From contig JAKRSH010000045.1 of assembly GCA_022402465.1 (NCBI GenBank), positions 1-64,000 on the forward strand: DNA of 64,000 bases. Reading direction: 5' to 3'. Below are positions 1 through 64,000 of this stretch, in pieces; within the stretch, counting starts at the first letter, position 1; each line of letters begins with the position of its first letter. Origin of the DNA: Leptospiraceae bacterium. Its GTDB lineage: Bacteria; Spirochaetota; Leptospiria; Leptospirales; Leptospiraceae. The position numbers and the translations under genes were made by a program. Below the pieces are notes generated by a model. It made no database searches and was not told the DNA's origin. It was given only the letters and a program-made list of their open reading frames with translations.

Positions 1-39
<39 letters not shown>

Positions 40-114
40 ATAAAGGAACCAAGTTCGATTCGCTGTGAGTCACGTTACTTTAATTGTTATTAGAGAAAGA
101 TATTCTTCTAATTT

Positions 115-150
115 AAGCCTAAGGATTTTCCTTGGGCTTTTTTGTTTTTA
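115..150 (+). terminator. Rho-independent terminator of the 16S gene
   Basis: A 10-bp stem (115-124 pairs with 130-139, one G-U pair) with an ATTTT loop is followed by a T-rich tract through 150. It sits directly downstream of the 16S end and upstream of the transporter gene, so it should end rRNA transcription before any other RNA gene. Confidence 0.85.
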
Positions 151-321
151 AACCTAGATTTCTTCAGATTGGAAATGGGAAAGATTTGGTTGGTCCTTAC
201 TTGTTAGATGTTTCAAATCTAAATTTCTTTCTTTTAACGAGATTTGATTTTTATAAATTAATATGTAATTTTGCTTAAAAAAATTGTTAACGAGGAAAAT
301 AGTAATATTTAAATTATAAGT

Positions 322-1740
322 ATGGCAAGTAATGATTCCAGATATGCTGCATTTAGATTGTACCGTAAGATCAATCTAGGTTGGTTATTTAACACTTCCA
401 CTTTTTTGGGAAATTTAATCATCGCTGGAACTATAACTTACTTTTTTAGAAAATTTGGGTATGGTGATCCGGTTGATTTCGTTTTCCTTATAACAATACT
501 TTCCATAGGGCTTTGGGTAACTGAAGCGGTTCCACCTTTTGCTGTTGGAATTTTTATAGTATGTATGATGCTTTTTGGATTTGGAACTGACTTTCTTTTT
601 GATGAGTCTTCTCCCATTGAGATGTATACAGGAACTTGGACAAGTAATGTCATTTGGCTATTGCTTGGTGGATTTTTTCTTGCAGAAGCTATGAAGGAAG
701 TTGGTCTAGATCGTAAATTATTTGATTTTACCATTGAGAAATTTGGCAGTAAGCCTGAGAAGCTATTATTGGGAATAATGCTTGTGACCTCTTTTAGTAG
801 TATGATCATGTCTAACACAGCTACAACGGCAATGATGATTTCTTCTATCACACCTTTGGTTCGTATTTTGGGAAGCGGATCAAAATTTTCCAAGGCGCTT
901 CTTATCGGAATACCAAGTGCAGCGACCATTGGTGGTATTGGAACGATTATCGGTTCAACTCCCAATGCTATAGCAGTTGGTGCCTTGCAAGAAAAAGGAA
1001 TTTATATAACCTTCATAGATTGGATGTTAGTTGGATTTCCAGTGTCCATAGTTTTGATTTATTCTTTTTATTTGCTTTTAATCCGATCACTCAAATTAGA
1101 CCAGATAGTTTTGGATCTATCTCTTTTGACAAGCAATGAGAGACAAATTGAAAAATTTAAGAAAATTTCAGTTTACTTCACACTTTTTCTTACGATATTC
1201 TTATGGGCAACGGAACCACTTCATGGTATTCCTGTCGCAGCTACTTCTGCTGTTCCTATTTTACTTTTAACCATGACTCAAGTTATAAAATCTGAACAGG
1301 TTCGATCTTTGCCATGGGATACTCTCATGTTAGTTGCTGGAGGACTTGCATTGGGAATTGCAATAGTAGATGTCGGTCTTGCAAATATAATTATGGATCA
1401 AGTGAATCAACTTCCAGTTCCAATTTTTGTGTTAGCAATTATTTTTAGTTTTATAGCAGTTTTGCTATCTAATGTTATGAGTAATACCGCAGCTGCATCT
1501 ATTTTAATTCCGCTTGCACTTGCCTTACCAAGTGAATTTGCAATTGCCACACCAATTCTGGTTGCTATAGCTTGTTCCTGTGCCTTATTATTGCCAGTTT
1601 CTACACCTTCGAATGCAATTGCTTATGCGACAGGAATGATAGCTCAAAAGGATTTTCGTTTAGGAGGAGTTTTCTTTATAATAACCGGTCCTATTATTGC
1701 CTTTGTTGGAGTTATGATTTGGGTATGGTTTTATGTATAG
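322..1740 (+). CDS. DASS/SLC13 family sodium:anion symporter
   Basis: A 472-residue polytopic inner-membrane protein of the divalent anion:Na+ symporter family (SLC13, CitT/NaDC/sulfate group), which imports dicarboxylates, citrate or sulfate. The two inverted repeats each carry the family Ser-Asn-Thr signature (residues 164-166 and 377-379), and the paired loops GSTPNAIA (about 211-218) and TPSNAIAYATG (428-438) are present. Those motifs bind Na+ and the anion in the well-studied member VcINDY. About 11 hydrophobic segments are visible. The ATG is the first start after an in-frame stop at 310-312; no strong ribosome site is seen. It appears to be monocistronic between the 16S terminator and the peroxidase operon. 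The substrate cannot be read from sequence. Confidence 0.9.
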   Translation: MASNDSRYAAFRLYRKINLGWLFNTSTFLGNLIIAGTITYFFRKFGYGDPVDFVFLITILSIGLWVTEAVPPFAVGIFIVCMMLFGFGTDFLFDESSPIEMYTGTWTSNVIWLLLGGFFLAEAMKEVGLDRKLFDFTIEKFGSKPEKLLLGIMLVTSFSSMIMSNTATTAMMISSITPLVRILGSGSKFSKALLIGIPSAATIGGIGTIIGSTPNAIAVGALQEKGIYITFIDWMLVGFPVSIVLIYSFYLLLIRSLKLDQIVLDLSLLTSNERQIEKFKKISVYFTLFLTIFLWATEPLHGIPVAATSAVPILLLTMTQVIKSEQVRSLPWDTLMLVAGGLALGIAIVDVGLANIIMDQVNQLPVPIFVLAIIFSFIAVLLSNVMSNTAAASILIPLALALPSEFAIATPILVAIACSCALLLPVSTPSNAIAYATGMIAQKDFRLGGVFFIITGPIIAFVGVMIWVWFYV

Positions 1741-1999
1741 AGTTTGTTTTAATATGATTTAGTTAATTATTTATTTATAGAATCAAAGTAAGAAGTTCTT
1801 TTTATGAATTATCAGGCTTACCTTATTTACAAATAAATAAATTTTTATAATAGAATTTCTTATTATCGAAAAAATTTGACTATCCATTGGTATTTATAAA
1901 AATAGGTTTTGAAATATATTTTTTTAAAAGATCAATAAAAAAATTCTATAGAAATAAATTATTTACTTGAAATATTTATTTTTTTTCGTCTTAATTTCT

Positions 2000-3031
2000 A
2001 TGAGAAAAATTATTTCTATATTTGTTTTTTGTCTTCTTTTTGGTGGATTAATCAATTGCCAACAAACTTTAAATGATAAAGCAAAAGAATATTTACGTCC
2101 AGTTGTAGTTCCTGCACCTTTGGATAACCCAACCACAAAAGAAAAAATAGAGCTTGGAAAAATGTTATTTTTTGATCCTCGAATGAGTGGATCAAATTGG
2201 ATCAGCTGTGCAACATGTCATAATCCAGCCTTAGGTTGGAGTGATGGGCTTTCGCTTGGTTTTGGTCATGATATGAAACCTTTAAGTCGTAACACTCCTA
2301 CAATATTGAATACTGCTTATCAAACACATCAATTCTGGGATGGTCGTGCGGAAACTTTAGAAGAACAAGCACTCGGTCCAGTAGAATCCTCTGCAGAAAT
2401 GTCACAGGATATAACAGTTATGATAGGGGAGTTAGAAGAATTATCTGTATACAAAAACTTGTTCGATATTGCATTTCCTAAGGAAGGGCTAACTAGAGTT
2501 AATATAGCAAAAGCATTAGCTGCATATGAAAGAACAATTGTCTCGGGTGAATCTCCTTTTGATCGATACTTAAAAGGTAATTTAGATGAAATAGATGTTT
2601 CAGCCAAAAGAGGATTTGTTCTCTTTGAAAATAAAGCGCAGTGTTCCAAATGCCACTCGGGTTTTAATTTTTCTGACAATGGATTTCACAACATAGGATT
2701 AAAAGATCCTAATGGAAATATTGACGAGGGGCGTTGGGGAGCTATCGGTAAAGATGCACCTATAAAAATTCGTGCTTTAGTTGGTGCTTTTAAAACTCCT
2801 ACTCTTCGTGATGTTGCATTAACAGCTCCTTATATGCATAATGGTATGTACAAAACTTTAGAAGAGGTTGTCGACCACTATGACCGTGGAGGAGATGATT
2901 TGGAATATTTGGACCCAAATATGATAAAACTTAAGCTAACATCAGAAGAGAAAAAAGATTTAGTATCTTTCCTTAAAACACTAACAGGTGAACAAATTCA
3001 GGTTGTTTTACCAAATTTACCACAAAATTAA
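2000..3031 (+). CDS. Di-haem cytochrome c peroxidase (MauG/CcpA family), probable lipoprotein
   Basis: Two haem c motifs are visible, CATCH (residues 70-74 from the chosen start) and CSKCH (about 215-219), in a protein of normal length for bacterial cytochrome c peroxidases, which reduce H2O2 in the periplasm with electrons from small cytochromes or cupredoxins. Conserved FDPRMSGSN, FWDGRAETLEEQA and TPTLRDVALTAPYMHNG segments support the family; the last holds a candidate axial Met. I start at 2000 because the signal peptide MRKIISIFVFC with lipobox LINC (Cys about 20) begins there; an ATG at 1967 only adds 11 residues. First gene of a four-gene operon whose later members are a cupredoxin, a cytochrome and a chemoreceptor. 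Confidence 0.92.
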   Translation: MRKIISIFVFCLLFGGLINCQQTLNDKAKEYLRPVVVPAPLDNPTTKEKIELGKMLFFDPRMSGSNWISCATCHNPALGWSDGLSLGFGHDMKPLSRNTPTILNTAYQTHQFWDGRAETLEEQALGPVESSAEMSQDITVMIGELEELSVYKNLFDIAFPKEGLTRVNIAKALAAYERTIVSGESPFDRYLKGNLDEIDVSAKRGFVLFENKAQCSKCHSGFNFSDNGFHNIGLKDPNGNIDEGRWGAIGKDAPIKIRALVGAFKTPTLRDVALTAPYMHNGMYKTLEEVVDHYDRGGDDLEYLDPNMIKLKLTSEEKKDLVSFLKTLTGEQIQVVLPNLPQN

Positions 3032-3059
3032 ATAAAAATTAAAAAAAAGGAAACAAACC

Positions 3060-3380
3060 ATGAGAAAAAAAATAGGTATATTTTTTGTAACTTTGATACT
3101 TGTAAGCTCTGCAATATACGCAGCAAAAATTCACACTGTCGGTCAAAAGGATAGAAAATTCACTGTGTCTGAACTCTCGATTGCTGTCGGGGATTCTGTT
3201 GATTTCCCAAATCAAGACGAGTTCTTTCACAATGTTTATTCACTCTCTCCAGCAAAAATATTCGATCTAGGTTCCTATAAAAAAGGTGAATCAAAGAAAG
3301 TTATTTTTGACAAAGCTGGAGTAGTTGAAGTTAAATGTGCGATCCATCCTGATATGAAAATGATAATTACTGTTAAATGA
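3060..3380 (+). CDS. Exported plastocyanin/azurin-like cupredoxin
   Basis: A 106-residue protein with a signal peptide (cleavage near Ala22) and a single cupredoxin fold. Type-1 copper ligands are in the expected order: His57 in the FFHNVYS segment, then Cys93, His96 and Met99 in CAIHPDM. Such proteins shuttle single electrons in the periplasm. Its gene starts 29 nt after the peroxidase, with AAAGGAAAC just upstream as ribosome site, and its stop overlaps the next start. It is a plausible electron donor or acceptor for the flanking peroxidase and cytochrome; that pairing is inferred from gene order. Confidence 0.9.
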   Translation: MRKKIGIFFVTLILVSSAIYAAKIHTVGQKDRKFTVSELSIAVGDSVDFPNQDEFFHNVYSLSPAKIFDLGSYKKGESKKVIFDKAGVVEVKCAIHPDMKMIITVK

Positions 3381-3772
3381 TGAAAAAAATTATGAATCAA
3401 TATATTAATTCTTTTCTAGCCTCTTTTATTTTAGCAGTTTCAATTTTCTTCGCTTCTTGTGGACCTACAGAGAAGGAATTGGCAATTCAATCTGGTAAAG
3501 AAACCTACTTGACTTACTGTGCACTTTGTCATGGGGAAAATGGTGACGGAAAAGGTAAACTTGCAATTGGAAAGATGCCTGCTCCTGCAAATTTGACATT
3601 GACTGGTCTTCCTGATTTTGCAAAAAGAGAAATCATTATTAAGGGTGGTGAGGCAGTAGGCAGGTCACCCTTTATGCCTCCATGGGGACAAGAATTCACG
3701 GAAAAGCAAGTGGACGATCTTATTGTTTATCTAGAGACAATCAAAAAAATTAATTTAAAATATACTAAATGA
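3377..3772 (+). CDS. Mono-haem cytochrome c lipoprotein
   Basis: A 131-residue class I-like cytochrome c. A signal peptide ends in a lipobox-like FASC (Cys28), so the protein is probably membrane-tethered in the periplasm. The haem site is CALCH (48-52), followed by the GENGDGKGK loop; Met100 in SPFMPPWG is the likely distal ligand. It is similar to the small cytochromes (cytochrome_CBB3 group) that feed peroxidases. The start overlaps the cupredoxin stop, with a second ATG at 3380, and the stop overlaps the chemoreceptor start, so all three genes should be translationally coupled. Confidence 0.9.
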
Positions 3773-5502
3773 GTAATTTCAAACGAGGATATTTTGAATC
3801 TTTTAGCCTTAGGTCAAAAATGATTTTAGGCTTTGGTATTTTGTCTTTATTTTTTTTTATGACTTCCGTCTCAGCAATTGTCGTTAGTACAATTGCTGGA
3901 TATTCCTTAAGTTTTGTAGCAAATGAGCAGGTTGCAAAAATTGCTCATATTGAAAAGCTTGCAACATTGATCAATGAAACCAAAGTAAATTTAACAACGT
4001 CCTTATTAACAGAAGATGAGTATCTTATTAGCCAAAATCAGGAACGTATTCGTGAAAATATAATAAAATTTAGCCAAGTGCTTCTGTCCATTAAAGAGTT
4101 CCAAATTAAAAAAGATGAATCAGATCTTCTTACAAAAATAAATTCGAACAATACTAAATGGAGCGAACTGCTTGAATCTTTTCTAGATTTGCAATCTCGA
4201 AATCAAAATGCTTCAGCAAATATTCTTTATGTAAGAGGAATTGAACCTGCATCAATAGAATTTTTAACTAGTATCAATTCGCTCTTACTCCTTGAAAAGC
4301 AAATTACAATTGCTACAACTAACTCTGTTTTAACTCAATTGAACTATGCCGTAATCGTGGTAAGTATTCTACTTTTAATGTTTTTTGCTTTAGGTTATTT
4401 TCTTTCCAAAAAGGTAATTCATTCAGTTACAAAGCCTCTTAATATCATTGTTAATCTTGTGGAAAATATTCGTAAAGGTGATCTAACGTTTGAAATGAAG
4501 CAGACTACCAATGATGAAATGGGAGAAATGGTTCGAGTAATTGAGGAAATGCGTTCTCACTTACAAAAAAGTATAAATAAAATTCGTGAATCGGTGGATA
4601 ATTTGACAATTATTTCGCAGGAATTTTATGTTGAGGCTGGAAATTTTGCTTCATCATCAATCGATGTCTCCGATTCATCAAAATTGACTTCCGATGCTAT
4701 CCAAGATTTGAATGATGCTATGGTGGATGTAGAACAGTTAATCAAAAATATATCTAGAGAAATTCAATCCTCGAATCAGCTCATTCGCAAAGTGAATACC
4801 AACAATGAAGAAGTTTATCAGGCTATACTAGATTTTTCTGACCATGCGAAAAAGACTTCCGAAGGTGCGGAGACAGTGTCAATAAATCTCCAAAGTGCAG
4901 AAGAGGCAATGTCTGAGATCCGAACTAGTTCTAACAAAATTCAAGAGGTTGTATCAATAATCACTGAGATATCTGACCAAACAAATCTACTTAGCTTGAA
5001 TGCTTCAATTGAAGCAGCACGTGCAGGAGAGCATGGTAGAGGATTTGCTGTAGTTGCCCAAGAAATATCCAAACTTGCAGAAAAGACACTAGTAAGTGTT
5101 AAGGAAGTAACAAATCAAATTAAAGAATCCCGTAAAAATATTGATCACGGGTCACGTGTGTTTATGACTGCTAGAGAATATTACGCACAGGTTTATACAG
5201 ATGTATCTTCAATACGAGACACTAGTACAAATTTATCTAATGTCGTAAAAGCACAAAAAACTGCATTTGAATCAATTCAGAATAATTTAGAAATTATTCA
5301 AGGTCACTCGGAACGAATCGATGACTCCATGAAAAATCAAAAAGAAACTTCAGGAATTGTTTATTCACAAGTGAACCAATTGTCTTCGAATTCACAGGGA
5401 ATAAAACTTGGCGGTAATCTTCTCTCAATTAATTCTGAAAAACTTACTGAGATATCCAAGGAAATTACAGAGGCTTTTTCACGTTACAAAACAAATACTT
5501 AG
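3769..5502 (+). CDS. Methyl-accepting chemotaxis protein
   Basis: A 577-residue transmembrane chemoreceptor. TM1 (about 17-45) and TM2 (about 192-212) bracket a periplasmic helical sensor of about 145 residues, probably a four-helix bundle. A HAMP domain (213-265) follows, then a long cytoplasmic coiled coil with the conserved hairpin tip (about 402-440, containing [20 protein letters not shown]) that contacts CheA/CheW. No haem motif or CheR-docking pentapeptide is seen. The ATG overlaps the stop of the cytochrome gene, which strongly suggests a shared function such as redox, oxygen or peroxide taxis. The link to ligand is inference; the receptor identity is certain. Confidence 0.95.
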
Positions 5503-5800
5503 AATAATTAATTTACTGAGAATTTGTTAGATTCAGCATGGAGCATTTGCATTCTAGCAGAAATTCAAACTTTAGATTTCAATTCGATTTTTTGTATTAA
5601 TAACTGTCTTTTGCATATTTAGAAGATCATAAAGTAGTATATCAGAATCTAATATCATTTCTCCAATAAGCGAAATCATATTTAAGAAATTAATTTTAAA
5701 ATAGAAAATCATAACTAATAATACAGAGGCCTTTCATAATTACCATAGAGGAAAGCATAGTTTCAATTCAAACAAAAGGAATATATTTGTTTAGATCTAA

Positions 5801-6655
5801 TCAACCTATAATCAAATCCTTAACTTCTAATTCAGTCAGCTCTCTATATGATCCAACTTGCAAATTCGGATCCAAAACAACTGTTCCCATCTTATCTCGT
5901 CTAAGATAGATTACATGCTTGCCCAAGGCTTGGAACATTCGCCGAATCTGTCTATATTTTCCTTCTCGTATGATTACCTTAGCGTAAGAAGTCTTGGATG
6001 AATTTATTAAGATATTGATATCTTGATCTAAATTTATTAAATTAATGGATGTTTGCTGAAGATCTTTTTTTTCTTCTATAACTAAATCTTCTTTAATTAA
6101 ATCAGAGCCTTGAGTTGGGGAACTTTCATCTTTTTGTCCGAGTAGAATCAACTTACCAGGTAAGGTCTTATACCCATCATCTAAAATAACTCCTTCCCTA
6201 AAAGCTTGTACATCCGAGGCTGATAAGATTCCTTCAACTTCCACATAATATTCTTTGTCAATCAAATGCTTGGGTGATGTGTAGTGGTGTGCAAATTTCC
6301 CATCAGTAGTAAAAATCAAAAGTCCTTCTGTTTCTTTATCTAGACGTCCGACTGGGAATAGATTCATATTCCTGTGGCGTCCTTTGAGATAGTCCATTAC
6401 TGTTTTCTCTCGTGGGTCTTCCGTAGCTGTTATGCAATCGGGAGCCTTATTCATCATGAAATAATAATGTTGCTTACGGATTAGAACTTCATCATCGTGT
6501 TGGATAGTATCGGAAAGGCTTACCTTGGTTGAGGGGTCTTTACAAATACTTCCATTGACCAAAACTTTGCCTTTGGAAATATCTCGTTTGATTTCAGTTC
6601 TTGATCCATAGCCTAGATTCGATAGAACTTTGTCCAGTCTCTCAGAATTTGACAA
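5801..6655 (-). CDS. RsuA/RluB-family rRNA pseudouridine synthase
   Basis: A 284-residue enzyme with an N-terminal S4 RNA-binding domain (about 4-60) and a pseudouridine synthase domain. The catalytic Asp106 lies in GRLDKETEGLL, and EGKYRQIRRM (about 231-240) near the C-terminus is the other family signature. The substrate is probably 16S or 23S rRNA; the paralogues RsuA, RluB, RluE and RluF cannot be separated by eye. An unusual hydrophilic insert (about 173-222) lies between the core strands. The 298-bp stretch between the chemoreceptor stop and this stop is AT-rich and shows no recognisable element. Confidence 0.9.
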   Translation of the reverse strand: MSNSERLDKVLSNLGYGSRTEIKRDISKGKVLVNGSICKDPSTKVSLSDTIQHDDEVLIRKQHYYFMMNKAPDCITATEDPREKTVMDYLKGRHRNMNLFPVGRLDKETEGLLIFTTDGKFAHHYTSPKHLIDKEYYVEVEGILSASDVQAFREGVILDDGYKTLPGKLILLGQKDESSPTQGSDLIKEDLVIEEKKDLQQTSINLINLDQDINILINSSKTSYAKVIIREGKYRQIRRMFQALGKHVIYLRRDKMGTVVLDPNLQVGSYRELTELEVKDLIIG

Positions 6656-6701
6656 CAGCTTGGTTCCTTTTTTTTAAGATTGGTAGTTCTAAACCAGGGA
6701 A

Positions 6702-7418
6702 TTATTTTATTTCTATTGTTAACTCGTAATCGCCTTCAAGAACATCTCTTGCCCCAGAGACACCTATGAAAACTCGATAAGGATTCCCTATAGCTCTAAG
6801 CTCCACAGATTGCGGTTCACTTGGTTTTGTTAGATCAGGCTCTCCTATCCAAGAAGGATGGGATGCTTCGCAACTAACAGCTCCATATACATTGGGTGGA
6901 ATATATTTAGGATCAAATCCACTAAAGGCAAATAAATTAATTCTTGTTTTATTACTTTTTGGTTTAACAGTAATTATCATTGTGCTTTTCTTTGGTAGGT
7001 CTGTCCAGTAATATACTTGATTCCCTTCAAATTCAACATTTCGGATACCTGGCCAACAAGCCATACTGCTGGACTCAGCCCATTCTAAATCTTCTAAAAT
7101 ATTTCCTGCTTTTAAATTACCAGAGACAGTAATAATTTTCTTTTTCTCCGACTTAAGAAATGAAACACCTTTTATTTGTGCCATTTCTTTCAATCTAGTG
7201 AGAGGCACTACTTCATCGTAACTATCCGCATAACCATCATAATGAACTAAATATCCCTCGGGCTGAATTTTTAGAATTCTTGCGCTGTAGGATTTCTTTG
7301 TTTTGTCATCATAGACTTCGACTCTATCACCAAGAATAAATTTTGATTCTGCAAATATTCCAATTCCCAAAGTAAAATACAATAATAATCCTAGACCTGA
7401 CTTTATGAATATTTTCAT
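6702..7418 (-). CDS. Exported protein with Tudor/agenet-like N-terminal domain
   Basis: I start at 7418, where AGAGGAAA precedes the ATG and a signal peptide follows (MKIFIKSG to about IFA-ES); an ATG at 7472 would put extra residues before it. The mature N-terminus (about 30-75) has the pattern GDRVEVYDD, then ARILKI, then YLVHYDGYADSYDEVV, typical of Tudor/chromo-barrel folds. The C-terminal 130 residues are beta-rich with several Trp and two Cys and match no family I recognise. Function unknown. It lies between a pseudouridine synthase and an acyltransferase on the same strand. Confidence 0.75.
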   Translation of the reverse strand: MKIFIKSGLGLLLYFTLGIGIFAESKFILGDRVEVYDDKTKKSYSARILKIQPEGYLVHYDGYADSYDEVVPLTRLKEMAQIKGVSFLKSEKKKIITVSGNLKAGNILEDLEWAESSSMACWPGIRNVEFEGNQVYYWTDLPKKSTMIITVKPKSNKTRINLFAFSGFDPKYIPPNVYGAVSCEASHPSWIGEPDLTKPSEPQSVELRAIGNPYRVFIGVSGARDVLEGDYELTIEIK

Positions 7419-7515
7419 AATTTGATTTCCTCTTAGATTCAAAAGATTCGTAATTCTGATAAAAAAGGTCAAAAAGAATTCAATTGAAATAAATTATTAA
7501 CTTTCATTCTTAAAT

Positions 7516-8415
7516 CTAAATTTCTTCGATTTCGGTAGCTTTAGATCCAAATTCTTGGATCAATCTTTCATCTTTGGTCTGCCATCTATCATCAATCCAT
7601 CTTTTCATCTTACGAGAAATAGGAGCATGGTCTTTATTTTCTTCTATAGGGACTGCTGAGATAGGGATAAAATCCACTTTAACTTTTATCTTTCTGACAT
7701 CACCACTCATTAAATCTAAAAAGGTTGATTGGTCATCGGGATAAATCAAAGTTAAGTCTAAAATACCATGAAGACTTTCTTTTAATTCAGTTGCTACAAC
7801 TGATATGCCACTGCTATGAGCACGAAGTAAGTATTGGTATGGATTCTTTTTCTTAAGTTTTTTCATTCGTTCAGGAGTTCTCCTGTGGCCTTCCACAAAA
7901 TTCAAAATACAGAATGGTTTGTTTTTAAATTTTGAAACAACATTTCGAACATTTTGTAAATCTTGGTTGGCTAGATCGGGATTTTTAATTAAATCTTCTT
8001 TTTTTGATCTGCGAACAAAGGGAAAATCCAATGCCACCCAAGCTTGTCCTAAAATAGGAACATACTTTAACGAATCTTTGATAAAAAATCTAATAAAAGG
8101 AACTTTGCGATTGAGTACGGATTGAATTACATATATATCAGCCCAGGATTGGTGGTTACTTACAATCAGGTAAGATTTATTATAAGATATTTCTGGATTG
8201 TCTAATCCTTCCACATCAAAAGAAATACCGTACATTAACTTGGAAATTCGGTAATCATTTTGAATCCATATTTCTGCAACGAAAACAAGTATACCATCTG
8301 CTATATTTCGAATTGCTTTTATGGGAAAAAATTTGAAGACAAGCATAGGATAAATGATTGGAATTAACCAAAGTAAATTAGAAATAAAGAGAACATAGGT
8401 AATAAAAAGTTTCAT
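7516..8415 (-). CDS. PlsC-type lysophospholipid acyltransferase (YihG-like)
   Basis: A 299-residue membrane acyltransferase. The catalytic HX4D motif is NHQSWAD (His88, Asp93), and FVEGHRR (about 173-179) is the acceptor-binding motif that replaces the usual FPEGTR. The block FPFVRRS (about 131-137) is also conserved. Hydrophobic segments at 4-30 and 35-55 anchor it. The variant EGHR motif and length resemble the YihG/AGPAT-like branch rather than classical PlsC. The reaction is expected to be acylation of lysophosphatidate or a related lysolipid. The start ATG follows GGTGTAAGT. Confidence 0.85.
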   Translation of the reverse strand: MKLFITYVLFISNLLWLIPIIYPMLVFKFFPIKAIRNIADGILVFVAEIWIQNDYRISKLMYGISFDVEGLDNPEISYNKSYLIVSNHQSWADIYVIQSVLNRKVPFIRFFIKDSLKYVPILGQAWVALDFPFVRRSKKEDLIKNPDLANQDLQNVRNVVSKFKNKPFCILNFVEGHRRTPERMKKLKKKNPYQYLLRAHSSGISVVATELKESLHGILDLTLIYPDDQSTFLDLMSGDVRKIKVKVDFIPISAVPIEENKDHAPISRKMKRWIDDRWQTKDERLIQEFGSKATEIEEI

Positions 8416-8462
8416 ACTTACACCTACATTTTGATTTTTCTCTACAAAGTCAATTGAATCTC

Positions 8463-8476
8463 CTAGGTAGACCTAG
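8463..8476. repeat. Perfect 6-bp inverted repeat upstream of the acyltransferase gene
   Basis: CTAGGT-AG-ACCTAG lies between the TonB receptor stop and the acyltransferase start, 48 bp before that start codon. It could be a small operator. With no T-run it is a poor terminator. Chance occurrence is possible. Confidence 0.3.
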
Positions 8477-8508
8477 TTTAAAATATATTTTGCTTTCAAT
8501 AGATAATT

Positions 8509-11250
8509 TTAAAATCGAACCTCTATTCCAAAATTGATCATGGGTAGGTAGATTACCCGACCTCCTGAAAGAGGACTTTGAATATAGGGAGAATTAAGGG
8601 TATCATAAGAAAAGCTTGGATTTCCATTTGAGAATGGTCTTGTATTGTCAAAAAATTCTTCAGATGCATTTCTACGCCCATAAATATTAATAAGATCAAG
8701 ATACCAATTCATATAACCCCAGGAGTAATTAAAGAACCTATCTAATCTTATATCCAGTTGGTGGATGGATGGTAGACGATAAGAGTTGAAAAGATTGGAA
8801 TACTCTGGAAGATAAAGATTTAATCCGAATGTGGATGCTTGCCCAACTCTAGAAGATCCATTAATTTGTGTTACAGGAAGTCCAGTAGCATACCTGAATC
8901 TTCCTCCCAATTGCCAAGAAGGATTTATTTTCCATCCAAAAACTATGCTGAGAATATGAGTTCTATCTAAATCATACATTTCTGATTTATCATTATTGAA
9001 AAGGAATTCATAAGAGTTATCATCATACACATTAAGGTAGCCCTCTTGAAGGGAGGATTGGTATCGTAGTTTTTTCCCGAAATTATCTCTTGCTCTTTTA
9101 GTTTCATCATCATCACTGAGCCGAGGTTGGTTGTTATTCCTCTTAGTTATCGATTGTGAGTAAGAAAACCAACCAAACCAACCAGAGCTTCTAGATGTAT
9201 CGGGATTTTTACGAATAAAAACTTCAAAGCCGTTGCTGTATCCATAACCACGATTAGAGTAAAAAAGTTGACGAGATTGGATGGGATTGTTGATCACTGA
9301 ATCTGGTCTTTCTATATAATCTCTTGGATTATTGTTTAAAGTATAGGGATTCTGTATAAAGCTATCATTAACAACTATATCACGGTATATATTTCTGAAG
9401 CCCTCAAGCTTAACTGTCCAGCTACTTCCAATTTCTTGGTTGATACCTAATACATTGTGTTCGGCAGATTCCATTCCTAAATTCGGATTCCCAGATTTCA
9501 AAGAGAACTGTTCTATCCCTATAGGTGCATTTCTAAAAATACCAGAACCTGCTTGGATGCTAGTATTCGTGGATTCAAATTTATAAGAAATCGTGCCCCT
9601 AGGTGAAACCTTGCGATCACGAGAACGATTGTATTCATCATATCTAAGTCCAGCTAGGATTAGAAAATTATAAGCAGCAAATTTTAATTCTCCAAATCCA
9701 GCTTGTTCTCTGGTTAAAATTCCATCTCCGTCTATGAGTGCTCTAAATGTGGGACTTGAGTTAACCAAATTATTAAAGACATCAGCAAAAAGACTACTTT
9801 GAGAGGTGATATTTTCTGCCTTTAATCCTATTCTTCGTTCTCTATAATTCCCACCTAAATCCAATGAGAGTGGTTGGAAAATTTGTATAAGAAGAGAATT
9901 TTCTACAAAATATAAATCTTGGGTAGTTGTATTATTTAATCCGAAGACATTTTCAGCAGTAGCAGGGCTTGTGAATTTTATTTCATAAAATTCCTTGAAT
10001 GTGTTTTTAGATGCACGTAATGTATGTTTGATTTTATCGCTTATCTTCCATTCATGAGATATACCATTTGTTACAAAACGTCTATCTAAGCCTACAGGTG
10101 GACGATTCTCGCCACTTCCACTACTTGCTTCAAATTCAGCTTGTGTTCTTGTATATCCTTGGATGTCTCTAGCTGCAAAAGAATATAGATTTAAAGTTTG
10201 ATTGCCAGGTAGCTTGGTTGCAAATTTCCATTGGTAATCTTGGTAATCAGCATATTTGGCATCTTCGGGAATTCCTTGAGGATAGGCTCTCAATAAGAAA
10301 ATATTTGGATAGGATTTTCTTGCTCCAGCTATCATATAGGAACCTTCCCAGAAGGGAGATTCTATATAGGCATCCGTTAAGAAAGTATTTAGATTAATTA
10401 CAGTGGCTTTTTTCTTTATATCTGATTTCGAGCTTACATTGATAATGCCTCCTGTTGCAAAACCATAACGTACTGAGTAAGCTCCTGTTAGAATCTCTAA
10501 ATCTGAAATTAAATTATTATTAAACACAGAGGCTTGTCCACCTAAGTGGAAGGGGTAACTAACAGGCATTCCATCTAAGTAGGTTTGGTTTGCTCTAGGT
10601 CCTGCTCCGCGTAAGACAAAATCCCCTCTATCGCTATTTCTATAAGGTTGGCCCGTGATATTAATATTGAACTGGGGTGTTGGAGTTAAACCGACTGGTA
10701 CTGCTGGTAAGATTCCTGGTAAGGTTTGGATTGCTTTCAAAGAATCTCCTTGAGCACCGGGGAGTCTTTTGATTTCTTGTTGGCTTAAATTATAACTAGA
10801 AAGGTTGGATTTATCTTTCTGTCCTTTGACTTGGATTCCTTTACTTTCGCTGCTTGCAAATAAATTGAATTTTTGTTTAGCATACCTTACTTCAATTTTA
10901 CGTTTGTCAATAGTATCTGAGCCAAGTATTCGAATATTGTAATTACCTAATTTAGGAACTGTAGGATAAATTTTACCATTACCATCAGTGGTATAACGCT
11001 TTCCTGTTTCTATTAGAATAACTTCCGTATTATCTAAGGATTCATTACCAATTTTATCAATGATTTTTATTTCAATCTCAATTGAAGAACTTACAGCATT
11101 GGTTTGGGAAAATAGGTTTTGATTGCCTGATAGAAAGAAAACAGAAGTTAAAAAATATATTAAAAAATTTGTAGAGAAACTTAATTGTGATAATAAAAAT
11201 TTTGAAGTCTTAGGAATCAAATTGATTAAGCAATTTTCTAAACGTTTCAT
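8509..11250 (-). CDS. TonB-dependent outer-membrane receptor
   Basis: A 913-residue outer-membrane protein. After a long signal sequence (to about FSQ49), residues 55-135 look like a carboxypeptidase-regulatory-like beta-sandwich. The plug domain follows (about 150-275, with DFVLRGAGPRANQTYLDG and YSVRYGFATGGIINV), then a beta-barrel with alternating aromatic strands that ends in GIEVRF, a terminal Phe as usual. No convincing TonB box was found. The ligand is unknown: siderophore, metal or organic nutrient. It is the last gene of a five-gene - strand cluster, only a few bases after the small lipoprotein upstream of it. Confidence 0.92.
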   Translation of the reverse strand: MKRLENCLINLIPKTSKFLLSQLSFSTNFLIYFLTSVFFLSGNQNLFSQTNAVSSSIEIEIKIIDKIGNESLDNTEVILIETGKRYTTDGNGKIYPTVPKLGNYNIRILGSDTIDKRKIEVRYAKQKFNLFASSESKGIQVKGQKDKSNLSSYNLSQQEIKRLPGAQGDSLKAIQTLPGILPAVPVGLTPTPQFNINITGQPYRNSDRGDFVLRGAGPRANQTYLDGMPVSYPFHLGGQASVFNNNLISDLEILTGAYSVRYGFATGGIINVSSKSDIKKKATVINLNTFLTDAYIESPFWEGSYMIAGARKSYPNIFLLRAYPQGIPEDAKYADYQDYQWKFATKLPGNQTLNLYSFAARDIQGYTRTQAEFEASSGSGENRPPVGLDRRFVTNGISHEWKISDKIKHTLRASKNTFKEFYEIKFTSPATAENVFGLNNTTTQDLYFVENSLLIQIFQPLSLDLGGNYRERRIGLKAENITSQSSLFADVFNNLVNSSPTFRALIDGDGILTREQAGFGELKFAAYNFLILAGLRYDEYNRSRDRKVSPRGTISYKFESTNTSIQAGSGIFRNAPIGIEQFSLKSGNPNLGMESAEHNVLGINQEIGSSWTVKLEGFRNIYRDIVVNDSFIQNPYTLNNNPRDYIERPDSVINNPIQSRQLFYSNRGYGYSNGFEVFIRKNPDTSRSSGWFGWFSYSQSITKRNNNQPRLSDDDETKRARDNFGKKLRYQSSLQEGYLNVYDDNSYEFLFNNDKSEMYDLDRTHILSIVFGWKINPSWQLGGRFRYATGLPVTQINGSSRVGQASTFGLNLYLPEYSNLFNSYRLPSIHQLDIRLDRFFNYSWGYMNWYLDLINIYGRRNASEEFFDNTRPFSNGNPSFSYDTLNSPYIQSPLSGGRVIYLPMINFGIEVRF

Positions 11251-11254
11251 AAGA

Positions 11255-11629
11255 TTAAAAAATTCTTAAACAGGCCCAAGGATAGGATCGAAATGGACAA
11301 GACTGTGCTAGCATAGAATCTTCACAAGCCTTCACTTCATTTTCTTGTCGATCAGCTGTAAACCATAAAGGATTCGCTGGTCTTGTACCACATTGTTCAG
11401 CTTTGAAATCTATAATGGGTTGGATTCTTGTAGTTATCTCCCAGGAGGAGACTATATTGTCGTTGATGCAAGAGCTTAGGACTAAGGAATTACAAAGAAC
11501 TATGAGAAGACGGAAGTATTTAAATGCTATTTGATTTAAGGGATTTGAGTTGTTCTTGGACTTTGGGGTAATAGAAACTTTTAATGAAATTCTCTTTTCC
11601 TGATTTATAATATTGAAGAAAAATTTCAT
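11255..11629 (-). CDS. Small Cys-rich lipoprotein beside the TonB receptor; start uncertain
   Basis: The lipoprotein signal is clear: a hydrophobic run ending LVLSSC, then a mature part of about 71 residues with five further Cys and a Trp/Pro-rich end. The start is not clear. The nearest standard codon is the ATG at 11629, which gives an odd 37-residue basic leader and overlaps the preceding gene by 110 nt. An ATA at 11530 sits exactly where a normal signal peptide would start, but no ATG, GTG or TTG is there. The stop lies a few bases before the receptor ATG, so the two are surely co-translated. A ligand-binding partner of the receptor is a plausible role; no family recognised. Confidence 0.6.
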   Translation of the reverse strand: MKFFFNIINQEKRISLKVSITPKSKNNSNPLNQIAFKYFRLLIVLCNSLVLSSCINDNIVSSWEITTRIQPIIDFKAEQCGTRPANPLWFTADRQENEVKACEDSMLAQSCPFRSYPWACLRIF

Positions 11630-12380
11630 AATATCGAACTGCAAAATCTCTATTGCTTCCTTTCCAATTTCTTTCATGGACTCTTCCAGCTAGATACAAA
11701 GCTGTCGGGTATTCGTGTAAATCTAAGTTTTCTGGATCATCTAAAATAGCAACAACATGCTCCAAACATTCCGAATTTTTATTTCTATGAAAGAAATTCC
11801 ATGCTATATAAAGATTGAGTTGAGCAAGAATGGGTGCATTGGTATATTTAGTAAGCAATGTCTTATAATCTTGGATAGCTTTCTCTGGATCTTTAGTTTC
11901 TATCGAACGAATTTTTTCTATGCTCTTATTGAATTCTGTTAAATCCATATCAAGCACTAGACCAGATTCTGGATTTTTATCAGTTGAAGAGATAGATTCA
12001 GGGATTGAGTTTAATTGGTTAGGTTTTGATTTGTTGGAGGATTTGGATTTTTCTAAAGGACTGTTAGGTGATTTCGAATATTTAATCACAGATTTGGATT
12101 CTTTAGCTTTTACAGATAAATCAGATTTCATCTCTTTTGGTTTATCTAAGCCAAGAAGCTTTTTATTTTTTGAAGAATCATCTGGCATAATCCTATTGGA
12201 ATTGCTTTCTTTAATTTCTGGAAGGGTTTCTTTGAAATCTGGAAAAGGAAGAAAGATTCCTTCTATCTCTGGTTCAGGTTTCTCAACTGCTATGATGGAT
12301 TCAAATACAACTAGATTCAAAAAAAGAAAAGCACTATAAAAGTAAATTGGATACTTAACTTTATCTGGACTTAGGTGCAC
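11520..12380 (-). CDS. Exported TPR-like protein
   Basis: I choose the GTG at 12380 because it opens a signal peptide (hydrophobic YFYSAFLFLNLVVF, then FESIIA) and gives only a 20-nt overlap with the preceding gene; an ATG at 12425 adds a lysine-rich leader. A low-complexity Ser/Lys/Pro linker is followed by about 130 residues of helical repeats (pattern AIQDYKTLLTKY, APILAQLNLYIAW, YYEIFLQYY) that look like TPR units. Probably periplasmic and structural or adaptor in role. Part of the OmpA-TonB cluster. Confidence 0.7.
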   Translation of the reverse strand: MHLSPDKVKYPIYFYSAFLFLNLVVFESIIAVEKPEPEIEGIFLPFPDFKETLPEIKESNSNRIMPDDSSKNKKLLGLDKPKEMKSDLSVKAKESKSVIKYSKSPNSPLEKSKSSNKSKPNQLNSIPESISSTDKNPESGLVLDMDLTEFNKSIEKIRSIETKDPEKAIQDYKTLLTKYTNAPILAQLNLYIAWNFFHRNKNSECLEHVVAILDDPENLDLHEYPTALYLAGRVHERNWKGSNRDFAVRYYEIFLQYYKSGKENFIKSFYYPKVQEQLKSLKSNSI

Positions 12381-13104
12381 GTATGAGTTCTCTTTTTTCT
12401 TCTTTGCTATTCGATTGTGGTGCAAAGTTTGAGTTCGTAGTAGAAGAATTATTTGAATCGGAGTTTGTATTGAAATTAGAATTGCTATTTACTTTTTTCT
12501 CAACTGCTTCCAATCTATCTAAGGTTTTCTCTAATCTTGATGTGGCAGAATCTGTTTCTTTGATTTGTTTTTCGATTCGTTCAAGAACAGGGGAGTTGGA
12601 TTCTTCGGAAACATCTTTACCCGGTATCCATTCTCTTGAAGGTGAATCAGGTACATTCATAATTGGAGGAACTCCGTAGTCTTTTCTTTGAGAATTTAGA
12701 TCAGATGAATCAGTCAATGGTTCTTTGTTAGAATCAAGAATCCTGGAGTCTGAACTTGGATTATTGTAACGAAGACTATCTCGTATCATTTGTTCATCCA
12801 CTTTTCTGCTGATATCAATATCTATATCAGAAAGATTGATATTTTTTCTTCGACGATTGTAGTCCCTTTCAAGATCTTCGTAAAACATAGATTTGGTGTC
12901 TTCGGCGAGCTTCAAACCCTCAGCTTGTGTGTCGCCGTAACCTATAGTCCAACCATAATATGCAGCTACCAACAAGAAAAATGCAAATAGAGCGACCGCA
13001 ATTCTTTTTAATAATCTTGCAATATCATCTGGAATCTTATTTGCAAGAGAATCAAGTGCTCCTAGCGCCTTAGTTGGATCAATTCCTTTAGGATCTATTT
13101 TCAT
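12361..13104 (-). CDS. Single-TM protein with C-terminal coiled coil
   Basis: A 247-residue protein with a cytoplasmic N-terminal 30 residues, one TM helix (about 33-53, LLKRIAVALFAFFLLVAAYY), a charged region and a predicted coiled coil (about 165-205), then an Asn/Ser-rich tail. No named family recognised. The topology suits an inner-membrane tether reaching into the periplasm. It lies between the OmpA-type gene and the TPR gene in one - strand cluster and overlaps the next gene. Confidence 0.75.
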   Translation of the reverse strand: MKIDPKGIDPTKALGALDSLANKIPDDIARLLKRIAVALFAFFLLVAAYYGWTIGYGDTQAEGLKLAEDTKSMFYEDLERDYNRRRKNINLSDIDIDISRKVDEQMIRDSLRYNNPSSDSRILDSNKEPLTDSSDLNSQRKDYGVPPIMNVPDSPSREWIPGKDVSEESNSPVLERIEKQIKETDSATSRLEKTLDRLEAVEKKVNSNSNFNTNSDSNNSSTTNSNFAPQSNSKEEKRELIRAPKSR

Positions 13105-13134
13105 ATTTAATTAAGACCTTTTCTTATCCATAAT

Positions 13135-15012
13135 TTACTTTTTAATTCGAAAGACAACTCTTCTATTTCTTGCTCTATTTTCATCTGAGTCATTGGCTAC
13201 AATAGGTTTATCTTGTCCAAATCCTATACTTGCAATTCGTGAGTCCGCGATTTTACCCTTATTGATAAGAAAGTCTCTTACTGCATTAGCCCTTGCTAGA
13301 CTTAGTTCCATATTGCTTTGGCTTTTACCAATATCATCTGTGTGACCTTCAAGTAATATTTCGATTTGAGCAGATTTCTGAAGTATTTCAATTAATCTGA
13401 ATAACTCACCTTCAGATTCTTTTTGAATTTCTGCACTTCCCGTTTCAAAGAATAAATTATTGAGTGTAATTTCTTTTCCAGCTTCTAGTTTCGGTAATTT
13501 AAAAAGTACATTGCTTTGATTGATAGAAGGAGAATCTGCATTCACAACTTCTTTATTCTCTAAATTGATATTTTTTGATACTGGAAGGTAGCCAATTTTT
13601 TCAGCATAAAATCCATAATTATCTCCATAAGGAAGCACTATGGAAAACATTCCTGTCTTAGGATCAGAGATTCCGACTCCCAAAGATTTCTTTGAAGTTA
13701 AAGATTCATATCTTATGGTTGTAGAAAGCGGATTGTCGTTATCATCCGTAACCTTTCCTAGTACCACAAAGACGGACTCTGGTCGAAAATCTTTTGGGAT
13801 TTTTGCAAGATACAACTCACCTTCTTTGGAAACATAAGCCCAGGCAGAGCTTGCTGGTATAGAGAAAAAGTTAACTCCCCTTAGTTTATTTGATATTTCT
13901 ATTGGTGCTGTCCAATTGTCCCATCCATTCCCGATTCGTTTAGTGACAAATATGCTCAATTCATCACCGTAGCCATTGGATGAAAAATATAAAGTCCTAT
14001 CATCTGGAGCTAGAAAGGGAGCCATCTCCTCATCTTTAGTGTTCAAGGTTGCGCCAAGATTTACAGCTGGTCCGAATTCACCGTTTGAATCCAAAAAACT
14101 AACATAGAGATCCAGCTTACCAAAGTTCACTGCTTGTTGAGCACTGAAGATTATAATTTTTCCAGAAGAAGAAAGTGCCGAACCTCCAAATATTTGCTGG
14201 TTGGGATTTTCTGCTTTACGGTAGGTGTTATAAAAACTAGGAAAGGATATTGGCCTTGGATTGGTCCAGTAATTGCTATCCTTTTGACTTTTATAAAGTG
14301 GAGCACGATTAAATACTTTATCCATCTTATCCTTGTAAGACTTTTGAAGCTTATCCATCTTATACTCATATTCTTTTCGGCTTTCCGATGATTTGATCAA
14401 GGATTCTGATTTTTCCACCATTTCTTTTTTGATTGAATCAACAATTTCATCTTCACCAAAATTTCCAAAAATAAATAATTCATTTCCACCTGGTAGCGCA
14501 GAGATGACAGCAGATGGCATATTATTATTTAAGGGGGCTTCCATCTGCCAGCCTGGTTTCCAGAAACCTAATTCGTCTTTTTCACTAGACCAAATTTTCT
14601 GAGAAGATCTTGCCGATGCAGTTGGTTTTGTTAAAGTTGTCCAAAATAATTTATTTCCATCAGGTGTAACTTGCGGATTAAACGAGAACTCATTCTTATA
14701 AACATATCTTGGTATTCTTTTAAATGTCCAATCTGGAATGTTTGTTTCATCTAGAAAAGGTTCTGGATCATATCTAAGAGGCTTACATTTTTTTCCAATT
14801 CGCTCACATAGAATTCTTACCCTAGTATTGCTTAGTTCCGAAAATTCTCTTGAAAATCCATGCGTTGAAAGTTCAAGAATTCCATCAGCAGTTCTAAGCA
14901 TAAGACCAGAATTAAGAAGTGTACCTTTTGCTATGTATTTATTCTCATTTGCTGAAATCTGATTTGTTGAAAAAATGATGATCCCTAGCGCAAGTAAATA
15001 GAAGGCCTTCAT
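13135..15012 (-). CDS. OmpA-family protein with PD40/WD40-like propeller
   Basis: About 625 residues. I start at 15012, where a good signal peptide begins (MKAFYLLALGIIIFS to SANE). The middle part (about 90-400) has PD40-type propeller repeats such as FNPQVTPDGNKLFWTT, ALSSSGKIIIFSAQ and PFLAPDDRTLYFSS. A short carboxypeptidase-regulatory-like region follows. The last 110 residues are an OmpA C-terminal peptidoglycan-binding domain with LLEGHTDDIG and NRARNRRVVF, including the Asp and Arg that bind diaminopimelate. It therefore links the outer membrane or periplasm to the cell wall. First gene of the cluster ending in the TonB receptor. Confidence 0.88.
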   Translation of the reverse strand: MKAFYLLALGIIIFSTNQISANENKYIAKGTLLNSGLMLRTADGILELSTHGFSREFSELSNTRVRILCERIGKKCKPLRYDPEPFLDETNIPDWTFKRIPRYVYKNEFSFNPQVTPDGNKLFWTTLTKPTASARSSQKIWSSEKDELGFWKPGWQMEAPLNNNMPSAVISALPGGNELFIFGNFGEDEIVDSIKKEMVEKSESLIKSSESRKEYEYKMDKLQKSYKDKMDKVFNRAPLYKSQKDSNYWTNPRPISFPSFYNTYRKAENPNQQIFGGSALSSSGKIIIFSAQQAVNFGKLDLYVSFLDSNGEFGPAVNLGATLNTKDEEMAPFLAPDDRTLYFSSNGYGDELSIFVTKRIGNGWDNWTAPIEISNKLRGVNFFSIPASSAWAYVSKEGELYLAKIPKDFRPESVFVVLGKVTDDNDNPLSTTIRYESLTSKKSLGVGISDPKTGMFSIVLPYGDNYGFYAEKIGYLPVSKNINLENKEVVNADSPSINQSNVLFKLPKLEAGKEITLNNLFFETGSAEIQKESEGELFRLIEILQKSAQIEILLEGHTDDIGKSQSNMELSLARANAVRDFLINKGKIADSRIASIGFGQDKPIVANDSDENRARNRRVVFRIKK

Positions 15013-15091
15013 AATAGGATTTTCGGTATTTTTAAGAATTTGCTTGATAGAAACCATTTGGCAGGACAGCTTCGTTTTAGAAAATGGCTCT

Positions 15092-16732
15092 ATGATAAGT
15101 GCAACTGGAATTACAATGAATTATGGCAAGAAAACCTTATTTGATGGGGTTTCTATCAATTTCAAACCAGGTTGTAGATACGGTTTAATTGGAGCAAATG
15201 GCTCTGGTAAATCTACCTTTATGAAGATACTAGCCGGTCTCTACCAACCATCTGCGGGAGCGGTAGCAGTTGATAAAGGGAAAATTGTAGGTTATCTTAA
15301 ACAAGACCATTATGAATACGAAAATGAAACTGTAATCAATACAGTTATGATGGGTAATCCAGAGCTTTGGAAGATATCCCAAGAAAGAGATTTGTTGTAT
15401 TCCAAAGAAAGCATGACAGATGAAGAAGGAATTCGCGTTAGTGAATTAGAAGAACTGTTTGCAGATTTAGATGGATACGAAGCTGAATCCAGAGCTGGTG
15501 AATTATTAGAAGGCTTAGGCATTCCTACTTCAGTTCATTCACAAAGTCTTTCTACCTTAACTGGTGGTTTCAAATTAAGAGTACTACTTGCCCAGGTTCT
15601 TTTTCAGAAACCAGATGTTCTTCTATTAGATGAACCAACTAACCACTTAGATATAAAGACCATCTACTGGCTCGAAAGTATTTTAAAGAATTATGACGGT
15701 GTTGTAATTGTTATTTCTCACGATAGACATTTTATTAATTCAGTTTCCACCCATGTTGCGGATTTAGATTACAGCACTATTCGTGTTTATCCTGGAAATT
15801 ATGATGATTTCATGATGGCATCTGAACAACTGCGTGAGCAGATGTTAAATGATAATAAACGTAAGAAAGAAAAGATAGCAGAATTGCAAGAATTTGTGAG
15901 CCGATTCTCAGCGAACGCTTCTAAATCCAAACAAGCAACATCTCGAGCTAAGCAAATAGATAAAATTAAAGCAGATTTTTCAGATATCAAACCATCCTCT
16001 AGGGTTTCTCCCTACATTCGATTCAAGGCTAAAAAAGTTCTTGGAAAGGATGTGATTGATGCCATAGGAATTTCAAAATCTTATGACAATCCTGTAATTG
16101 AGAATCTTACTATAAATATAGGCAAGGGTGAGAAGGTAGGCATTGTTGGAACCAATGGCGTTGGTAAGACAACTCTATTGAAAATGCTACTCAAAAGATT
16201 GGAACCAGATTCTGGAACAGTCAAATGGGGTGATTCTGTTGAAGCTTCTTACTTCCCTCAAGATCATAGAGACGGAATAGAAAAGGATGCAGACACCTTA
16301 GTAGAATGGTTGCTTCGTTATGCGGAGCCTGGTACCGAGGTGCAAGATATTAGAGCAATACTTGGACGAATGTTGTTCAGTGGTGATATGGCAACCAAAT
16401 CCACTGCTGTTCTTTCTGGTGGTGAGAAGTCAAGAATGATCATAGGGCGTATGATTATTGCAGGGGACAATGTAATTGCCTTAGATGAACCAACCAATCA
16501 CTTAGATTTAGAATCTATTGAATCATTGAACTATGCATTATCTATCTTTGAAGGTACTGTAATTTTAGTCTCTCATGATAGAGAATTTATTTCTTCGCTT
16601 TGTACGAGAATCATTGAAGTTTCACCAGGTCAGATTTTAGATTTTAAAGGAACTTATGAAGAGTTCCTAGAAAGAGAGGGAGCTGAATTCTATAAACGAC
16701 TTACTGGTGGACCTGTGCTTTCAACTAAATAA
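15092..16732 (+). CDS. ybiT: ABC-F ATPase, YbiT type
   Basis: 546 residues from the ATG at 15092, aligning with the N-terminus of YbiT; an upstream ATG at 15044 adds 16 residues and overlaps the neighbouring promoter region. Two soluble ABC domains carry Walker A GANGSGKST and GTNGVGKTT, signatures LTGGFKLR and LSGGEKSR, and Walker B LLLDEPTNHLD and IALDEPTNHLD. Between them is the ABC-F linker with FVSRFSANASKSKQATSRA. There is no membrane domain. ABC-F proteins act on the ribosomal E site; YbiT is a translation factor that helps resolve stalled ribosomes. Its 3' end overlaps the convergent rdgB by 43 bp. Confidence 0.93.
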   Translation: MISATGITMNYGKKTLFDGVSINFKPGCRYGLIGANGSGKSTFMKILAGLYQPSAGAVAVDKGKIVGYLKQDHYEYENETVINTVMMGNPELWKISQERDLLYSKESMTDEEGIRVSELEELFADLDGYEAESRAGELLEGLGIPTSVHSQSLSTLTGGFKLRVLLAQVLFQKPDVLLLDEPTNHLDIKTIYWLESILKNYDGVVIVISHDRHFINSVSTHVADLDYSTIRVYPGNYDDFMMASEQLREQMLNDNKRKKEKIAELQEFVSRFSANASKSKQATSRAKQIDKIKADFSDIKPSSRVSPYIRFKAKKVLGKDVIDAIGISKSYDNPVIENLTINIGKGEKVGIVGTNGVGKTTLLKMLLKRLEPDSGTVKWGDSVEASYFPQDHRDGIEKDADTLVEWLLRYAEPGTEVQDIRAILGRMLFSGDMATKSTAVLSGGEKSRMIIGRMIIAGDNVIALDEPTNHLDLESIESLNYALSIFEGTVILVSHDREFISSLCTRIIEVSPGQILDFKGTYEEFLEREGAEFYKRLTGGPVLSTK

Positions 16733-17316
16733 GCAATAAATTTCTGAAGTGCAATTGCTCTATGTGAGATAGTGTTTTTCTGCTCTGGGCTGATTTCGGA
16801 AAAACATTTATCCCACTCTGGGTAGTAGAAAATTGGATCGTAACCAAATCCATTCCCTGATTCATTATAGACCTGGGCAATTTCTCCACTCACTCTTCCC
16901 GCAAAGCTAATCGTTCCACTTTCTGTTGTAAAGGACAGAACACAGTCAAAATGTGCCGATCGATTTTCGATACCTTGCATTTCTTTTAAAAGAAGCAAAG
17001 CTCTTTGTCTATCAGTGATTCCTTCACCGCCATACCTGGCTGAATAAATTCCTGGTCTTCCACCTAAGGCATCTACAGAAATTCCACTATCATCAGCTAG
17101 ACTTGGAATTCCAGTTTCTTGAAAAAGAGCATTTGATTTGATAGAAGCATTTGCAGAAAAACTTAGACCATCTTCTATGGGCGAGAAGGAGATAATTCCG
17201 CAATCTTGGGGTGTTAGAATGAGAGGTGGATTGTTAATCAAATTTCCTTGAAACAACTGTTTCAATTCTGAAACTTTATGAAGGTTGCCAGTAGCAAGAG
17301 CGATTTTAGGGATCAC
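16690..17316 (-). CDS. rdgB: RdgB/HAM1 non-canonical purine NTP pyrophosphatase
   Basis: 208 residues, close to family length. It hydrolyses dITP, XTP and ITP to monophosphates, cleaning the nucleotide pool. Diagnostic segments are the N-terminal LATGNLHKVSEL nucleotide-binding loop, LADDSGISVDALGG with the catalytic Asp pair, GIYSARYGGE, and GFGYDPIFYYP near the C-terminus. A short extra tail overlaps the 3' end of the convergent ybiT. It is followed (5') by STAS and ComF genes on the same strand, probably one transcript. Confidence 0.93.
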   Translation of the reverse strand: MIPKIALATGNLHKVSELKQLFQGNLINNPPLILTPQDCGIISFSPIEDGLSFSANASIKSNALFQETGIPSLADDSGISVDALGGRPGIYSARYGGEGITDRQRALLLLKEMQGIENRSAHFDCVLSFTTESGTISFAGRVSGEIAQVYNESGNGFGYDPIFYYPEWDKCFSEISPEQKNTISHRAIALQKFIAYLVESTGPPVSRL

Positions 17317-17336
17317 AAGTAACTTTAAACTGGATT

Positions 17337-17663
17337 TTAAAATTTAGCTTGGGCATCTGGGACGGATTCAAAAATTTGAAAAACCTTATCCAGCATAGTA
17401 ATCTCAAATACCTGTCGAATGTCCTCATCTGAAATAACAATACAAACATCCCCATCCTGGGATTTGAGTTTTCTTTTCAGGGTAACTAACACACCCAAGG
17501 CAGAGGAGCATATATGATGAACTTTCGTAAAGTCCAAGATCACTTTTTTCCCATAAAATGCATTGGATTGAATTAAATCTTGGTCCATTACTTCAGAATC
17601 CTTTCTTAAAATTGCGCCTTGGAATTTTAGAATTCGGATATCTGAGTGTGAGTCTAGTTTCAT
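17337..17663 (-). CDS. STAS-domain protein (anti-sigma factor antagonist-like)
   Basis: A 108-residue single STAS domain. VILDFTKVHHICSSALGVLV carries the usual phosphorylatable Ser near the DS/SS position of SpoIIAA/RsbV proteins. Such proteins bind an RsbW-type kinase in a partner switch and are reset by a SpoIIE/RsbU phosphatase. Neither partner is adjacent, but a SpoIIE-type phosphatase and a REC-ATPase fusion lie elsewhere in the window. The start overlaps the ComF stop by ATGA. Confidence 0.88.
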   Translation of the reverse strand: MKLDSHSDIRILKFQGAILRKDSEVMDQDLIQSNAFYGKKVILDFTKVHHICSSALGVLVTLKRKLKSQDGDVCIVISDEDIRQVFEITMLDKVFQIFESVPDAQAKF

Positions 17664-18415
17664 ATTTCAATCCCTTCTGTTTTTCTTGTGGTTGATATAA
17701 CCACTACGGAACCAGCTCCGTTTTGTAACAACAAGCGAGCGATTTCATTCGAACTAGCTCCCGTTGTAAATACATCATCTATCAATACTAACGTAGGTTT
17801 ATTAATAATTCTAGCATTTTTTTTTAATTGGAAGGCTTCTTTTGCATGAAAAAATCGATCTTTTCTATTTTGCGTAGATTGGTGCTGATCGGATACTTTC
17901 TCTAATATCGGTAAAATGGGAATCTGAAGCTTTCGAGCTAAGCGTAATAAAAGACAATTTGTAGCAAAATACGGACGCTTTGTCCATGATGATTTATGAG
18001 ATGGCACAGGAACAATTCCCAGCGGTTTAAGGGCACGTATTTTTAATAAAATTGGACCAAGCCCCATTGCAAAATACACGGAACAGTGCTTTTTGTTGTT
18101 TAATTTCAATTGATTCATGAGGTTTTTTTCTATCTCTTTTCGTCGGAGCAGAAAATAGGCAGTCTCAAAAAACACATTTCTAGATTCACAGTATTTGCAG
18201 TCTTTTTCACCCGAAAGAAATGTACGGCAAATCTTACAATATTCAGGATCATCATTGGGGTATTTTTCCAAATTCTCTTTTAGGCAGTCCTTACAAAGAG
18301 AAGTAATTTCCGCACTAGAATCTTCTTTACCGCAAATTTCACAATACTGTGGAAGGAAAAATTGAAGAAGGCTTCTTCCATATCTTTCTAGTTTATGAAT
18401 AAATTTTAAATTCAT
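17660..18415 (-). CDS. comF: ComF-family phosphoribosyltransferase-like protein
   Basis: A 251-residue protein with four CxxC pairs (25/28, 41/44, 60/63, 73/76), likely a zinc site or sites. The phosphoribosyltransferase domain carries the PRPP loop LVLIDDVFTTGAS near residue 215. ComF proteins are linked to DNA uptake in competent bacteria; GntX relatives are linked to gluconate use. The exact role in spirochaetes is unknown. Confidence 0.88.
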   Translation of the reverse strand: MNLKFIHKLERYGRSLLQFFLPQYCEICGKEDSSAEITSLCKDCLKENLEKYPNDDPEYCKICRTFLSGEKDCKYCESRNVFFETAYFLLRRKEIEKNLMNQLKLNNKKHCSVYFAMGLGPILLKIRALKPLGIVPVPSHKSSWTKRPYFATNCLLLRLARKLQIPILPILEKVSDQHQSTQNRKDRFFHAKEAFQLKKNARIINKPTLVLIDDVFTTGASSNEIARLLLQNGAGSVVVISTTRKTEGIEI

Positions 18416-18450
18416 AGTAAGAGAGGTAAAATTTTTCCAATGGCAAGAAC

Positions 18451-18481
18451 AAAAAAAAAGAGCAACTTTCGCTGCTCTTTT
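18451..18481 (-). terminator. Terminator of the OmpL47-like gene
   Basis: The hairpin AAAAGAGCA (18456-18464) / TGCTCTTTT (18473-18481) has an 8-nt loop. On the - strand it is followed by a run of Ts (complement of the A-run at 18451-18459), 27 bp after the repeat-protein stop. It separates that gene from comF. Confidence 0.8.
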
Positions 18482-18507
18482 GTTAAACCAAGTATGATTT
18501 TAGAGAA

Positions 18508-19602
18508 TTATTTCTTTTCTTCTACAATCTTTTTGATTTCTGATGCAGGTGGGTTAACATCTACTAGGAAAGTAACGGATTTTACTTCGCTTTCATTCCC
18601 AACGTTGTCGATTCCCTTCGCTTCAATCTTATGTTCGCCTTGAGCGTCCACTATGATGCCTTCCACGTATGGTCTGAAATCAGCTTCACCATCAACTTTG
18701 ATCAATACTCTTCGAACACCAGACTCACCATCAAATGCTCTGATTTGAAATGTATTTCCTTTCTTGGAGTAGGTCTTACCATCAATGTCCACCAAAGGAA
18801 CATTAGGAATAATTTCTACTACAGGTGGTTTGTTATCAATGATTACAGCTACGCTAGATTCTCTGCTTTTGTTTCCAGAGTTATCAGTTGCTGAATAACG
18901 AATCAAATTGGATCCATCTTTTTCAACTCGGATAGGGTTATCTTGTGCATAGGTTGCTGGGGAAGCATCATTGATTGCGTATTCAATTGCACCAACACCA
19001 GACAATGAATCTTCTGCTTTGAAAGAAAAAGTATTATTCTTGGATGTATAGTTAGCACCTTGGGTGATGAACAAGGGTTCTGTTGGAACAATTACAACAC
19101 TAGGTGGAGAATTATCTACCACTACAGTCAATAGCTTAGAAGGTTCTATGTTACCAGCTCTATCTACAGATCGGTAAGTCAACTGAGCTATACCTTCTTG
19201 AGAAATAATAATCGGTTTGGAATATTTAATGAATTCGCCATTATTTATTTTGTATTCGATGTAATCTACCATGGAAGAGTCATCTTGAGCTTTTAGTTCA
19301 AAAGAAGTCTTAGAATTGATGTACAATTCGTTCCCAGCTTCTATGCTTTGGGAATTACTTGAAGTAGAAGTTGTGGAAGTTGATTCTGAAGTTGTTACTG
19401 ATCTATTTGTTGAAGTTGTATTCGTCTTAGGCTTCAATGCTGGTTCAGTACTTTCTTTAGGCTCACCAGTTGCTGTTCCTGCTGTAGATGTAGCTTTTGG
19501 TTGAGCACCATCATCAAGATTTTCATTGTCTTGTGCAGAAAGGGTTAAGGCTGCGAAAACCAAAGCTAACGCAAATATTCTTTTGATTGCGGATACCGCC
19601 AT
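18508..19602 (-). CDS. Exported protein with OmpL47-type repeats
   Basis: 364 residues: signal peptide (cleavage near LSA-Q23), a Ser/Thr-rich linker (about 35-85), then three tandem repeats of about 85 residues. Each has the pattern F-x-A-x-D, then IEYxIN, then YS(A/V)D-x-(A/S)GN and VDNxPP, known from the Leptospira OmpL47 repeat family. Weak Ig/cadherin-like resemblance is likely structural. It ends with a Lys/Glu-rich tail. The start has a clear GGAGA. Location is the outer membrane or periplasm; OmpL47 itself was reported as an outer-membrane protein. Function unknown. Confidence 0.82.
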   Translation of the reverse strand: MAVSAIKRIFALALVFAALTLSAQDNENLDDGAQPKATSTAGTATGEPKESTEPALKPKTNTTSTNRSVTTSESTSTTSTSSNSQSIEAGNELYINSKTSFELKAQDDSSMVDYIEYKINNGEFIKYSKPIIISQEGIAQLTYRSVDRAGNIEPSKLLTVVVDNSPPSVVIVPTEPLFITQGANYTSKNNTFSFKAEDSLSGVGAIEYAINDASPATYAQDNPIRVEKDGSNLIRYSATDNSGNKSRESSVAVIIDNKPPVVEIIPNVPLVDIDGKTYSKKGNTFQIRAFDGESGVRRVLIKVDGEADFRPYVEGIIVDAQGEHKIEAKGIDNVGNESEVKSVTFLVDVNPPASEIKKIVEEKK

Positions 19603-19697
19603 TCTATTTGTCTCCTATGGAATAATTAGTATGAAAAATTATTTTCTCAATTTTCTTATAATACAGCCTTGGGAAAGGTTCTTGTCAACCGATACTT

Positions 19698-20354
19698 TTG
19701 AAAAATATGGTTAGATTTGTTTTTTTTTCACTTTTAGGGTCAATTGCTTGTTTTTCTTTAGGCGCCCAAGCTACAAATGAAGAATGGAAGAAGGCTATCT
19801 TCAAAACCTATACAATTTTAGATTTTGAAACCATAAAACTTAGCCAAGAGAACTGGAGAGTTCGAAAATACAAAGACGATGCTCTGCCAGAGGTGTTTTT
19901 AAGCCAAAACATCACTGCTCCCATTCCTGGTTCAAGAAGAGCCTTGCTCTTTCGATTTACCGAGTTTACCAACTATTCTTTAGAATTCATTCTTCCGGAA
20001 CCAATTTCCTTCCAAGAAACCATTCAAGAAATGGAATTTCCTGTCTATTCTAGTAAATCAGCAGGTTCTATTTCTATCATACTCCAAACTCATGATTATG
20101 AGAATGTGAAAATATTTCTAACAAATCTAAATTTCAGAGGTTGGCAAAATAAAAAAGTAAGTCTTTCCTATAAGATGAACCAAAATGATCCAGTCCTCAA
20201 TTCTAAGCTTCCTTTGCGGTTCATAGGTTTTGTATATGAACCGAATACCTTTTCTGATTCCGTTAAGGAAATCCTAGTTGGAATCGATGACATTCAAGCA
20301 ACTACTCGAAAAAAATACCGAACTCTTCCAGATCCCGCTTCCTTATTAGAATGA
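19698..20354 (+). CDS. FlaA-family flagellar filament sheath protein
   Basis: About 218 residues with a signal peptide (to about LGAQ) and a beta-rich jelly-roll body typical of spirochaete FlaA sheath proteins: LDFET, NWRVRKYKDD, ITAPIPGSRRALLFRF, NYSLEFILPEPI, FRGWQNKK and VGIDDIQATTRK. FlaA proteins coat the periplasmic flagellar filament. The reading frame opens with TTG at 19698; an ATG at 19707 is an equally good start. The gene lies alone beside dusA, not beside other flagellar genes, so it may be an accessory FlaA-like protein rather than FlaA1 or FlaA2. Confidence 0.82.
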   Translation: MKNMVRFVFFSLLGSIACFSLGAQATNEEWKKAIFKTYTILDFETIKLSQENWRVRKYKDDALPEVFLSQNITAPIPGSRRALLFRFTEFTNYSLEFILPEPISFQETIQEMEFPVYSSKSAGSISIILQTHDYENVKIFLTNLNFRGWQNKKVSLSYKMNQNDPVLNSKLPLRFIGFVYEPNTFSDSVKEILVGIDDIQATTRKKYRTLPDPASLLE

Positions 20355-20397
20355 AAGCGACTTGATTTCTAAGATCTTTGTAAGATTATTGAAATGC

Positions 20398-21387
20398 ATG
20401 TTTGATTTAGATTTTCCCCTATCTATTGCGCCTATGATGGAGTGGACCGACCGCCACTATAGGTTCCTTATGCGTAAGATAACCCAGAAAACAATCCTCT
20501 ATACAGAAATGGTTACAGCTGAAGCAATTCTACGTGGGAACCAAGAAAAGCTTTTGGGAAAATCAGAAGATGGCCCCTGCGTCTTGCAACTGGGAGGTGA
20601 TAGTCCTGAGAAAATTAGGCAAGCAGCAAGAATAGGAACTGAATTTCGCTATGATGCCTTAAATTTGAATGTTGGCTGTCCTTCCGAAAGAGTCCAAAAT
20701 GGAAGTTTCGGTGCTTGTCTCATGAAGGAGCCGAATCTTGTTGCCGAACTAATGTTAGCCATGGCAGAGGGTAGCAAGCTTCCTGTCTCCGTTAAACATA
20801 GAATAGGTGTAAATGGACAGGAAAGTTATGACGATCTATCGAGATTTGTACAGATTGTCCATGAAAGAGGAAAGACAAACCATTTTATTGTTCATGCTCG
20901 TATAGCGATTTTGGAGGGCTTAAGTCCATCCGAAAATCGAAGCATACCTCCGCTTCGCTACGGTGACGTTCATAGATTGAAGAAAGATTTTCCTCATTTG
21001 AAAATCGAAATCAATGGCGGCATAAAAGATTTAAATGATGCAAAGTTCCAAATCGATTCAGGCCTTGATGCGGTCATGATAGGTCGTGCTGCTTATGAAA
21101 ATCCTATGATCTTTCGCTTTGCTGATTCTTGTTTTACCAATCAAGGAATCCAGAATAGCGAATCATTTAACTGGGATAAGTTGAACGATGAAATTGAACT
21201 GTATCTGCGTGATTGGGTAATCCAAGGTGGTAGAATCCACACTGTCCTTAGGCATGCTTTGGGTTTTTTCTATGGGCAAAAGGGTGGTAGAATCTTCAGG
21301 CGTTACTTGAGTGAAAATATGCACAAGTCTTCAAAGGATATTCAGCTTTTTAAAAATGCCATCGCATCATCTGGTGTCTTAGATTGA
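20398..21387 (+). CDS. dusA: tRNA-dihydrouridine synthase, DusA type
   Basis: 329 residues from the ATG at 20398, which begins right before the FMN-binding barrel; a TTG at 20362 adds 12 residues. The N-terminal PMMEWTDRHYRF block is the DusA signature. The catalytic Cys is in GSFGACLM, FMN contacts are in VLQLGGDSPE and LNVGCPS, and NGGIKDLNDA plus GLDAVMIGRAAYENP complete the barrel. It reduces U20/U20a in the tRNA D-loop with NADPH. A terminator follows the stop. Confidence 0.93.
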   Translation: MFDLDFPLSIAPMMEWTDRHYRFLMRKITQKTILYTEMVTAEAILRGNQEKLLGKSEDGPCVLQLGGDSPEKIRQAARIGTEFRYDALNLNVGCPSERVQNGSFGACLMKEPNLVAELMLAMAEGSKLPVSVKHRIGVNGQESYDDLSRFVQIVHERGKTNHFIVHARIAILEGLSPSENRSIPPLRYGDVHRLKKDFPHLKIEINGGIKDLNDAKFQIDSGLDAVMIGRAAYENPMIFRFADSCFTNQGIQNSESFNWDKLNDEIELYLRDWVIQGGRIHTVLRHALGFFYGQKGGRIFRRYLSENMHKSSKDIQLFKNAIASSGVLD

Positions 21388-21425
21388 TTCTTGTTTACCA
21401 AGCTGGAGAGCATATTCCATACATT

Positions 21426-21472
21426 AAAGTAGTCCAATGAAGGGTAACTTCATTTGAACTACTTTTATTTTA
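21426..21472. terminator. Bidirectional terminator between dusA and the small exported gene
   Basis: A long imperfect stem (21426-21441 with 21449-21465, one bulge, AAAGTAGT core) is followed by TTTTATTTT. It lies 40 bp after dusA and just beyond the stop of the convergent small gene, so it can serve both. Confidence 0.75.
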
Positions 21473-21481
21473 AGAGACTGC

Positions 21482-21787
21482 TTACTTTAATTTATTTGCT
21501 TCATCTCTATACATTTTTGCATCATCTGCAAATTGCTTTGCAATCTCTTCCATTTCTTCTTTACGATTGGATTGGTAAACAGCTTTACCTCCCTTGGTAG
21601 CCTTAGACATTTTTAAATATCTTTTGGAAAGTGCCTCATGTTCATTTGCAATCTTTAAAAGATATTCTTTTACAACTTGCTTTTGTTCAGGTGTTTCTGC
21701 CTTTTCAATCAATACTCTTTCGATATTTTCTATAGCAAACAGTTGGAAGCTACCAACAAGTAATAGTGATACTAAAATCTTTTTCAT
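21482..21787 (-). CDS. Small exported helical protein, function unknown
   Basis: A 101-residue protein with a clear signal peptide (MKKILVSLLLVGSFQLFA, cleavage near A18). The mature 83 residues are highly charged and predicted all-helical, with no Cys or Trp. No family recognised. AAGGAGT precedes the ATG at good spacing, which supports it as real. A periplasmic helical-hairpin protein is likely; function cannot be stated. Confidence 0.75.
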   Translation of the reverse strand: MKKILVSLLLVGSFQLFAIENIERVLIEKAETPEQKQVVKEYLLKIANEHEALSKRYLKMSKATKGGKAVYQSNRKEEMEEIAKQFADDAKMYRDEANKLK

Positions 21788-22128
21788 TCATCATACTCCT
21801 TCTTTTTGTTAGACAAGGTTCTTATGAAAAAATAATTTTTTTATAAGAACTTTCGCTAGTATTTCTAATTTTATTATGTCTCTTTAAAGAATCGTTTTTT
21901 TTCAATTTCGTTAAATCTGGTATTTTTTTTTGATGCAATTTCTCAAGGGTAAAGATAGAAAATTCGTACATATTTAAAACTTTAGAATTTACTTAATAAA
22001 AATTATTTTTGAAAAATTTATTTAGTAAATATTTTATTTTATATTCAGTGATTTTTCAGAATTGGGTTGCTATTAAAATAAATAAGACGTCTACTTGACA
22101 TAGAGTAAGTACTAACTCAGAAAAGATC
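21788..22128. other. Divergent intergenic region with an 18-bp inverted repeat
   Basis: This 341-bp AT-rich gap separates the divergent starts of the small exported gene and the large repeat lipoprotein and should hold both promoters. At 21815-21853 there is a near-perfect inverted repeat (AAGGTTCTTATGAAAAAA and its complement, two imperfect pairs) only 28 bp upstream of the small gene's start. It would form a leader hairpin or operator. No coding potential was seen. Confidence 0.6.
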
Positions 22129-25100
22129 ATGAAAAATAAAAGTCGTCGCTTATCCTTTCTTTTACTTTTTCTGAACTTTTTCTTTCTAGAGTCTTGTGTT
22201 GCATGGCCAGGTTTGACAGCTGTTTTTTCCATGCTCCAATCAAAGGCTTCTTCCTCACCACCTATCCTACTTTTTCCTGGATCCAACCAAAGTCAGGACA
22301 ATGCAAGCAATTCGGATAATACAGCCAATATAATTCCTCCTGGTGAAGAAGTGATCCCCATCAATCCAAGCCCAGGAAGTCCTGAATTGCTCGTTGACCA
22401 AAGAACTTCCTGGATGGTATCAGAATCGGGAACCAAAATTACCTTCCGTGCCAAACTTTCTGAGCAACCAAGCCAAAATGTTCAATTCAATAGTATTGTA
22501 TTGTCACAGATCGGTGAGGTTTCGATTAGCCCTAGCAGTTTAACTTTCACACCTGGAAATTGGAATATTGACCAAGAGGTAGAAGTTACTGGTCTTGCTG
22601 ATTCTATTCAAGATGGAAACCAATTCGTTGAAATTCAACTCAATCAATCCATATCTGCAGATCCCTTGTTCAATGGTCTAGAAGGAGGAATAGTTTCTGT
22701 TCTCAATGTTGATATTGATATTGCAGGAATTAGTGTCACTCCACTTAGTTCAGTGGTGACCTCAGAGGCAGGAAGTTCTCAAAATATTTCCGTTGTCCTA
22801 AATTCAAAACCAACAGCCAATGTAAGTTTTCCAGTTATCATTTCGGACACGACTGAGGTGAGTGCCTCAACGGGAGTGATTCATTTCACACCTAGCAATT
22901 GGAATACCATTCAAGTCATCGCATTGACCGGAGTAGATGATTCATCCATAGATGGTGATATCTCTTATTTGGTCCAATTGGGATCCTCTACTAGTTCAGA
23001 TCCAATCTATAATGGTATGAGTTCTGGAACTATAAATGGAATAAATCTCGACAACGATACAGCTGGAATCATCGTAAATACTGCAAGCCTCGCACCTTTC
23101 TTGACTTCAGAATCTGGAGGAGCAATCAGTTACACCATTCGCCTTAGTTCTAAGCCTACGGCAAATGTATCCTTGTCCATTTTTAGCCTCAGTCCTTCCG
23201 AAGGGCAAGCTTCTGTCGCAAGCTTGACATTTACAAGTTTGAATTGGAATACAAATCAAAGTTTGGTTGTGACAGGTCAGGATGACTTCGATATAGACGG
23301 AGATAAGGCATACACAATTCAAATCTCGGTGAGTTCCAGTGTTGATACTGACTACTCTAGTTTGTTGCCGGTGAGTCTTGGTTTTACAAATATTGATAAT
23401 GATTCTGCAGGATTTATCTTTCAAAATCATCTTAGCAAATCAACATCTGAAGATGGAACGAATGCTAGCTTTCAGATGAAATTAAGAAGCCGTCCCACTG
23501 ACAATGTTACCATTCAAGTGCTCAGTTCAGATACAAGTGAAGGTGTAGTAAGTCCAAGTAGCTTAACCTTTACTCCTACCAATTGGAATTCATTTAGAAC
23601 TGTAACCATCACAGCAATTAATGAGTCTTTGATCGATGGAGACCAACATTATGAGATTCAATTTCCATCAGTAATCAGTACTGATGCGAATTATGATTCA
23701 TTAAGCGTAGGCTCTATTCCAGTAGTAAATCTTGATGATGATACTCCTGGAGTGATGTTTTTGAATACAACATCCATTTTGACGACAGAAAGTAATTCAA
23801 CGGGCTGGACATTCCAAGTACGGCTTAAGACCAAACCTACATCTAATGTAACAATGCCTTTGGTAGCTGTATCCAATTCGAATGAGGGCAGTCTATCTCT
23901 TAGTACCATAGAATTCTCTCCAACAGATTGGAATGTACCTAGATCTATTAAGATAACTCCTGTTCGTGATTTTGTGGCAGATGGTGATATAACTTATTCA
24001 ATTGATTTTCAAAACCTAATAAGCGCAGATCCTTTGTACAATCATTTTGTTGTTAATTCTCTCTCTGTTTTAAATAGGAATTCTGATACAAGAGGATATA
24101 TCTACAATCCTAGCTCTCCTTTGTTATTTGTAACTGATTCAGGAAGAGAAGATTCCTTTACCATACGATTAAATTCCAAACCAGAAGGAATAGTTCGACT
24201 TCCAATAACAAGCTATGATCCGAGTGAAATGAGTGTGATTTCAAGTTCTACAGTAGAATTTAATGCAAGCAATTGGAATATCCCTGTTCCTATCCAAGTA
24301 AAGGGTGTGGAAGATTTTACCTTAGATGGAACAAAATCGGCAAGACTTGGTATAGGGGTAGAATCGGGTGCGAGCAATGGTCCGTATTTTCCTCTTTCTA
24401 TAGCTTCTGTTTCTGATCCGCATTATGATACACTTGCACTTACCGATAGAAATGGAGGTACAAGAGGAATTTTAACTGTAAGAGCCTGTGATGCTGAATC
24501 TCTTATTTCAATCTGTGCGAATAGAGCGCCTACATACCAAACAACAGAAGCAGGTGGAACAGTAAGTCTTTTCTATTCTCTTGGTCAGGCACCAAGCCAT
24601 GATGTAACTTTGACAATCACATCAACCAATCCATCAGAAGGAATTCCCAATCAAGCCTCTCTTGTCTTTACTAGTGTAAATTGGCGGGATCTACAAGAAG
24701 TGATTTTTACTGGACAAGATGATTCTGCCATTGATGGAACCATAAATTATAGTATAGAATATACTGTGTCAAGTTCAGATGGAACTTTTCATGCATTGGT
24801 GCTTGCACCAACCGCATTTAGAAATACAGATAACGATAGTGCAGGATTAGTTCTTAACGCCACCAATTCTTCGAGCAGTCCTTATATTACTAGTCGTGTT
24901 GCTGGTCCCAACCAATCCTATTCCTTTAGCATTCGTCTTTCTGCCCAACCCATTGCGCCTGTTAGCTTTCCCATTGTTTCTAGTATGACCAACCAAGGAA
25001 TTTTGGATGTGAATCATCTCTCTTTTGATGCCACGAATTGGAATACTCCCCAATGGGTAACAGTTACCTCGGTAGACAATGGATCTACGAACATTCAGAA

Positions 25101-25587
25101 TTACAATTTGGTAGCAGGACCTTTTACAAGCACAGATACTAAATTTAGTGTCCTTGCCAATAGAAATATTTTTATGAGAAATGTTAGCCCTGGATTTACA
25201 ATAACTCCGCCTAGTACTCAAACAGGAGAGTGGGGTTTAACTTCTTCTTTCCGATTGAATCTAAATTCACCTCCGGCAAGCACGGTTACTTTTCGATATT
25301 ATAGCGAGTTAGAGTCCGAAGGAATTCCTTTATCAGGGACAAATCTTGTATCAAGCAACCCTCTGTATCCTCTGGGTCTTCCACCAGGAACTATAGTAAG
25401 AAGTTTCACCAGAACAGCTGCCAATTGGAATTCAAATACTAGCTATTCAGTAAGAGGAGTAGATGACGAAATTCTAGACGGCGATATGAATTATCGAATT
25501 ATTTTCTTACCTGTAATTAGCAATGATCCTAGCTATGATGGATTAGTTCCTGATCCCATCACTTTTTCAAATATAGATAACGATTAA
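22129..25587 (+). CDS. Giant lipoprotein with nine tandem Calx-beta-like repeats
   Basis: 1152 residues. The signal peptide ends in lipobox LESC (Cys23), followed by a Ser/Pro/Asn-rich linker to about 85. The rest is nine diverged repeats of about 100-120 residues. Each has a central NWN (or NWR) Trp motif, then TGxDD-x-x-IDGD-x-x-Y, and most close with NxDNDxAG. The pattern resembles Calx-beta-type beta-sandwiches that bind Ca2+ through acidic loops. The protein ends in the middle of a closing NIDND motif, with no C-terminal domain. Likely surface-exposed; adhesion is a guess. The Shine-Dalgarno is weak. Confidence 0.82.
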   Translation: MKNKSRRLSFLLLFLNFFFLESCVAWPGLTAVFSMLQSKASSSPPILLFPGSNQSQDNASNSDNTANIIPPGEEVIPINPSPGSPELLVDQRTSWMVSESGTKITFRAKLSEQPSQNVQFNSIVLSQIGEVSISPSSLTFTPGNWNIDQEVEVTGLADSIQDGNQFVEIQLNQSISADPLFNGLEGGIVSVLNVDIDIAGISVTPLSSVVTSEAGSSQNISVVLNSKPTANVSFPVIISDTTEVSASTGVIHFTPSNWNTIQVIALTGVDDSSIDGDISYLVQLGSSTSSDPIYNGMSSGTINGINLDNDTAGIIVNTASLAPFLTSESGGAISYTIRLSSKPTANVSLSIFSLSPSEGQASVASLTFTSLNWNTNQSLVVTGQDDFDIDGDKAYTIQISVSSSVDTDYSSLLPVSLGFTNIDNDSAGFIFQNHLSKSTSEDGTNASFQMKLRSRPTDNVTIQVLSSDTSEGVVSPSSLTFTPTNWNSFRTVTITAINESLIDGDQHYEIQFPSVISTDANYDSLSVGSIPVVNLDDDTPGVMFLNTTSILTTESNSTGWTFQVRLKTKPTSNVTMPLVAVSNSNEGSLSLSTIEFSPTDWNVPRSIKITPVRDFVADGDITYSIDFQNLISADPLYNHFVVNSLSVLNRNSDTRGYIYNPSSPLLFVTDSGREDSFTIRLNSKPEGIVRLPITSYDPSEMSVISSSTVEFNASNWNIPVPIQVKGVEDFTLDGTKSARLGIGVESGASNGPYFPLSIASVSDPHYDTLALTDRNGGTRGILTVRACDAESLISICANRAPTYQTTEAGGTVSLFYSLGQAPSHDVTLTITSTNPSEGIPNQASLVFTSVNWRDLQEVIFTGQDDSAIDGTINYSIEYTVSSSDGTFHALVLAPTAFRNTDNDSAGLVLNATNSSSSPYITSRVAGPNQSYSFSIRLSAQPIAPVSFPIVSSMTNQGILDVNHLSFDATNWNTPQWVTVTSVDNGSTNIQNYNLVAGPFTSTDTKFSVLANRNIFMRNVSPGFTITPPSTQTGEWGLTSSFRLNLNSPPASTVTFRYYSELESEGIPLSGTNLVSSNPLYPLGLPPGTIVRSFTRTAANWNSNTSYSVRGVDDEILDGDMNYRIIFLPVISNDPSYDGLVPDPITFSNIDND

Positions 25588-25653
25588 CTATACTTTTATT
25601 TCTTGCCTTAAGCTGACTTATCTGTGATAAAAGAATTATCAGTAGGAGAGTTT

Positions 25654-26718
25654 ATGGAAGAGAAATTAAAAACCGAATTGGATGCGAATCTTAGTAAAGA
25701 AGAAGAAACCAAAGTAATTGAAATAAGCAATCAAATTCAATGGAAAGATCCTAATGAAATTCTCTCCTTTGGTTCCCAAGCTCAGACTAAGGTTTCCGAG
25801 TTTGCGGATAAGGTTCTTTCTGAAATAAAAACCAAGGATGCTGGTTATGCCGGTGAGCTTCTCAATAATTTATTAATTCATATCAAAGATCTTGATTTAG
25901 GAAGCAGTGGGGAGGGTGGAAGCTCAATTTCCAAGATTCCTCTCATTGGCAGACTTTTTGACAAAACTCGAAATCTTATTGGCAAATTTGAAGATGTGCA
26001 TTCCAAGATGGATAAAATTGTAGACGAGCTACATACTGCACGGCAGTCCTTAACCAAAGATATCACTCTTTTGCAGGCTCTTTATGAAAAGAATCTTGAA
26101 TATTTTAAGGATTTACAAATCTACATTCTAGCCGGTGAAAAGAAAATTAGCGAGATCACAAATACCGTTCTACCAGACTTAAAAGCAAAAGCTGACTCGG
26201 ATAAGGATCCTCTTTCCTCCCAGGTCTATAATGATACAGTTCAGATCCTAGATCGTTTTGAGAAAAAAATTCATGATCTAAAGCTGAGCCGTATGCTCTC
26301 ACTGCAAACAGGGCCTCAGATCCGCTTAGTCCAAAATGGGAATCAACTATTGGTAGAAAAAATCCAAAGTTCCATTCTAAATACGATTCCACTTTGGAAG
26401 AGTCAAGTTATTATTGCACTTGGAATTTTTCGCCAAAGAAAAGCACTAGAAGCCCAGAAAGAAGTATCCAAAACAACCAATGATTTATTACAGAAAAATG
26501 CTGAACTTCTTAAAATGGGAACAACAGAAATCGCAAAAGAATCAGAAAAAGGCATAGTTGAAATTGAAACTCTCAAGAAAGTAAATACTTTGTTAGTTGA
26601 AACTATCCAAGAAACTCTTAAAATTCAAGAACAGGGAAGGGTAAAACGCCGTGAGGCTGAAACTGAATTATTGAAACTAGAGAAAGAAGTAAAATCTAGT
26701 CTATTAATCCAGAGATAA
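25654..26718 (+). CDS. telA: TelA-family protein (toxic anion resistance)
   Basis: 354 residues from the ATG at 25654, which has AGTAGGAGAG upstream; a GTG at 25624 is less likely. It is a soluble helical protein with the TelA features: IPLIGRLFDKTRNLIGKFE near 100, long coiled helices, and VEKIQSSILNTIPLWKSQVIIALG (quoted here only as VEKIQSSILNTIPLWKSQ) at about 235-260. The family was named from tellurite resistance but acts more broadly in envelope stress. The next gene is its usual XpaC-like partner, 11 bp on. Confidence 0.88.
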   Translation: MEEKLKTELDANLSKEEETKVIEISNQIQWKDPNEILSFGSQAQTKVSEFADKVLSEIKTKDAGYAGELLNNLLIHIKDLDLGSSGEGGSSISKIPLIGRLFDKTRNLIGKFEDVHSKMDKIVDELHTARQSLTKDITLLQALYEKNLEYFKDLQIYILAGEKKISEITNTVLPDLKAKADSDKDPLSSQVYNDTVQILDRFEKKIHDLKLSRMLSLQTGPQIRLVQNGNQLLVEKIQSSILNTIPLWKSQVIIALGIFRQRKALEAQKEVSKTTNDLLQKNAELLKMGTTEIAKESEKGIVEIETLKKVNTLLVETIQETLKIQEQGRVKRREAETELLKLEKEVKSSLLIQR

Positions 26719-26729
26719 GATTTTAGAGT

Positions 26730-27740
26730 ATGGCAGATAACAACCAAGATCAAACTTATTCAAAGAGTGGTAATCAAGCTGGCAAAAGAGAAGAAGCATT
26801 TTCTCATCCTAAGCAGGAATTGAAAGAACTAGGTTCACGGTTCTGGAAGAAATTTGCACCCGATCCAGCAATTCCAAGTTCCGAAAAGTCCTGGGCAAGA
26901 AGATCTCACCTAACAACTTTATTGATATATCCTTTGTCCCTGCTTCCCTTTCCATTTCCTTGGGAGGCCTTGGCTGGAATTGTTTTTCCCTTATTCATTT
27001 GGCTTGCCAGAAAGAAGAATTCTTACTCAGGAAGGCAGACCTTAGAGGCAATGTATCTGCAAGTAATTCTTGGACTTGGGTATCTTGGATTTAATAACGC
27101 TTTTTCCTCAGATCCAGATCGAGTTCTTTTAGTGTTTTCGTATGGATTTTTATTTTTTCTTCACTTATTGTTTGTTAGTTTAGCGACAGTCAAAACATCC
27201 TTAGGTAAAAATCATTCCTATCCATTTAGTTTTATTCCCTTACTCTTTCGAAAATCCATGGAAAACCGATTGGATTTAGCTAAAGCGGAACTAGGGAGCA
27301 AAGAGGAATTTAAAGAATTCAGTGCAATGCTCGGAAAGATTGATCAAGTTCGTAATCTTACGATCCAATCAACTCTGAATTGGCAGGATCTTGACTTGAA
27401 GAAAGAAGCTTTGGAATTCTCGGAACGTTTAGCTAAACTAAAAACAAAATTAGAAGAAAAGCCTAGCTTTTATAAACAAATTAAGCAGTATTTGAATTAT
27501 TTCCCTGACACAACTTCTCAGATTCTAAACCAATACAACCAACTGAGTTCTAATTCTTCATCCCATTCTTTAGGGGATGGTGATAATCAATCAAGAAGAT
27601 CTCAGATACTTGAACTTCTAAAAAAAATCAACGAAACTACGAATGAGGTTTTAGTGAAATACGATTCAGCTCAGTCTTTTGCACTTGATGTAGAGATTGA
27701 AGCCATGAAGAAAAACATCCAACTAGGTGGTTTTTCCTGA
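26730..27740 (+). CDS. XpaC-like membrane protein with Tic20/DUF4870-like segment
   Basis: 336 residues. A hydrophilic N-terminus (1-65) is followed by three or four TM segments (about 68-160) whose TLEAMYLQVILGLGYLGF part resembles DUF4870/Tic20-like domains. The C-terminal 170 residues are helical, in the style of XpaC (5-bromo-4-chloroindolyl phosphate hydrolysis protein). XpaC and TelA genes are commonly adjacent, which supports the call. It is probably the membrane partner of TelA. Function is uncertain and the fold assignment is by eye. Confidence 0.65.
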   Translation: MADNNQDQTYSKSGNQAGKREEAFSHPKQELKELGSRFWKKFAPDPAIPSSEKSWARRSHLTTLLIYPLSLLPFPFPWEALAGIVFPLFIWLARKKNSYSGRQTLEAMYLQVILGLGYLGFNNAFSSDPDRVLLVFSYGFLFFLHLLFVSLATVKTSLGKNHSYPFSFIPLLFRKSMENRLDLAKAELGSKEEFKEFSAMLGKIDQVRNLTIQSTLNWQDLDLKKEALEFSERLAKLKTKLEEKPSFYKQIKQYLNYFPDTTSQILNQYNQLSSNSSSHSLGDGDNQSRRSQILELLKKINETTNEVLVKYDSAQSFALDVEIEAMKKNIQLGGFS

Positions 27741-27864
27741 AAGGTGTAAACACAGAAGAAGATACTTTTTTTTAATTACGATTTCAATTAATCCTTGGTT
27801 GGATTTTAATCTATGATAGACAGGTCCTTAAGGGCGTGGCAAGGTTCGTCCTAATTCCAAGAAA

Positions 27865-28350
27865 TCACTCATAGCTGCTTCCATCCTTATGGGTGAATTC
27901 CCATTTACCTTCTGAGTTCAAATTCGCTTCAATGTCATCATCTGGATAAAATACCGAGTCATTTGCTGAACGATCTCCTATTTCCAAGTAGATAACCTTT
28001 GATTGGGAGAGGTTGACCAATTGATGAGCATCTCCTGTCCCATGAGCAAAGCCAGCACACATTCCAGGCGATAGAACTGTGTCACCTGCATTTGTTCTTA
28101 GAGTCGGTTCACCTTCTAGTATATAGATGAACTCATCTTGGGTATTATGACTGTGTCGTAAGGCTGATTTACCACCAGGAAGAAGAGTGGTATAGTTAAC
28201 TCCAAAATTACTCAATCCAAAGATGTCTCCCAAGATGGATTTTTCTCTTCCTTCCATCTGGGATGCAAAAGGTTCTGGATAGATGGATTTTTTCTTTCTT
28301 GGTTCGACGGATTTTGCCTCGATAGCTAGGATTGGTTTAGAATTTGACAT
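27865..28350 (-). CDS. Cupin-domain protein (COG3837-like)
   Basis: About 161 residues from ATG 28350 (a TTG lies 6 nt upstream). It has a single cupin barrel with motif 1 HSHNTQDEFIYILEGE (two His and one Glu metal ligands) and motif 2 GDTVLSPGMCAGFAHGTGDAHQ, followed by YLEIGDRSANDSVFYPDDD, which is typical of an uncharacterised cupin group. It likely binds a divalent metal. Substrate unknown. Confidence 0.85.
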   Translation of the reverse strand: MSNSKPILAIEAKSVEPRKKKSIYPEPFASQMEGREKSILGDIFGLSNFGVNYTTLLPGGKSALRHSHNTQDEFIYILEGEPTLRTNAGDTVLSPGMCAGFAHGTGDAHQLVNLSQSKVIYLEIGDRSANDSVFYPDDDIEANLNSEGKWEFTHKDGSSYE

Positions 28351-28434
28351 GAGCAACCTTGTTCCTTCAATTTATCAAAATAGTTTGAACATCTTAAAAT
28401 ACGTCCAATCAATAAATTTTTATCTGGTTAGTAA

Positions 28435-28466
28435 TAAAAAAAGGGAACTGCCAAGTTCCCTTTTTT
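28435..28466. terminator. Terminator between the Cys-rich gene and the cupin gene
   Basis: A perfect 9-bp stem (AAGGGAACT at 28441-28449, AGTTCCCTT at 28454-28462) with a 4-nt loop is flanked by an A-run on the left and a T-run on the right. It can work on both strands. On the - strand it ends the Cys-rich gene 37 bp after its stop. Confidence 0.85.
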
Positions 28467-28498
28467 GTTAAAGATGGTAAGCGGCTAAGAAAATATTT

Positions 28499-28789
28499 CT
28501 ATTTCTGAACTGCCTTAGTAATGCAATTCCAATAGGTTACGCAAGAATTGGCACCTTTATCATAGCAGGAAGCAATCTGGTTGTAATATTTAACCTTATT
28601 ACAATTCACTTCACAACCTTTCTTAAGTGTATTCTTTTGGTCTTCGGTTGCATTAGGATTTTTTTCTACAACACAGCTGTAGTATTTATCGCAGGCTGCT
28701 GGACATTTTGGGAAATTATCTGCTGCAGTAAGTTCTGCAACGAAGCTGATAGTCCAAAGTAGACTTATAAGAATTGTAAGTTTTTTCAT
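28499..28789 (-). CDS. Small exported eight-cysteine protein
   Basis: About 96 residues from ATG 28789, which has AGAGAGGA at ideal spacing (another ATG lies 6 nt upstream). Signal peptide to about TAA-D. The mature 72 residues contain eight Cys in the order CX3C, X5, C, X19, CX3C, X11, C, X7, C, X5, C, which should give four disulfides. Similar Cys-rich small exported proteins are common in Leptospira but have no known role. It is flanked by a terminator and a tRNA. Confidence 0.8.
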   Translation of the reverse strand: MKKLTILISLLWTISFVAELTAADNFPKCPAACDKYYSCVVEKNPNATEDQKNTLKKGCEVNCNKVKYYNQIASCYDKGANSCVTYWNCITKAVQK

Positions 28790-28804
28790 AAACATCCTCT
28801 CTAT

Positions 28805-28878
28805 TAGCGATGCAGGGATTCGAACCCCGGACCTGTGGATTATGATTCCATCGCTCTAACCAGCTGAGCTACATCGCC
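28805..28878 (-). tRNA. tRNA with CAU anticodon (Met elongator most likely)
   Basis: All four arms fold: acceptor (first pair G1-U72), D-arm GCTC/GAGC with GGTTA loop, anticodon loop ATCATAA with anticodon CAU, and T-arm with TTCGAAC. CCA is not encoded. The body is close to bacterial elongator tRNA-Met (GGC...GTAGCTCAG...GGTTAGAGC). A lysidine-modified tRNA-Ile2 also has CAU and cannot be excluded. It is not an initiator: the three G-C pairs of the anticodon stem are missing. Position 32 is A and pair 27-43 is A-C, both unusual. Confidence 0.9.
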
Positions 28879-28993
28879 TCTTGTTTTATTTCGACAGGAA
28901 ATTTGGGAAGTTTAGTTCCACAAATCCAGTTTTTTTTATGGAATTGTAGGGTCAAACTCTTTCTGAAATCTGTTTTGTTTATTTGGAAATAAG

Positions 28994-29028
28994 ATTCTGC
29001 CATATTTATTGTAAAAATATGGCAGAAT
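28994..29028 (-). terminator. Perfect 14-bp hairpin downstream of glnA
   Basis: 28994-29007 (ATTCTGCCATATTT) pairs fully with 29015-29028 around a 7-nt loop, 46 bp after the glnA stop. The T-tract is weak (CTTATTT on the - strand), so it may be a processing or stability hairpin as much as an intrinsic terminator. Confidence 0.55.
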
Positions 29029-29074
29029 GATAGTGTTTGGCTTAGAAAAGTCTTTCGATATTTCTAAGGTTCAA

Positions 29075-30514
29075 TTAACAGGAGTAAGTTGACAGGAATT
29101 CGAATGGGTGAGGTCTTCCTTCCCAAGCCCAAATTTCTGTCTCAAACTTATAGGATTTATAAGTCTGAAGGAACTCTTCTGTAAATACATTCCCTTTTTT
29201 AAATACTTCACGTAGCACTAGCATTTCTTCTACTGCTTCTCTTAGAGTGTGAGGCATTTGTTTGATTCCTTTTTCACGGATTTCATCCAAGGACAATTCA
29301 AAAAGATCTTCCTCTCTAGGTGGTCCTGGATCTAGTTTGTTTTGGATACCGTCTATTCCAGCCATAAGCATAGCTGCAAAACCTAAATAAGGATTGGCAG
29401 TGGAATCTGGGAATCGGAATTCAACACGCTTTGCTTTATCACCTTGGACGTAAGGAATACGACAAGATGCGGAACGGTTCTGTGCTGAGTAGGCAAGAAT
29501 TGAAGGAGCTTCGAATCCAGGGATGAGTCTCTTGTAAGAGTTTGTAGATGCATTTGTAAATGCAGCAATTCCTCTTGCATATTTAAGAACTCCAGCTACA
29601 TAGTTCAGAGCTGTATCACTTAAGCCTTGGTAAGCAGATCCTGCAAACAAGTTCTTTCCACCCTTCCAGATAGATTGGTGAACGTGCATACCATTTCCGT
29701 TATCACCAAAAAGTGGCTTAGGCATAAAAGTAGCAGTCTTTCCGTGCTTATGAGCAACCATTTTTACAACGTATTTTAACTTCTGAACATTATCAGCCGC
29801 CTCGATCATTGTTCCAAATTTAACACCAATTTCTCCTTGGCCCTGTGCTACTTCGTGGTGAACAACAAAGGTTTCCATTCCAATTTGGTGAAGCGTTTTT
29901 ACAATTTCCGCACGAATATCAACTTGGGAGTCAATTGGAGCAACTGGGAAATAACCACCTTTTGTACCCGGACGGTGTCCTGAGTTGAAGTTGATTTTTG
30001 TTCCAGTGTTTCCTGGGGTCTCAGCATGAGAGTTCCAGATCCCTTCATTGGAATCAATCTCATAGTATTGGCAGTTGATTTCGTCTCTAACTTTTAAACT
30101 GTCAAAGATAAAGAATTCATTTTCAGGACCAAAGTAGGCAACATCACCAATTCCAGAATCACCTAGGTATTTTAATGCTTTTTTGGCAATGGATCTAGGG
30201 CATTTTTCATAGGCTTGGTTTTTGTAAATATCATAGGCATCACAGAATACTACTAAAGTCTTATCTGCAGTAAAAGGATCCAAAAACGCCGTGTCTGGAT
30301 CTGGAATCAATTGCATATCGGATTGGTTAATAGGCTGCCATGCCGCAATAGAACTACCATCAAATGGAATTCCTTTAAAGGAATCTTCGTTTATCGAGTT
30401 TACATGGTAGGATACGTGGTGCCATGCTCCTTTAATATCTGTGAATCGGAAGTCATAGAATACGACTCCTTCTTTTTTGGCGAAATCAATTGCCTCTTTC
30501 GCAGTTTTAAACAT
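29075..30514 (-). CDS. glnA: Glutamine synthetase type I
   Basis: 479 residues, usual for GSI. It makes glutamine from glutamate, NH3 and ATP in the cytoplasm. Visible motifs are FDGSSI (N-terminal domain), the Mg/ATP region YFGPENEFF and [37 protein letters not shown], the flexible loop IPGFEAPS and [10 protein letters not shown], then RIPY and [10 protein letters not shown]-like KRVEFRFPD. Nearby, the segment equivalent to E. coli NLYDLPPEE reads DLFELSLDE, so the Tyr that is adenylylated (Tyr397) is Phe405 here (codon 29302-29300). GGAGA precedes the ATG. Repeated AATTGC words lie 115-130 bp upstream. Confidence 0.96.
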
Positions 30515-30760
30515 ACAATCTCCTTGTTTTGTGAAGTTATTATTCGCTTAAACTTCTAGCTAATTGTATAAAGCAAAATCTATGCCAGGAAAAAAGCCAA
30601 GAGAAAAACCAATTTGACCATTTTTTTAGCAATTGCAAAAATTGCCATGCTTATAAAATAAAATTATTGTTCTAATTGATAGCATTATGCATATTATTTA
30701 AGCGATACGTATTCGGGGTGTATTTTTTGCTAAAATATTTCTGAAAATCCTTAGATTGAT

Positions 30761-32554
30761 TTGGATATAGAATGGAAAAATCTATTTCAAGATCCGTTAA
30801 TGGTAATAGTGAACTTTTCTCCAAGTGAAATTAAGCGAATGAAAGAACATGCCTACCATTTTATGCAAATGTCTGAAGATGGTTTTTGTTGTCTTTCTTT
30901 GGAGAAACCTATGCCACTTACGCTTAGTCTAGAACACCAAACACAACATATTCTAAACTTCGCTAAGATTAGCGAATGCAATATTTCTATGGCTAAGATT
31001 TATGGATGCTCAAACAGGGAAAAAATGATAGGCACTTCCTTGGAAGCACTATCTGGTAAGTCATTGGATGAGAGTAGATTTTTGATCCATGCTTTTCTAA
31101 AAAATAATTATACTCTCCAGAATTATGAATCAGAACTAAGAATCGATAAGAGTGCAATCAAGTATCTATTATGTAATTTTTATGGAGAAGTTGAATCTGG
31201 TCATTTGCTGAGTATCTGGGGCTCTCAAAAGGACATTACACAGATTAAATCTTCCCAAATCAAATTAGAGAAAATGCTATTTCTAGAGAAATTGTTAGGT
31301 AGAATTTCAAAATCTTTTCTTTCAGCAACACCAGATTCTATAGATGCAATAATTAACTCCTGTCTGAAAGATTTGGGTGAGGTCAAGCATATCGATCGTT
31401 CTTATGTTTTTCTATTAAGTAAATATGGGAATAAGATTAGCAATTCCCATGAGTGGTGCAGAGAAGGTATCTCAAAACATAAAGATGATTTACAAGGTTT
31501 AAATTTTGAAAAATCTATGCCAAGTACTAAGAATGCTTTGAGCAAGGATAATATTTTCCAAGCATCACTCAAAAAGGATCATTCTAAACTAACAAAAGAT
31601 GAAATTCAAATGATGGAAGTTCAGTCCATTCAATCTTTCTTGCTAGTTGGACTCAAAAATGAAAACAAGCTTATGGGATTTGTTGGATTCGATGCAGTTC
31701 GTTTAGCTTATGAATGGACAATAGAAGATATCTCACTACTGCAACTGTTTGCTGATCTTTTATCTTTCGCTCTACTGAATGTGAATTTTCAAAAAGAACT
31801 CATAGAAAAAGACAAATCCTTGCTTGAGTTTTATGATAGAATGAATGATGATCTTGAAATTGCTAAGGAAACTCAAAAGAATTTGGTCTCTTTGGATTTC
31901 CCAACTTCTACCTACTACCAATTAACGAGTTATTTTCGTCCATTTGAGAAAGTTGGAGGAGATATCATTAGCTATCATTTACATACTGATTATATTGATC
32001 TTATGTTTGGTGATGTTTCGGGACATGGAATCTCTTCTGCAATGGTTTCTGGTATGGTGATTCTATCGTTTCGAAATTCTTCTCGCTTAAATGAGTCTCC
32101 CGCTCAAATTCTATTATCTATGAACCGAGATCTAAAAACTATAGTTCTCAATCATCATATCACTGCAGCTTGTGCGAGGTATTATTTTAAAGAAAGAAAA
32201 TTAGTCTATTCTTATGCTGGTCATCCTCCTTTGGTCTTAATAAACCAAGACAATTTTGAAGAACTACCAGGTATGAATACACCCCTTCTAACACTGGAGA
32301 ATATTGAATACTTTGAGAAGGATTTAATCCTAGCACCAGGTTCGAGATTGGTTTTTTATTCGGATGGATGTTATGAAATTTTCAATAGAGACAAGCAATT
32401 GCTGGGACTTTATCCCTTCTTTGAAATTCTAAAAAAAGAAAGTCATTCCAAAGACGCAGCTCGATTTATTCAGAATTCAATTTTGAAAATTCTCAATTTT
32501 TGTTCTGGTGATATCAAAGATGATCTTACCATGCTCGTTTTAGATGTGAATTAA
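30761..32554 (+). CDS. PAS-GAF-SpoIIE (RsbU-type) serine phosphatase
   Basis: About 597 residues. Domains in order: PAS-like (45-165), GAF-like (175-340), a short coiled coil (345-380), and a PP2C/SpoIIE phosphatase (385-597) with VGGDII (398-403), GDVSGHGISSAM (417-428) and C-terminal DDLTMLVL metal-binding motifs. Such enzymes dephosphorylate STAS antagonists in partner switches. The frame opens with TTG at 30761; an ATG at 30800 is possible and neither has a strong ribosome site. No kinase or STAS gene is adjacent. Confidence 0.88.
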   Translation: MDIEWKNLFQDPLMVIVNFSPSEIKRMKEHAYHFMQMSEDGFCCLSLEKPMPLTLSLEHQTQHILNFAKISECNISMAKIYGCSNREKMIGTSLEALSGKSLDESRFLIHAFLKNNYTLQNYESELRIDKSAIKYLLCNFYGEVESGHLLSIWGSQKDITQIKSSQIKLEKMLFLEKLLGRISKSFLSATPDSIDAIINSCLKDLGEVKHIDRSYVFLLSKYGNKISNSHEWCREGISKHKDDLQGLNFEKSMPSTKNALSKDNIFQASLKKDHSKLTKDEIQMMEVQSIQSFLLVGLKNENKLMGFVGFDAVRLAYEWTIEDISLLQLFADLLSFALLNVNFQKELIEKDKSLLEFYDRMNDDLEIAKETQKNLVSLDFPTSTYYQLTSYFRPFEKVGGDIISYHLHTDYIDLMFGDVSGHGISSAMVSGMVILSFRNSSRLNESPAQILLSMNRDLKTIVLNHHITAACARYYFKERKLVYSYAGHPPLVLINQDNFEELPGMNTPLLTLENIEYFEKDLILAPGSRLVFYSDGCYEIFNRDKQLLGLYPFFEILKKESHSKDAARFIQNSILKILNFCSGDIKDDLTMLVLDVN

Positions 32555-32659
32555 AGAAGCTGTCTACTTTAACGTATAGATATTTTTGCAATCTAAAGCT
32601 TATTCTATACCAAAAAAGATTCCCCAGATTCAAAATTTTATGTGAGCTCTTCCTTTCTT

Positions 32660-33298
32660 TTATTTCGAAAGATGAACCTTGGGCAGAGCAGCAAATATTT
32701 TTCTCCTCTCATCTTCGCTTAATTTATTCTTCTTGAGTAGAATGGATTTTATGAAATTCAGCTCCGATATATTTTCCGGAATTTGGGTAAATGAGGCATT
32801 CTCGGAAAGATCTAAAATTTCTAAACTAGGTAGGCTTGCTAGGATACTTACATCTTCTTCTGTCAACCTTAGCTTAGTCTCATCCAGGGAGAGTATCTTT
32901 AGTTTTGGCAAGCCTTTGATTGAATTTGGAATTTTGTCTAAAGGATTCATGCCGAGTAGAAGTATTTCTAATTCTTGGAAATTTTGAAAGGAAACAGGAA
33001 GATCCTTTAGCTGGTTGCCATACAGAGAAATTTTCTTGAGTCTTTTCAAGTTTCCCCATTCTTCAGGAATTGAATCAATGGCATCATAATTCATTTCAAT
33101 CTCCCTTAATTGGGAGGCGCTGCTAATGGATGCAAGAGAATCATTGAATCTCTTATGGTTTAAGCTAAGCTTTTCAGAATTACCAAGAGATACCAAATGC
33201 TCTTGAAGATTAACTTGTTTTGGATCGCAATTGTTAAAAGCCAAAGGAAAAATAAGAATTGTGAAATAAATACTTCGGAAGCTAGATCCAAAGATCAT
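32660..33298 (-). CDS. Leucine-rich repeat lipoprotein
   Basis: 212 residues from ATG 33298, where the hydrophobic signal begins (FRSIYFTILIFPLAF, lipobox-like FNNC). An ATG at 33361 would add 21 residues; neither has a clear ribosome site. The mature part has about six LRR units of 23 residues (pattern LKKISLYGNQLKDLP, LKILSLDETKL, LEILDLSENA) as in the short bacterial LRR type. LRR proteins are frequent in Leptospira and mediate protein binding. Ligand unknown. Confidence 0.8.
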   Translation of the reverse strand: MIFGSSFRSIYFTILIFPLAFNNCDPKQVNLQEHLVSLGNSEKLSLNHKRFNDSLASISSASQLREIEMNYDAIDSIPEEWGNLKRLKKISLYGNQLKDLPVSFQNFQELEILLLGMNPLDKIPNSIKGLPKLKILSLDETKLRLTEEDVSILASLPSLEILDLSENASFTQIPENISELNFIKSILLKKNKLSEDERRKIFAALPKVHLSK

Positions 33299-33430
33299 TT
33301 GTATGAGGGAACTTAAGATTAATTTCGAGGAAGAGTGAATCTGTTTTATTATGAGTTGCATTTAAGCATTAGACGAATTTCTCTATTGAATGGATCCCTT
33401 TCGAATTTAGAAATTGTCAATTTTCGTAAA

Positions 33431-34750
33431 TTATTCTGACCAAGTTCTTCTGTATTCACCTAACGGATCATAGTCCTTAGCTTGTTTTTCTGTATTGAAT
33501 ACTCTAGATCTAGGGTCATTTCCTATACCTGCAATATAATTCCAATTCCCATAATTGCTTGCAGGATCATAGTCTATGAGCATGGTCTCAAACCATTCTG
33601 CTCCCAGCCTCCAATCGAGCTCTAAGTTATGGACTAGAAAACTAGCAACATTCTGTCTTCCTCGATTCGACATATATCCGGTTAGAAGTAGTTCTTTCAT
33701 ATTGCTATTTACGAACTCATCCTCAGTTTCTCCTAGTCTCCATTTTTCAAAAGTACCTAGGTCAACTTTAGATTTCTCAGAGTCTGAATATTTATTCGTA
33801 GAGGATTTAGTTATTTTCTTTTGGATTCCTGACCTTAGAAAAAGATTTCTTCCATGCTTAGAGGCTATAAAGAAAAAATAATCTCTCCAAAGTAATTCAA
33901 AGATAAGCCAATAGGTAGACTCATTGGCAAGTCTTTCCTTTTCATATGCCTGGATTTGTTGGTAGATTAGTCTTGCAGACAGACAACCTAAGGATAAATA
34001 GGCGGAAAATTTGGATGAATAATTTTTGCCTAGCATCTGGTTTCTAGTTTCTTTATATGTTTGGATGCAATCTGTAAGCCATAAATATTCTGTCAGACGT
34101 TTGATTCCTTCTTGTTCACCCCCCTTCCAATCTATGGCACGAGATGGATGTTCTTCAACAGAGTTAGCAAGAGTAATCAATTCTAATGGTAGGGACTCAG
34201 GTTCAAGACCAGAGGGAAGGCTTGGGGCCCTTCCTTTTTTGGGAAGAGAGACAGCCAAAGGAGATTTCTTTTCTACCATTTTACGAAAGTCTGTGAAGAC
34301 TTCAGGTAGATGCTCCACAGGAAAAGGCAGCTCACTAGGATGAATTAGTGTAGAAGTATGAGTAGATCTGTAGCTAATTCCAATTTTATTGAGAATATGA
34401 ATAATATTCTTTTCTTGCTCTACTTCTTCAGTGCAGGCAAGATTTGCGAAAAAAACCATATCTACACCATATTCCAAGCAGAGTTCTGGTACGATTTGTT
34501 CGATCTTTCCAGTTCTCAGAATTAATTTTGTTCCCATTCTTTTTAGCGAATCATCTAAATCTCTAAGTGACTCTAGTAAGAATTTAATTCTAAAATTAGA
34601 TCTTCTTGGATACGGAATTAAAGTATGTGTTTCTAGTTTGGGAAGAACATATAAAGGAATTAAAAAATCTGAGAACTCTATGGCACGAACCAAGGTTTCA
34701 TTATCATGAATTCTTAAATCATTTCTAAATAAGACTAGACCTGTCTTCAT
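33431..34750 (-). CDS. Cryptochrome-DASH/photolyase family flavoprotein
   Basis: 439 residues. The N-terminal alpha/beta photolyase domain begins LVLFRNDLRIHDNE. The C-terminal FAD-binding helical domain has TGYMSNRGRQNVASFL, DWRLGAEWFE and SNYGNWNYIAGIGNDPR, the last being a cry-DASH hallmark. Cry-DASH proteins repair cyclobutane dimers in single-stranded DNA and may sense light. It lies a few bases after the cysteine desulfurase-like gene. Slightly short for the family. Confidence 0.9.
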   Translation of the reverse strand: MKTGLVLFRNDLRIHDNETLVRAIEFSDFLIPLYVLPKLETHTLIPYPRRSNFRIKFLLESLRDLDDSLKRMGTKLILRTGKIEQIVPELCLEYGVDMVFFANLACTEEVEQEKNIIHILNKIGISYRSTHTSTLIHPSELPFPVEHLPEVFTDFRKMVEKKSPLAVSLPKKGRAPSLPSGLEPESLPLELITLANSVEEHPSRAIDWKGGEQEGIKRLTEYLWLTDCIQTYKETRNQMLGKNYSSKFSAYLSLGCLSARLIYQQIQAYEKERLANESTYWLIFELLWRDYFFFIASKHGRNLFLRSGIQKKITKSSTNKYSDSEKSKVDLGTFEKWRLGETEDEFVNSNMKELLLTGYMSNRGRQNVASFLVHNLELDWRLGAEWFETMLIDYDPASNYGNWNYIAGIGNDPRSRVFNTEKQAKDYDPLGEYRRTWSE

Positions 34751-34754
34751 AATT

Positions 34755-35873
34755 CTACAATTGGTTTAGTAAAGTCTCTAAACTAGTAAGCAAATGGTCT
34801 ATCTCAGCATTTGTTGTTAAGCTACCAAAAGAAATACGAATCGCACGCAGTGCCTCATCCTTAGTATAGCCCATAGAAAGAAGTGAGCTTGCTGGTTCTC
34901 TTGATCTTGATTTACAAGAGGATCCAGTTGAAATCAAGATGGATTTTTCTTCCAATCCCATCATAAGAAAATCCAATTCTTCTATAGGAAGTATAGTGAA
35001 AATCGTATTGGGAAGCCTGGGAGAATTTTCTGCTACAATTTTGCAGCCTAATTCCTTTAATTTTAATTCTATCCTAGTTCTCATCTGAATGCGAGAAAGA
35101 ATTTGGGAACCCAGTCTGCCTATTTGGTATTCGCTCAGCCTGCGAAAGCTGAGAATAGATGGAAGGTTTTCACTTCCTGCCCTATGTCCATTTTCTTGGT
35201 TTCCGCCACCTGGCAATTGCCATTTAGAATGAATCAAATTATTTCTAACGCTAGTTAGTCCACTGCCAGGACCTGCACCTATCTTATGCCCTGAGCAAGT
35301 CATTCCATCTAAGAGATGGTAGTTAATAAAAATTTTACCAAAGGCTTGCATACAATCGGATACTAAGGGCATGCCAGAAGATCTTACTAAATTGGAAATT
35401 TCTTCCATAGGTTGGATAACGCCTGTTTCGTTGCCAGCATAGATGATTCCTGTAGGAAGTGGACTTTGTTTGAGTATTTCTTCCAAATGAGCCAGCGAAA
35501 TGATTCCTGTGGAATCAGTCTTTAGTATTTTAGGTTCAAAATGAAAGAATTCCAGAGCGGAGTAAAAGCTTGCGTGTTCAAAAGATGAGCTTATGAATTC
35601 TTTGACATCTGGGAATCTTTGGCGGATTGATGCCACCAAAAGAAAGTTAGCTTCTGTTCCAGTAGATGAAAAAACTATCCCTTCCGAGGGAAATTGTGTT
35701 TCTTTGGCAAAAAAATTTCGAGCTTCCTCAATCTTTCCTTGGTTGCCCAATGAAAAACGAGTCGCACCTGATGGATTGTAAAACTCTTCTGAGTATTCAT
35801 TCCAAGCTTCTTGGATAAACTGAGTTAAAGGCGGATGACTTGCATTGTAATCAAAGTAATGGATTTTATTCAT
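34755..35873 (-). CDS. Cysteine desulfurase-like PLP enzyme (NifS/IscS group)
   Basis: 372 residues, fold-type I aminotransferase class V. The PLP-Lys is in CSGHKIGAGPG, the active-site Cys in STGSSCKSRS, and the N-terminal DYNASHPP resembles DNAATTP of NifS. EHASF and YAGNETGVIQP are standard. It makes alanine and transferable sulfur from cysteine. No iscU/iscA gene is near and the neighbours are a photolyase and a TPR gene, so its acceptor (Fe-S cluster, thio-tRNA or other) is open. Its start overlaps the upstream stop by 8 bp. Confidence 0.88.
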   Translation of the reverse strand: MNKIHYFDYNASHPPLTQFIQEAWNEYSEEFYNPSGATRFSLGNQGKIEEARNFFAKETQFPSEGIVFSSTGTEANFLLVASIRQRFPDVKEFISSSFEHASFYSALEFFHFEPKILKTDSTGIISLAHLEEILKQSPLPTGIIYAGNETGVIQPMEEISNLVRSSGMPLVSDCMQAFGKIFINYHLLDGMTCSGHKIGAGPGSGLTSVRNNLIHSKWQLPGGGNQENGHRAGSENLPSILSFRRLSEYQIGRLGSQILSRIQMRTRIELKLKELGCKIVAENSPRLPNTIFTILPIEELDFLMMGLEEKSILISTGSSCKSRSREPASSLLSMGYTKDEALRAIRISFGSLTTNAEIDHLLTSLETLLNQL

Positions 35874-37200
35874 CAGGGATTTCGTCGGCTTCTTCGTATC
35901 TACCCAATTGCCGAAGTGTAGTCTTTCGAATGAATCTGTATTCCTTTAATATGGAAACCTTATCAAGATTGGTTCCAGAAACAGATCTTTCATCTACGTT
36001 TCGAAGTTTAGACTGTAGCTCGTTTAATACAAGCAGAGATTCTTGGAATTTTTTTTGCTGGAAGTAAACCTTGGCAAGGCCTAGTTCTAAAGAAAAATTT
36101 TCCACCAAAAGAGCTGGGAGAATTTCTGGAGGTATTTCTGAAATATTGGCGAGAGATGTAGCATCACGAAATTCTAATATAGATTTATCATATAAGTTTG
36201 GATCTTTTTTTGCTAGTCGTAAATAAATTTCTCCACGATACTTTCTGTACCTTCTAAATTCTATGGGAGAATCATTATTGCTTACGAAAAATAAAAGTCT
36301 TTCATACATTTCCAAGGCTTCTATGGGGGATGAAATATCTAAGGGTTTACCAATATTTCTGAGTGTTTTGGAAATACTTTTTGTAAAATCTGATTTTGTA
36401 ATTTCATAGATCTCTGCTCTTCGTATCTTATCCCAAACTCGAAGTTGAATTTGTTTGGGGCTTAAATTGGATGCAAGAGGTAAATTTCTTGCAACTGGTT
36501 TCTTGCCTCTAATCCAATTCCATGTTCTTCGAATCCAGGATGGCTTACGAAGTGGATTCTCTTTGCCTAGTTCATCCTTTAGATATTTTTCTTTCACAAA
36601 ATCTTCGGTTTGATAAACATGAGTAGTATAAGCGAGAAGTATCTCAGAATGACGACAGGAAGCAATGGACGCGAGTTCAATTCGTTCAGGAACTCGAATA
36701 TCTGGACCTGAAAAGTTTAGAGCTCTTTTATAATAATCTAAGGCTTGTAATACGTAGGAAATATTTTCGTTCCAATATATTTTCGGATCAAAGGTTAATA
36801 GAATTTCATTATTTGTTATCGCTGCCTTGCCAGTAAGCATGCTCTTCTTCTCATACCAACTAGGATGATCCAAGAAGGGATCCTTATGCTCTCTTGCTTC
36901 ATAGTAATCACATGCCTTCTTCATAAGATCAATGCTAAGTGCAGGCATCTCTGGTGAGGTATCGGCAGAGAGAAATTCTTTGAATTGAGTAGTCCAAGAT
37001 TTATCGCGAGGCACAAGAAAGGAATCGCCTTTACCTATTAAATCTTCGGTTCTACTGCTGTTATAACCAGGCGGACTCCAAAAGTATGTAAATTTTGAAA
37101 AAATCCAATCTTTCTTCCAAAAAACCAAGGGGAAAGTGATTGCCCAGAGGATTGCAACAAAGAGAATGTAAATCAAATTATCCCGAATGAGCTTCTTCAA
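35866..37200 (-). CDS. Membrane-anchored TPR-like protein
   Basis: 444 residues starting with TTG at 37200; another TTG at 37176 is possible. An N-terminal TM anchor (about 8-30) precedes a periplasmic helical body with TPR-like segments (KACDYYEAREHKD, ALDYYKRALNFSG, ALEMYERLLFFVS, SILEFRDATSLANI). Function unknown. The 5' end overlaps the divergent TPR gene by 14 bp, so both promoters must lie inside the other's coding sequence. Confidence 0.75.
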   Translation of the reverse strand: MKKLIRDNLIYILFVAILWAITFPLVFWKKDWIFSKFTYFWSPPGYNSSRTEDLIGKGDSFLVPRDKSWTTQFKEFLSADTSPEMPALSIDLMKKACDYYEAREHKDPFLDHPSWYEKKSMLTGKAAITNNEILLTFDPKIYWNENISYVLQALDYYKRALNFSGPDIRVPERIELASIASCRHSEILLAYTTHVYQTEDFVKEKYLKDELGKENPLRKPSWIRRTWNWIRGKKPVARNLPLASNLSPKQIQLRVWDKIRRAEIYEITKSDFTKSISKTLRNIGKPLDISSPIEALEMYERLLFFVSNNDSPIEFRRYRKYRGEIYLRLAKKDPNLYDKSILEFRDATSLANISEIPPEILPALLVENFSLELGLAKVYFQQKKFQESLLVLNELQSKLRNVDERSVSGTNLDKVSILKEYRFIRKTTLRQLGRYEEADEIPDE

Positions 37201-39184
37201 AAAATTTCCCCTATACCTATTCTTAGTATCGTATCTTTTTCTACCCTTCGATCATATTTTCTCTGATTCTGAGGTCGTGAAGGAAGTAAATGCTTTAAAT
37301 TGCTCGCCTAAAAGCAATGAATTCCTGCTTTCCCTTGCCTTGAGTGCTCAGTCCAAGGCAAACCAAGCTAATTTTTACAATAGCAAAGAAGATAGCCAGA
37401 AATACCACAAAGATGCAATTCGATTTTTTGAAAAGTACATAGAATGTACGGACTCTAGCCAGCGAAATGCAATCACTCATCTGAATCTTGCCAATAGTTA
37501 TATTGAAGTCGCAGATTATAAATCAGCAGAGTTACAAGCTTCAGAAGCTCTCAAGAAAAATCCTACATACAGAGATGCAATTTTTTTCCAAGCAAGACTT
37601 CTTACTCGCCAAGGGAAACTAGATGCGGCAGCGAACCAATTGGAAAGTAAAATAAGTTTTTTTCCTGAAGATTCGGATTTTCTTTTTCTTCTGGGATCCT
37701 TAAACCGAGAGCTCAACCGCAATAACAAAGCTATTCTATATTTCACCTCTCTGCTTGATTCCATAGATAAACGTGAGGGCAATGGAAAATATAAGGTTCA
37801 TTGTTTAAAAAATTTGGGTGATCTTTACTTCTTAAATAAGGAATTAAAAAAATCACTGCTTAATTACCAAGCTTATTTGCTCTTAAATCCTCGTGATACG
37901 GATGCGAGATTTCAAGTCGCTCAAATATTCAACTTGTTAGGTGATTTTGGTGCATCCAAAAGAATTTTGCAAGAAATCCATCAGAAGAATCCATCTAATC
38001 TAGAAGTTGAGTTACTTCTTGCTGAAATGAACTTTGTGGAATCAAAAGCAACTGCGTTTCCATATCTTTCACAGCTCAATAAAGAAAATAAGCTGTCCAG
38101 AGATCATCTAACATTTGCCCTTCATGAAGTATTGCTTCGCCATTGGAAATTTTCTGATGGTTTCTTAAGAGAATTCCTTCCCAACCATACAAATCGTATT
38201 GCCGCAAGACTCGCATGGTTGGATGTGCTTGAAGCAAAATACACGAAAGAAGATTATGCGGCGGAGTTAAAGACAGTTGCTGAACTTTCCTATACTATGA
38301 AGCAGTTTCATATCTCTGCCAATTTGATTTCAGATAGGATTCGCCTTCAAGAAAAAGAGCCGAAGCTAGCAGGAGATCTTCCTTATTCCTATTGGTTTCT
38401 TGCAAATTGTATGGAAGAATTAAAATCTCCCAATAGAGCCATTCTGTATTCTAAGAAGGCTATAGCTTTAAGTAAAGATCCAGAAGAGAAATCAAAATTC
38501 AATCTACACTTAGGTCATCTTTTATTAAGTGAGAAAATCAAACGCTTAGATGAGGCAAAGGCTATAGCCAATTCTCTGCTCAATGAAAATCCCAAAAATC
38601 CTTCAGCATATTATTTGAAATCCTTTGCATTTTATTTAGAAGAAGATTACAATTCCAGTCTTGGTTCTATCAACAAAGCAATAGAAATTGATCCAGAAAA
38701 TATTGGTACTATTTTCCAACGTGCACTTGTTTATGAGAAACTCCAGAATTTTCCAGGGCAAGAGAAAGACCTCAAGCTTGCTATCCAACTTAATCCAGAG
38801 AATCCTGTTACTTTAAACTATTTAGGCTTTCTCTATGCAGAACGTGGGGAGAATAAGGAAGAAGCACTCAATATGATCCTTAAGGCTGTGGAATTAGAGC
38901 CAGATAATGGGGCTTACCAGGATAGTTTAGGTTGGATCTATTTTAAAATGGGCAGATTGGATGAGGCTTTATTTCACCTATCACTTGCTAAGCAAATGTT
39001 GACCGACCAGGGAATCAATGATCCAACTGTCTTTGACCACATAGGTGATGTCTATAATGCCAAAGAAGATTTGGTGAATGCAAAAGATTATTGGAAGAAA
39101 GCAAAGCAATTATCGAAGAATAAAGATGAAATCCAAAGAATTGATTCTAAAATTCTAAAAACAAAAAGAGGCGATGGAAATTAA
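37187..39184 (+). CDS. Exported multi-TPR protein
   Basis: 665 residues: a signal peptide (to about IFS-DSE) then roughly 12-14 TPR units over the whole length, for example YKSAELQASEALKKNPTYRD, AIEIDPENIGTIFQRALVYE, NPENPVTLNYLGFLYAE and LDEALFHLSLAKQM. TPR arrays act as protein-binding scaffolds in the periplasm or outer membrane. The last base of its stop is the first base of the next start (TAATG), so it is coupled to the LolB-like lipoprotein and then CapA. Confidence 0.88.
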   Translation: MSFFKKFPLYLFLVSYLFLPFDHIFSDSEVVKEVNALNCSPKSNEFLLSLALSAQSKANQANFYNSKEDSQKYHKDAIRFFEKYIECTDSSQRNAITHLNLANSYIEVADYKSAELQASEALKKNPTYRDAIFFQARLLTRQGKLDAAANQLESKISFFPEDSDFLFLLGSLNRELNRNNKAILYFTSLLDSIDKREGNGKYKVHCLKNLGDLYFLNKELKKSLLNYQAYLLLNPRDTDARFQVAQIFNLLGDFGASKRILQEIHQKNPSNLEVELLLAEMNFVESKATAFPYLSQLNKENKLSRDHLTFALHEVLLRHWKFSDGFLREFLPNHTNRIAARLAWLDVLEAKYTKEDYAAELKTVAELSYTMKQFHISANLISDRIRLQEKEPKLAGDLPYSYWFLANCMEELKSPNRAILYSKKAIALSKDPEEKSKFNLHLGHLLLSEKIKRLDEAKAIANSLLNENPKNPSAYYLKSFAFYLEEDYNSSLGSINKAIEIDPENIGTIFQRALVYEKLQNFPGQEKDLKLAIQLNPENPVTLNYLGFLYAERGENKEEALNMILKAVELEPDNGAYQDSLGWIYFKMGRLDEALFHLSLAKQMLTDQGINDPTVFDHIGDVYNAKEDLVNAKDYWKKAKQLSKNKDEIQRIDSKILKTKRGDGN

Positions 39185-39987
39185 TGAAAAAAATACTTTA
39201 TTCAAGCTTATTACTGGCTTTTTTTTTCGGATGTGAGACCTTACAGACACCAGATGAGCAAGCTATTGATTTCGTAGAGAAGGGTCAAGTTCGCTTCCTG
39301 AAATTCTCCGATAAGAGAAATAAAAAATTTCTAGATGAGATCCAAGGTTTCCAAAATCAACATGAATCCTTTATAGCGAATTTCTCTATACGTATAGATA
39401 CTATCTCACCCAAGAAAGATAATTTCAATGCGGATGGAAAGATTTGGTTCCTTAAAGAAACAGGGCAGGTTAAGATTCAATTAATGGATAGCTTCTTTGG
39501 TCTTGTTTTCTCAGAAGTTGTAGCTAACTCAGAGCAAATCATTGTTAAAACATCTCAAGACCAACAAATCCATTCCCAAAGAATGGGAGACTTGGTGGTT
39601 TATGATCCTGGTCGTAAGAAACCAATTACCATTCCATTTCCTGTAATTTATTATTATATTACTGGAGAATATAGCAAAGAATTTCAAGGAAATCCTTCCT
39701 TTGTAAGCTCGGAGACAAGAAGAGTTCAAGTTAAGAAGCAAGATGACCTGTTCGAATATTTCTTTGATGTGGACGGTTTGTCCGCTTTAGAATGGAGTTC
39801 TACTAAAAAGTCTGTGAAAGCTGTATCCAAACCAGTTGGCAAGAGATCAATTCCAACAGAAGCACTTCTCACTAAAATTCTTGAATCTGAAGTAGATTCA
39901 GAGAATGAAAAAGTGCAGGTAATCATTCAGACAAAACTTAGATCTATCCAGAAGAAAAACCCATCTGTGAGTGTATTCGTTTTGTAG
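39184..39987 (+). CDS. LolB-like outer-membrane lipoprotein
   Basis: 267 residues with lipobox FFFGC (Cys17). The mature part has the half-barrel strand pattern of LolA/LolB-type proteins: FIANFSIRID, FNADGKIWFLKETGQVKIQLMD (here only named in part), then LVFSEVVANSE and MGDLVVYDP. LolB inserts lipoproteins into the outer membrane in gamma-proteobacteria and is thought absent from spirochaetes, so this may be a distant functional relative or a different LolA-fold protein. It lies between the TPR and CapA genes with no gap on either side. Confidence 0.6.
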   Translation: MKKILYSSLLLAFFFGCETLQTPDEQAIDFVEKGQVRFLKFSDKRNKKFLDEIQGFQNQHESFIANFSIRIDTISPKKDNFNADGKIWFLKETGQVKIQLMDSFFGLVFSEVVANSEQIIVKTSQDQQIHSQRMGDLVVYDPGRKKPITIPFPVIYYYITGEYSKEFQGNPSFVSSETRRVQVKKQDDLFEYFFDVDGLSALEWSSTKKSVKAVSKPVGKRSIPTEALLTKILESEVDSENEKVQVIIQTKLRSIQKKNPSVSVFVL

Positions 39988-41163
39988 ATGAAAGAAAGTT
40001 CCCATAAATTTTCTAAGACTCTTTGCTATTTTTGTTTCTTATTCTTGCTATTAGAGTCCGTCTCCCTATTCGGCGAGACCGAGTTCAAAGAACTTTCTGA
40101 AAAAGAATTATTGCAACCTGATTTAAAGAAATACTCGATTCAAACATCGACAGGAAGGAGCTATCGATTTTCTGGAACAACTAAGGTAATCATAGCAGGT
40201 GATACCATGTTCAATTGGATGGTTCGTGAAAAGATCAAAGCGAAAGGATATTCTAAGCCCTTTGAAGAATGGTTTCCTATTTTTGCAGAAGCTGATTTGA
40301 GATTTCTCAATTTAGAGACTCCCATCCTCTCTTCGGAGATAGAGGGAACCAAAGAAAAATCCTTTGTCTTTTATGCAGAAGAAGAGGATACCAAGCTTTT
40401 GAAATTGTTGAAAGTAGATGGAGTATTTTTGGGTAACAATCATGCTATGGATTTTGAAAGAGAGGGTTTGCAAAATACCATCCAAGTCCTAGAAGGCAAA
40501 TCCATCCAAGCCTTTGGAGCAGGACTCGACGAAAAATCAGCTTATACTCCCAGAATCTTTAATTCTGGTCAGACGAATCTTTTGATTTATAGTATCAGTG
40601 AAGTTGGGCAAAGGGAACATTTTGCCAAAGGCAATAAGGCTGGGGTTGCTTATTTTTACGAATCAAAAATGGAATCACTTGTGAAACAAGCTAAGCCCAA
40701 GGGTTCCGAACAAGTTGCACTCTTATCCTTGCACTGGGGCTGGGAATACAATCCTGAGCCTACGATAGGTCAGAAGAAATCTGCTCATAAAATGATAGAT
40801 GCTGGTTTTGATATCCTCATTGGTCACCATCCCCACGTTCCCCAGGGAATTGAAATTTATAAGGGTAAACCGATTCTATATTCATTGGGGAATTTTATTT
40901 TTGGTAGTAAGAATAATTATTTAAACCACAATATCGTTGTTATGCTTCATTTTAAGGCTAATAAACTTGTAGTCATGGAATTGATACCAGCCTTCGGTAA
41001 ATTCCAGGAACAAGATTATGATTACCATCCTTTGGACCCTAGACCTGCTGATCTTTTTCTCAAAGAGTATGCTGTGCTTTGTAAAAAATTGGGAACAGAT
41101 CTTATTATTAGAGCAGGAAGGGGTTACGTCTTTCTGGATAAGACAATGATGAGAAGTGAATAA
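39988..41163 (+). CDS. CapA-family metallophosphatase-like protein
   Basis: 391 residues: signal peptide (to about 30), then the CapA/PgsA fold. Metal-binding and catalytic motifs are AGDTM (about 70-74), LNLETP, LGNNHAMD, LSLHWGWEYNPEPT and GHHPHVPQGIE, then YSLGNFIFG. CapA proteins act in poly-gamma-glutamate capsule synthesis or export, but many relatives have other roles. The start directly follows the LolB-like stop. Its 3' end overlaps a convergent gene by 40 bp. Confidence 0.88.
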   Translation: MKESSHKFSKTLCYFCFLFLLLESVSLFGETEFKELSEKELLQPDLKKYSIQTSTGRSYRFSGTTKVIIAGDTMFNWMVREKIKAKGYSKPFEEWFPIFAEADLRFLNLETPILSSEIEGTKEKSFVFYAEEEDTKLLKLLKVDGVFLGNNHAMDFEREGLQNTIQVLEGKSIQAFGAGLDEKSAYTPRIFNSGQTNLLIYSISEVGQREHFAKGNKAGVAYFYESKMESLVKQAKPKGSEQVALLSLHWGWEYNPEPTIGQKKSAHKMIDAGFDILIGHHPHVPQGIEIYKGKPILYSLGNFIFGSKNNYLNHNIVVMLHFKANKLVVMELIPAFGKFQEQDYDYHPLDPRPADLFLKEYAVLCKKLGTDLIIRAGRGYVFLDKTMMRSE

Positions 41164-41828
41164 ATCCAAAATAAAATAAAACCTATGGCGAGAAAAAGGA
41201 TTCCTAGTTCTATTAAATTTGGTTTCAAATAAACGGCAGCATAAAACATAAACGAAGTGAACATAGCAATGGCTACTGCCTTATGAATCGTTCCTCTTTC
41301 GTATAACCAAAGTTTAATTCCTATCCAAGCATTGATTAAGAAAATCAATCCCCATTTTGCATGAGTAAAAATCCCAAGCAGATGAAGAGGTTCTGACATT
41401 TTTTCTGGAGAACTCGCTTCAAGGATAGCTTGCAATTGAAAATTCTCACCTAAATCGCTCACACCAGATAAGGCAACTAAGATCGAGATTAGGTAAAATC
41501 CCCAGGCTGTAGGCTGGTCTCTATAGATAAAAGCTATGATTTGCAGATAAAAAATAACATAGAGTATAATAAAAACAAGATCATAGAGAATCAGTGATTT
41601 AAAGCGATCCACATAATCCATGTATTCCTCATCTTCTGGTCCACCTAGAATACCATATACGTCCTCTGGTTCAGAAGCAAGTTCAAGTGCGATCAAAGTA
41701 GAAGAATATCCGCTGTGGATGGAATTTACAGGTGTCACTGGAGTCATAGAACTCATAATCAGGGTCAAAATGCCTAGAATTCCTCCTATGACCAAGGTTG
41801 TGATATGATTGCTAAAACTTTTATCCAC
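41124..41828 (-). CDS. Polytopic membrane protein, function unknown
   Basis: 234 residues with about six hydrophobic segments and a periplasmic loop (about 40-75). No recognised family. It shows no signal for transport motifs or enzymes. It faces capA convergently and overlaps its end; its 5' end faces away from rpsF, with 136 bp between. Confidence 0.75.
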   Translation of the reverse strand: MDKSFSNHITTLVIGGILGILTLIMSSMTPVTPVNSIHSGYSSTLIALELASEPEDVYGILGGPEDEEYMDYVDRFKSLILYDLVFIILYVIFYLQIIAFIYRDQPTAWGFYLISILVALSGVSDLGENFQLQAILEASSPEKMSEPLHLLGIFTHAKWGLIFLINAWIGIKLWLYERGTIHKAVAIAMFTSFMFYAAVYLKPNLIELGILFLAIGFILFWIYSLLIIVLSRKT

Positions 41829-41930
41829 TTGTTTTTCATTTTAATTTGGCAATAAATTCTGGCAAGTCTGTTCAAAAAAAAGGATTTGATTGGTGGGGAT
41901 TTTTCAAAAAACTGGATAAAAACTGTCTTC

Positions 41931-41947
41931 TATCCCACGAAGGGATA
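41931..41947 (+). promoter_or_regulatory. Small hairpin in the rpsF leader
   Basis: TATCCC-ACGAA-GGGATA forms a 6-bp stem 17 nt upstream of rpsF and just before the AGGAGA ribosome site. It could be an autoregulatory element of the S6 operon, but the CCG triplet typical of the known S6:S18-binding leader is not present. Confidence 0.35.
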
Positions 41948-41964
41948 TACCCATAGGAGAAAAA

Positions 41965-42240
41965 ATGAGAAACTACGAAATTACAGCCGTTTATCGTACG
42001 AACGCTGTAGAAGAAACCAGGAATTCCTTTAAGGACATCCTATCTAAAAACGGAGTTGCTGTTCAATCTGAAGAAGATTGGGGCAACAAAAGATTGTGGC
42101 ACCACGTTGATGGCGAAGAAAATGGTTTCTACCACCACTTCAAATGCAATGCTGAACCATCCTCTATTGCAAAGATCGAAAATGATGCTAAGTTAAACTT
42201 AAACATCCTCAAAGCTATGGTCATTAGACAAAATGGCTAA
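41965..42240 (+). CDS. rpsF: 30S ribosomal protein S6
   Basis: 91 residues. NYEITAVYRTN opening and the KRLWHHVDGEENGFYHHFKC core are S6 features. It binds 16S rRNA with S18, whose gene lies two positions on. AGGAGA precedes the ATG. Its stop overlaps the ssb start by 8 bp, and the order rpsF-ssb-rpsR-rplI-dnaB is the standard bacterial one. Confidence 0.95.
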   Translation: MRNYEITAVYRTNAVEETRNSFKDILSKNGVAVQSEEDWGNKRLWHHVDGEENGFYHHFKCNAEPSSIAKIENDAKLNLNILKAMVIRQNG

Positions 42241-42679
42241 TGATCTTAACAAGGTTATACTCATCGGGAGATTAACCAGAGATCCAGAATACAAAAATAT
42301 CAATGGGAATTCTTTAGTGAACTTTAGTTTGGCGAACAATCGCTCCTATATGGTTCAAGGAAACAAAAAAGAAGAAACCAATTACTTCGAGTGTGAAGCT
42401 TGGGGTAAGTTAGCTGATGTGATACGTCAATACGCAACAAAAGGCAAGCAAGTCTTAGTGGAAGGACGTTTGAAATTCGAGACCTGGGATTCCAATGATG
42501 GAAAGAAGATGAGTAAAATTAGAATTTTTACTGAGAACTTGCAGCTATTAGGCGGCAATACGGGTGGAAGTTCGGCTGGTTCATATTCTTCTTCAGAGAC
42601 AAGTTATCCAGAAGGTGGTTCATCTAGTTTTGAACCAATTGAGGATGCTGGTGGAACTGATGATGATATGCCGTTTTAA
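42233..42679 (+). CDS. ssb: Single-stranded DNA-binding protein
   Basis: 148 residues. The OB-fold begins NKVILIGRLTRDPEYK and contains FECEAWGKLADVIRQYATKGKQVLVEGRLKFETW. A Gly/Ser-rich linker is followed by the acidic DDDMPF tip that recruits partner proteins. It coats ssDNA in replication and repair. Confidence 0.96.
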   Translation: MANDLNKVILIGRLTRDPEYKNINGNSLVNFSLANNRSYMVQGNKKEETNYFECEAWGKLADVIRQYATKGKQVLVEGRLKFETWDSNDGKKMSKIRIFTENLQLLGGNTGGSSAGSYSSSETSYPEGGSSSFEPIEDAGGTDDDMPF

Positions 42680-42699
42680 CATTTAGATAGGAAAATACA

Positions 42700-43029
42700 A
42701 TGAGTGAAGATATTAAACAAGAAAGATCTCCAAGAGATAGAAATATGAACATGGACGACGATGACAAAGGTTATCGTGGCAAAGACGGCGACAAATTAGG
42801 TCGTAAGAATCCAAAATATAAGAAAAAAGTCTGCAAATTCTGTGTGGATAAAGATATGGAAGCCGGTTTGGATTACAAAAGAACTGAAATCCTAGAAAGA
42901 TTTATTACTAACAGAGGAAAGATCATTCCTAGAAGAATAACTGGAACTTGCGCAAAGCACCAACGTGTACTAGCTAGAGAAATCCGTAAATCTAGAAGTA
43001 TCGGATTGCTTCCGTTTAAAGTGTTGTAA
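42700..43029 (+). CDS. rpsR: 30S ribosomal protein S18, with long N-terminal extension
   Basis: 109 residues; the S18 core (about 45-109, with [43 protein letters not shown]) is normal. The first 40 or so residues are an extra charged segment (alternating acidic and basic, [14 protein letters not shown]), so the protein is about a third longer than the 75-residue norm. The CKFC pair is retained. Confidence 0.95.
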
Positions 43030-43041
43030 GAGGAGCCTAAA

Positions 43042-43488
43042 ATGAAAATTATTCTACAAAAAGACGTAATTAATTTAGGGGATGCTGGTGAAGTTAAGGA
43101 AGTTGCTGACGGTTATGCGAGAAATTTTCTTTTCCCAAAGAAACTAGCGATACGTGCCAGTGAAGGATCTACTAAAATGGCTCTTCACCAAAAGAGACTT
43201 GCTGATCTTAAGAAAGAAAAGAAAGCAAAGGAAATGAAGAATCTATCTTCTCAGATTGATGGACAATCCATAGAGATTAAAGTGAAGACGGGAGAAAATG
43301 ATAAGATTTTCGGTTCTGTGACTTCTGGTGATATTTCAAATGCGCTTTCTGCAAAAGGATTCTCTGTTGACAAAAGAAAAATTGATCTTGAACAACCCAT
43401 TAAATCATTGGGTGAATTTAAGATTAAACTTAGGTTAGCTGAGAATGTTCAAGCAACTATAAATCTTGCCGTAATCGGTCAAGGTTGA
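43042..43488 (+). CDS. rplI: 50S ribosomal protein L9
   Basis: 148 residues. The N-terminal MKIILQKDVINLGDAGEVKEV with GYARNFLFPK is the L9 signature, followed by a long helix and the C-terminal RNA-binding domain (KIFGSVTSGDI, IKSLGEFKIKL). It binds 23S rRNA. GAGGAG lies upstream of the ATG. Confidence 0.96.
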   Translation: MKIILQKDVINLGDAGEVKEVADGYARNFLFPKKLAIRASEGSTKMALHQKRLADLKKEKKAKEMKNLSSQIDGQSIEIKVKTGENDKIFGSVTSGDISNALSAKGFSVDKRKIDLEQPIKSLGEFKIKLRLAENVQATINLAVIGQG

Positions 43489-43510
43489 TTCTTTTTAAAG
43501 GCTAGAGGGT

Positions 43511-44848
43511 ATGAGTCCTAACTCTTCTCTTCATGAAGTAGAGACGGAAAAGTCCCTCTTAGGTTCCCTGCTCATGAAAGGAACAGGGAACAAGTCTGAA
43601 CTTGGTATTAAGGGCAATGATTTCTACATTGAGATCCACCAAAGGATATTCTCTAGTATAGAAGATCTAGTTGCCATGGGAGTCGACATTGATCCCATCT
43701 CTGTAATCAATAATCTTAAAGAAACTGGAAGAATCAAAGACGAGAATAAAGATGTAGAGTACATTATGTCCGTCTATAGGGACACCATTCCTACCCATGG
43801 AATGGAATACTACACCAGTCGACTGAAGAGACTCTCCGATAGAAGAAAGTATTATAAAGCGCTCATGGAAGCATCCGAAACTCTTCAGGATGCTACAGGA
43901 GAAAATGACACTATCTTTTCTCAAATTGAACAAAACCTCATGGATATTTCTCGTGTAGAAAGATCCAAGGGTCTTAAGTTAGTCAAGGATGATCAAAATG
44001 ATCTGATTGATTATGTTAAATTACTTTTTGAGAATCCAGGTGGAATCCAAGGTCTAAGAACCCATTACAAAGAATTAGATGAGGTAACAGGCGGATTTAA
44101 GAAGCATGAGCTAATTGTCTTAGCTGCAAGACCAGGAAATGGAAAAACCACCTATGCTCTGAACATAGCTGCAAATGTCGCGCTTCGTGAGAACAAAACT
44201 GTTGCTATCTTCACAGCAGAGATGAGCAGAAGAGAAATGTTAGTGAAAATGATTTGTGCGGAAGCTCGTATAGATTCAAGGGAATTGCAAAGTGGCAGTA
44301 TTCCAAACAATCAGAAATCACTTCTACTCTCAGCAATTGCTAATATAACTTCAGCACCCATTTATATAGACGATTCTGGAAATTTTACCATTCAAGAAAT
44401 TGCGGCAAGAACTAGACAACTGAAAACAACAGAAGATATAGGATTGGTAGTTGTTGATTATATCCAATTAGTAAGTGATCCAAAAGTGCAAGGACAGGGT
44501 AGACAGGTTGAAGTTTCTTCCGTATCGAGAAATTTGAAATTAATGACTAGGGATTCGAATTGTCCAATTCTAGCTTTATCTCAGATGTCTAGAGATGTTG
44601 AGAAAAGAACCAAAGACCAAAGACCGGTTCTTTCCGACTTACGAGAATCAGGTGCTATTGAACAGGATGCGGATATAGTATGTTTTATTCATAGAGAAGA
44701 GATGATCAAAGGGGCTGAGACTCCAGAAGAGAAGAAAGGCAAGGCTGAAATCATCATAGCTAAAAATAGGGCAGGAGCCCTGAAGACATTTGAATTATTT
44801 TTTACACCAAGGTACAGTCGCTTCGATAATATAAGTGCGGCTGTATAA
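43511..44848 (+). CDS. dnaB: Replicative DNA helicase DnaB
   Basis: 445 residues. The N-terminal helical domain (1-100) starts SLLGSLLM; the RecA-like C-terminal domain has Walker [15 protein letters not shown], the QMSRDVEKR segment, VVVDYIQLV and [14 protein letters not shown]. It unwinds DNA ahead of the replisome. No intein is seen. It follows rplI by 22 bp. Confidence 0.96.
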
Positions 44849-44871
44849 AATTTTCCAAGAAGGATAAACCA

Positions 44872-46677
44872 TTGAAAGACTGGGTTAAGACAAATTTTAA
44901 AAATCGCGTAGCGGCAGAATCACTAAGTAAAGATAAAATAGGCAAGAAAGTATTTCTCTGCGGTTGGGCGTTTCGATTTCGTGACCAAGGTGGAGTAATC
45001 TTTATAGATCTTCGCGATAGATCAGGCATAGTTCAAATAGTAGCAAGGAAGGAATCCTTGGGTGAGGATTTTCACTTAGCCGAAAAGATTCGATCTGAGT
45101 TTGTAATTGCCATTGAAGGTGAGTTAGTTGCAAGAGCTCCAGAAGCGATCAATCCTAAGATGAAGACTGGAGATGTGGAAATTATTCTTTCTTCTATGGA
45201 AATCCTAAATCATTCCAAGACACCACCATTTTCCCTAGATGAATACGATGCCTCAGGTGAAGAAGTTCGTTTAAAATATCGTTATCTTGATATGCGAACC
45301 AATGAGCTTAAGGATAGAATGGTTCTTCGTCACAAATTTATTTACGCAATTCGAGAATACCTGAACCAAGAAGAATTTCTAGAAATTGAAACTCCTATTC
45401 TCAATAAATCAACTCCAGAAGGTGCAAGAGATTTCTTGGTTCCTTCTAGGATGAATGCTGGAGAATTTTATGCTCTTCCACAATCGCCTCAAATTTTTAA
45501 GCAAATATTGATGGTTGGTGGGATGGAAAGATATTTCCAGGTAGTAAAATGTTTTAGAGATGAAGATCTTAGAGCAGATAGACAACCAGAATTTACTCAA
45601 TTGGATATGGAATACTCTTTTGTTGATGAAGAAGAAATTCAAGCATCTATTGAATCTATGTTCACTCATGTATTTGCAAAAGTTTTTAACAAAAAAATCT
45701 CCGCACCATTCCCACGCATGACATATAAACAGGCGATGGAGGAATATGGATCGGATAAACCAGATCTACGATTCGGAATGAAATTAGTGAATGTTTCTGA
45801 AGAAGTAAAGAGTTGTGATTTTCAAGTATTTACACAGGCATTGCAATCAGGTGGTATCGTTAAGGCTATCGTTGTGCCAGGTGGTGCTAATATCTCTCGG
45901 AAAGAAATAGAAGACTTGACCTCTTGGCTGGGAAGAGATTTTAGATCCAAGGGTCTTGCCTATATGAAGCATGCAGCAAATGGACTCGAGTCAGCTATCA
46001 CCAAACGCTTCAAAGCCGAGGAATTGCAAGCAATTGCACAAAAAGTTGGTAGCAAAGAGGGAGACATGGTTTTCTTTGGTGCTGATTCAGCTAAGATCGT
46101 TCATGCAAGTTTAGGCGCACTTCGTCTTCGCCTAGCTGAAAAATATGATACGCCAAATCCAGATGAGTTGAATTTTTCCTGGGTTGTTGATTTTCCTATG
46201 TTTGAAAAAGATGATGATAGCAATCAATGGATAGCACTTCACCATCCCTTTACTTCACCAAAGAATGATGATCTAAGTTTGATTGATACCTTGTTAGACG
46301 GGTCGAATCCGGAAGGAATCATCCGAGCTAAGGCCTATGATCTCGTTCTCAACGGAAATGAAATTGGCGGTGGTTCTATTCGTATCCATGATGAAAGAAT
46401 TCAATCTAAGGTTTTTAAGATTTTAGGAATCCAAGAAGACGATGCCAAAGAAAAATTTGGATTTCTCTTGGATGCCTTAGCTTATGGTGCACCTCCACAT
46501 GGTGGGATTGCCTTTGGTATAGATCGTATTATGATGATTCTCTCGCATGCACAATCCATACGGGATGTTATTGCTTTTCCAAAAACACAGAAAGGAACCT
46601 GTATGATGAGTGGATGCCCAACACCTGTAGGAAGAGAGCAATTGGAAGAACTTAAGCTTAGAGCTATTACTATTTAG
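44872..46677 (+). CDS. aspS: Aspartyl-tRNA synthetase
   Basis: 601 residues, bacterial-type AspRS. TTG start at 44872 with AAGGAT upstream. An N-terminal OB anticodon-binding domain ([20 protein letters not shown]) is followed by class II motif 2 ([20 protein letters not shown]), a GAD insertion domain and motif 3 ([14 protein letters not shown]). It charges tRNA-Asp. Whether it also acts on tRNA-Asn is not determinable here. Confidence 0.96.
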
Positions 46678-46747
46678 AACCATGATTTTTTTACTTGCTT
46701 TTTCTTATCTTAGGGGCATTCTTCTTATTTAGGAGATAACTTACCGA

Positions 46748-47746
46748 TTGATATCAACTAGTAAGAATTTTGTTTTTAAAAACCAAGAACTCTACGAGAA
46801 AATCTGTGGGATAGGCGACTCCAAGCTAGAATCTGTTCAAAAACAATTAGGCGTTAAAATCATTCCTAGAGGAATTACCTTAATTATTCAAGGTGAAGAT
46901 GAACTAGCCGAACAAGCTGTCCAATTTTTTCATAATATTCAAAGCGAAATAATTTCCAGACCTGATAGAGATAATTTAGATTCATATGATATTGATGGCT
47001 TTTTCCAGAAGCAATATCACAAATTCCAAGAGCCTAGGGAGAATGGTCTTTCTTTTTCTGAAGAAGAAGATTCTCCATGGTCTCCTAAGAATAAAATCTT
47101 TGTTAACTACAAAGGAAAACCAATTTATCCGAGATCTGAAAACCAAGAAAAATTTGCGGATAGTCTCAAAAGTGCATTTATTAGTTTTGGTCTAGGCCCT
47201 GCAGGAACAGGTAAGACTTTTCTTTCTATAGCCTCAGCTTGCAGAATGATGCAAGCCGGAGAAATAGATCGTTTGGTTTTAACAAGACCTGCTGTAGAAG
47301 CAGGAGAGAGTTTAGGATTTTTACCAGGTGATTTAGTTCAGAAAGTAAATCCCTACCTTAGACCTATCTATGACGCCTTACACGAATGTATTGGATTCGA
47401 GAAGACCACCGAACTAATATCAGTTGGTAAAATTGAAATCGCACCTATAGCTTTTATGAGGGGTCGTACTCTTGCTAATTCATTTATTATCCTTGACGAA
47501 GCACAGAATTGCACACTACCTCAATTGAAAATGTTTCTTACAAGATTTGGCAAAAATTCAAGAATGAGTATATCGGGAGATATATCTCAAATCGACTTAG
47601 ATTATGGAAGGTCAGGACTTGAAAAGGTTTCTGAAATTTTGGATGGAGTTAAGGGTATAGATATTATTCAATTTACAGAAAAGGATATTACTCGCCACCC
47701 AATTGTTGAACGTATAGTCCGTAGATTTGCTGGTAAGGGTTTATGA
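46748..47746 (+). CDS. phoH: PhoH-family ATPase
   Basis: 332 residues from TTG 46748, with AGGAG about 12 nt upstream. Walker [11 protein letters not shown] (about 154-163), then [16 protein letters not shown] and Walker [10 protein letters not shown] are PhoH hallmarks; an N-terminal PIN-like or KH-like region precedes. PhoH proteins act in RNA metabolism beside YbeY. The stop overlaps the next start by ATGA. Confidence 0.94.
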
Positions 47747-50127
47747 TTTCAAAATACTTTGAAGATTTTATGGCAAGCATCACAGATAGTTTAACGAAAG
47801 TTAGATCTCTATATTTTGTTCGAAATCTTCAGTTTGCACTTATCTTTCTTACTCTTGCCGCAGTAACTTTTATACTTGCTCGACCCTATTTGGGTCAACC
47901 TAAGGTTGATACTAGTCCTGACGGACTCTATTCAATTGGTAAGTCTTCACCTGAAACTATAGTGAGCAGTAAGGAAATTTACTATGATGACCAAGAAAAG
48001 ACTCTTGCCGCAAAGGTAAAAGCTGAACAAAGTGTACCATATCATTTTGATAAAGATTATTCTGTCCTCACCAATGTAATAGATCAGTATATTCAAGAAG
48101 ATGTAGATTTACTGAAAAGTTTTGCCTTATCAGAGAACAGAACTAATCTTAATAAATTAAAGTCAGATATTCCTCGTTGGAAAAGGCGAAGTAATGAAGA
48201 CCTTAAATTATTGGTTGATTATCCTAAGAAAGATAAATTAAAAAGCGCGATTGAACAATATACCAATATTGTATTCAGTAAGACCTGCGTATTAAAAGAT
48301 TTAAATCTTGATATTAAAAACTTAGAAAAAGTAGGTGGCAGAGTTCGAAATGAAGGTAAGAAGGATAGCGATTCCATTCTTACTTCTGAATATATTTTCA
48401 CTCGTTCAGATATGTACAATAATAGAGACATAGCTGAAAGAATGAAGATGCTAGCCGAACTAAATATCAAAGGATTCAATTCTGAGGTTTTGGCTGCAAT
48501 TATAAAGATTGGACAATCTTACATTTTCTCCTATCCTGCTTGTGAATTTAACTCTGAAGAGACAGATAAGGCTAGATCGAAAGCAAGATCCATAGTTGAA
48601 GTGGTAAAGAGTAAAATAGGGTCAAACCAAGTGATAGTAAGAAGTGGTGAAATTATCACGCCAGAAATCAGTACTAGGTTAGAAATTCTAAATAAATACG
48701 CAACACGTGCCAATCTCTCTTCTATCATTTCTATGCTATTGGTTCAAATTGTTTTTGTTGTAATCATTGCTAGTTTTCTTATAAAATACAATCATAAAAG
48801 ATTAAATGATGTCTCCAGTAATGTTGTAGTTTTTTCTATGATATGGTTGATATTAATCTTCACCTTTATAGTTTCACAAATCTATTTCAATGTTGAATCA
48901 GATTTTATGACTACTTATTATTTCTCACTCTTTATACCGATTGGTATGGTCTGTCTTCTAATTAGTTTTATCTATGATGAAAAGATGGCACTCGCTTTGG
49001 GTTTTTATCTTTCGTTTTTTGTATATTTTGCATCTCATAATAATTCAACATCTTTAATCTTATGTATCTCTACTTCCGTTGCAGGCTCTTTATATGGTAT
49101 GAAGATTCGTAAACGTATCGATTTTATCAAGGCAGCCTTTTTGCTAGCCTTGATCCAATTAGTTGTATCTACAAGTGGATACTTATTCGATTCTAGAGAC
49201 TACTGGGTTTCGAATCCTACTGGTAATTTTGTAACTGACTTTTTTAATTCCAATATCTTTCGCTTGTATATGCTATGTGCTGTGAACGGATTTCTTTCTG
49301 CTATTGCTATGCAGTTTATACTTCCTATCTATGAGTATATTTTTAATATTCCCACTAGATTTAAGTTAGTCGAACTTGCCGATACTGGGCATCCCTTGCT
49401 TCAATCCTTATTGACTAAAGCTCCTTCTACTTACACTCATACCTTCCTTGTGGCTGCCTTATCTGAAAGAGCGGCTCAAAATCTTGGTTTGGATTGGTTG
49501 TTGACTCGAGTAGGAGTCTACTACCATGATATAGGTAAAATTCCCAACGCAGGATTTTTTGTTGAAAACCAGCACTTAATTCCTAAGCCTGAGAACATTG
49601 ATAAGGACAATCCATCCATTGCTGCTAAGGTAGTAATCGATCATGTTCTTGATGGAATCGAGATGGCTAAGAAAGCAAGACTACCTCGCGAGGTTATTAA
49701 TTTTATTCCAGAGCACCATGGTACGAGCACTATGGCTTTCTTTTATCACAAAGCACTTGCTAGTCTTTCTGTTAAACAAAGAAGAAAGATATCCAAGTCA
49801 GATTTCCAATATCCAGGACCTATTCCCCAATCCAAAGAAACAGCAATTGTTATGATCGCTGATTCCTTGGAAGCAGCATCAAGATCTTTAGAAGAAGTTA
49901 CTCATGAGTCTTTAGATAATTTAATCCAAAAGATCATAAATATAAAACTAGCTGAGAATCAACTAGATGATTCTGGACTTACCATAGGAGACTTGGAGGT
50001 GATTAAGTCATCTTTCAAAGAAGTCTTGCTTTCTAGCTTACACCAAAGACCTAAGTATCCTAAACCAGAAGATACAAAGGCATTAGAAAATAGTTCTAAA
50101 AAGCCTAAATCTAAGATTAAGTCTTAG
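47743..50127 (+). CDS. 7TM-HD family phosphohydrolase (PgpH-like)
   Basis: 794 residues: an N-terminal TM, a large extracytoplasmic 7TMR-HDED domain (about 60-330), seven TM helices (about 335-530), and a cytoplasmic HD domain with [13 protein letters not shown] and [12 protein letters not shown]. PgpH of Firmicutes degrades cyclic di-AMP; that substrate is only inferred here. It sits between phoH and ybeY, a common arrangement. The Lys/Ser/Pro tail is non-conserved. Confidence 0.93.
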
Positions 50128-50136
50128 TATGTATCC

Positions 50137-50601
50137 ATGGAATCAGTTAGAGTAGAATTCACTGATCTTAAAATTCAAGATACTCTCTTAGATTCTTTAG
50201 AAAGAATTATTACGCAATTTATAAGAGAAGTAAAACCTTCTTGGCTGGAATCTTGGGAAATCTCTATTCTTATTTGTACAAATAAAGAAATCCAAACCAT
50301 TAATAGAAAAAAGAGATCCAAAGATTCTCCAACAGATGTTTTATCTTTTCCAATGCTAGATATGAATATTCCCATACCACATCAGATGATAGGTGAAGTG
50401 ATTATTTCCTGGGATACAACTATTACTCAAGCTGAGAAAATCGGACATTCTGTACAGGATGAATTTTATAGATTGTTGGTTCACGGTATATTACATCTTT
50501 TTGGATATGATCATGAGACAAACCAAGAAGATGAACTTAAAATGAAAGCTAAAGAAGACGAATTATTAAATTTAGTTTTTGGTGACTCAACTTGGGATTA
50601 A
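50137..50601 (+). CDS. ybeY: Endoribonuclease YbeY
   Basis: 154 residues. The zinc-binding HGILHLFGYDHE motif (His116, His120, His126) and SPTDVLSFPM are diagnostic. It acts in rRNA maturation and ribosome quality control. Ends overlapping the recO start by 10 nt. Confidence 0.95.
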   Translation: MESVRVEFTDLKIQDTLLDSLERIITQFIREVKPSWLESWEISILICTNKEIQTINRKKRSKDSPTDVLSFPMLDMNIPIPHQMIGEVIISWDTTITQAEKIGHSVQDEFYRLLVHGILHLFGYDHETNQEDELKMKAKEDELLNLVFGDSTWD

Positions 50602-51350
50602 AGAAAGACTCAGGAATTATTATTTCTGCAAAAGATATGAATGAGGCAGATCGCTTGATCACCGTCTTATCTGAGGAAGGACCTAGACAGAATTACTTTA
50701 TCAGAGGACTTCGTAAATCCAAAACTAGATCAAAGCCCGCAGCCGAACTAGGTTCATATATAGAATTAAATTATTACGATAGAGAAGGAAAAGATTGGAA
50801 GGATGTTAAAGAAACTCATTTAATCAATCGATTTGAGGAAATCAAATCATCTGTGATTGGCTTGTATTTTCTTTCTTATATCTTTGAAATTTGCTCCTTG
50901 CTTTTGCCTGAAGGAGAAAATCATACAAAGGAAGCTGTGCTAATCCTAAAGGCAATGGAAGAAGTTAATCTAAATGGATTTTACTTCGGAATACTTCCCT
51001 TCATCAAAGTGCGTTTACTGGGTTATCTTGGTTTATTTCCTGAGGATTTTCTTTGTTCTGATTGTGGTGAGGATCTCTGGACCAAAAAAGAAGCAGATAT
51101 CAATGATACCACCTTGGAAATGTTTTGTGGAGAATGTAGAAGTATACTTAAAAATAAAATCAACACACTTAAATTATTTAAGGATTGTAGCAGAGTCAAA
51201 TTTTCAGACTTATTTGCTAGGGATATTCCTATGGAATTGATAAAGGATTTAGATAGAATTTTGAATCATTTTTTGGAAAGTTATCTTGGAAGAAGCTTGA
51301 AAACTTCTAAGGAATTTTATAGGCTATTAGAAAATGAACTCATTCATTAA
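50592..51350 (+). CDS. recO: DNA repair protein RecO
   Basis: 252 residues, TTG start at 50592. An N-terminal OB-fold (SGIIISAKDMNEADRLITVLSEEG and GLRKSKTRSKPAAELGSY; read as separate pieces) is followed by a helical part and a zinc site of two CxxC pairs (CSDC and CGEC). RecO loads RecA with RecR at gaps. Confidence 0.93.
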   Translation: MGLKKDSGIIISAKDMNEADRLITVLSEEGPRQNYFIRGLRKSKTRSKPAAELGSYIELNYYDREGKDWKDVKETHLINRFEEIKSSVIGLYFLSYIFEICSLLLPEGENHTKEAVLILKAMEEVNLNGFYFGILPFIKVRLLGYLGLFPEDFLCSDCGEDLWTKKEADINDTTLEMFCGECRSILKNKINTLKLFKDCSRVKFSDLFARDIPMELIKDLDRILNHFLESYLGRSLKTSKEFYRLLENELIH

Positions 51351-51558
51351 AACACTAATCTTTCTCATGCTTTTATCTTTGACCATATTTTCCATTTCGC
51401 TATCAATGAAAAAGGGAAAATCAGTAAGTAGCAATTACAAATCCGAGAAAATAAAAAAGAAAGAATCTTTTCGAGATTTTTTATTCTCCAAGAAAAATAT
51501 CATCTTCCAAGAATTAGAAGAAAACTGGTGTAGGAAATTCAATTGCAATTCAGGGTAG
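51334..51558 (+). CDS. Small membrane protein of unknown function
   Basis: 74 residues with one N-terminal hydrophobic helix (about 7-24), a Lys-rich stretch and two Cys near the C-terminus. It overlaps the recO end by 17 nt and ends 22 bp before argS. No clear ribosome site or known homologue by eye. Its hydrophobic-then-basic layout looks like a real small protein, but it could be spurious. Confidence 0.45.
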   Translation: MNSFIKTLIFLMLLSLTIFSISLSMKKGKSVSSNYKSEKIKKKESFRDFLFSKKNIIFQELEENWCRKFNCNSG

Positions 51559-51580
51559 ATTTTGAAAACTATCAGCAAGC

Positions 51581-53344
51581 ATGCAAGTCAACGATTTAAT
51601 CAAAGAAAAAGTTCTCTCAGAATTAAAAGAATCAATTTTAGAATTTCTCATTGCTACTGAAATAAAAATTGATGATTGTAGGATTCGTATCGAATACTCT
51701 CGTGATGAGAAATTCGGTAATTATTCATCTCCTTTTGCTATGGAGAATAAAAATCTCTTTGGTAAGCCTCCCCTTGAAATAGCGAAATCCTTAACTGAGT
51801 TCCTTGAGAAAAGAAACCAAGAGAATTCCTTCTTTAGTGAAATTACTTGTACTGCACCTGGTTTTATAAATTTCCGAGTCTCTCAGCCTCAACTCTTGAG
51901 TTTTGTTAATAACTTCATTCTTAATAATGATCCTTTTGTAAAGTTAGATAAAACTAAAAAAATAAACTTAGAATTCGTAAGTGCAAATCCTACTGGGCCA
52001 CTCAATATAGTTTCTGCTAGAGCTTGTGCTTATGGAGATTCCTTAGCCAAATTACTTTTAACTTTGGGTCATAGTCTTGATCGAGAATTTTATGTAAATG
52101 ATTATGGAAACCAAGTCAATCTACTTGGTGTTGCTTGTATCTTGAGAACCAAAGAAGCATTAGGTGAATCAATAAGCTTTCAAGAGGAAGAAGATGGACG
52201 TTCCATCTACGAATTGATTGAAGCAAATATTCTTCCTAAAGAAAGCTACAGAGGTGAATATATAAAAGATATAGTTGAATCTATCTCATCCCAAGCTACT
52301 ATTTGGAATGAAATTCTTACTCTTATAAAAAATAAATCTTGGGATGAATTGATTTCATTTTATTCATTAAAGGCAATTGAAAGCAATCTAGACGGTCAGA
52401 AGAAAGATCTGCAAGACTTTGGCGTAAAGTTTGATAGGTTTTTTTCTGAGAGAACCTTACATGAATCAGGTGCAGTATTAAATTCTATTGAAAATCTAAT
52501 TAAAACGGGGGATATTTTTGAAGAAGATGGTAAAAAAATATTTCGATCTACAAAGTACGGTGATGATAAAGATAGAGTAGTGATTCGAGATGATGGAAGG
52601 CCTACTTATTTGCTTGCTGATATTGCTTATCATATAAATAAAATGGAACGTGGCTATGATGAGATAATTGATATCTGGGGACCAGATCACCATGGTTACA
52701 TAGCGAGACTTGCTGGTGCTATGCAATCTCTAGGATATGGGAATGATAAGTTTAAGGTTATCATCTGCCAACAAGTGAATCTTATTGAAGATGGGAAGAA
52801 AGTAAAGATGAGTAAAAGGCTTGGTAATTTTCAAAGAATGACAGATCTCATCCACTATCTTGGTAAGAGTGCAAAAGATGTTGGGCGTTATTTTTTTACT
52901 ACAAGAACAGCGGAAGCTCCTTTAGATTTTGATTTGGATCTAGCGAAAGACGAATCCGACAAAAACCCAGTTTTCTATCTGCAATATGCGCATGCGAGAA
53001 TCTCCTCTATTTTCAGAGAAGTAGGTTCAGAATATTCTAATAAATTTAACAAAGATTTTGAATGGACTGATGATAGACTTACACTTTTATTTTGGGTCGC
53101 TAGATTTTCAGAAGAAGTATATGACGCTGCATTGAACCGCGAGCCTCATAGAATTGCAACTTATTTACAAAGTTTAGCTAAGCATTTTACCAGATTCTAT
53201 GGTAATAAATTAAATCGATTAAAGGAATGTGATGAGAGTACAAGACAGAATCTGGCTTACTTATGTAAGGTAACTCAGATTGCACTTCAGCAAGGATTAG
53301 GAATTCTTGGAATTAATGCTCCCGATAGGATGGATAAGCAATAA
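51581..53344 (+). CDS. argS: Arginyl-tRNA synthetase
   Basis: 587 residues. Class I ArgRS with an N-terminal Add-1 domain (1-110), the FVSANPTGP lead into the ATP site, KMSKR (409-413) and the DALR anticodon-binding domain at the end. The HIGH motif is replaced: after TGPL come Asn142-Ile-Val-Ser145 where HVGH is usual. Overall conservation (FYVNDYGNQ, YLLADIAYH, WGPDHHGYI) suggests an active enzyme. cinA follows after 3 bp. Confidence 0.94.
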   Translation: MQVNDLIKEKVLSELKESILEFLIATEIKIDDCRIRIEYSRDEKFGNYSSPFAMENKNLFGKPPLEIAKSLTEFLEKRNQENSFFSEITCTAPGFINFRVSQPQLLSFVNNFILNNDPFVKLDKTKKINLEFVSANPTGPLNIVSARACAYGDSLAKLLLTLGHSLDREFYVNDYGNQVNLLGVACILRTKEALGESISFQEEEDGRSIYELIEANILPKESYRGEYIKDIVESISSQATIWNEILTLIKNKSWDELISFYSLKAIESNLDGQKKDLQDFGVKFDRFFSERTLHESGAVLNSIENLIKTGDIFEEDGKKIFRSTKYGDDKDRVVIRDDGRPTYLLADIAYHINKMERGYDEIIDIWGPDHHGYIARLAGAMQSLGYGNDKFKVIICQQVNLIEDGKKVKMSKRLGNFQRMTDLIHYLGKSAKDVGRYFFTTRTAEAPLDFDLDLAKDESDKNPVFYLQYAHARISSIFREVGSEYSNKFNKDFEWTDDRLTLLFWVARFSEEVYDAALNREPHRIATYLQSLAKHFTRFYGNKLNRLKECDESTRQNLAYLCKVTQIALQQGLGILGINAPDRMDKQ

Positions 53345-53347
53345 GCT

Positions 53348-54604
53348 ATGAAGAAATATTCTATAACAATCATTTCAACAGGATCTGAAATTACGGGAGG
53401 CAAATCTCAGGATACCAATTCTATGTGGATGGCTAATGAGCTAGCAGGACTGGGGATTAAAGTTCGAAACTTCCTTGCACTACCAGATGATCCAGAAATC
53501 ATTTATGATGAAATTATAAATCTAAGGGAGAAATCCATTCAGAGGAAGGATGAAATTGCTTGGTTCATATTAACAGGCGGTCTTGGACCAACTGAGGATG
53601 ATTATACGGTTGATGTTGTTTTAAAAATTTTGAATAAGCCATCTGAAATAGTTGAGAAGGCTAGATTAAAACTTGAATCAATCTATCGTGCTAGGGGCAG
53701 GGATCTTGGTGATCTTCTTCCCGCTGTACTAAGACAAACTAGAATTCCTACAGATTCAATACCCCTAGATAATAAAGTAGGCATAGCTCCAGGTTTTATT
53801 TCAGAATTAGCACCTAATATAAATTTGTGTTGTATGCCTGGCGTTCCATCTGAAATGAGGGAAATGTTTACTAAGAGACTACTTCCCAAGATTCGAGATT
53901 CTATATCTCCCACGAAAATGTTTCGAGCTGAGAAGTTTATATGGAACCAAGGTGAATCTCTCTACCAAGAAAAATTTGTTAAAAATCATCCCATCTTACA
54001 ATCAGGAAGGGTAGAGTGGGGTGTCACTGCGAAACGTGGCTATGTCAAGGTAACATACCTGAGTCCAGAAGAATCTGATCTTGCTAAAATTTTGAGTGAT
54101 CTCGATAATACTTTTCCTGATTCCTGCTCGGATGATATATTTAGTCTAATACCTAAAATTTTAACCGAGAGAAAACAGAAGATAGCAGTGGCTGAGTCTT
54201 GTACGGGAGGTTGGGTTGGTAAATTATTTACTGACCTTGCTGGTTCTTCTAAGTATTTTATTTCTTCGCTTGTAACTTATGATAATATTGCCAAAGAGAA
54301 TATTCTTTTTGTTAATAGTGAGACCCTATTGAAGAAAGGTGCAGTGAGTCCGGAAGTTGCAATTCAAATGACGAATGGTTTAGAGAAACATTTCGATTTA
54401 GATTATTCCTTAAGTATAACAGGAATTGCTGGGCCAGATGGAGGAACGGATGAGAAACCTGTTGGCTTGGTATATATTGCAACAAAGAAAAAAGGACAAG
54501 CTGCTAGAGTTCTTGAATATAGATTTCCTGGGAACCGAGAAATAGTAAGAGAAGCTAGCGCTCATAATGCGATATTTCAACTTTTTAAGGAGATAAGCCA
54601 ATGA
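53348..54604 (+). CDS. cinA: CinA-like protein (nicotinamide-nucleotide amidase)
   Basis: 418 residues: an N-terminal molybdopterin-binding-like domain with STGSEITGGKSQDTN and LTGGLGPTEDDYT, and a C-terminal PncC amidase domain with VAESCTGG and SITGIAGPDGGTDEKPVGLVY (read in two pieces). It removes the amide from NMN in the pyridine nucleotide salvage cycle. Its stop overlaps the next start by ATGA. Confidence 0.94.
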   Translation: MKKYSITIISTGSEITGGKSQDTNSMWMANELAGLGIKVRNFLALPDDPEIIYDEIINLREKSIQRKDEIAWFILTGGLGPTEDDYTVDVVLKILNKPSEIVEKARLKLESIYRARGRDLGDLLPAVLRQTRIPTDSIPLDNKVGIAPGFISELAPNINLCCMPGVPSEMREMFTKRLLPKIRDSISPTKMFRAEKFIWNQGESLYQEKFVKNHPILQSGRVEWGVTAKRGYVKVTYLSPEESDLAKILSDLDNTFPDSCSDDIFSLIPKILTERKQKIAVAESCTGGWVGKLFTDLAGSSKYFISSLVTYDNIAKENILFVNSETLLKKGAVSPEVAIQMTNGLEKHFDLDYSLSITGIAGPDGGTDEKPVGLVYIATKKKGQAARVLEYRFPGNREIVREASAHNAIFQLFKEISQ

Positions 54605-55677
54605 AGATATATTTAGCATCGATTCTTTTTTTTGTTTTAGTTTTTATCATTTTTCCTAGTTCTAAGTATGACTTTCAAATGAATGTGATAGATACTTGGA
54701 TCTGGGATAAGCAAGGAGGATACGGAACCCAGGCTTCCAGTATTTCTGAAAACCCAACTTCGAATTTGGCAGGATATAAAACCCAGGGCACCTTTTATTC
54801 CTTTCCTTCTAAAAAATTTATAAAAATGGAAGAAGGGTTTTTATTGGATTATTCCATATTTGGTGAGGGCTTTTACCAATATAAAAAGTTAGGTGATGAG
54901 GTTTCTTTTTTTGATGCGAATAATGAATTGTTCTGGAAGAAACCCTATTCTAGTTATCCAAGACCAGGTTATAATCCAAATTTGATTCCATTTGTTTCTG
55001 GAGATGGTAACATAGTCTTCCTTGTTGATAAAAATGGCAATCAAACAGGGATCAAGCAAGTAACTGGAAGATTTGCAACGGATATTTCTTATTCCTATTA
55101 TTCTGATCATACAATAATACTCTTCTCCGGTGGAGAATATTTTCTTTTAGATGGTGCTGGAGTCTTGTTGCAAAAACATAATTCAAAGGATATTGAACAC
55201 AATCAAAGCTACTTTGCTAAGTCAGTAGTACTTTCTCCCAATGGGAAAGCATTTGCCATTCATGCTCAAAATGGTGAGCTTGATACAATCTCTGTTTATG
55301 ATTTAGAAAATGAATTAATATACTCAAAGAATTTAAATTCAATAATCCCAAATAAAATCTATCTTGCCTTAGATGATGATGGCTCTTTATTATACTATGA
55401 AAATGATAAATTTACTTTATTAGATGAGGATGGGGATGAGATTGTTCATCACAAGGCTGATACTAAGAAAGTCTACCAAACTGTTTTTGTCAAAGATGGA
55501 ATTTTCTTTTTTCAATCGGGCAATGAATTGCAGCTGATAAATAAGAAAGGAATTGTATTGCGGAGTCTATTTATACCTAGTAACTTAAGGCCAGTTCGAG
55601 TTCTTCCCTCTAAGACGATTAACAATTTTTATATTGAAACATCTAAAGACCTTAGACAAATTACACTTCGTAAATAG
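54601..55677 (+). CDS. Membrane-anchored propeller-like protein, function unknown
   Basis: 358 residues with an N-terminal signal anchor (about 4-20) and an extracytoplasmic beta-rich domain whose repeating strand pairs ([20 protein letters not shown]-like, [19 protein letters not shown]) suggest a propeller. No family recognised. It is coupled to cinA and overlaps the convergent REC-ATPase gene by 17 bp. Confidence 0.7.
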
Positions 55678-56650
55678 ACAGAGATTTGAAGCCTGATCTA
55701 CCTGCTTTGTCAATTAAAGATATTATTTCTGTTTTTTTATTTTTCTCAATATTGAATATTAATTGATCACTTATTTCTCTGCAAATGTAAAGACCTCGAC
55801 CATGCGAATCAGCAAGTCCTGGTGGAAACCCAGTTGAGCTATCGTTTGTTATGTGTCTATCGAGTCTCATGATGATTTCTTCTTTCTTCAGAGAACCAAA
55901 TCGATCTTGTATCACAAGTATAATGGTGTTTTTATCGTGACCATATCCAATTGTAAAATAATCCTCCTGTTGAAGGTCTATATTTTCCAAGGGAACAATT
56001 AAATCATTGGAAGGAATTTCAAATTGGTATTTGTATCGTCCATCATTATCTTTGGGCGCACGAATCATTGCATTAGCAGTTAATTCTTCTAACACTTGCT
56101 GGATAGAATTTGGGGCACCTTGTTGGATCATGTACTTTGCTATCTTGCCTGTAAGGATATTTCTTTCCTTATCACTTTTAATAGTTTTATACACTATCCC
56201 AGATTTGGGAGGCTCTTGGAATCCTGAATTAAGTTGATTGTCAATAACTTGAAATGATTCAGGAAAGTATTTCTCAACTCCAAAAATATTCTTTGTCAAT
56301 AGTTTATGAATCATAATTTCTATGACTCGGATATCTAAGAAAGAATATTTCGGAATGATATTCCAAACATTGTGTTCTTTAGCAAAATGTATGTAGTCGT
56401 TTATGTTGTAGGCTGTAATGAGTGCGTAAATTATTTCAGGATAATTACCTTGGATGTATTTAACTAAGTCCAGTCCAGATTTGCCTGGCATTCGAATATC
56501 TGTGATTACTAATTCTATGGGATGTTCTTTCAATATTTGAATGGCTTGATCATAATCTTCAGCATCATATACTTCATAATTAAGAGAGATTAAATCTTTA
56601 ATACCTTCACGAATGGAGTGATTATCTTCTACTATTAAAATTTTATTCAT
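55661..56650 (-). CDS. Response regulator fused to an RsbW/HATPase-type domain
   Basis: 329 residues. A CheY-like receiver (1-120) has Asp51 in VITDIRMPG and Lys101 as usual. The second half (about 160-325) is a GHKL ATPase with an N-box EELTANA (Asn193) and G-box-like [10 protein letters not shown], but no His-kinase DHp helix. It resembles RsbW-type serine kinases or anti-sigma factors. Its start overlaps the stop of the histidine kinase upstream, so that kinase likely phosphorylates it. Confidence 0.85.
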
Positions 56651-57786
56651 GCTAGTAATTCTCCACTTCCATATGGAAGAGATATAGTAAAACGAGTTAT
56701 ATCATCATAACTTTTTACAGAAATATTACCATTGTGTTCCTTTATGACACTATAAACAATCGATAAACCAAGACCTGTTCCATTGCTTTGTTTATTATTT
56801 GAAAAGAAAGGATCAAAAATTTTACTAATCACTGCGCTACTCATACCACCTGCGTTATCTTCTACAATAACGTGAATCATGTTCTTGGTCTTACGAACTT
56901 CAACTGTAATTTTACCTGAACGATAATCAAAGGCTTGCAATGAATTTCGAAATAGATTCAAGAAAACTCTTTCAATCTTAAATGGATTGAAAGGCATAAA
57001 GTAATTATTTTCAAAATTCAATTCCCAGACAATATTTTTACTCAAAACTGGATACAAACGAATGGCATTTTCATATGCTTTTTGTATGGTTTCGCAAATA
57101 TCACCTTGGCTTACTTTGAGTTTATCAGATTTTGCAAAGCTTATAATCTCATTGACTATAAGCGCTGCCTTCGTTAGATCAGTTCGCATCATCTCTAAAC
57201 GCTTTTCTATAAATTCAACACTACTTGTTTTTATACTTTTCTGGAGATTTTGAAGGGTTAGGCTAATTCCCGTTAAAGGATTATTTAGTTCATGGGCAAC
57301 TCCGGAAACTAATATTCCTATTGAAGCAAGATTTCTCATTCGAAGAGATTCTTCATCCTTTTCTTTGATGGAAGTAATGTCCGATATTTTCTCTACGAAA
57401 GAGCCTATTGTATTGTCTTTGTTTAATATGGGAAAAAAATCTAAGTAAAGATTTTGGGTTCTGTCTTTTTTCTTAAAGAGGATTTCTCTGCTAATCGAAT
57501 TTCGTTTGCCATTTTGTTTAATCGGAAAGCTAAGATTGATATCTATTTCTTCCTGAGTTTTCTGGATGGGGCAATAAGGACAGATTTCATCTCTTTTATA
57601 GATTGCTTCGTAGCATTTCTTAGAATCTAATTCTTCTCTGCTTAGATTGATGAAATCTATTGCTGTTTGATTGGCTTTGGCTATGTTAAAATCTGAAGAG
57701 ATTTGTAGTATAGGCTCTGTTATACCATCAAGAATTGACTCTAGATTTTCTATTTCGGAAGTTAGGTATTCAGTATTATCTTCCAT
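56647..57786 (-). CDS. PAS-domain sensor histidine kinase
   Basis: 379 residues, soluble. A PAS domain (about 12-130) contains a [16 protein letters not shown]-type Cys cluster (Cys58, Cys69, Cys72). The DHp helix has [14 protein letters not shown] (phospho-His165) and the ATPase has DNAGGM and GTGLGLSIV. The Cys trio could bind a metal or Fe-S cluster or act as a redox switch. It forms an operon with the REC-ATPase fusion. Confidence 0.92.
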
Positions 57787-57787
57787 T

Positions 57788-58552
57788 CTAATAATTAAGA
57801 GAATTTTTAAGGGAATTGATTCTTTTATTTTGGTTTGAATTCTCTGTTTGCTTCTGAAGTTGTAGAATTAAATTCAACTGGATCAAGGAATCTTGCAGTA
57901 GTTTTAGGTAGAAATTCTTCTTAAAACTATTGCGGCTTTTATTTATACCAGAGTTAGGAATAGCAGAGAGTGGATATAGATCGGAAGAAATGCCGTCTAG
58001 AGTATGTATCTCCAAATCATTGATGGTTTCATCCATAGGAGTTTCATCAATAATTTTTGTATAAGTTCTAGCAGTGGATCCTGTTTCTTCTATCTTAACT
58101 ATGTATTCAATTCGAGAAAGAACAGAACCATTGAACTCAAGTAAGATGGATTTTTCTTCAGAGCTTTTGATATTCAATCGATCTAATGGATCTTCTATAA
58201 CATTATAGCGAATAATCTTGATGCCTGTACGATTGGGGTATTCACCAAGGAAGCGGATTATTGTATTTGAAGGAAGGGTATGAATTTTAGGAAGAGCTAG
58301 AAGTTCTCGTGCTTTTTTTAGTCCCTCATAATGGGACCGTATGCTCTCATCCAACCTTTGTTCTTCTCGATCAGGAATTGGATCTGCAGAAAGGAGGGAT
58401 GCTTGAAACAAGCTAATGAGTATTAGCTTGTATACAGTCTTGGAAATGATGAATTGTCGAAAGAATTTATCAAAAAGGCAAAAGAAAGAAAAATTCCTAG
58501 ATTTATTCTGGCTTAGTTTCAGAAATAGGGGCTTTTGTTTCTTCTTTGGCAT
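57788..58552 (-). CDS. Exported protein of unknown function; start uncertain
   Basis: 254 residues from ATG 58552, which overlaps secG by 50 bp and gives a Lys-rich 34-residue leader before a hydrophobic signal ([19 protein letters not shown]). No ATG, GTG or TTG lies between the secG stop and that signal; an ATT at 58447 would fit as a start. The mature part (from DPIP) is a beta-rich domain with no family seen, then a Gln/Asn-rich helix. It ends just before the histidine kinase. Confidence 0.6.
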
Positions 58553-58856
58553 CTACTTTTAGTTCCGGTGCAGCTTCAAACATTGCTGGATCATTTGTTG
58601 CTTCAGGAATGAGTTTGTCATCATTTTTTGCAAAAAGAAAGGAAAGAACAAGTGCCAAAATAATAAAAATAACTCCAGTCCAACGTGTGATCTTCGTCAT
58701 GACATCTGCACTGGATGCCCCAAATACCGAGGAAGAACCTCCACCAGTTAGCATTCCGCCAGAGGAACCCTTACTAGTCTGAACCATGACGAGAAATATC
58801 AAGAAAAGACAAGTAATACAAAAAATGACAAGAACTGAAGTTATTAAAAATCCCAT
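58503..58856 (-). CDS. secG: Preprotein translocase subunit SecG
   Basis: 117 residues. Two TM helices (about 3-25 and 55-75), with QTSKGSSGGMLTGGGSSSVFG between them, are typical of SecG. A Glu/Lys/Pro-rich C-terminal tail is variable. It assists SecYEG export. The order gap-pgk-tpiA-secG is a common bacterial block. Confidence 0.93.
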   Translation of the reverse strand: MGFLITSVLVIFCITCLFLIFLVMVQTSKGSSGGMLTGGGSSSVFGASSADVMTKITRWTGVIFIILALVLSFLFAKNDDKLIPEATNDPAMFEAAPELKVDAKEETKAPISETKPE

Positions 58857-58893
58857 AGTATTTCCAAATTATTTTATTTGAGTCACAAGACAA

Positions 58894-59643
58894 TCACAAT
58901 AGACCTAGGAAGGACTCAAGCTTTTGCGAAGCACCTCCCACAAGACCACCATCAATGTTCTTTTCGGCAAGTAAGCTTGCAATATTGTCAGGCTTCACAG
59001 AGCCACCGTAAAGTATAGGCATAGCCTCTGCTATTGTCTCTCCGCCAACAAATAGACCTGCGATTTCTTTGCGAAGGAAGGCATGGGCTTCCTCAGCAAT
59101 TTGAGGAGTTGCCGTCTTGCCCGTACCAATAGCCCAAACAGGTTCATAAGCAAGAACTAGATTTGCAAATAGGGAACTTGGAATATCTTTGAGACCTTCG
59201 TGAATTTGGGAACTCAATACTTCGAAGGTTCTACCCGATTCTCTTTCTGCTAAGGATTCACCTACACAATAAACCACTGTCCATTTTCTGTTCAGAAGGA
59301 AATTGATCTTTTCACGGCAAGAAGCATTGGTCTCTGCCAAAAATTGTCTGCGTTCTGAATGTCCAACTAATGCTAGTTTGATTCCAAGTTCTTCTGCTTG
59401 CACTGGAGACGTCTCACCCGTCATTGCAGTGAGTTCAGATGGGTAAAAATTCTGTAGTCCAACAGAAATTCCAGAGCCATCCAAAATTTCACTTACAGAT
59501 GGAAGATGTAGATGAGAGGGGAATACCCATACAGCTCTCTTGCCATCTTTTGGTTTGTCATTTTTGAGACCGCGCGAAAGCTTGGTTGCTTCCGCATGGC
59601 TTAAATTCATCTTCCAATTGCCTGCAATAATTACTGGTCTCAT
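58894..59643 (-). CDS. tpiA: Triosephosphate isomerase
   Basis: 249 residues. NWKMNLSHA, the catalytic His in VGHSERRQ, the catalytic Glu in [13 protein letters not shown], and GGSVKPDNI are all present. It interconverts DHAP and GAP. Overlaps the pgk stop by ATGA. Confidence 0.97.
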
Positions 59644-60830
59644 TCTTTACCCTCGCTTAACAAAACTTTAACGCCTGGTAGAGTCTTGCCTTCTAGAAAT
59701 TCTAGGGAAGCTCCTCCGCCTGTAGAAATATGTGTGATCTTATCTGCAACCTTAGCTTTATTAACCGCTGCTATAGAATCACCTCCGCCAACAACTGTAA
59801 CCGCCTTGGACTTGGCAACAGCCTTAGCGATTTGTATGGTTCCATTTGCAAAAGGATCCATTTCAAAAACACCCATAGGTCCATTCCAAAGAATGGTATT
59901 CGCTTCTTTAATGATTTTCTCGTAATTGCTGATTGTCTTAGAACCTATGTCCATAGCCATCCAAGCATCTAAGATGCCCATCTTGTCTACAGACTTGGTC
60001 TTTGCTTTTTCAGAGAAAGAATCCGCGATAATATGATCCACAGGAAGTTGGAGATCTATGCCTTGCACCCCAGCTCTGTCTATCAATTGGTAGGCTTGGA
60101 CTTCATAGTCTTTCTCAAAGAGAGAATTGCCTATGGGAATGGCTCTTGACTTCAAAAAAGTATAGGACATCCCACCACCAATGAGAATGTGATCTACTTT
60201 CTCAATGAGGTTCTTAATAATTCCAATTTTACTAGAAACCTTAGATCCACCAATGATGGCAACAAAGGGCTTCTTGGGTCTAGACATAAGCGATGTTAGG
60301 GTCTCAACTTCTTTGCGCATCAAAAGTCCTGCAAAACAGGGAAGAATATGAGCGATTCCTTCGGTGGAAGCATGGGCTCTATGAGCTGCTCCAAAGGCAT
60401 CATTTACATATACCTCAGCAAGTTTTGCAAGGGATTCGGAGAACTTCTTCTCGTTCTCCTCTTCTTCCGCATGAAAACGAAGATTTTCTAAAAGAAGGAT
60501 TTCTCCATTGCCAAGTGCCTTAGAAGCCGATTCCACCTCAGCTCCAACAACCTTGTCTGAAAACTTCACAGATAAGCTTGTAAGTTTCTCTAGGGCATCA
60601 AATGCAGGCTTCATGGAGAATTCTGGATTGGGCTTGCCCTTAGGACGACCTAGGTGAGAGGCAATAATGATCTTAGCACCCTTCTTGGCTAGCAGTTCAA
60701 TGGTCGGTAGAGTCTTTTCAATTCGGGTTGTGTCCTTTGCAATTCCGTTCTCTATAGGAACATTGAAATCAACTCTTAAGAAGATTCTCTTTCCACTTAT
60801 GTCTTGGTCTTCAATTTTTGGAAGATTCAT
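59640..60830 (-). CDS. pgk: Phosphoglycerate kinase
   Basis: 396 residues. [54 protein letters not shown] and GGGDSIAAV are the standard PGK blocks. It makes ATP from 1,3-bisphosphoglycerate. Only 2 bp separate it from the gap stop. Confidence 0.97.
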
Positions 60831-60832
60831 TT

Positions 60833-61867
<1,035 letters not shown>

Positions 61868-61899
61868 CTAAGAGAGAAACTTTATCTGTAAACTGAGAT

Positions 61900-62442
61900 T
61901 CAAGGAGAAAAGCGACCGACAATTTGGTCCATAGGAATCGTTCCCAAAAAACGAGAATCCATGGCCTCATCCCTATTGTCAGCCAGTAGGAAAAAGTGAC
62001 CCTGAGGAACTCGGATTTCTGCCATGCTGTCTCTAGGTGTAAATTCTGCAGGCAGTGCTGGACGTTTGTCGGTATGTTGGATGGGATAAAGTTCAGGAGG
62101 GATGACTTCACCATTTCGGAACAATGTCTTATTTTCTAAACGGATTCTATCCCCAGGGCGACCGAGAATGCGAGCAAGTAGGTAGCCTGATTCTCTCTTG
62201 GCTAGAACGATTTCTCCTAAGGGAAGATCTTTAGGATTCTGCCATTTCTGCAAAAAGGCGGAGTCTCCCATTTTCAGACTGGGTTCCATAGTTGCTGTAG
62301 AAATCTCCACTGGTTCCCAGATAAAAGATCGAATCAATAAGGCCAAGAGTCCACCTAAGACTAGACCTATAGCAAGGATGGTAAAAATTTTTTTCTTAGA
62401 GATGCTTTGCTTTTTACGTTCGGGATTGTAGGCGGATGGCAT
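61900..62442 (-). CDS. Signal peptidase I homologue lacking catalytic residues
   Basis: 180 residues from ATG 62442 (a TTG at 62478 is possible). An N-terminal TM (about 20-38) precedes an S26-type domain. The nucleophile Ser of S-M-x-P is Thr51 (ATMEPSL, codon 62292-62290), and the general-base Lys, usually in YIKRVIGLPGD, is Ala90 (LLARILGRPGD, codon 62175-62173). The box GDNRDxSxDSR reads ADNRDEAMDSR, losing Gly and Ser. The fold and the GRPGD and DSR motifs are kept. It is probably not an active signal peptidase. It lies just upstream of gap on the same strand. Confidence 0.88.
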   Translation of the reverse strand: MPSAYNPERKKQSISKKKIFTILAIGLVLGGLLALLIRSFIWEPVEISTATMEPSLKMGDSAFLQKWQNPKDLPLGEIVLAKRESGYLLARILGRPGDRIRLENKTLFRNGEVIPPELYPIQHTDKRPALPAEFTPRDSMAEIRVPQGHFFLLADNRDEAMDSRFLGTIPMDQIVGRFSP

Positions 62443-62648
62443 ATTTTCCAGTTTTCCAATACGAGAAAAGAATTCCAACCAGAATCTACTGGCTTAGGGC
62501 ATACGCAGAGATGCTTGTTGGGATACTCTGGCTTGAAGCAGATAAGTCAGAGTTCTACAAGAAAAAAGGTATCCTAGGCGAGAAGAATGGGAGCACCATA
62601 CTCTAAGTTAATTTCTAGTTACTGATTGATTCTATTAGGGAAAAATGA

Positions 62649-62974
62649 AAGGAAACACTAGGACTCAAAGTATTTTTAAAAATTAACAGTAAAGGAGATT
62701 GGTTAGGTATATTTGAATTAGGAGATGGATATATACCTATTGGTTTTCAATACATTGAAAAATATATTTTAACAAGAAGTAATGAAGAAAATATACTATT
62801 AGATCATAACTGAAAAGAAGTACTGAGGTTTATTTCAAAAGATCAGTGGGCGTATGCATTTGTTAAAAAAAATATTTCATTACCTTAGATTTTGGAGATT
62901 TACCTATTTATATTTATCGTTACAGTAATTCTACTTCAAATTATAAATATTTTACACACAATTCTTCAGCAAAC
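62649..62974 (+). pseudogene. Decayed 5' part of the CsgG-like gene
   Basis: A coding-like frame opens at 62649 (after a TGA at 62646, no start codon) and runs KVFLKINSKGDW, then IFELGDGYIPIGFQYIEKYI, to a TGA at 62811, then continues FISKDQWAYAFV. After an 8-A run (62865-62872) the sense moves by one frame (YFITLDFGDLPIYIYRY) and runs without a stop into the ATG of the next gene. One extra A would join the frames. The rest of the gap (62479-62648) holds a 32-codon ATG frame at 62511 of unclear status and nothing else recognisable. Confidence 0.7.
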
Positions 62975-63784
62975 ATGAAGATACGAGTTGCATCTTCCCT
63001 CGAAGAAGTAAAGGCTCCCGTTGTTTCTTTGGTTGCGAATATTGGAACCTTGGGAATTTTCCCTGCGATCACTCGAACGTATGGTAGAGTTCAGTTTGAA
63101 CTCTACGACTCCTCCAAAAATAAAAGTATCCGAATCTTCAAATACCCAATTCAGCACAGAGAATTTAAGGGGACAACTTCTATTATTCTGGGATCATTCT
63201 TACCACTTTTCAGTGATAGATTTGATCATTCTACAAATGAGAGAAATTTTGCTATTATGCGAGTTGCCTTTCAGCAATTTGAAAATGATTTGATGCACGA
63301 ATTAGATAAAGATAAAACCCTATTAACTAAATTTACCTCAGAAACAGACAAGGTTTATGCGCTCATTCCAATTAAGAGTAAAACAATTTCAATAAAGTCA
63401 AGCGAAGAGAAGCTTCACTCAGCCCTCGAGTCCCAATTCGTTAAATCAGGGCTGAACTTGGTTGAAAGGAAAAAAATAGATGTTCTTCTTGAGGAAATTA
63501 AATTCTCGAGTACGGGCTTAACCGCTTCCAATCGAATTGAATTTGGTAAACTAAGCCAGGCTGATAGAGTGATCCTGGTGGAAGACTTAGTTATCAATGA
63601 AGGAAGGAATGCAAATAAAACAGAAATCAATTATTCCATTCGTTGTGTAGAGATTGAAACTGGCAAAATCATTTGGTCTAAAATCTCCAAATATACAAAC
63701 TCAGAGTCCAATTCTATTGACTGGCACATTGGTCTATCGGCTCGTGATATGATTTATCAATTGCAAACCAGCGGAGATATATGA
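62975..63784 (+). CDS. CsgG-like lipoprotein-type domain protein (possibly 5'-truncated)
   Basis: 269 residues from the first ATG after the decayed region. The last 130 residues resemble the CsgG/LpoB fold: LESQFVKSGLNLVERKKID, LLEEIKFSSTGL, FGKLSQADRVILVEDL and VEIETGKIIWSK. No signal peptide follows the ATG, as expected if the true N-terminus lies upstream in the broken part. It may be translated as a fragment or be non-functional. The stop overlaps the next start by ATGA. Confidence 0.65.
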   Translation: MKIRVASSLEEVKAPVVSLVANIGTLGIFPAITRTYGRVQFELYDSSKNKSIRIFKYPIQHREFKGTTSIILGSFLPLFSDRFDHSTNERNFAIMRVAFQQFENDLMHELDKDKTLLTKFTSETDKVYALIPIKSKTISIKSSEEKLHSALESQFVKSGLNLVERKKIDVLLEEIKFSSTGLTASNRIEFGKLSQADRVILVEDLVINEGRNANKTEINYSIRCVEIETGKIIWSKISKYTNSESNSIDWHIGLSARDMIYQLQTSGDI

Positions 63785-64000
63785 TCCTTCCGAATTTCCT
63801 ATTGGTGAAAAGTCTAAAAGTTCTATTGATATTTGTCTTTGCTTTAATGATTTCGGGTTGTTTCATGCACTATACTAATGAGATTCCACCTAATCAAATT
63901 CATGACGGTAAGGATAATAACTTAAGCAGGATACAACTTCCGATTAAGTTAAAATTAGATAGATCCAATGTTCCAAAATCAATCACTGTGGTTAGATCTG
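63781..64000 (+). CDS. Lipoprotein, N-terminal part (cut by window end)
   Basis: The ATG at 63781 overlaps the previous stop by ATGA; a GTG at 63805 opens a tighter signal peptide (VKSLKVLLIFVFALMISGC). The lipobox is MISGC and the mature part begins FMHYTNEIPP. The frame stays open to base 64000, so the gene continues beyond the window. Function unknown; it is probably co-transcribed with the CsgG-like gene. Confidence 0.7.
   Translation, partial: MILPNFLLVKSLKVLLIFVFALMISGCFMHYTNEIPPNQIHDGKDNNLSRIQLPIKLKLDRSNVPKSITVVRS

What the first reader, a model, noticed from the sequence alone, without database searches (positions are those of the whole stretch)
61900..62442. Signal peptidase I homologue with both catalytic residues replaced
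The Ser nucleophile aligns with Thr51 and the Lys general base with Ala90, while the surrounding GRPGD and DNRD-x-x-x-DSR blocks and the TM anchor are kept. Selection has preserved the fold but not chemistry, so this may be a pseudopeptidase with a regulatory, chaperone or substrate-holding role. A Thr nucleophile alone might be tolerated; loss of Lys should not be.
Basis: partly seen in the sequence, partly recalled or inferred. Interest (0 to 1): 0.7.

Follow-up and report, generated by a model that had tools for sequence, protein, structure and literature searches.

The report
Conserved inactive signal peptidase paralogue
A Leptospira-type bacterium and its relatives keep a third copy of the enzyme that trims exported proteins; its cutting residues are gone but its shape is maintained by selection, so it probably holds or guides export signals instead of cutting them.

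Summary
The 180-aa protein at 61900-62442 (-) is a type I signal peptidase homologue by Pfam, NCBIfam and predicted fold. The Ser nucleophile is Thr51 and the Lys base is Ala90. Two further residues that support the lysine, Gly272 and Ser278 of E. coli LepB, are Ala154 and Ala160. The anchor helix and the structural D/DSR residues are kept.

It is not a decaying copy. All eight held genomes of the family carry exactly three S26 genes: a long and a short one with an intact Ser/Lys site, and this third one without the lysine (Ala, Ser or Gly in 8/8). The orthologue in 17 genomes of the sister family also lacks it. Within a close group dN/dS is about 0.11-0.14. A tree places these in a third spirochaetal signal peptidase subfamily. 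Some members keep the full site; a single loss for all inactive ones is rejected.

Best explanation: a membrane-anchored, periplasm-facing pseudo-signal-peptidase that binds signal peptides or exported chains without cutting. That role is inferred by analogy with streptococcal SipA, its closest solved structure. Inactive signal peptidases are a known kind (SipA, SpsA); the new part is the deep, recurrently inactivated spirochaetal subfamily. Cleavage and binding are untested.

The parts
61900..62442 (-). Pseudo-signal peptidase I gene (180 aa, stop included)
   Evidence: PF10502 100.8 bits, TIGR02227 107.4 bits; AF2 pLDDT 92.2 and Foldseek hits to SipA/SpsB/LepB
62323..62397 (-). Membrane anchor helix (residues 16-40), preceded by RKKQSISKKK (positive-inside, so domain faces the periplasm: inference)
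   Evidence: DSSP helix 16-40 in the model; sequence
62290..62292 (-). Thr51, position of the catalytic Ser (E. coli Ser90, SpsB Ser36)
62173..62175 (-). Ala90, position of the catalytic Lys (E. coli Lys145, SpsB Lys77)
61981..61983 (-). Ala154, position of E. coli Gly272 (packs against Lys145)
   Evidence: role of Gly272 from PMC4049620
61963..61965 (-). Ala160, position of E. coli Ser278 (stabilises Lys145)
   Evidence: role from PMC4049620
61951..61959 (-). D162-S163-R164, structural motif (E. coli Asp280-Ser281-Arg282), kept
60833..61840 (-). gap (GAPDH), 59 bp downstream on the same strand
   Evidence: PF00044/PF02800
59640..60830 (-). pgk
   Evidence: PF00162
58894..59643 (-). tpiA
   Evidence: PF00121
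58503..58856 (-). secG, same-strand gene run
   Evidence: PF03840, TIGR00810

Best explanation
It is a catalytically dead type I signal peptidase paralogue. One N-terminal helix anchors it in the inner membrane, and the peptidase-fold domain sits at the periplasmic face. Two active signal peptidases in the same cell do the cutting. The third keeps the fold and the hydrophobic floor of the peptide cleft, and most likely binds signal-peptide C-regions or exported chains without cutting, as an escort, holding or regulatory factor of export (SipA-like). Shown: homology, fold prediction, loss of all four chemistry residues, constant absence of Lys in orthologues, purifying selection in relatives, coexistence with paralogues that have an intact site. 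Inferred: orientation, inactivity, peptide binding, link to Sec export.
For: Dyad and support residues lost together: Ser90/Lys145/Gly272/Ser278 equivalents are T/A/A/A here. The eight family orthologues have none with Lys, Gly272 or Ser278, while D273, D280, S281, R282 and R146 are invariant in them. Every family genome has exactly three S26 genes; the long and short ones have S/K/G/S in 8/8 and 8/8. dN/dS is 0.11-0.14 among G004, G006, G007. Cleft-lining positions stay hydrophobic (I47, M52, L56, L80, L89; Met52 invariant in all 69 tabulated rows; cleft residues defined from SpsB, PMC4704075). The model is confident (pLDDT 92.2, pTM 0.83) and its closest solved structure is SipA, itself inactive. 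SipA precedent: Asp/Gly dyad, Gly272 to Asn, Ser278 to Arg, conserved cleft, essential for pilus assembly (PMC4049620). In the window the gene lies 59 bp ahead of gap-pgk-tpiA-secG.
Against: No binding or activity data. The residue at the nucleophile position is bulky in several orthologues (F, V, K), which may partly fill the S1 pocket. SipA itself showed no peptide binding in vitro. Gene context is not conserved: gap operon here, DUF4254-heptosyltransferase in several relatives, divergent from RNase D-HtrA in the sister family. The secG link may therefore be incidental, since gap-pgk-tpiA-secG is a common arrangement (own knowledge).
Confidence: 0.55

Rival explanations
1. Non-catalytic subunit or regulator of an active LepB: it pairs with the long or short active signal peptidase and tunes its access, specificity or amount rather than holding substrate itself.
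For: Always coexists with two active paralogues in the family. A fixed D125-x-R127 and R137-D138 set is kept in family members and in 10-11 of 11 inactive members from other families, but not in the active f1/f2 paralogues, and could be a partner surface.
Against: The same residues are kept in subfamily members with an intact dyad, so they are not specific to the inactive state. No interaction data.
Confidence: 0.25
2. Still an enzyme: Thr51 acts as nucleophile with an unusual base or with substrate assistance.
For: Thr at 51 in the window protein; Ser kept at this position in two of eight orthologues.
Against: Orthologues carry Phe, Val or Lys at 51. The Lys is lost in 8/8. No other Ser/Lys/His is invariant near the site: K105 is the only invariant Lys, and it is also common in subfamily members with the intact dyad. 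Residues that pack the Lys are lost too.
Confidence: 0.06
3. Recent pseudogene or assembly error on its way out.
For: Catalytic residues lost.
Against: Open frame in 8/8 family genomes and all shown orthologue hits of the sister family; dN/dS 0.11-0.14 in a related genus; confident fold.
Confidence: 0.02
4. Envelope (LPS or lipoprotein) assembly factor not involved in signal-peptide recognition; the SPase fold is used for another ligand.
For: In several family genomes the gene is followed by DUF4254 and a family 9 glycosyltransferase.
Against: That context is absent in the window genome, and the cleft lining remains SPase-like.
Confidence: 0.12

Closest known systems
SipA (Streptococcus pyogenes pilus assembly factor; PDB 4n31, 4k8w; PMC4049620)
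   Same: SPase I fold without the Ser/Lys dyad; Gly272 and Ser278 equivalents also changed; peptide cleft kept; expected to be membrane-associated; top Foldseek hit
   Different: Gram-positive, encoded in a sortase pilus cluster, Asp/Gly at the dyad; here a diderm spirochaete with no pilus genes among the neighbours identified
SpsA (Staphylococcus aureus; listed as inactive in PMC12445088)
   Same: Dispensable paralogue lacking both catalytic residues beside an active SPase (SpsB)
   Different: Role not stated in that source; not compared by sequence here
LepB / SpsB, active type I signal peptidases (MEROPS S26A)
   Same: Fold, anchor, D/DSR motif, hydrophobic cleft
   Different: Ser90, Lys145, Gly272 and Ser278 all replaced; two active paralogues coexist
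Third spirochaetal S26 subfamily with intact dyad (loci L072, L075, L079, L084, L086, L088)
   Same: Same branch in the tree (91/85), ~175-225 aa open frames, DxR...RD marks
   Different: Retain Ser/Lys/Gly/Ser, so probably active

Membership tests
Type I signal peptidase, homology (PF10502 / TIGR02227) | Score above curated cut-off | tested here: met
   100.8 vs 22.9 bits; 107.4 vs 47 bits
Type I signal peptidase, fold | SPase catalytic beta-domain with N-terminal anchor | tested here: met
   pLDDT 92.2; Foldseek E 2.9e-9 to 4e-8 to SipA, SpsB, LepB
Active type I signal peptidase (S26A enzyme) | Ser nucleophile | tested here: not met
   Thr51
Active type I signal peptidase (S26A enzyme) | Lys general base | tested here: not met
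   Ala90; absent in 8/8 orthologues
Active type I signal peptidase (S26A enzyme) | Gly272 and Ser278 around the Lys | tested here: not met
   Ala154, Ala160
Active type I signal peptidase (S26A enzyme) | Preprotein cleavage | not testable with these tools
   needs an enzyme assay
ER-type (Ser-His) signal peptidase | His in place of Lys | tested here: not met
   Ala90; none of the eight orthologues has His
SipA pilus assembly factor | Located in a sortase pilus cluster | tested here: not met
   Neighbours are gap, pgk, tpiA, secG and a CsgG-like gene
SipA-like pseudo-SPase (works like) | Dyad lost, cleft lining kept | tested here: met
SipA-like pseudo-SPase (works like) | Binds exported proteins or peptides | not testable with these tools
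   needs pull-down or crosslinking

The most novel reading that the evidence does not exclude
Spirochaetes carry a third signal peptidase subfamily whose main job is non-catalytic: a signal-peptide-binding export factor that has shed its active site several times independently. It may be linked to the unusual Leptospira Sec system, which lacks SRP and FtsY.
Probability: 0.3. Interest if true: 0.72.

Novelty: new variant of a known kind. Interest (0 to 1): 0.5.

Why it matters
Annotation pipelines name this protein signal peptidase I and would count it as an enzyme and a possible drug target; it is very probably not a working peptidase. If it binds signal peptides, it would be a dedicated non-catalytic export factor in bacteria reported to lack SRP and its receptor FtsY (PMC4758666). 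Repeated independent loss of the active site in one paralogue gives a natural series for studying how an enzyme becomes a binding protein.

Tried and rejected
Alternative Ser/Lys pair: none; the only invariant Lys in the family (K105) is also common in dyad-intact relatives. Conserved operon with secG: not seen outside the window genome. Single-protein scan of genome contigs found no relatives; with the alignment it gave Leptospiraceae MAGs, but no Leptospira species turned up, so dN/dS within Leptospira could not be computed. Single origin of all inactive members: rejected by the AU test (p 1.9e-5); the version without three sporadic cases is borderline (p 0.046); f1 plus f2 as one clade is not rejected (p 0.31). 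Independent-pairs test of Lys against Gly272/Ser278 had only 3 supported pairs, too few to conclude. Four paper searches brought up no description of an inactive signal peptidase in Leptospira; the library lacks most subscription papers. A promoter scan between this gene and gap was no better than shuffles, so co-transcription is unproven.

Full report
WHAT WAS CHECKED. The ORF at 61900-62442 (-) is intact, ATG to TGA, 180 aa. It matches PF10502 at 100.8 bits (cut-off 22.9) and the NCBIfam equivalog TIGR02227, signal peptidase I, at 107.4 bits (cut-off 47). Against solved structures the best sequence hits are S. aureus SpsB and E. coli LepB, and the alignments put T51 on the Ser nucleophile; the SpsB alignment puts A90 on the Lys base.

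In E. coli LepB, Gly272 lies against Lys145 and Ser278 stabilises it (PMC4049620). Both are Ala here (A154, A160). In the eight family orthologues neither is ever kept (A/S/C/V and C/G/A), while D273, D280, S281, R282 and R146 are invariant. The pattern is that of a site released from chemistry but not from folding. SipA, a solved inactive homologue, has the same four positions changed.

NOT A DECAYING GENE. Every held genome of the family (8, five genera) has exactly three S26 genes: a long one (340-384 aa open frame), a short one (185-213 aa) and this one (181-204 aa). Long and short have S/K/G/S in 8/8 and 8/8; the third has no Lys in 8/8 (A5, S2, G1), with T, V, F, F, F, K, S, S at the Ser position. 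The best match in 17 genomes of the sister family also lacks Lys (R, G or L). Among three related genomes dN/dS is 0.11-0.14, with dS 1.1-1.6, so the value is approximate. The Ser position drifts while Lys is always absent. That fits loss of Lys first and free drift of the nucleophile afterwards (inference).

FOLD. AlphaFold2 on a 44-row alignment gave pLDDT 92.2 and pTM 0.83, with one helix at 16-40. The best Foldseek match in the PDB is SipA (4n31, E 2.9e-9), then SpsB and LepB. RKKQSISKKK before the helix predicts N-in, C-out, placing the domain in the periplasm (inference). Cleft-lining positions defined in SpsB (PMC4704075) correspond to V45, I47, M52, L56, L80 and L89. I47, L56, L80 and L89 stay hydrophobic in nearly all family members and M52 is invariant; position 45 is more mixed. 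Coordinates of the model could not be inspected, so cleft geometry was not measured.

ORIGIN. In a maximum-likelihood tree built with the catalytic columns removed, these proteins fall with a third S26 subfamily of spirochaetes (41 rows, support 91/85), apart from the long and short active paralogues; the family group has 95/86 support. The subfamily includes six members with the full S/K/G/S set in other families (f23, f31, f39) and inactive ones in f1, f2, f4, f5, f12 and singly in f23, f31, f41. One common loss is rejected for all 34 inactive rows (p 1.9e-5) and is borderline without three sporadic cases (p 0.046); f1 and f2 may share one loss (p 0.31). All 16 further genomes searched hold at least one more S26 gene, with an intact-looking GDN...DSR motif in nearly all of those read. 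Repeated loss of the site in the same paralogue suggests that its essential contribution was already non-catalytic or easily freed (inference).

CONTEXT. In the window the gene is 59 bp ahead of gap-pgk-tpiA-secG on the same strand. This is not conserved: four relatives have DUF4254 and a family 9 glycosyltransferase next, and a fifth shows the same gene pair, while the sister family has the gene divergent from an RNase D-like gene and an HtrA-type protease gene (the RNase D and HtrA names are by reading the sequences). Context therefore gives no firm function. Leptospira is reported to lack Ffh, FtsY and SRP RNA (PMC4758666), which makes an extra signal-peptide-binding factor attractive but proves nothing.

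CONCLUSION. The protein is very probably inactive as a signal peptidase (my estimate 0.93). Its most likely work is binding signal peptides or exported chains at the inner membrane (about 0.55 together with inactivity), with regulation of an active LepB the main rival. It belongs to the type I signal peptidase fold family by homology but fails the defining catalytic features, so it should not be filed as an enzyme. The kind, an inactive SPase paralogue, is known from SipA and SpsA. The deep, recurrently inactivated subfamily in diderm spirochaetes was not found described in the papers that could be searched.

Noticed in passing
L125, L127, L187-L197 (another spirochaete family, code f14): A 232-253 aa S26 protein keeps the Lys in 13/13 but has Thr (10), Ser (2) or Ala (1) at the nucleophile position, with Gly272 changed to Ser and Ser278 to Gly or Ala: a possible Thr/Lys signal peptidase or another pseudoenzyme.
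   Followed up: partly
L036 (Anaerococcus), L043 (Mogibacterium), L033 (Zixiibacteriota): S26 proteins outside the spirochaetes that also lack the catalytic Lys (Ser/Ala, Asp/Gly, Phe/Met at the dyad), so inactive signal peptidases look more widespread than SipA and SpsA.
   Followed up: no
Sister-family genus g15 (genomes G019-G022): Four fairly complete genomes have no match to the inactive subfamily at E 1e-10 while 17 of the 18 other sister-family genomes do: a natural loss to compare.
   Followed up: no
window 62975-63781 (+): 269-aa protein with a weak CsgG match (21.4 bits, cut-off 20.8), upstream on the opposite strand.
   Followed up: no
L028 6636-8295: In several Leptospiraceae genomes the inactive peptidase gene is followed by DUF4254 and a heptosyltransferase-like gene.
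   Followed up: partly
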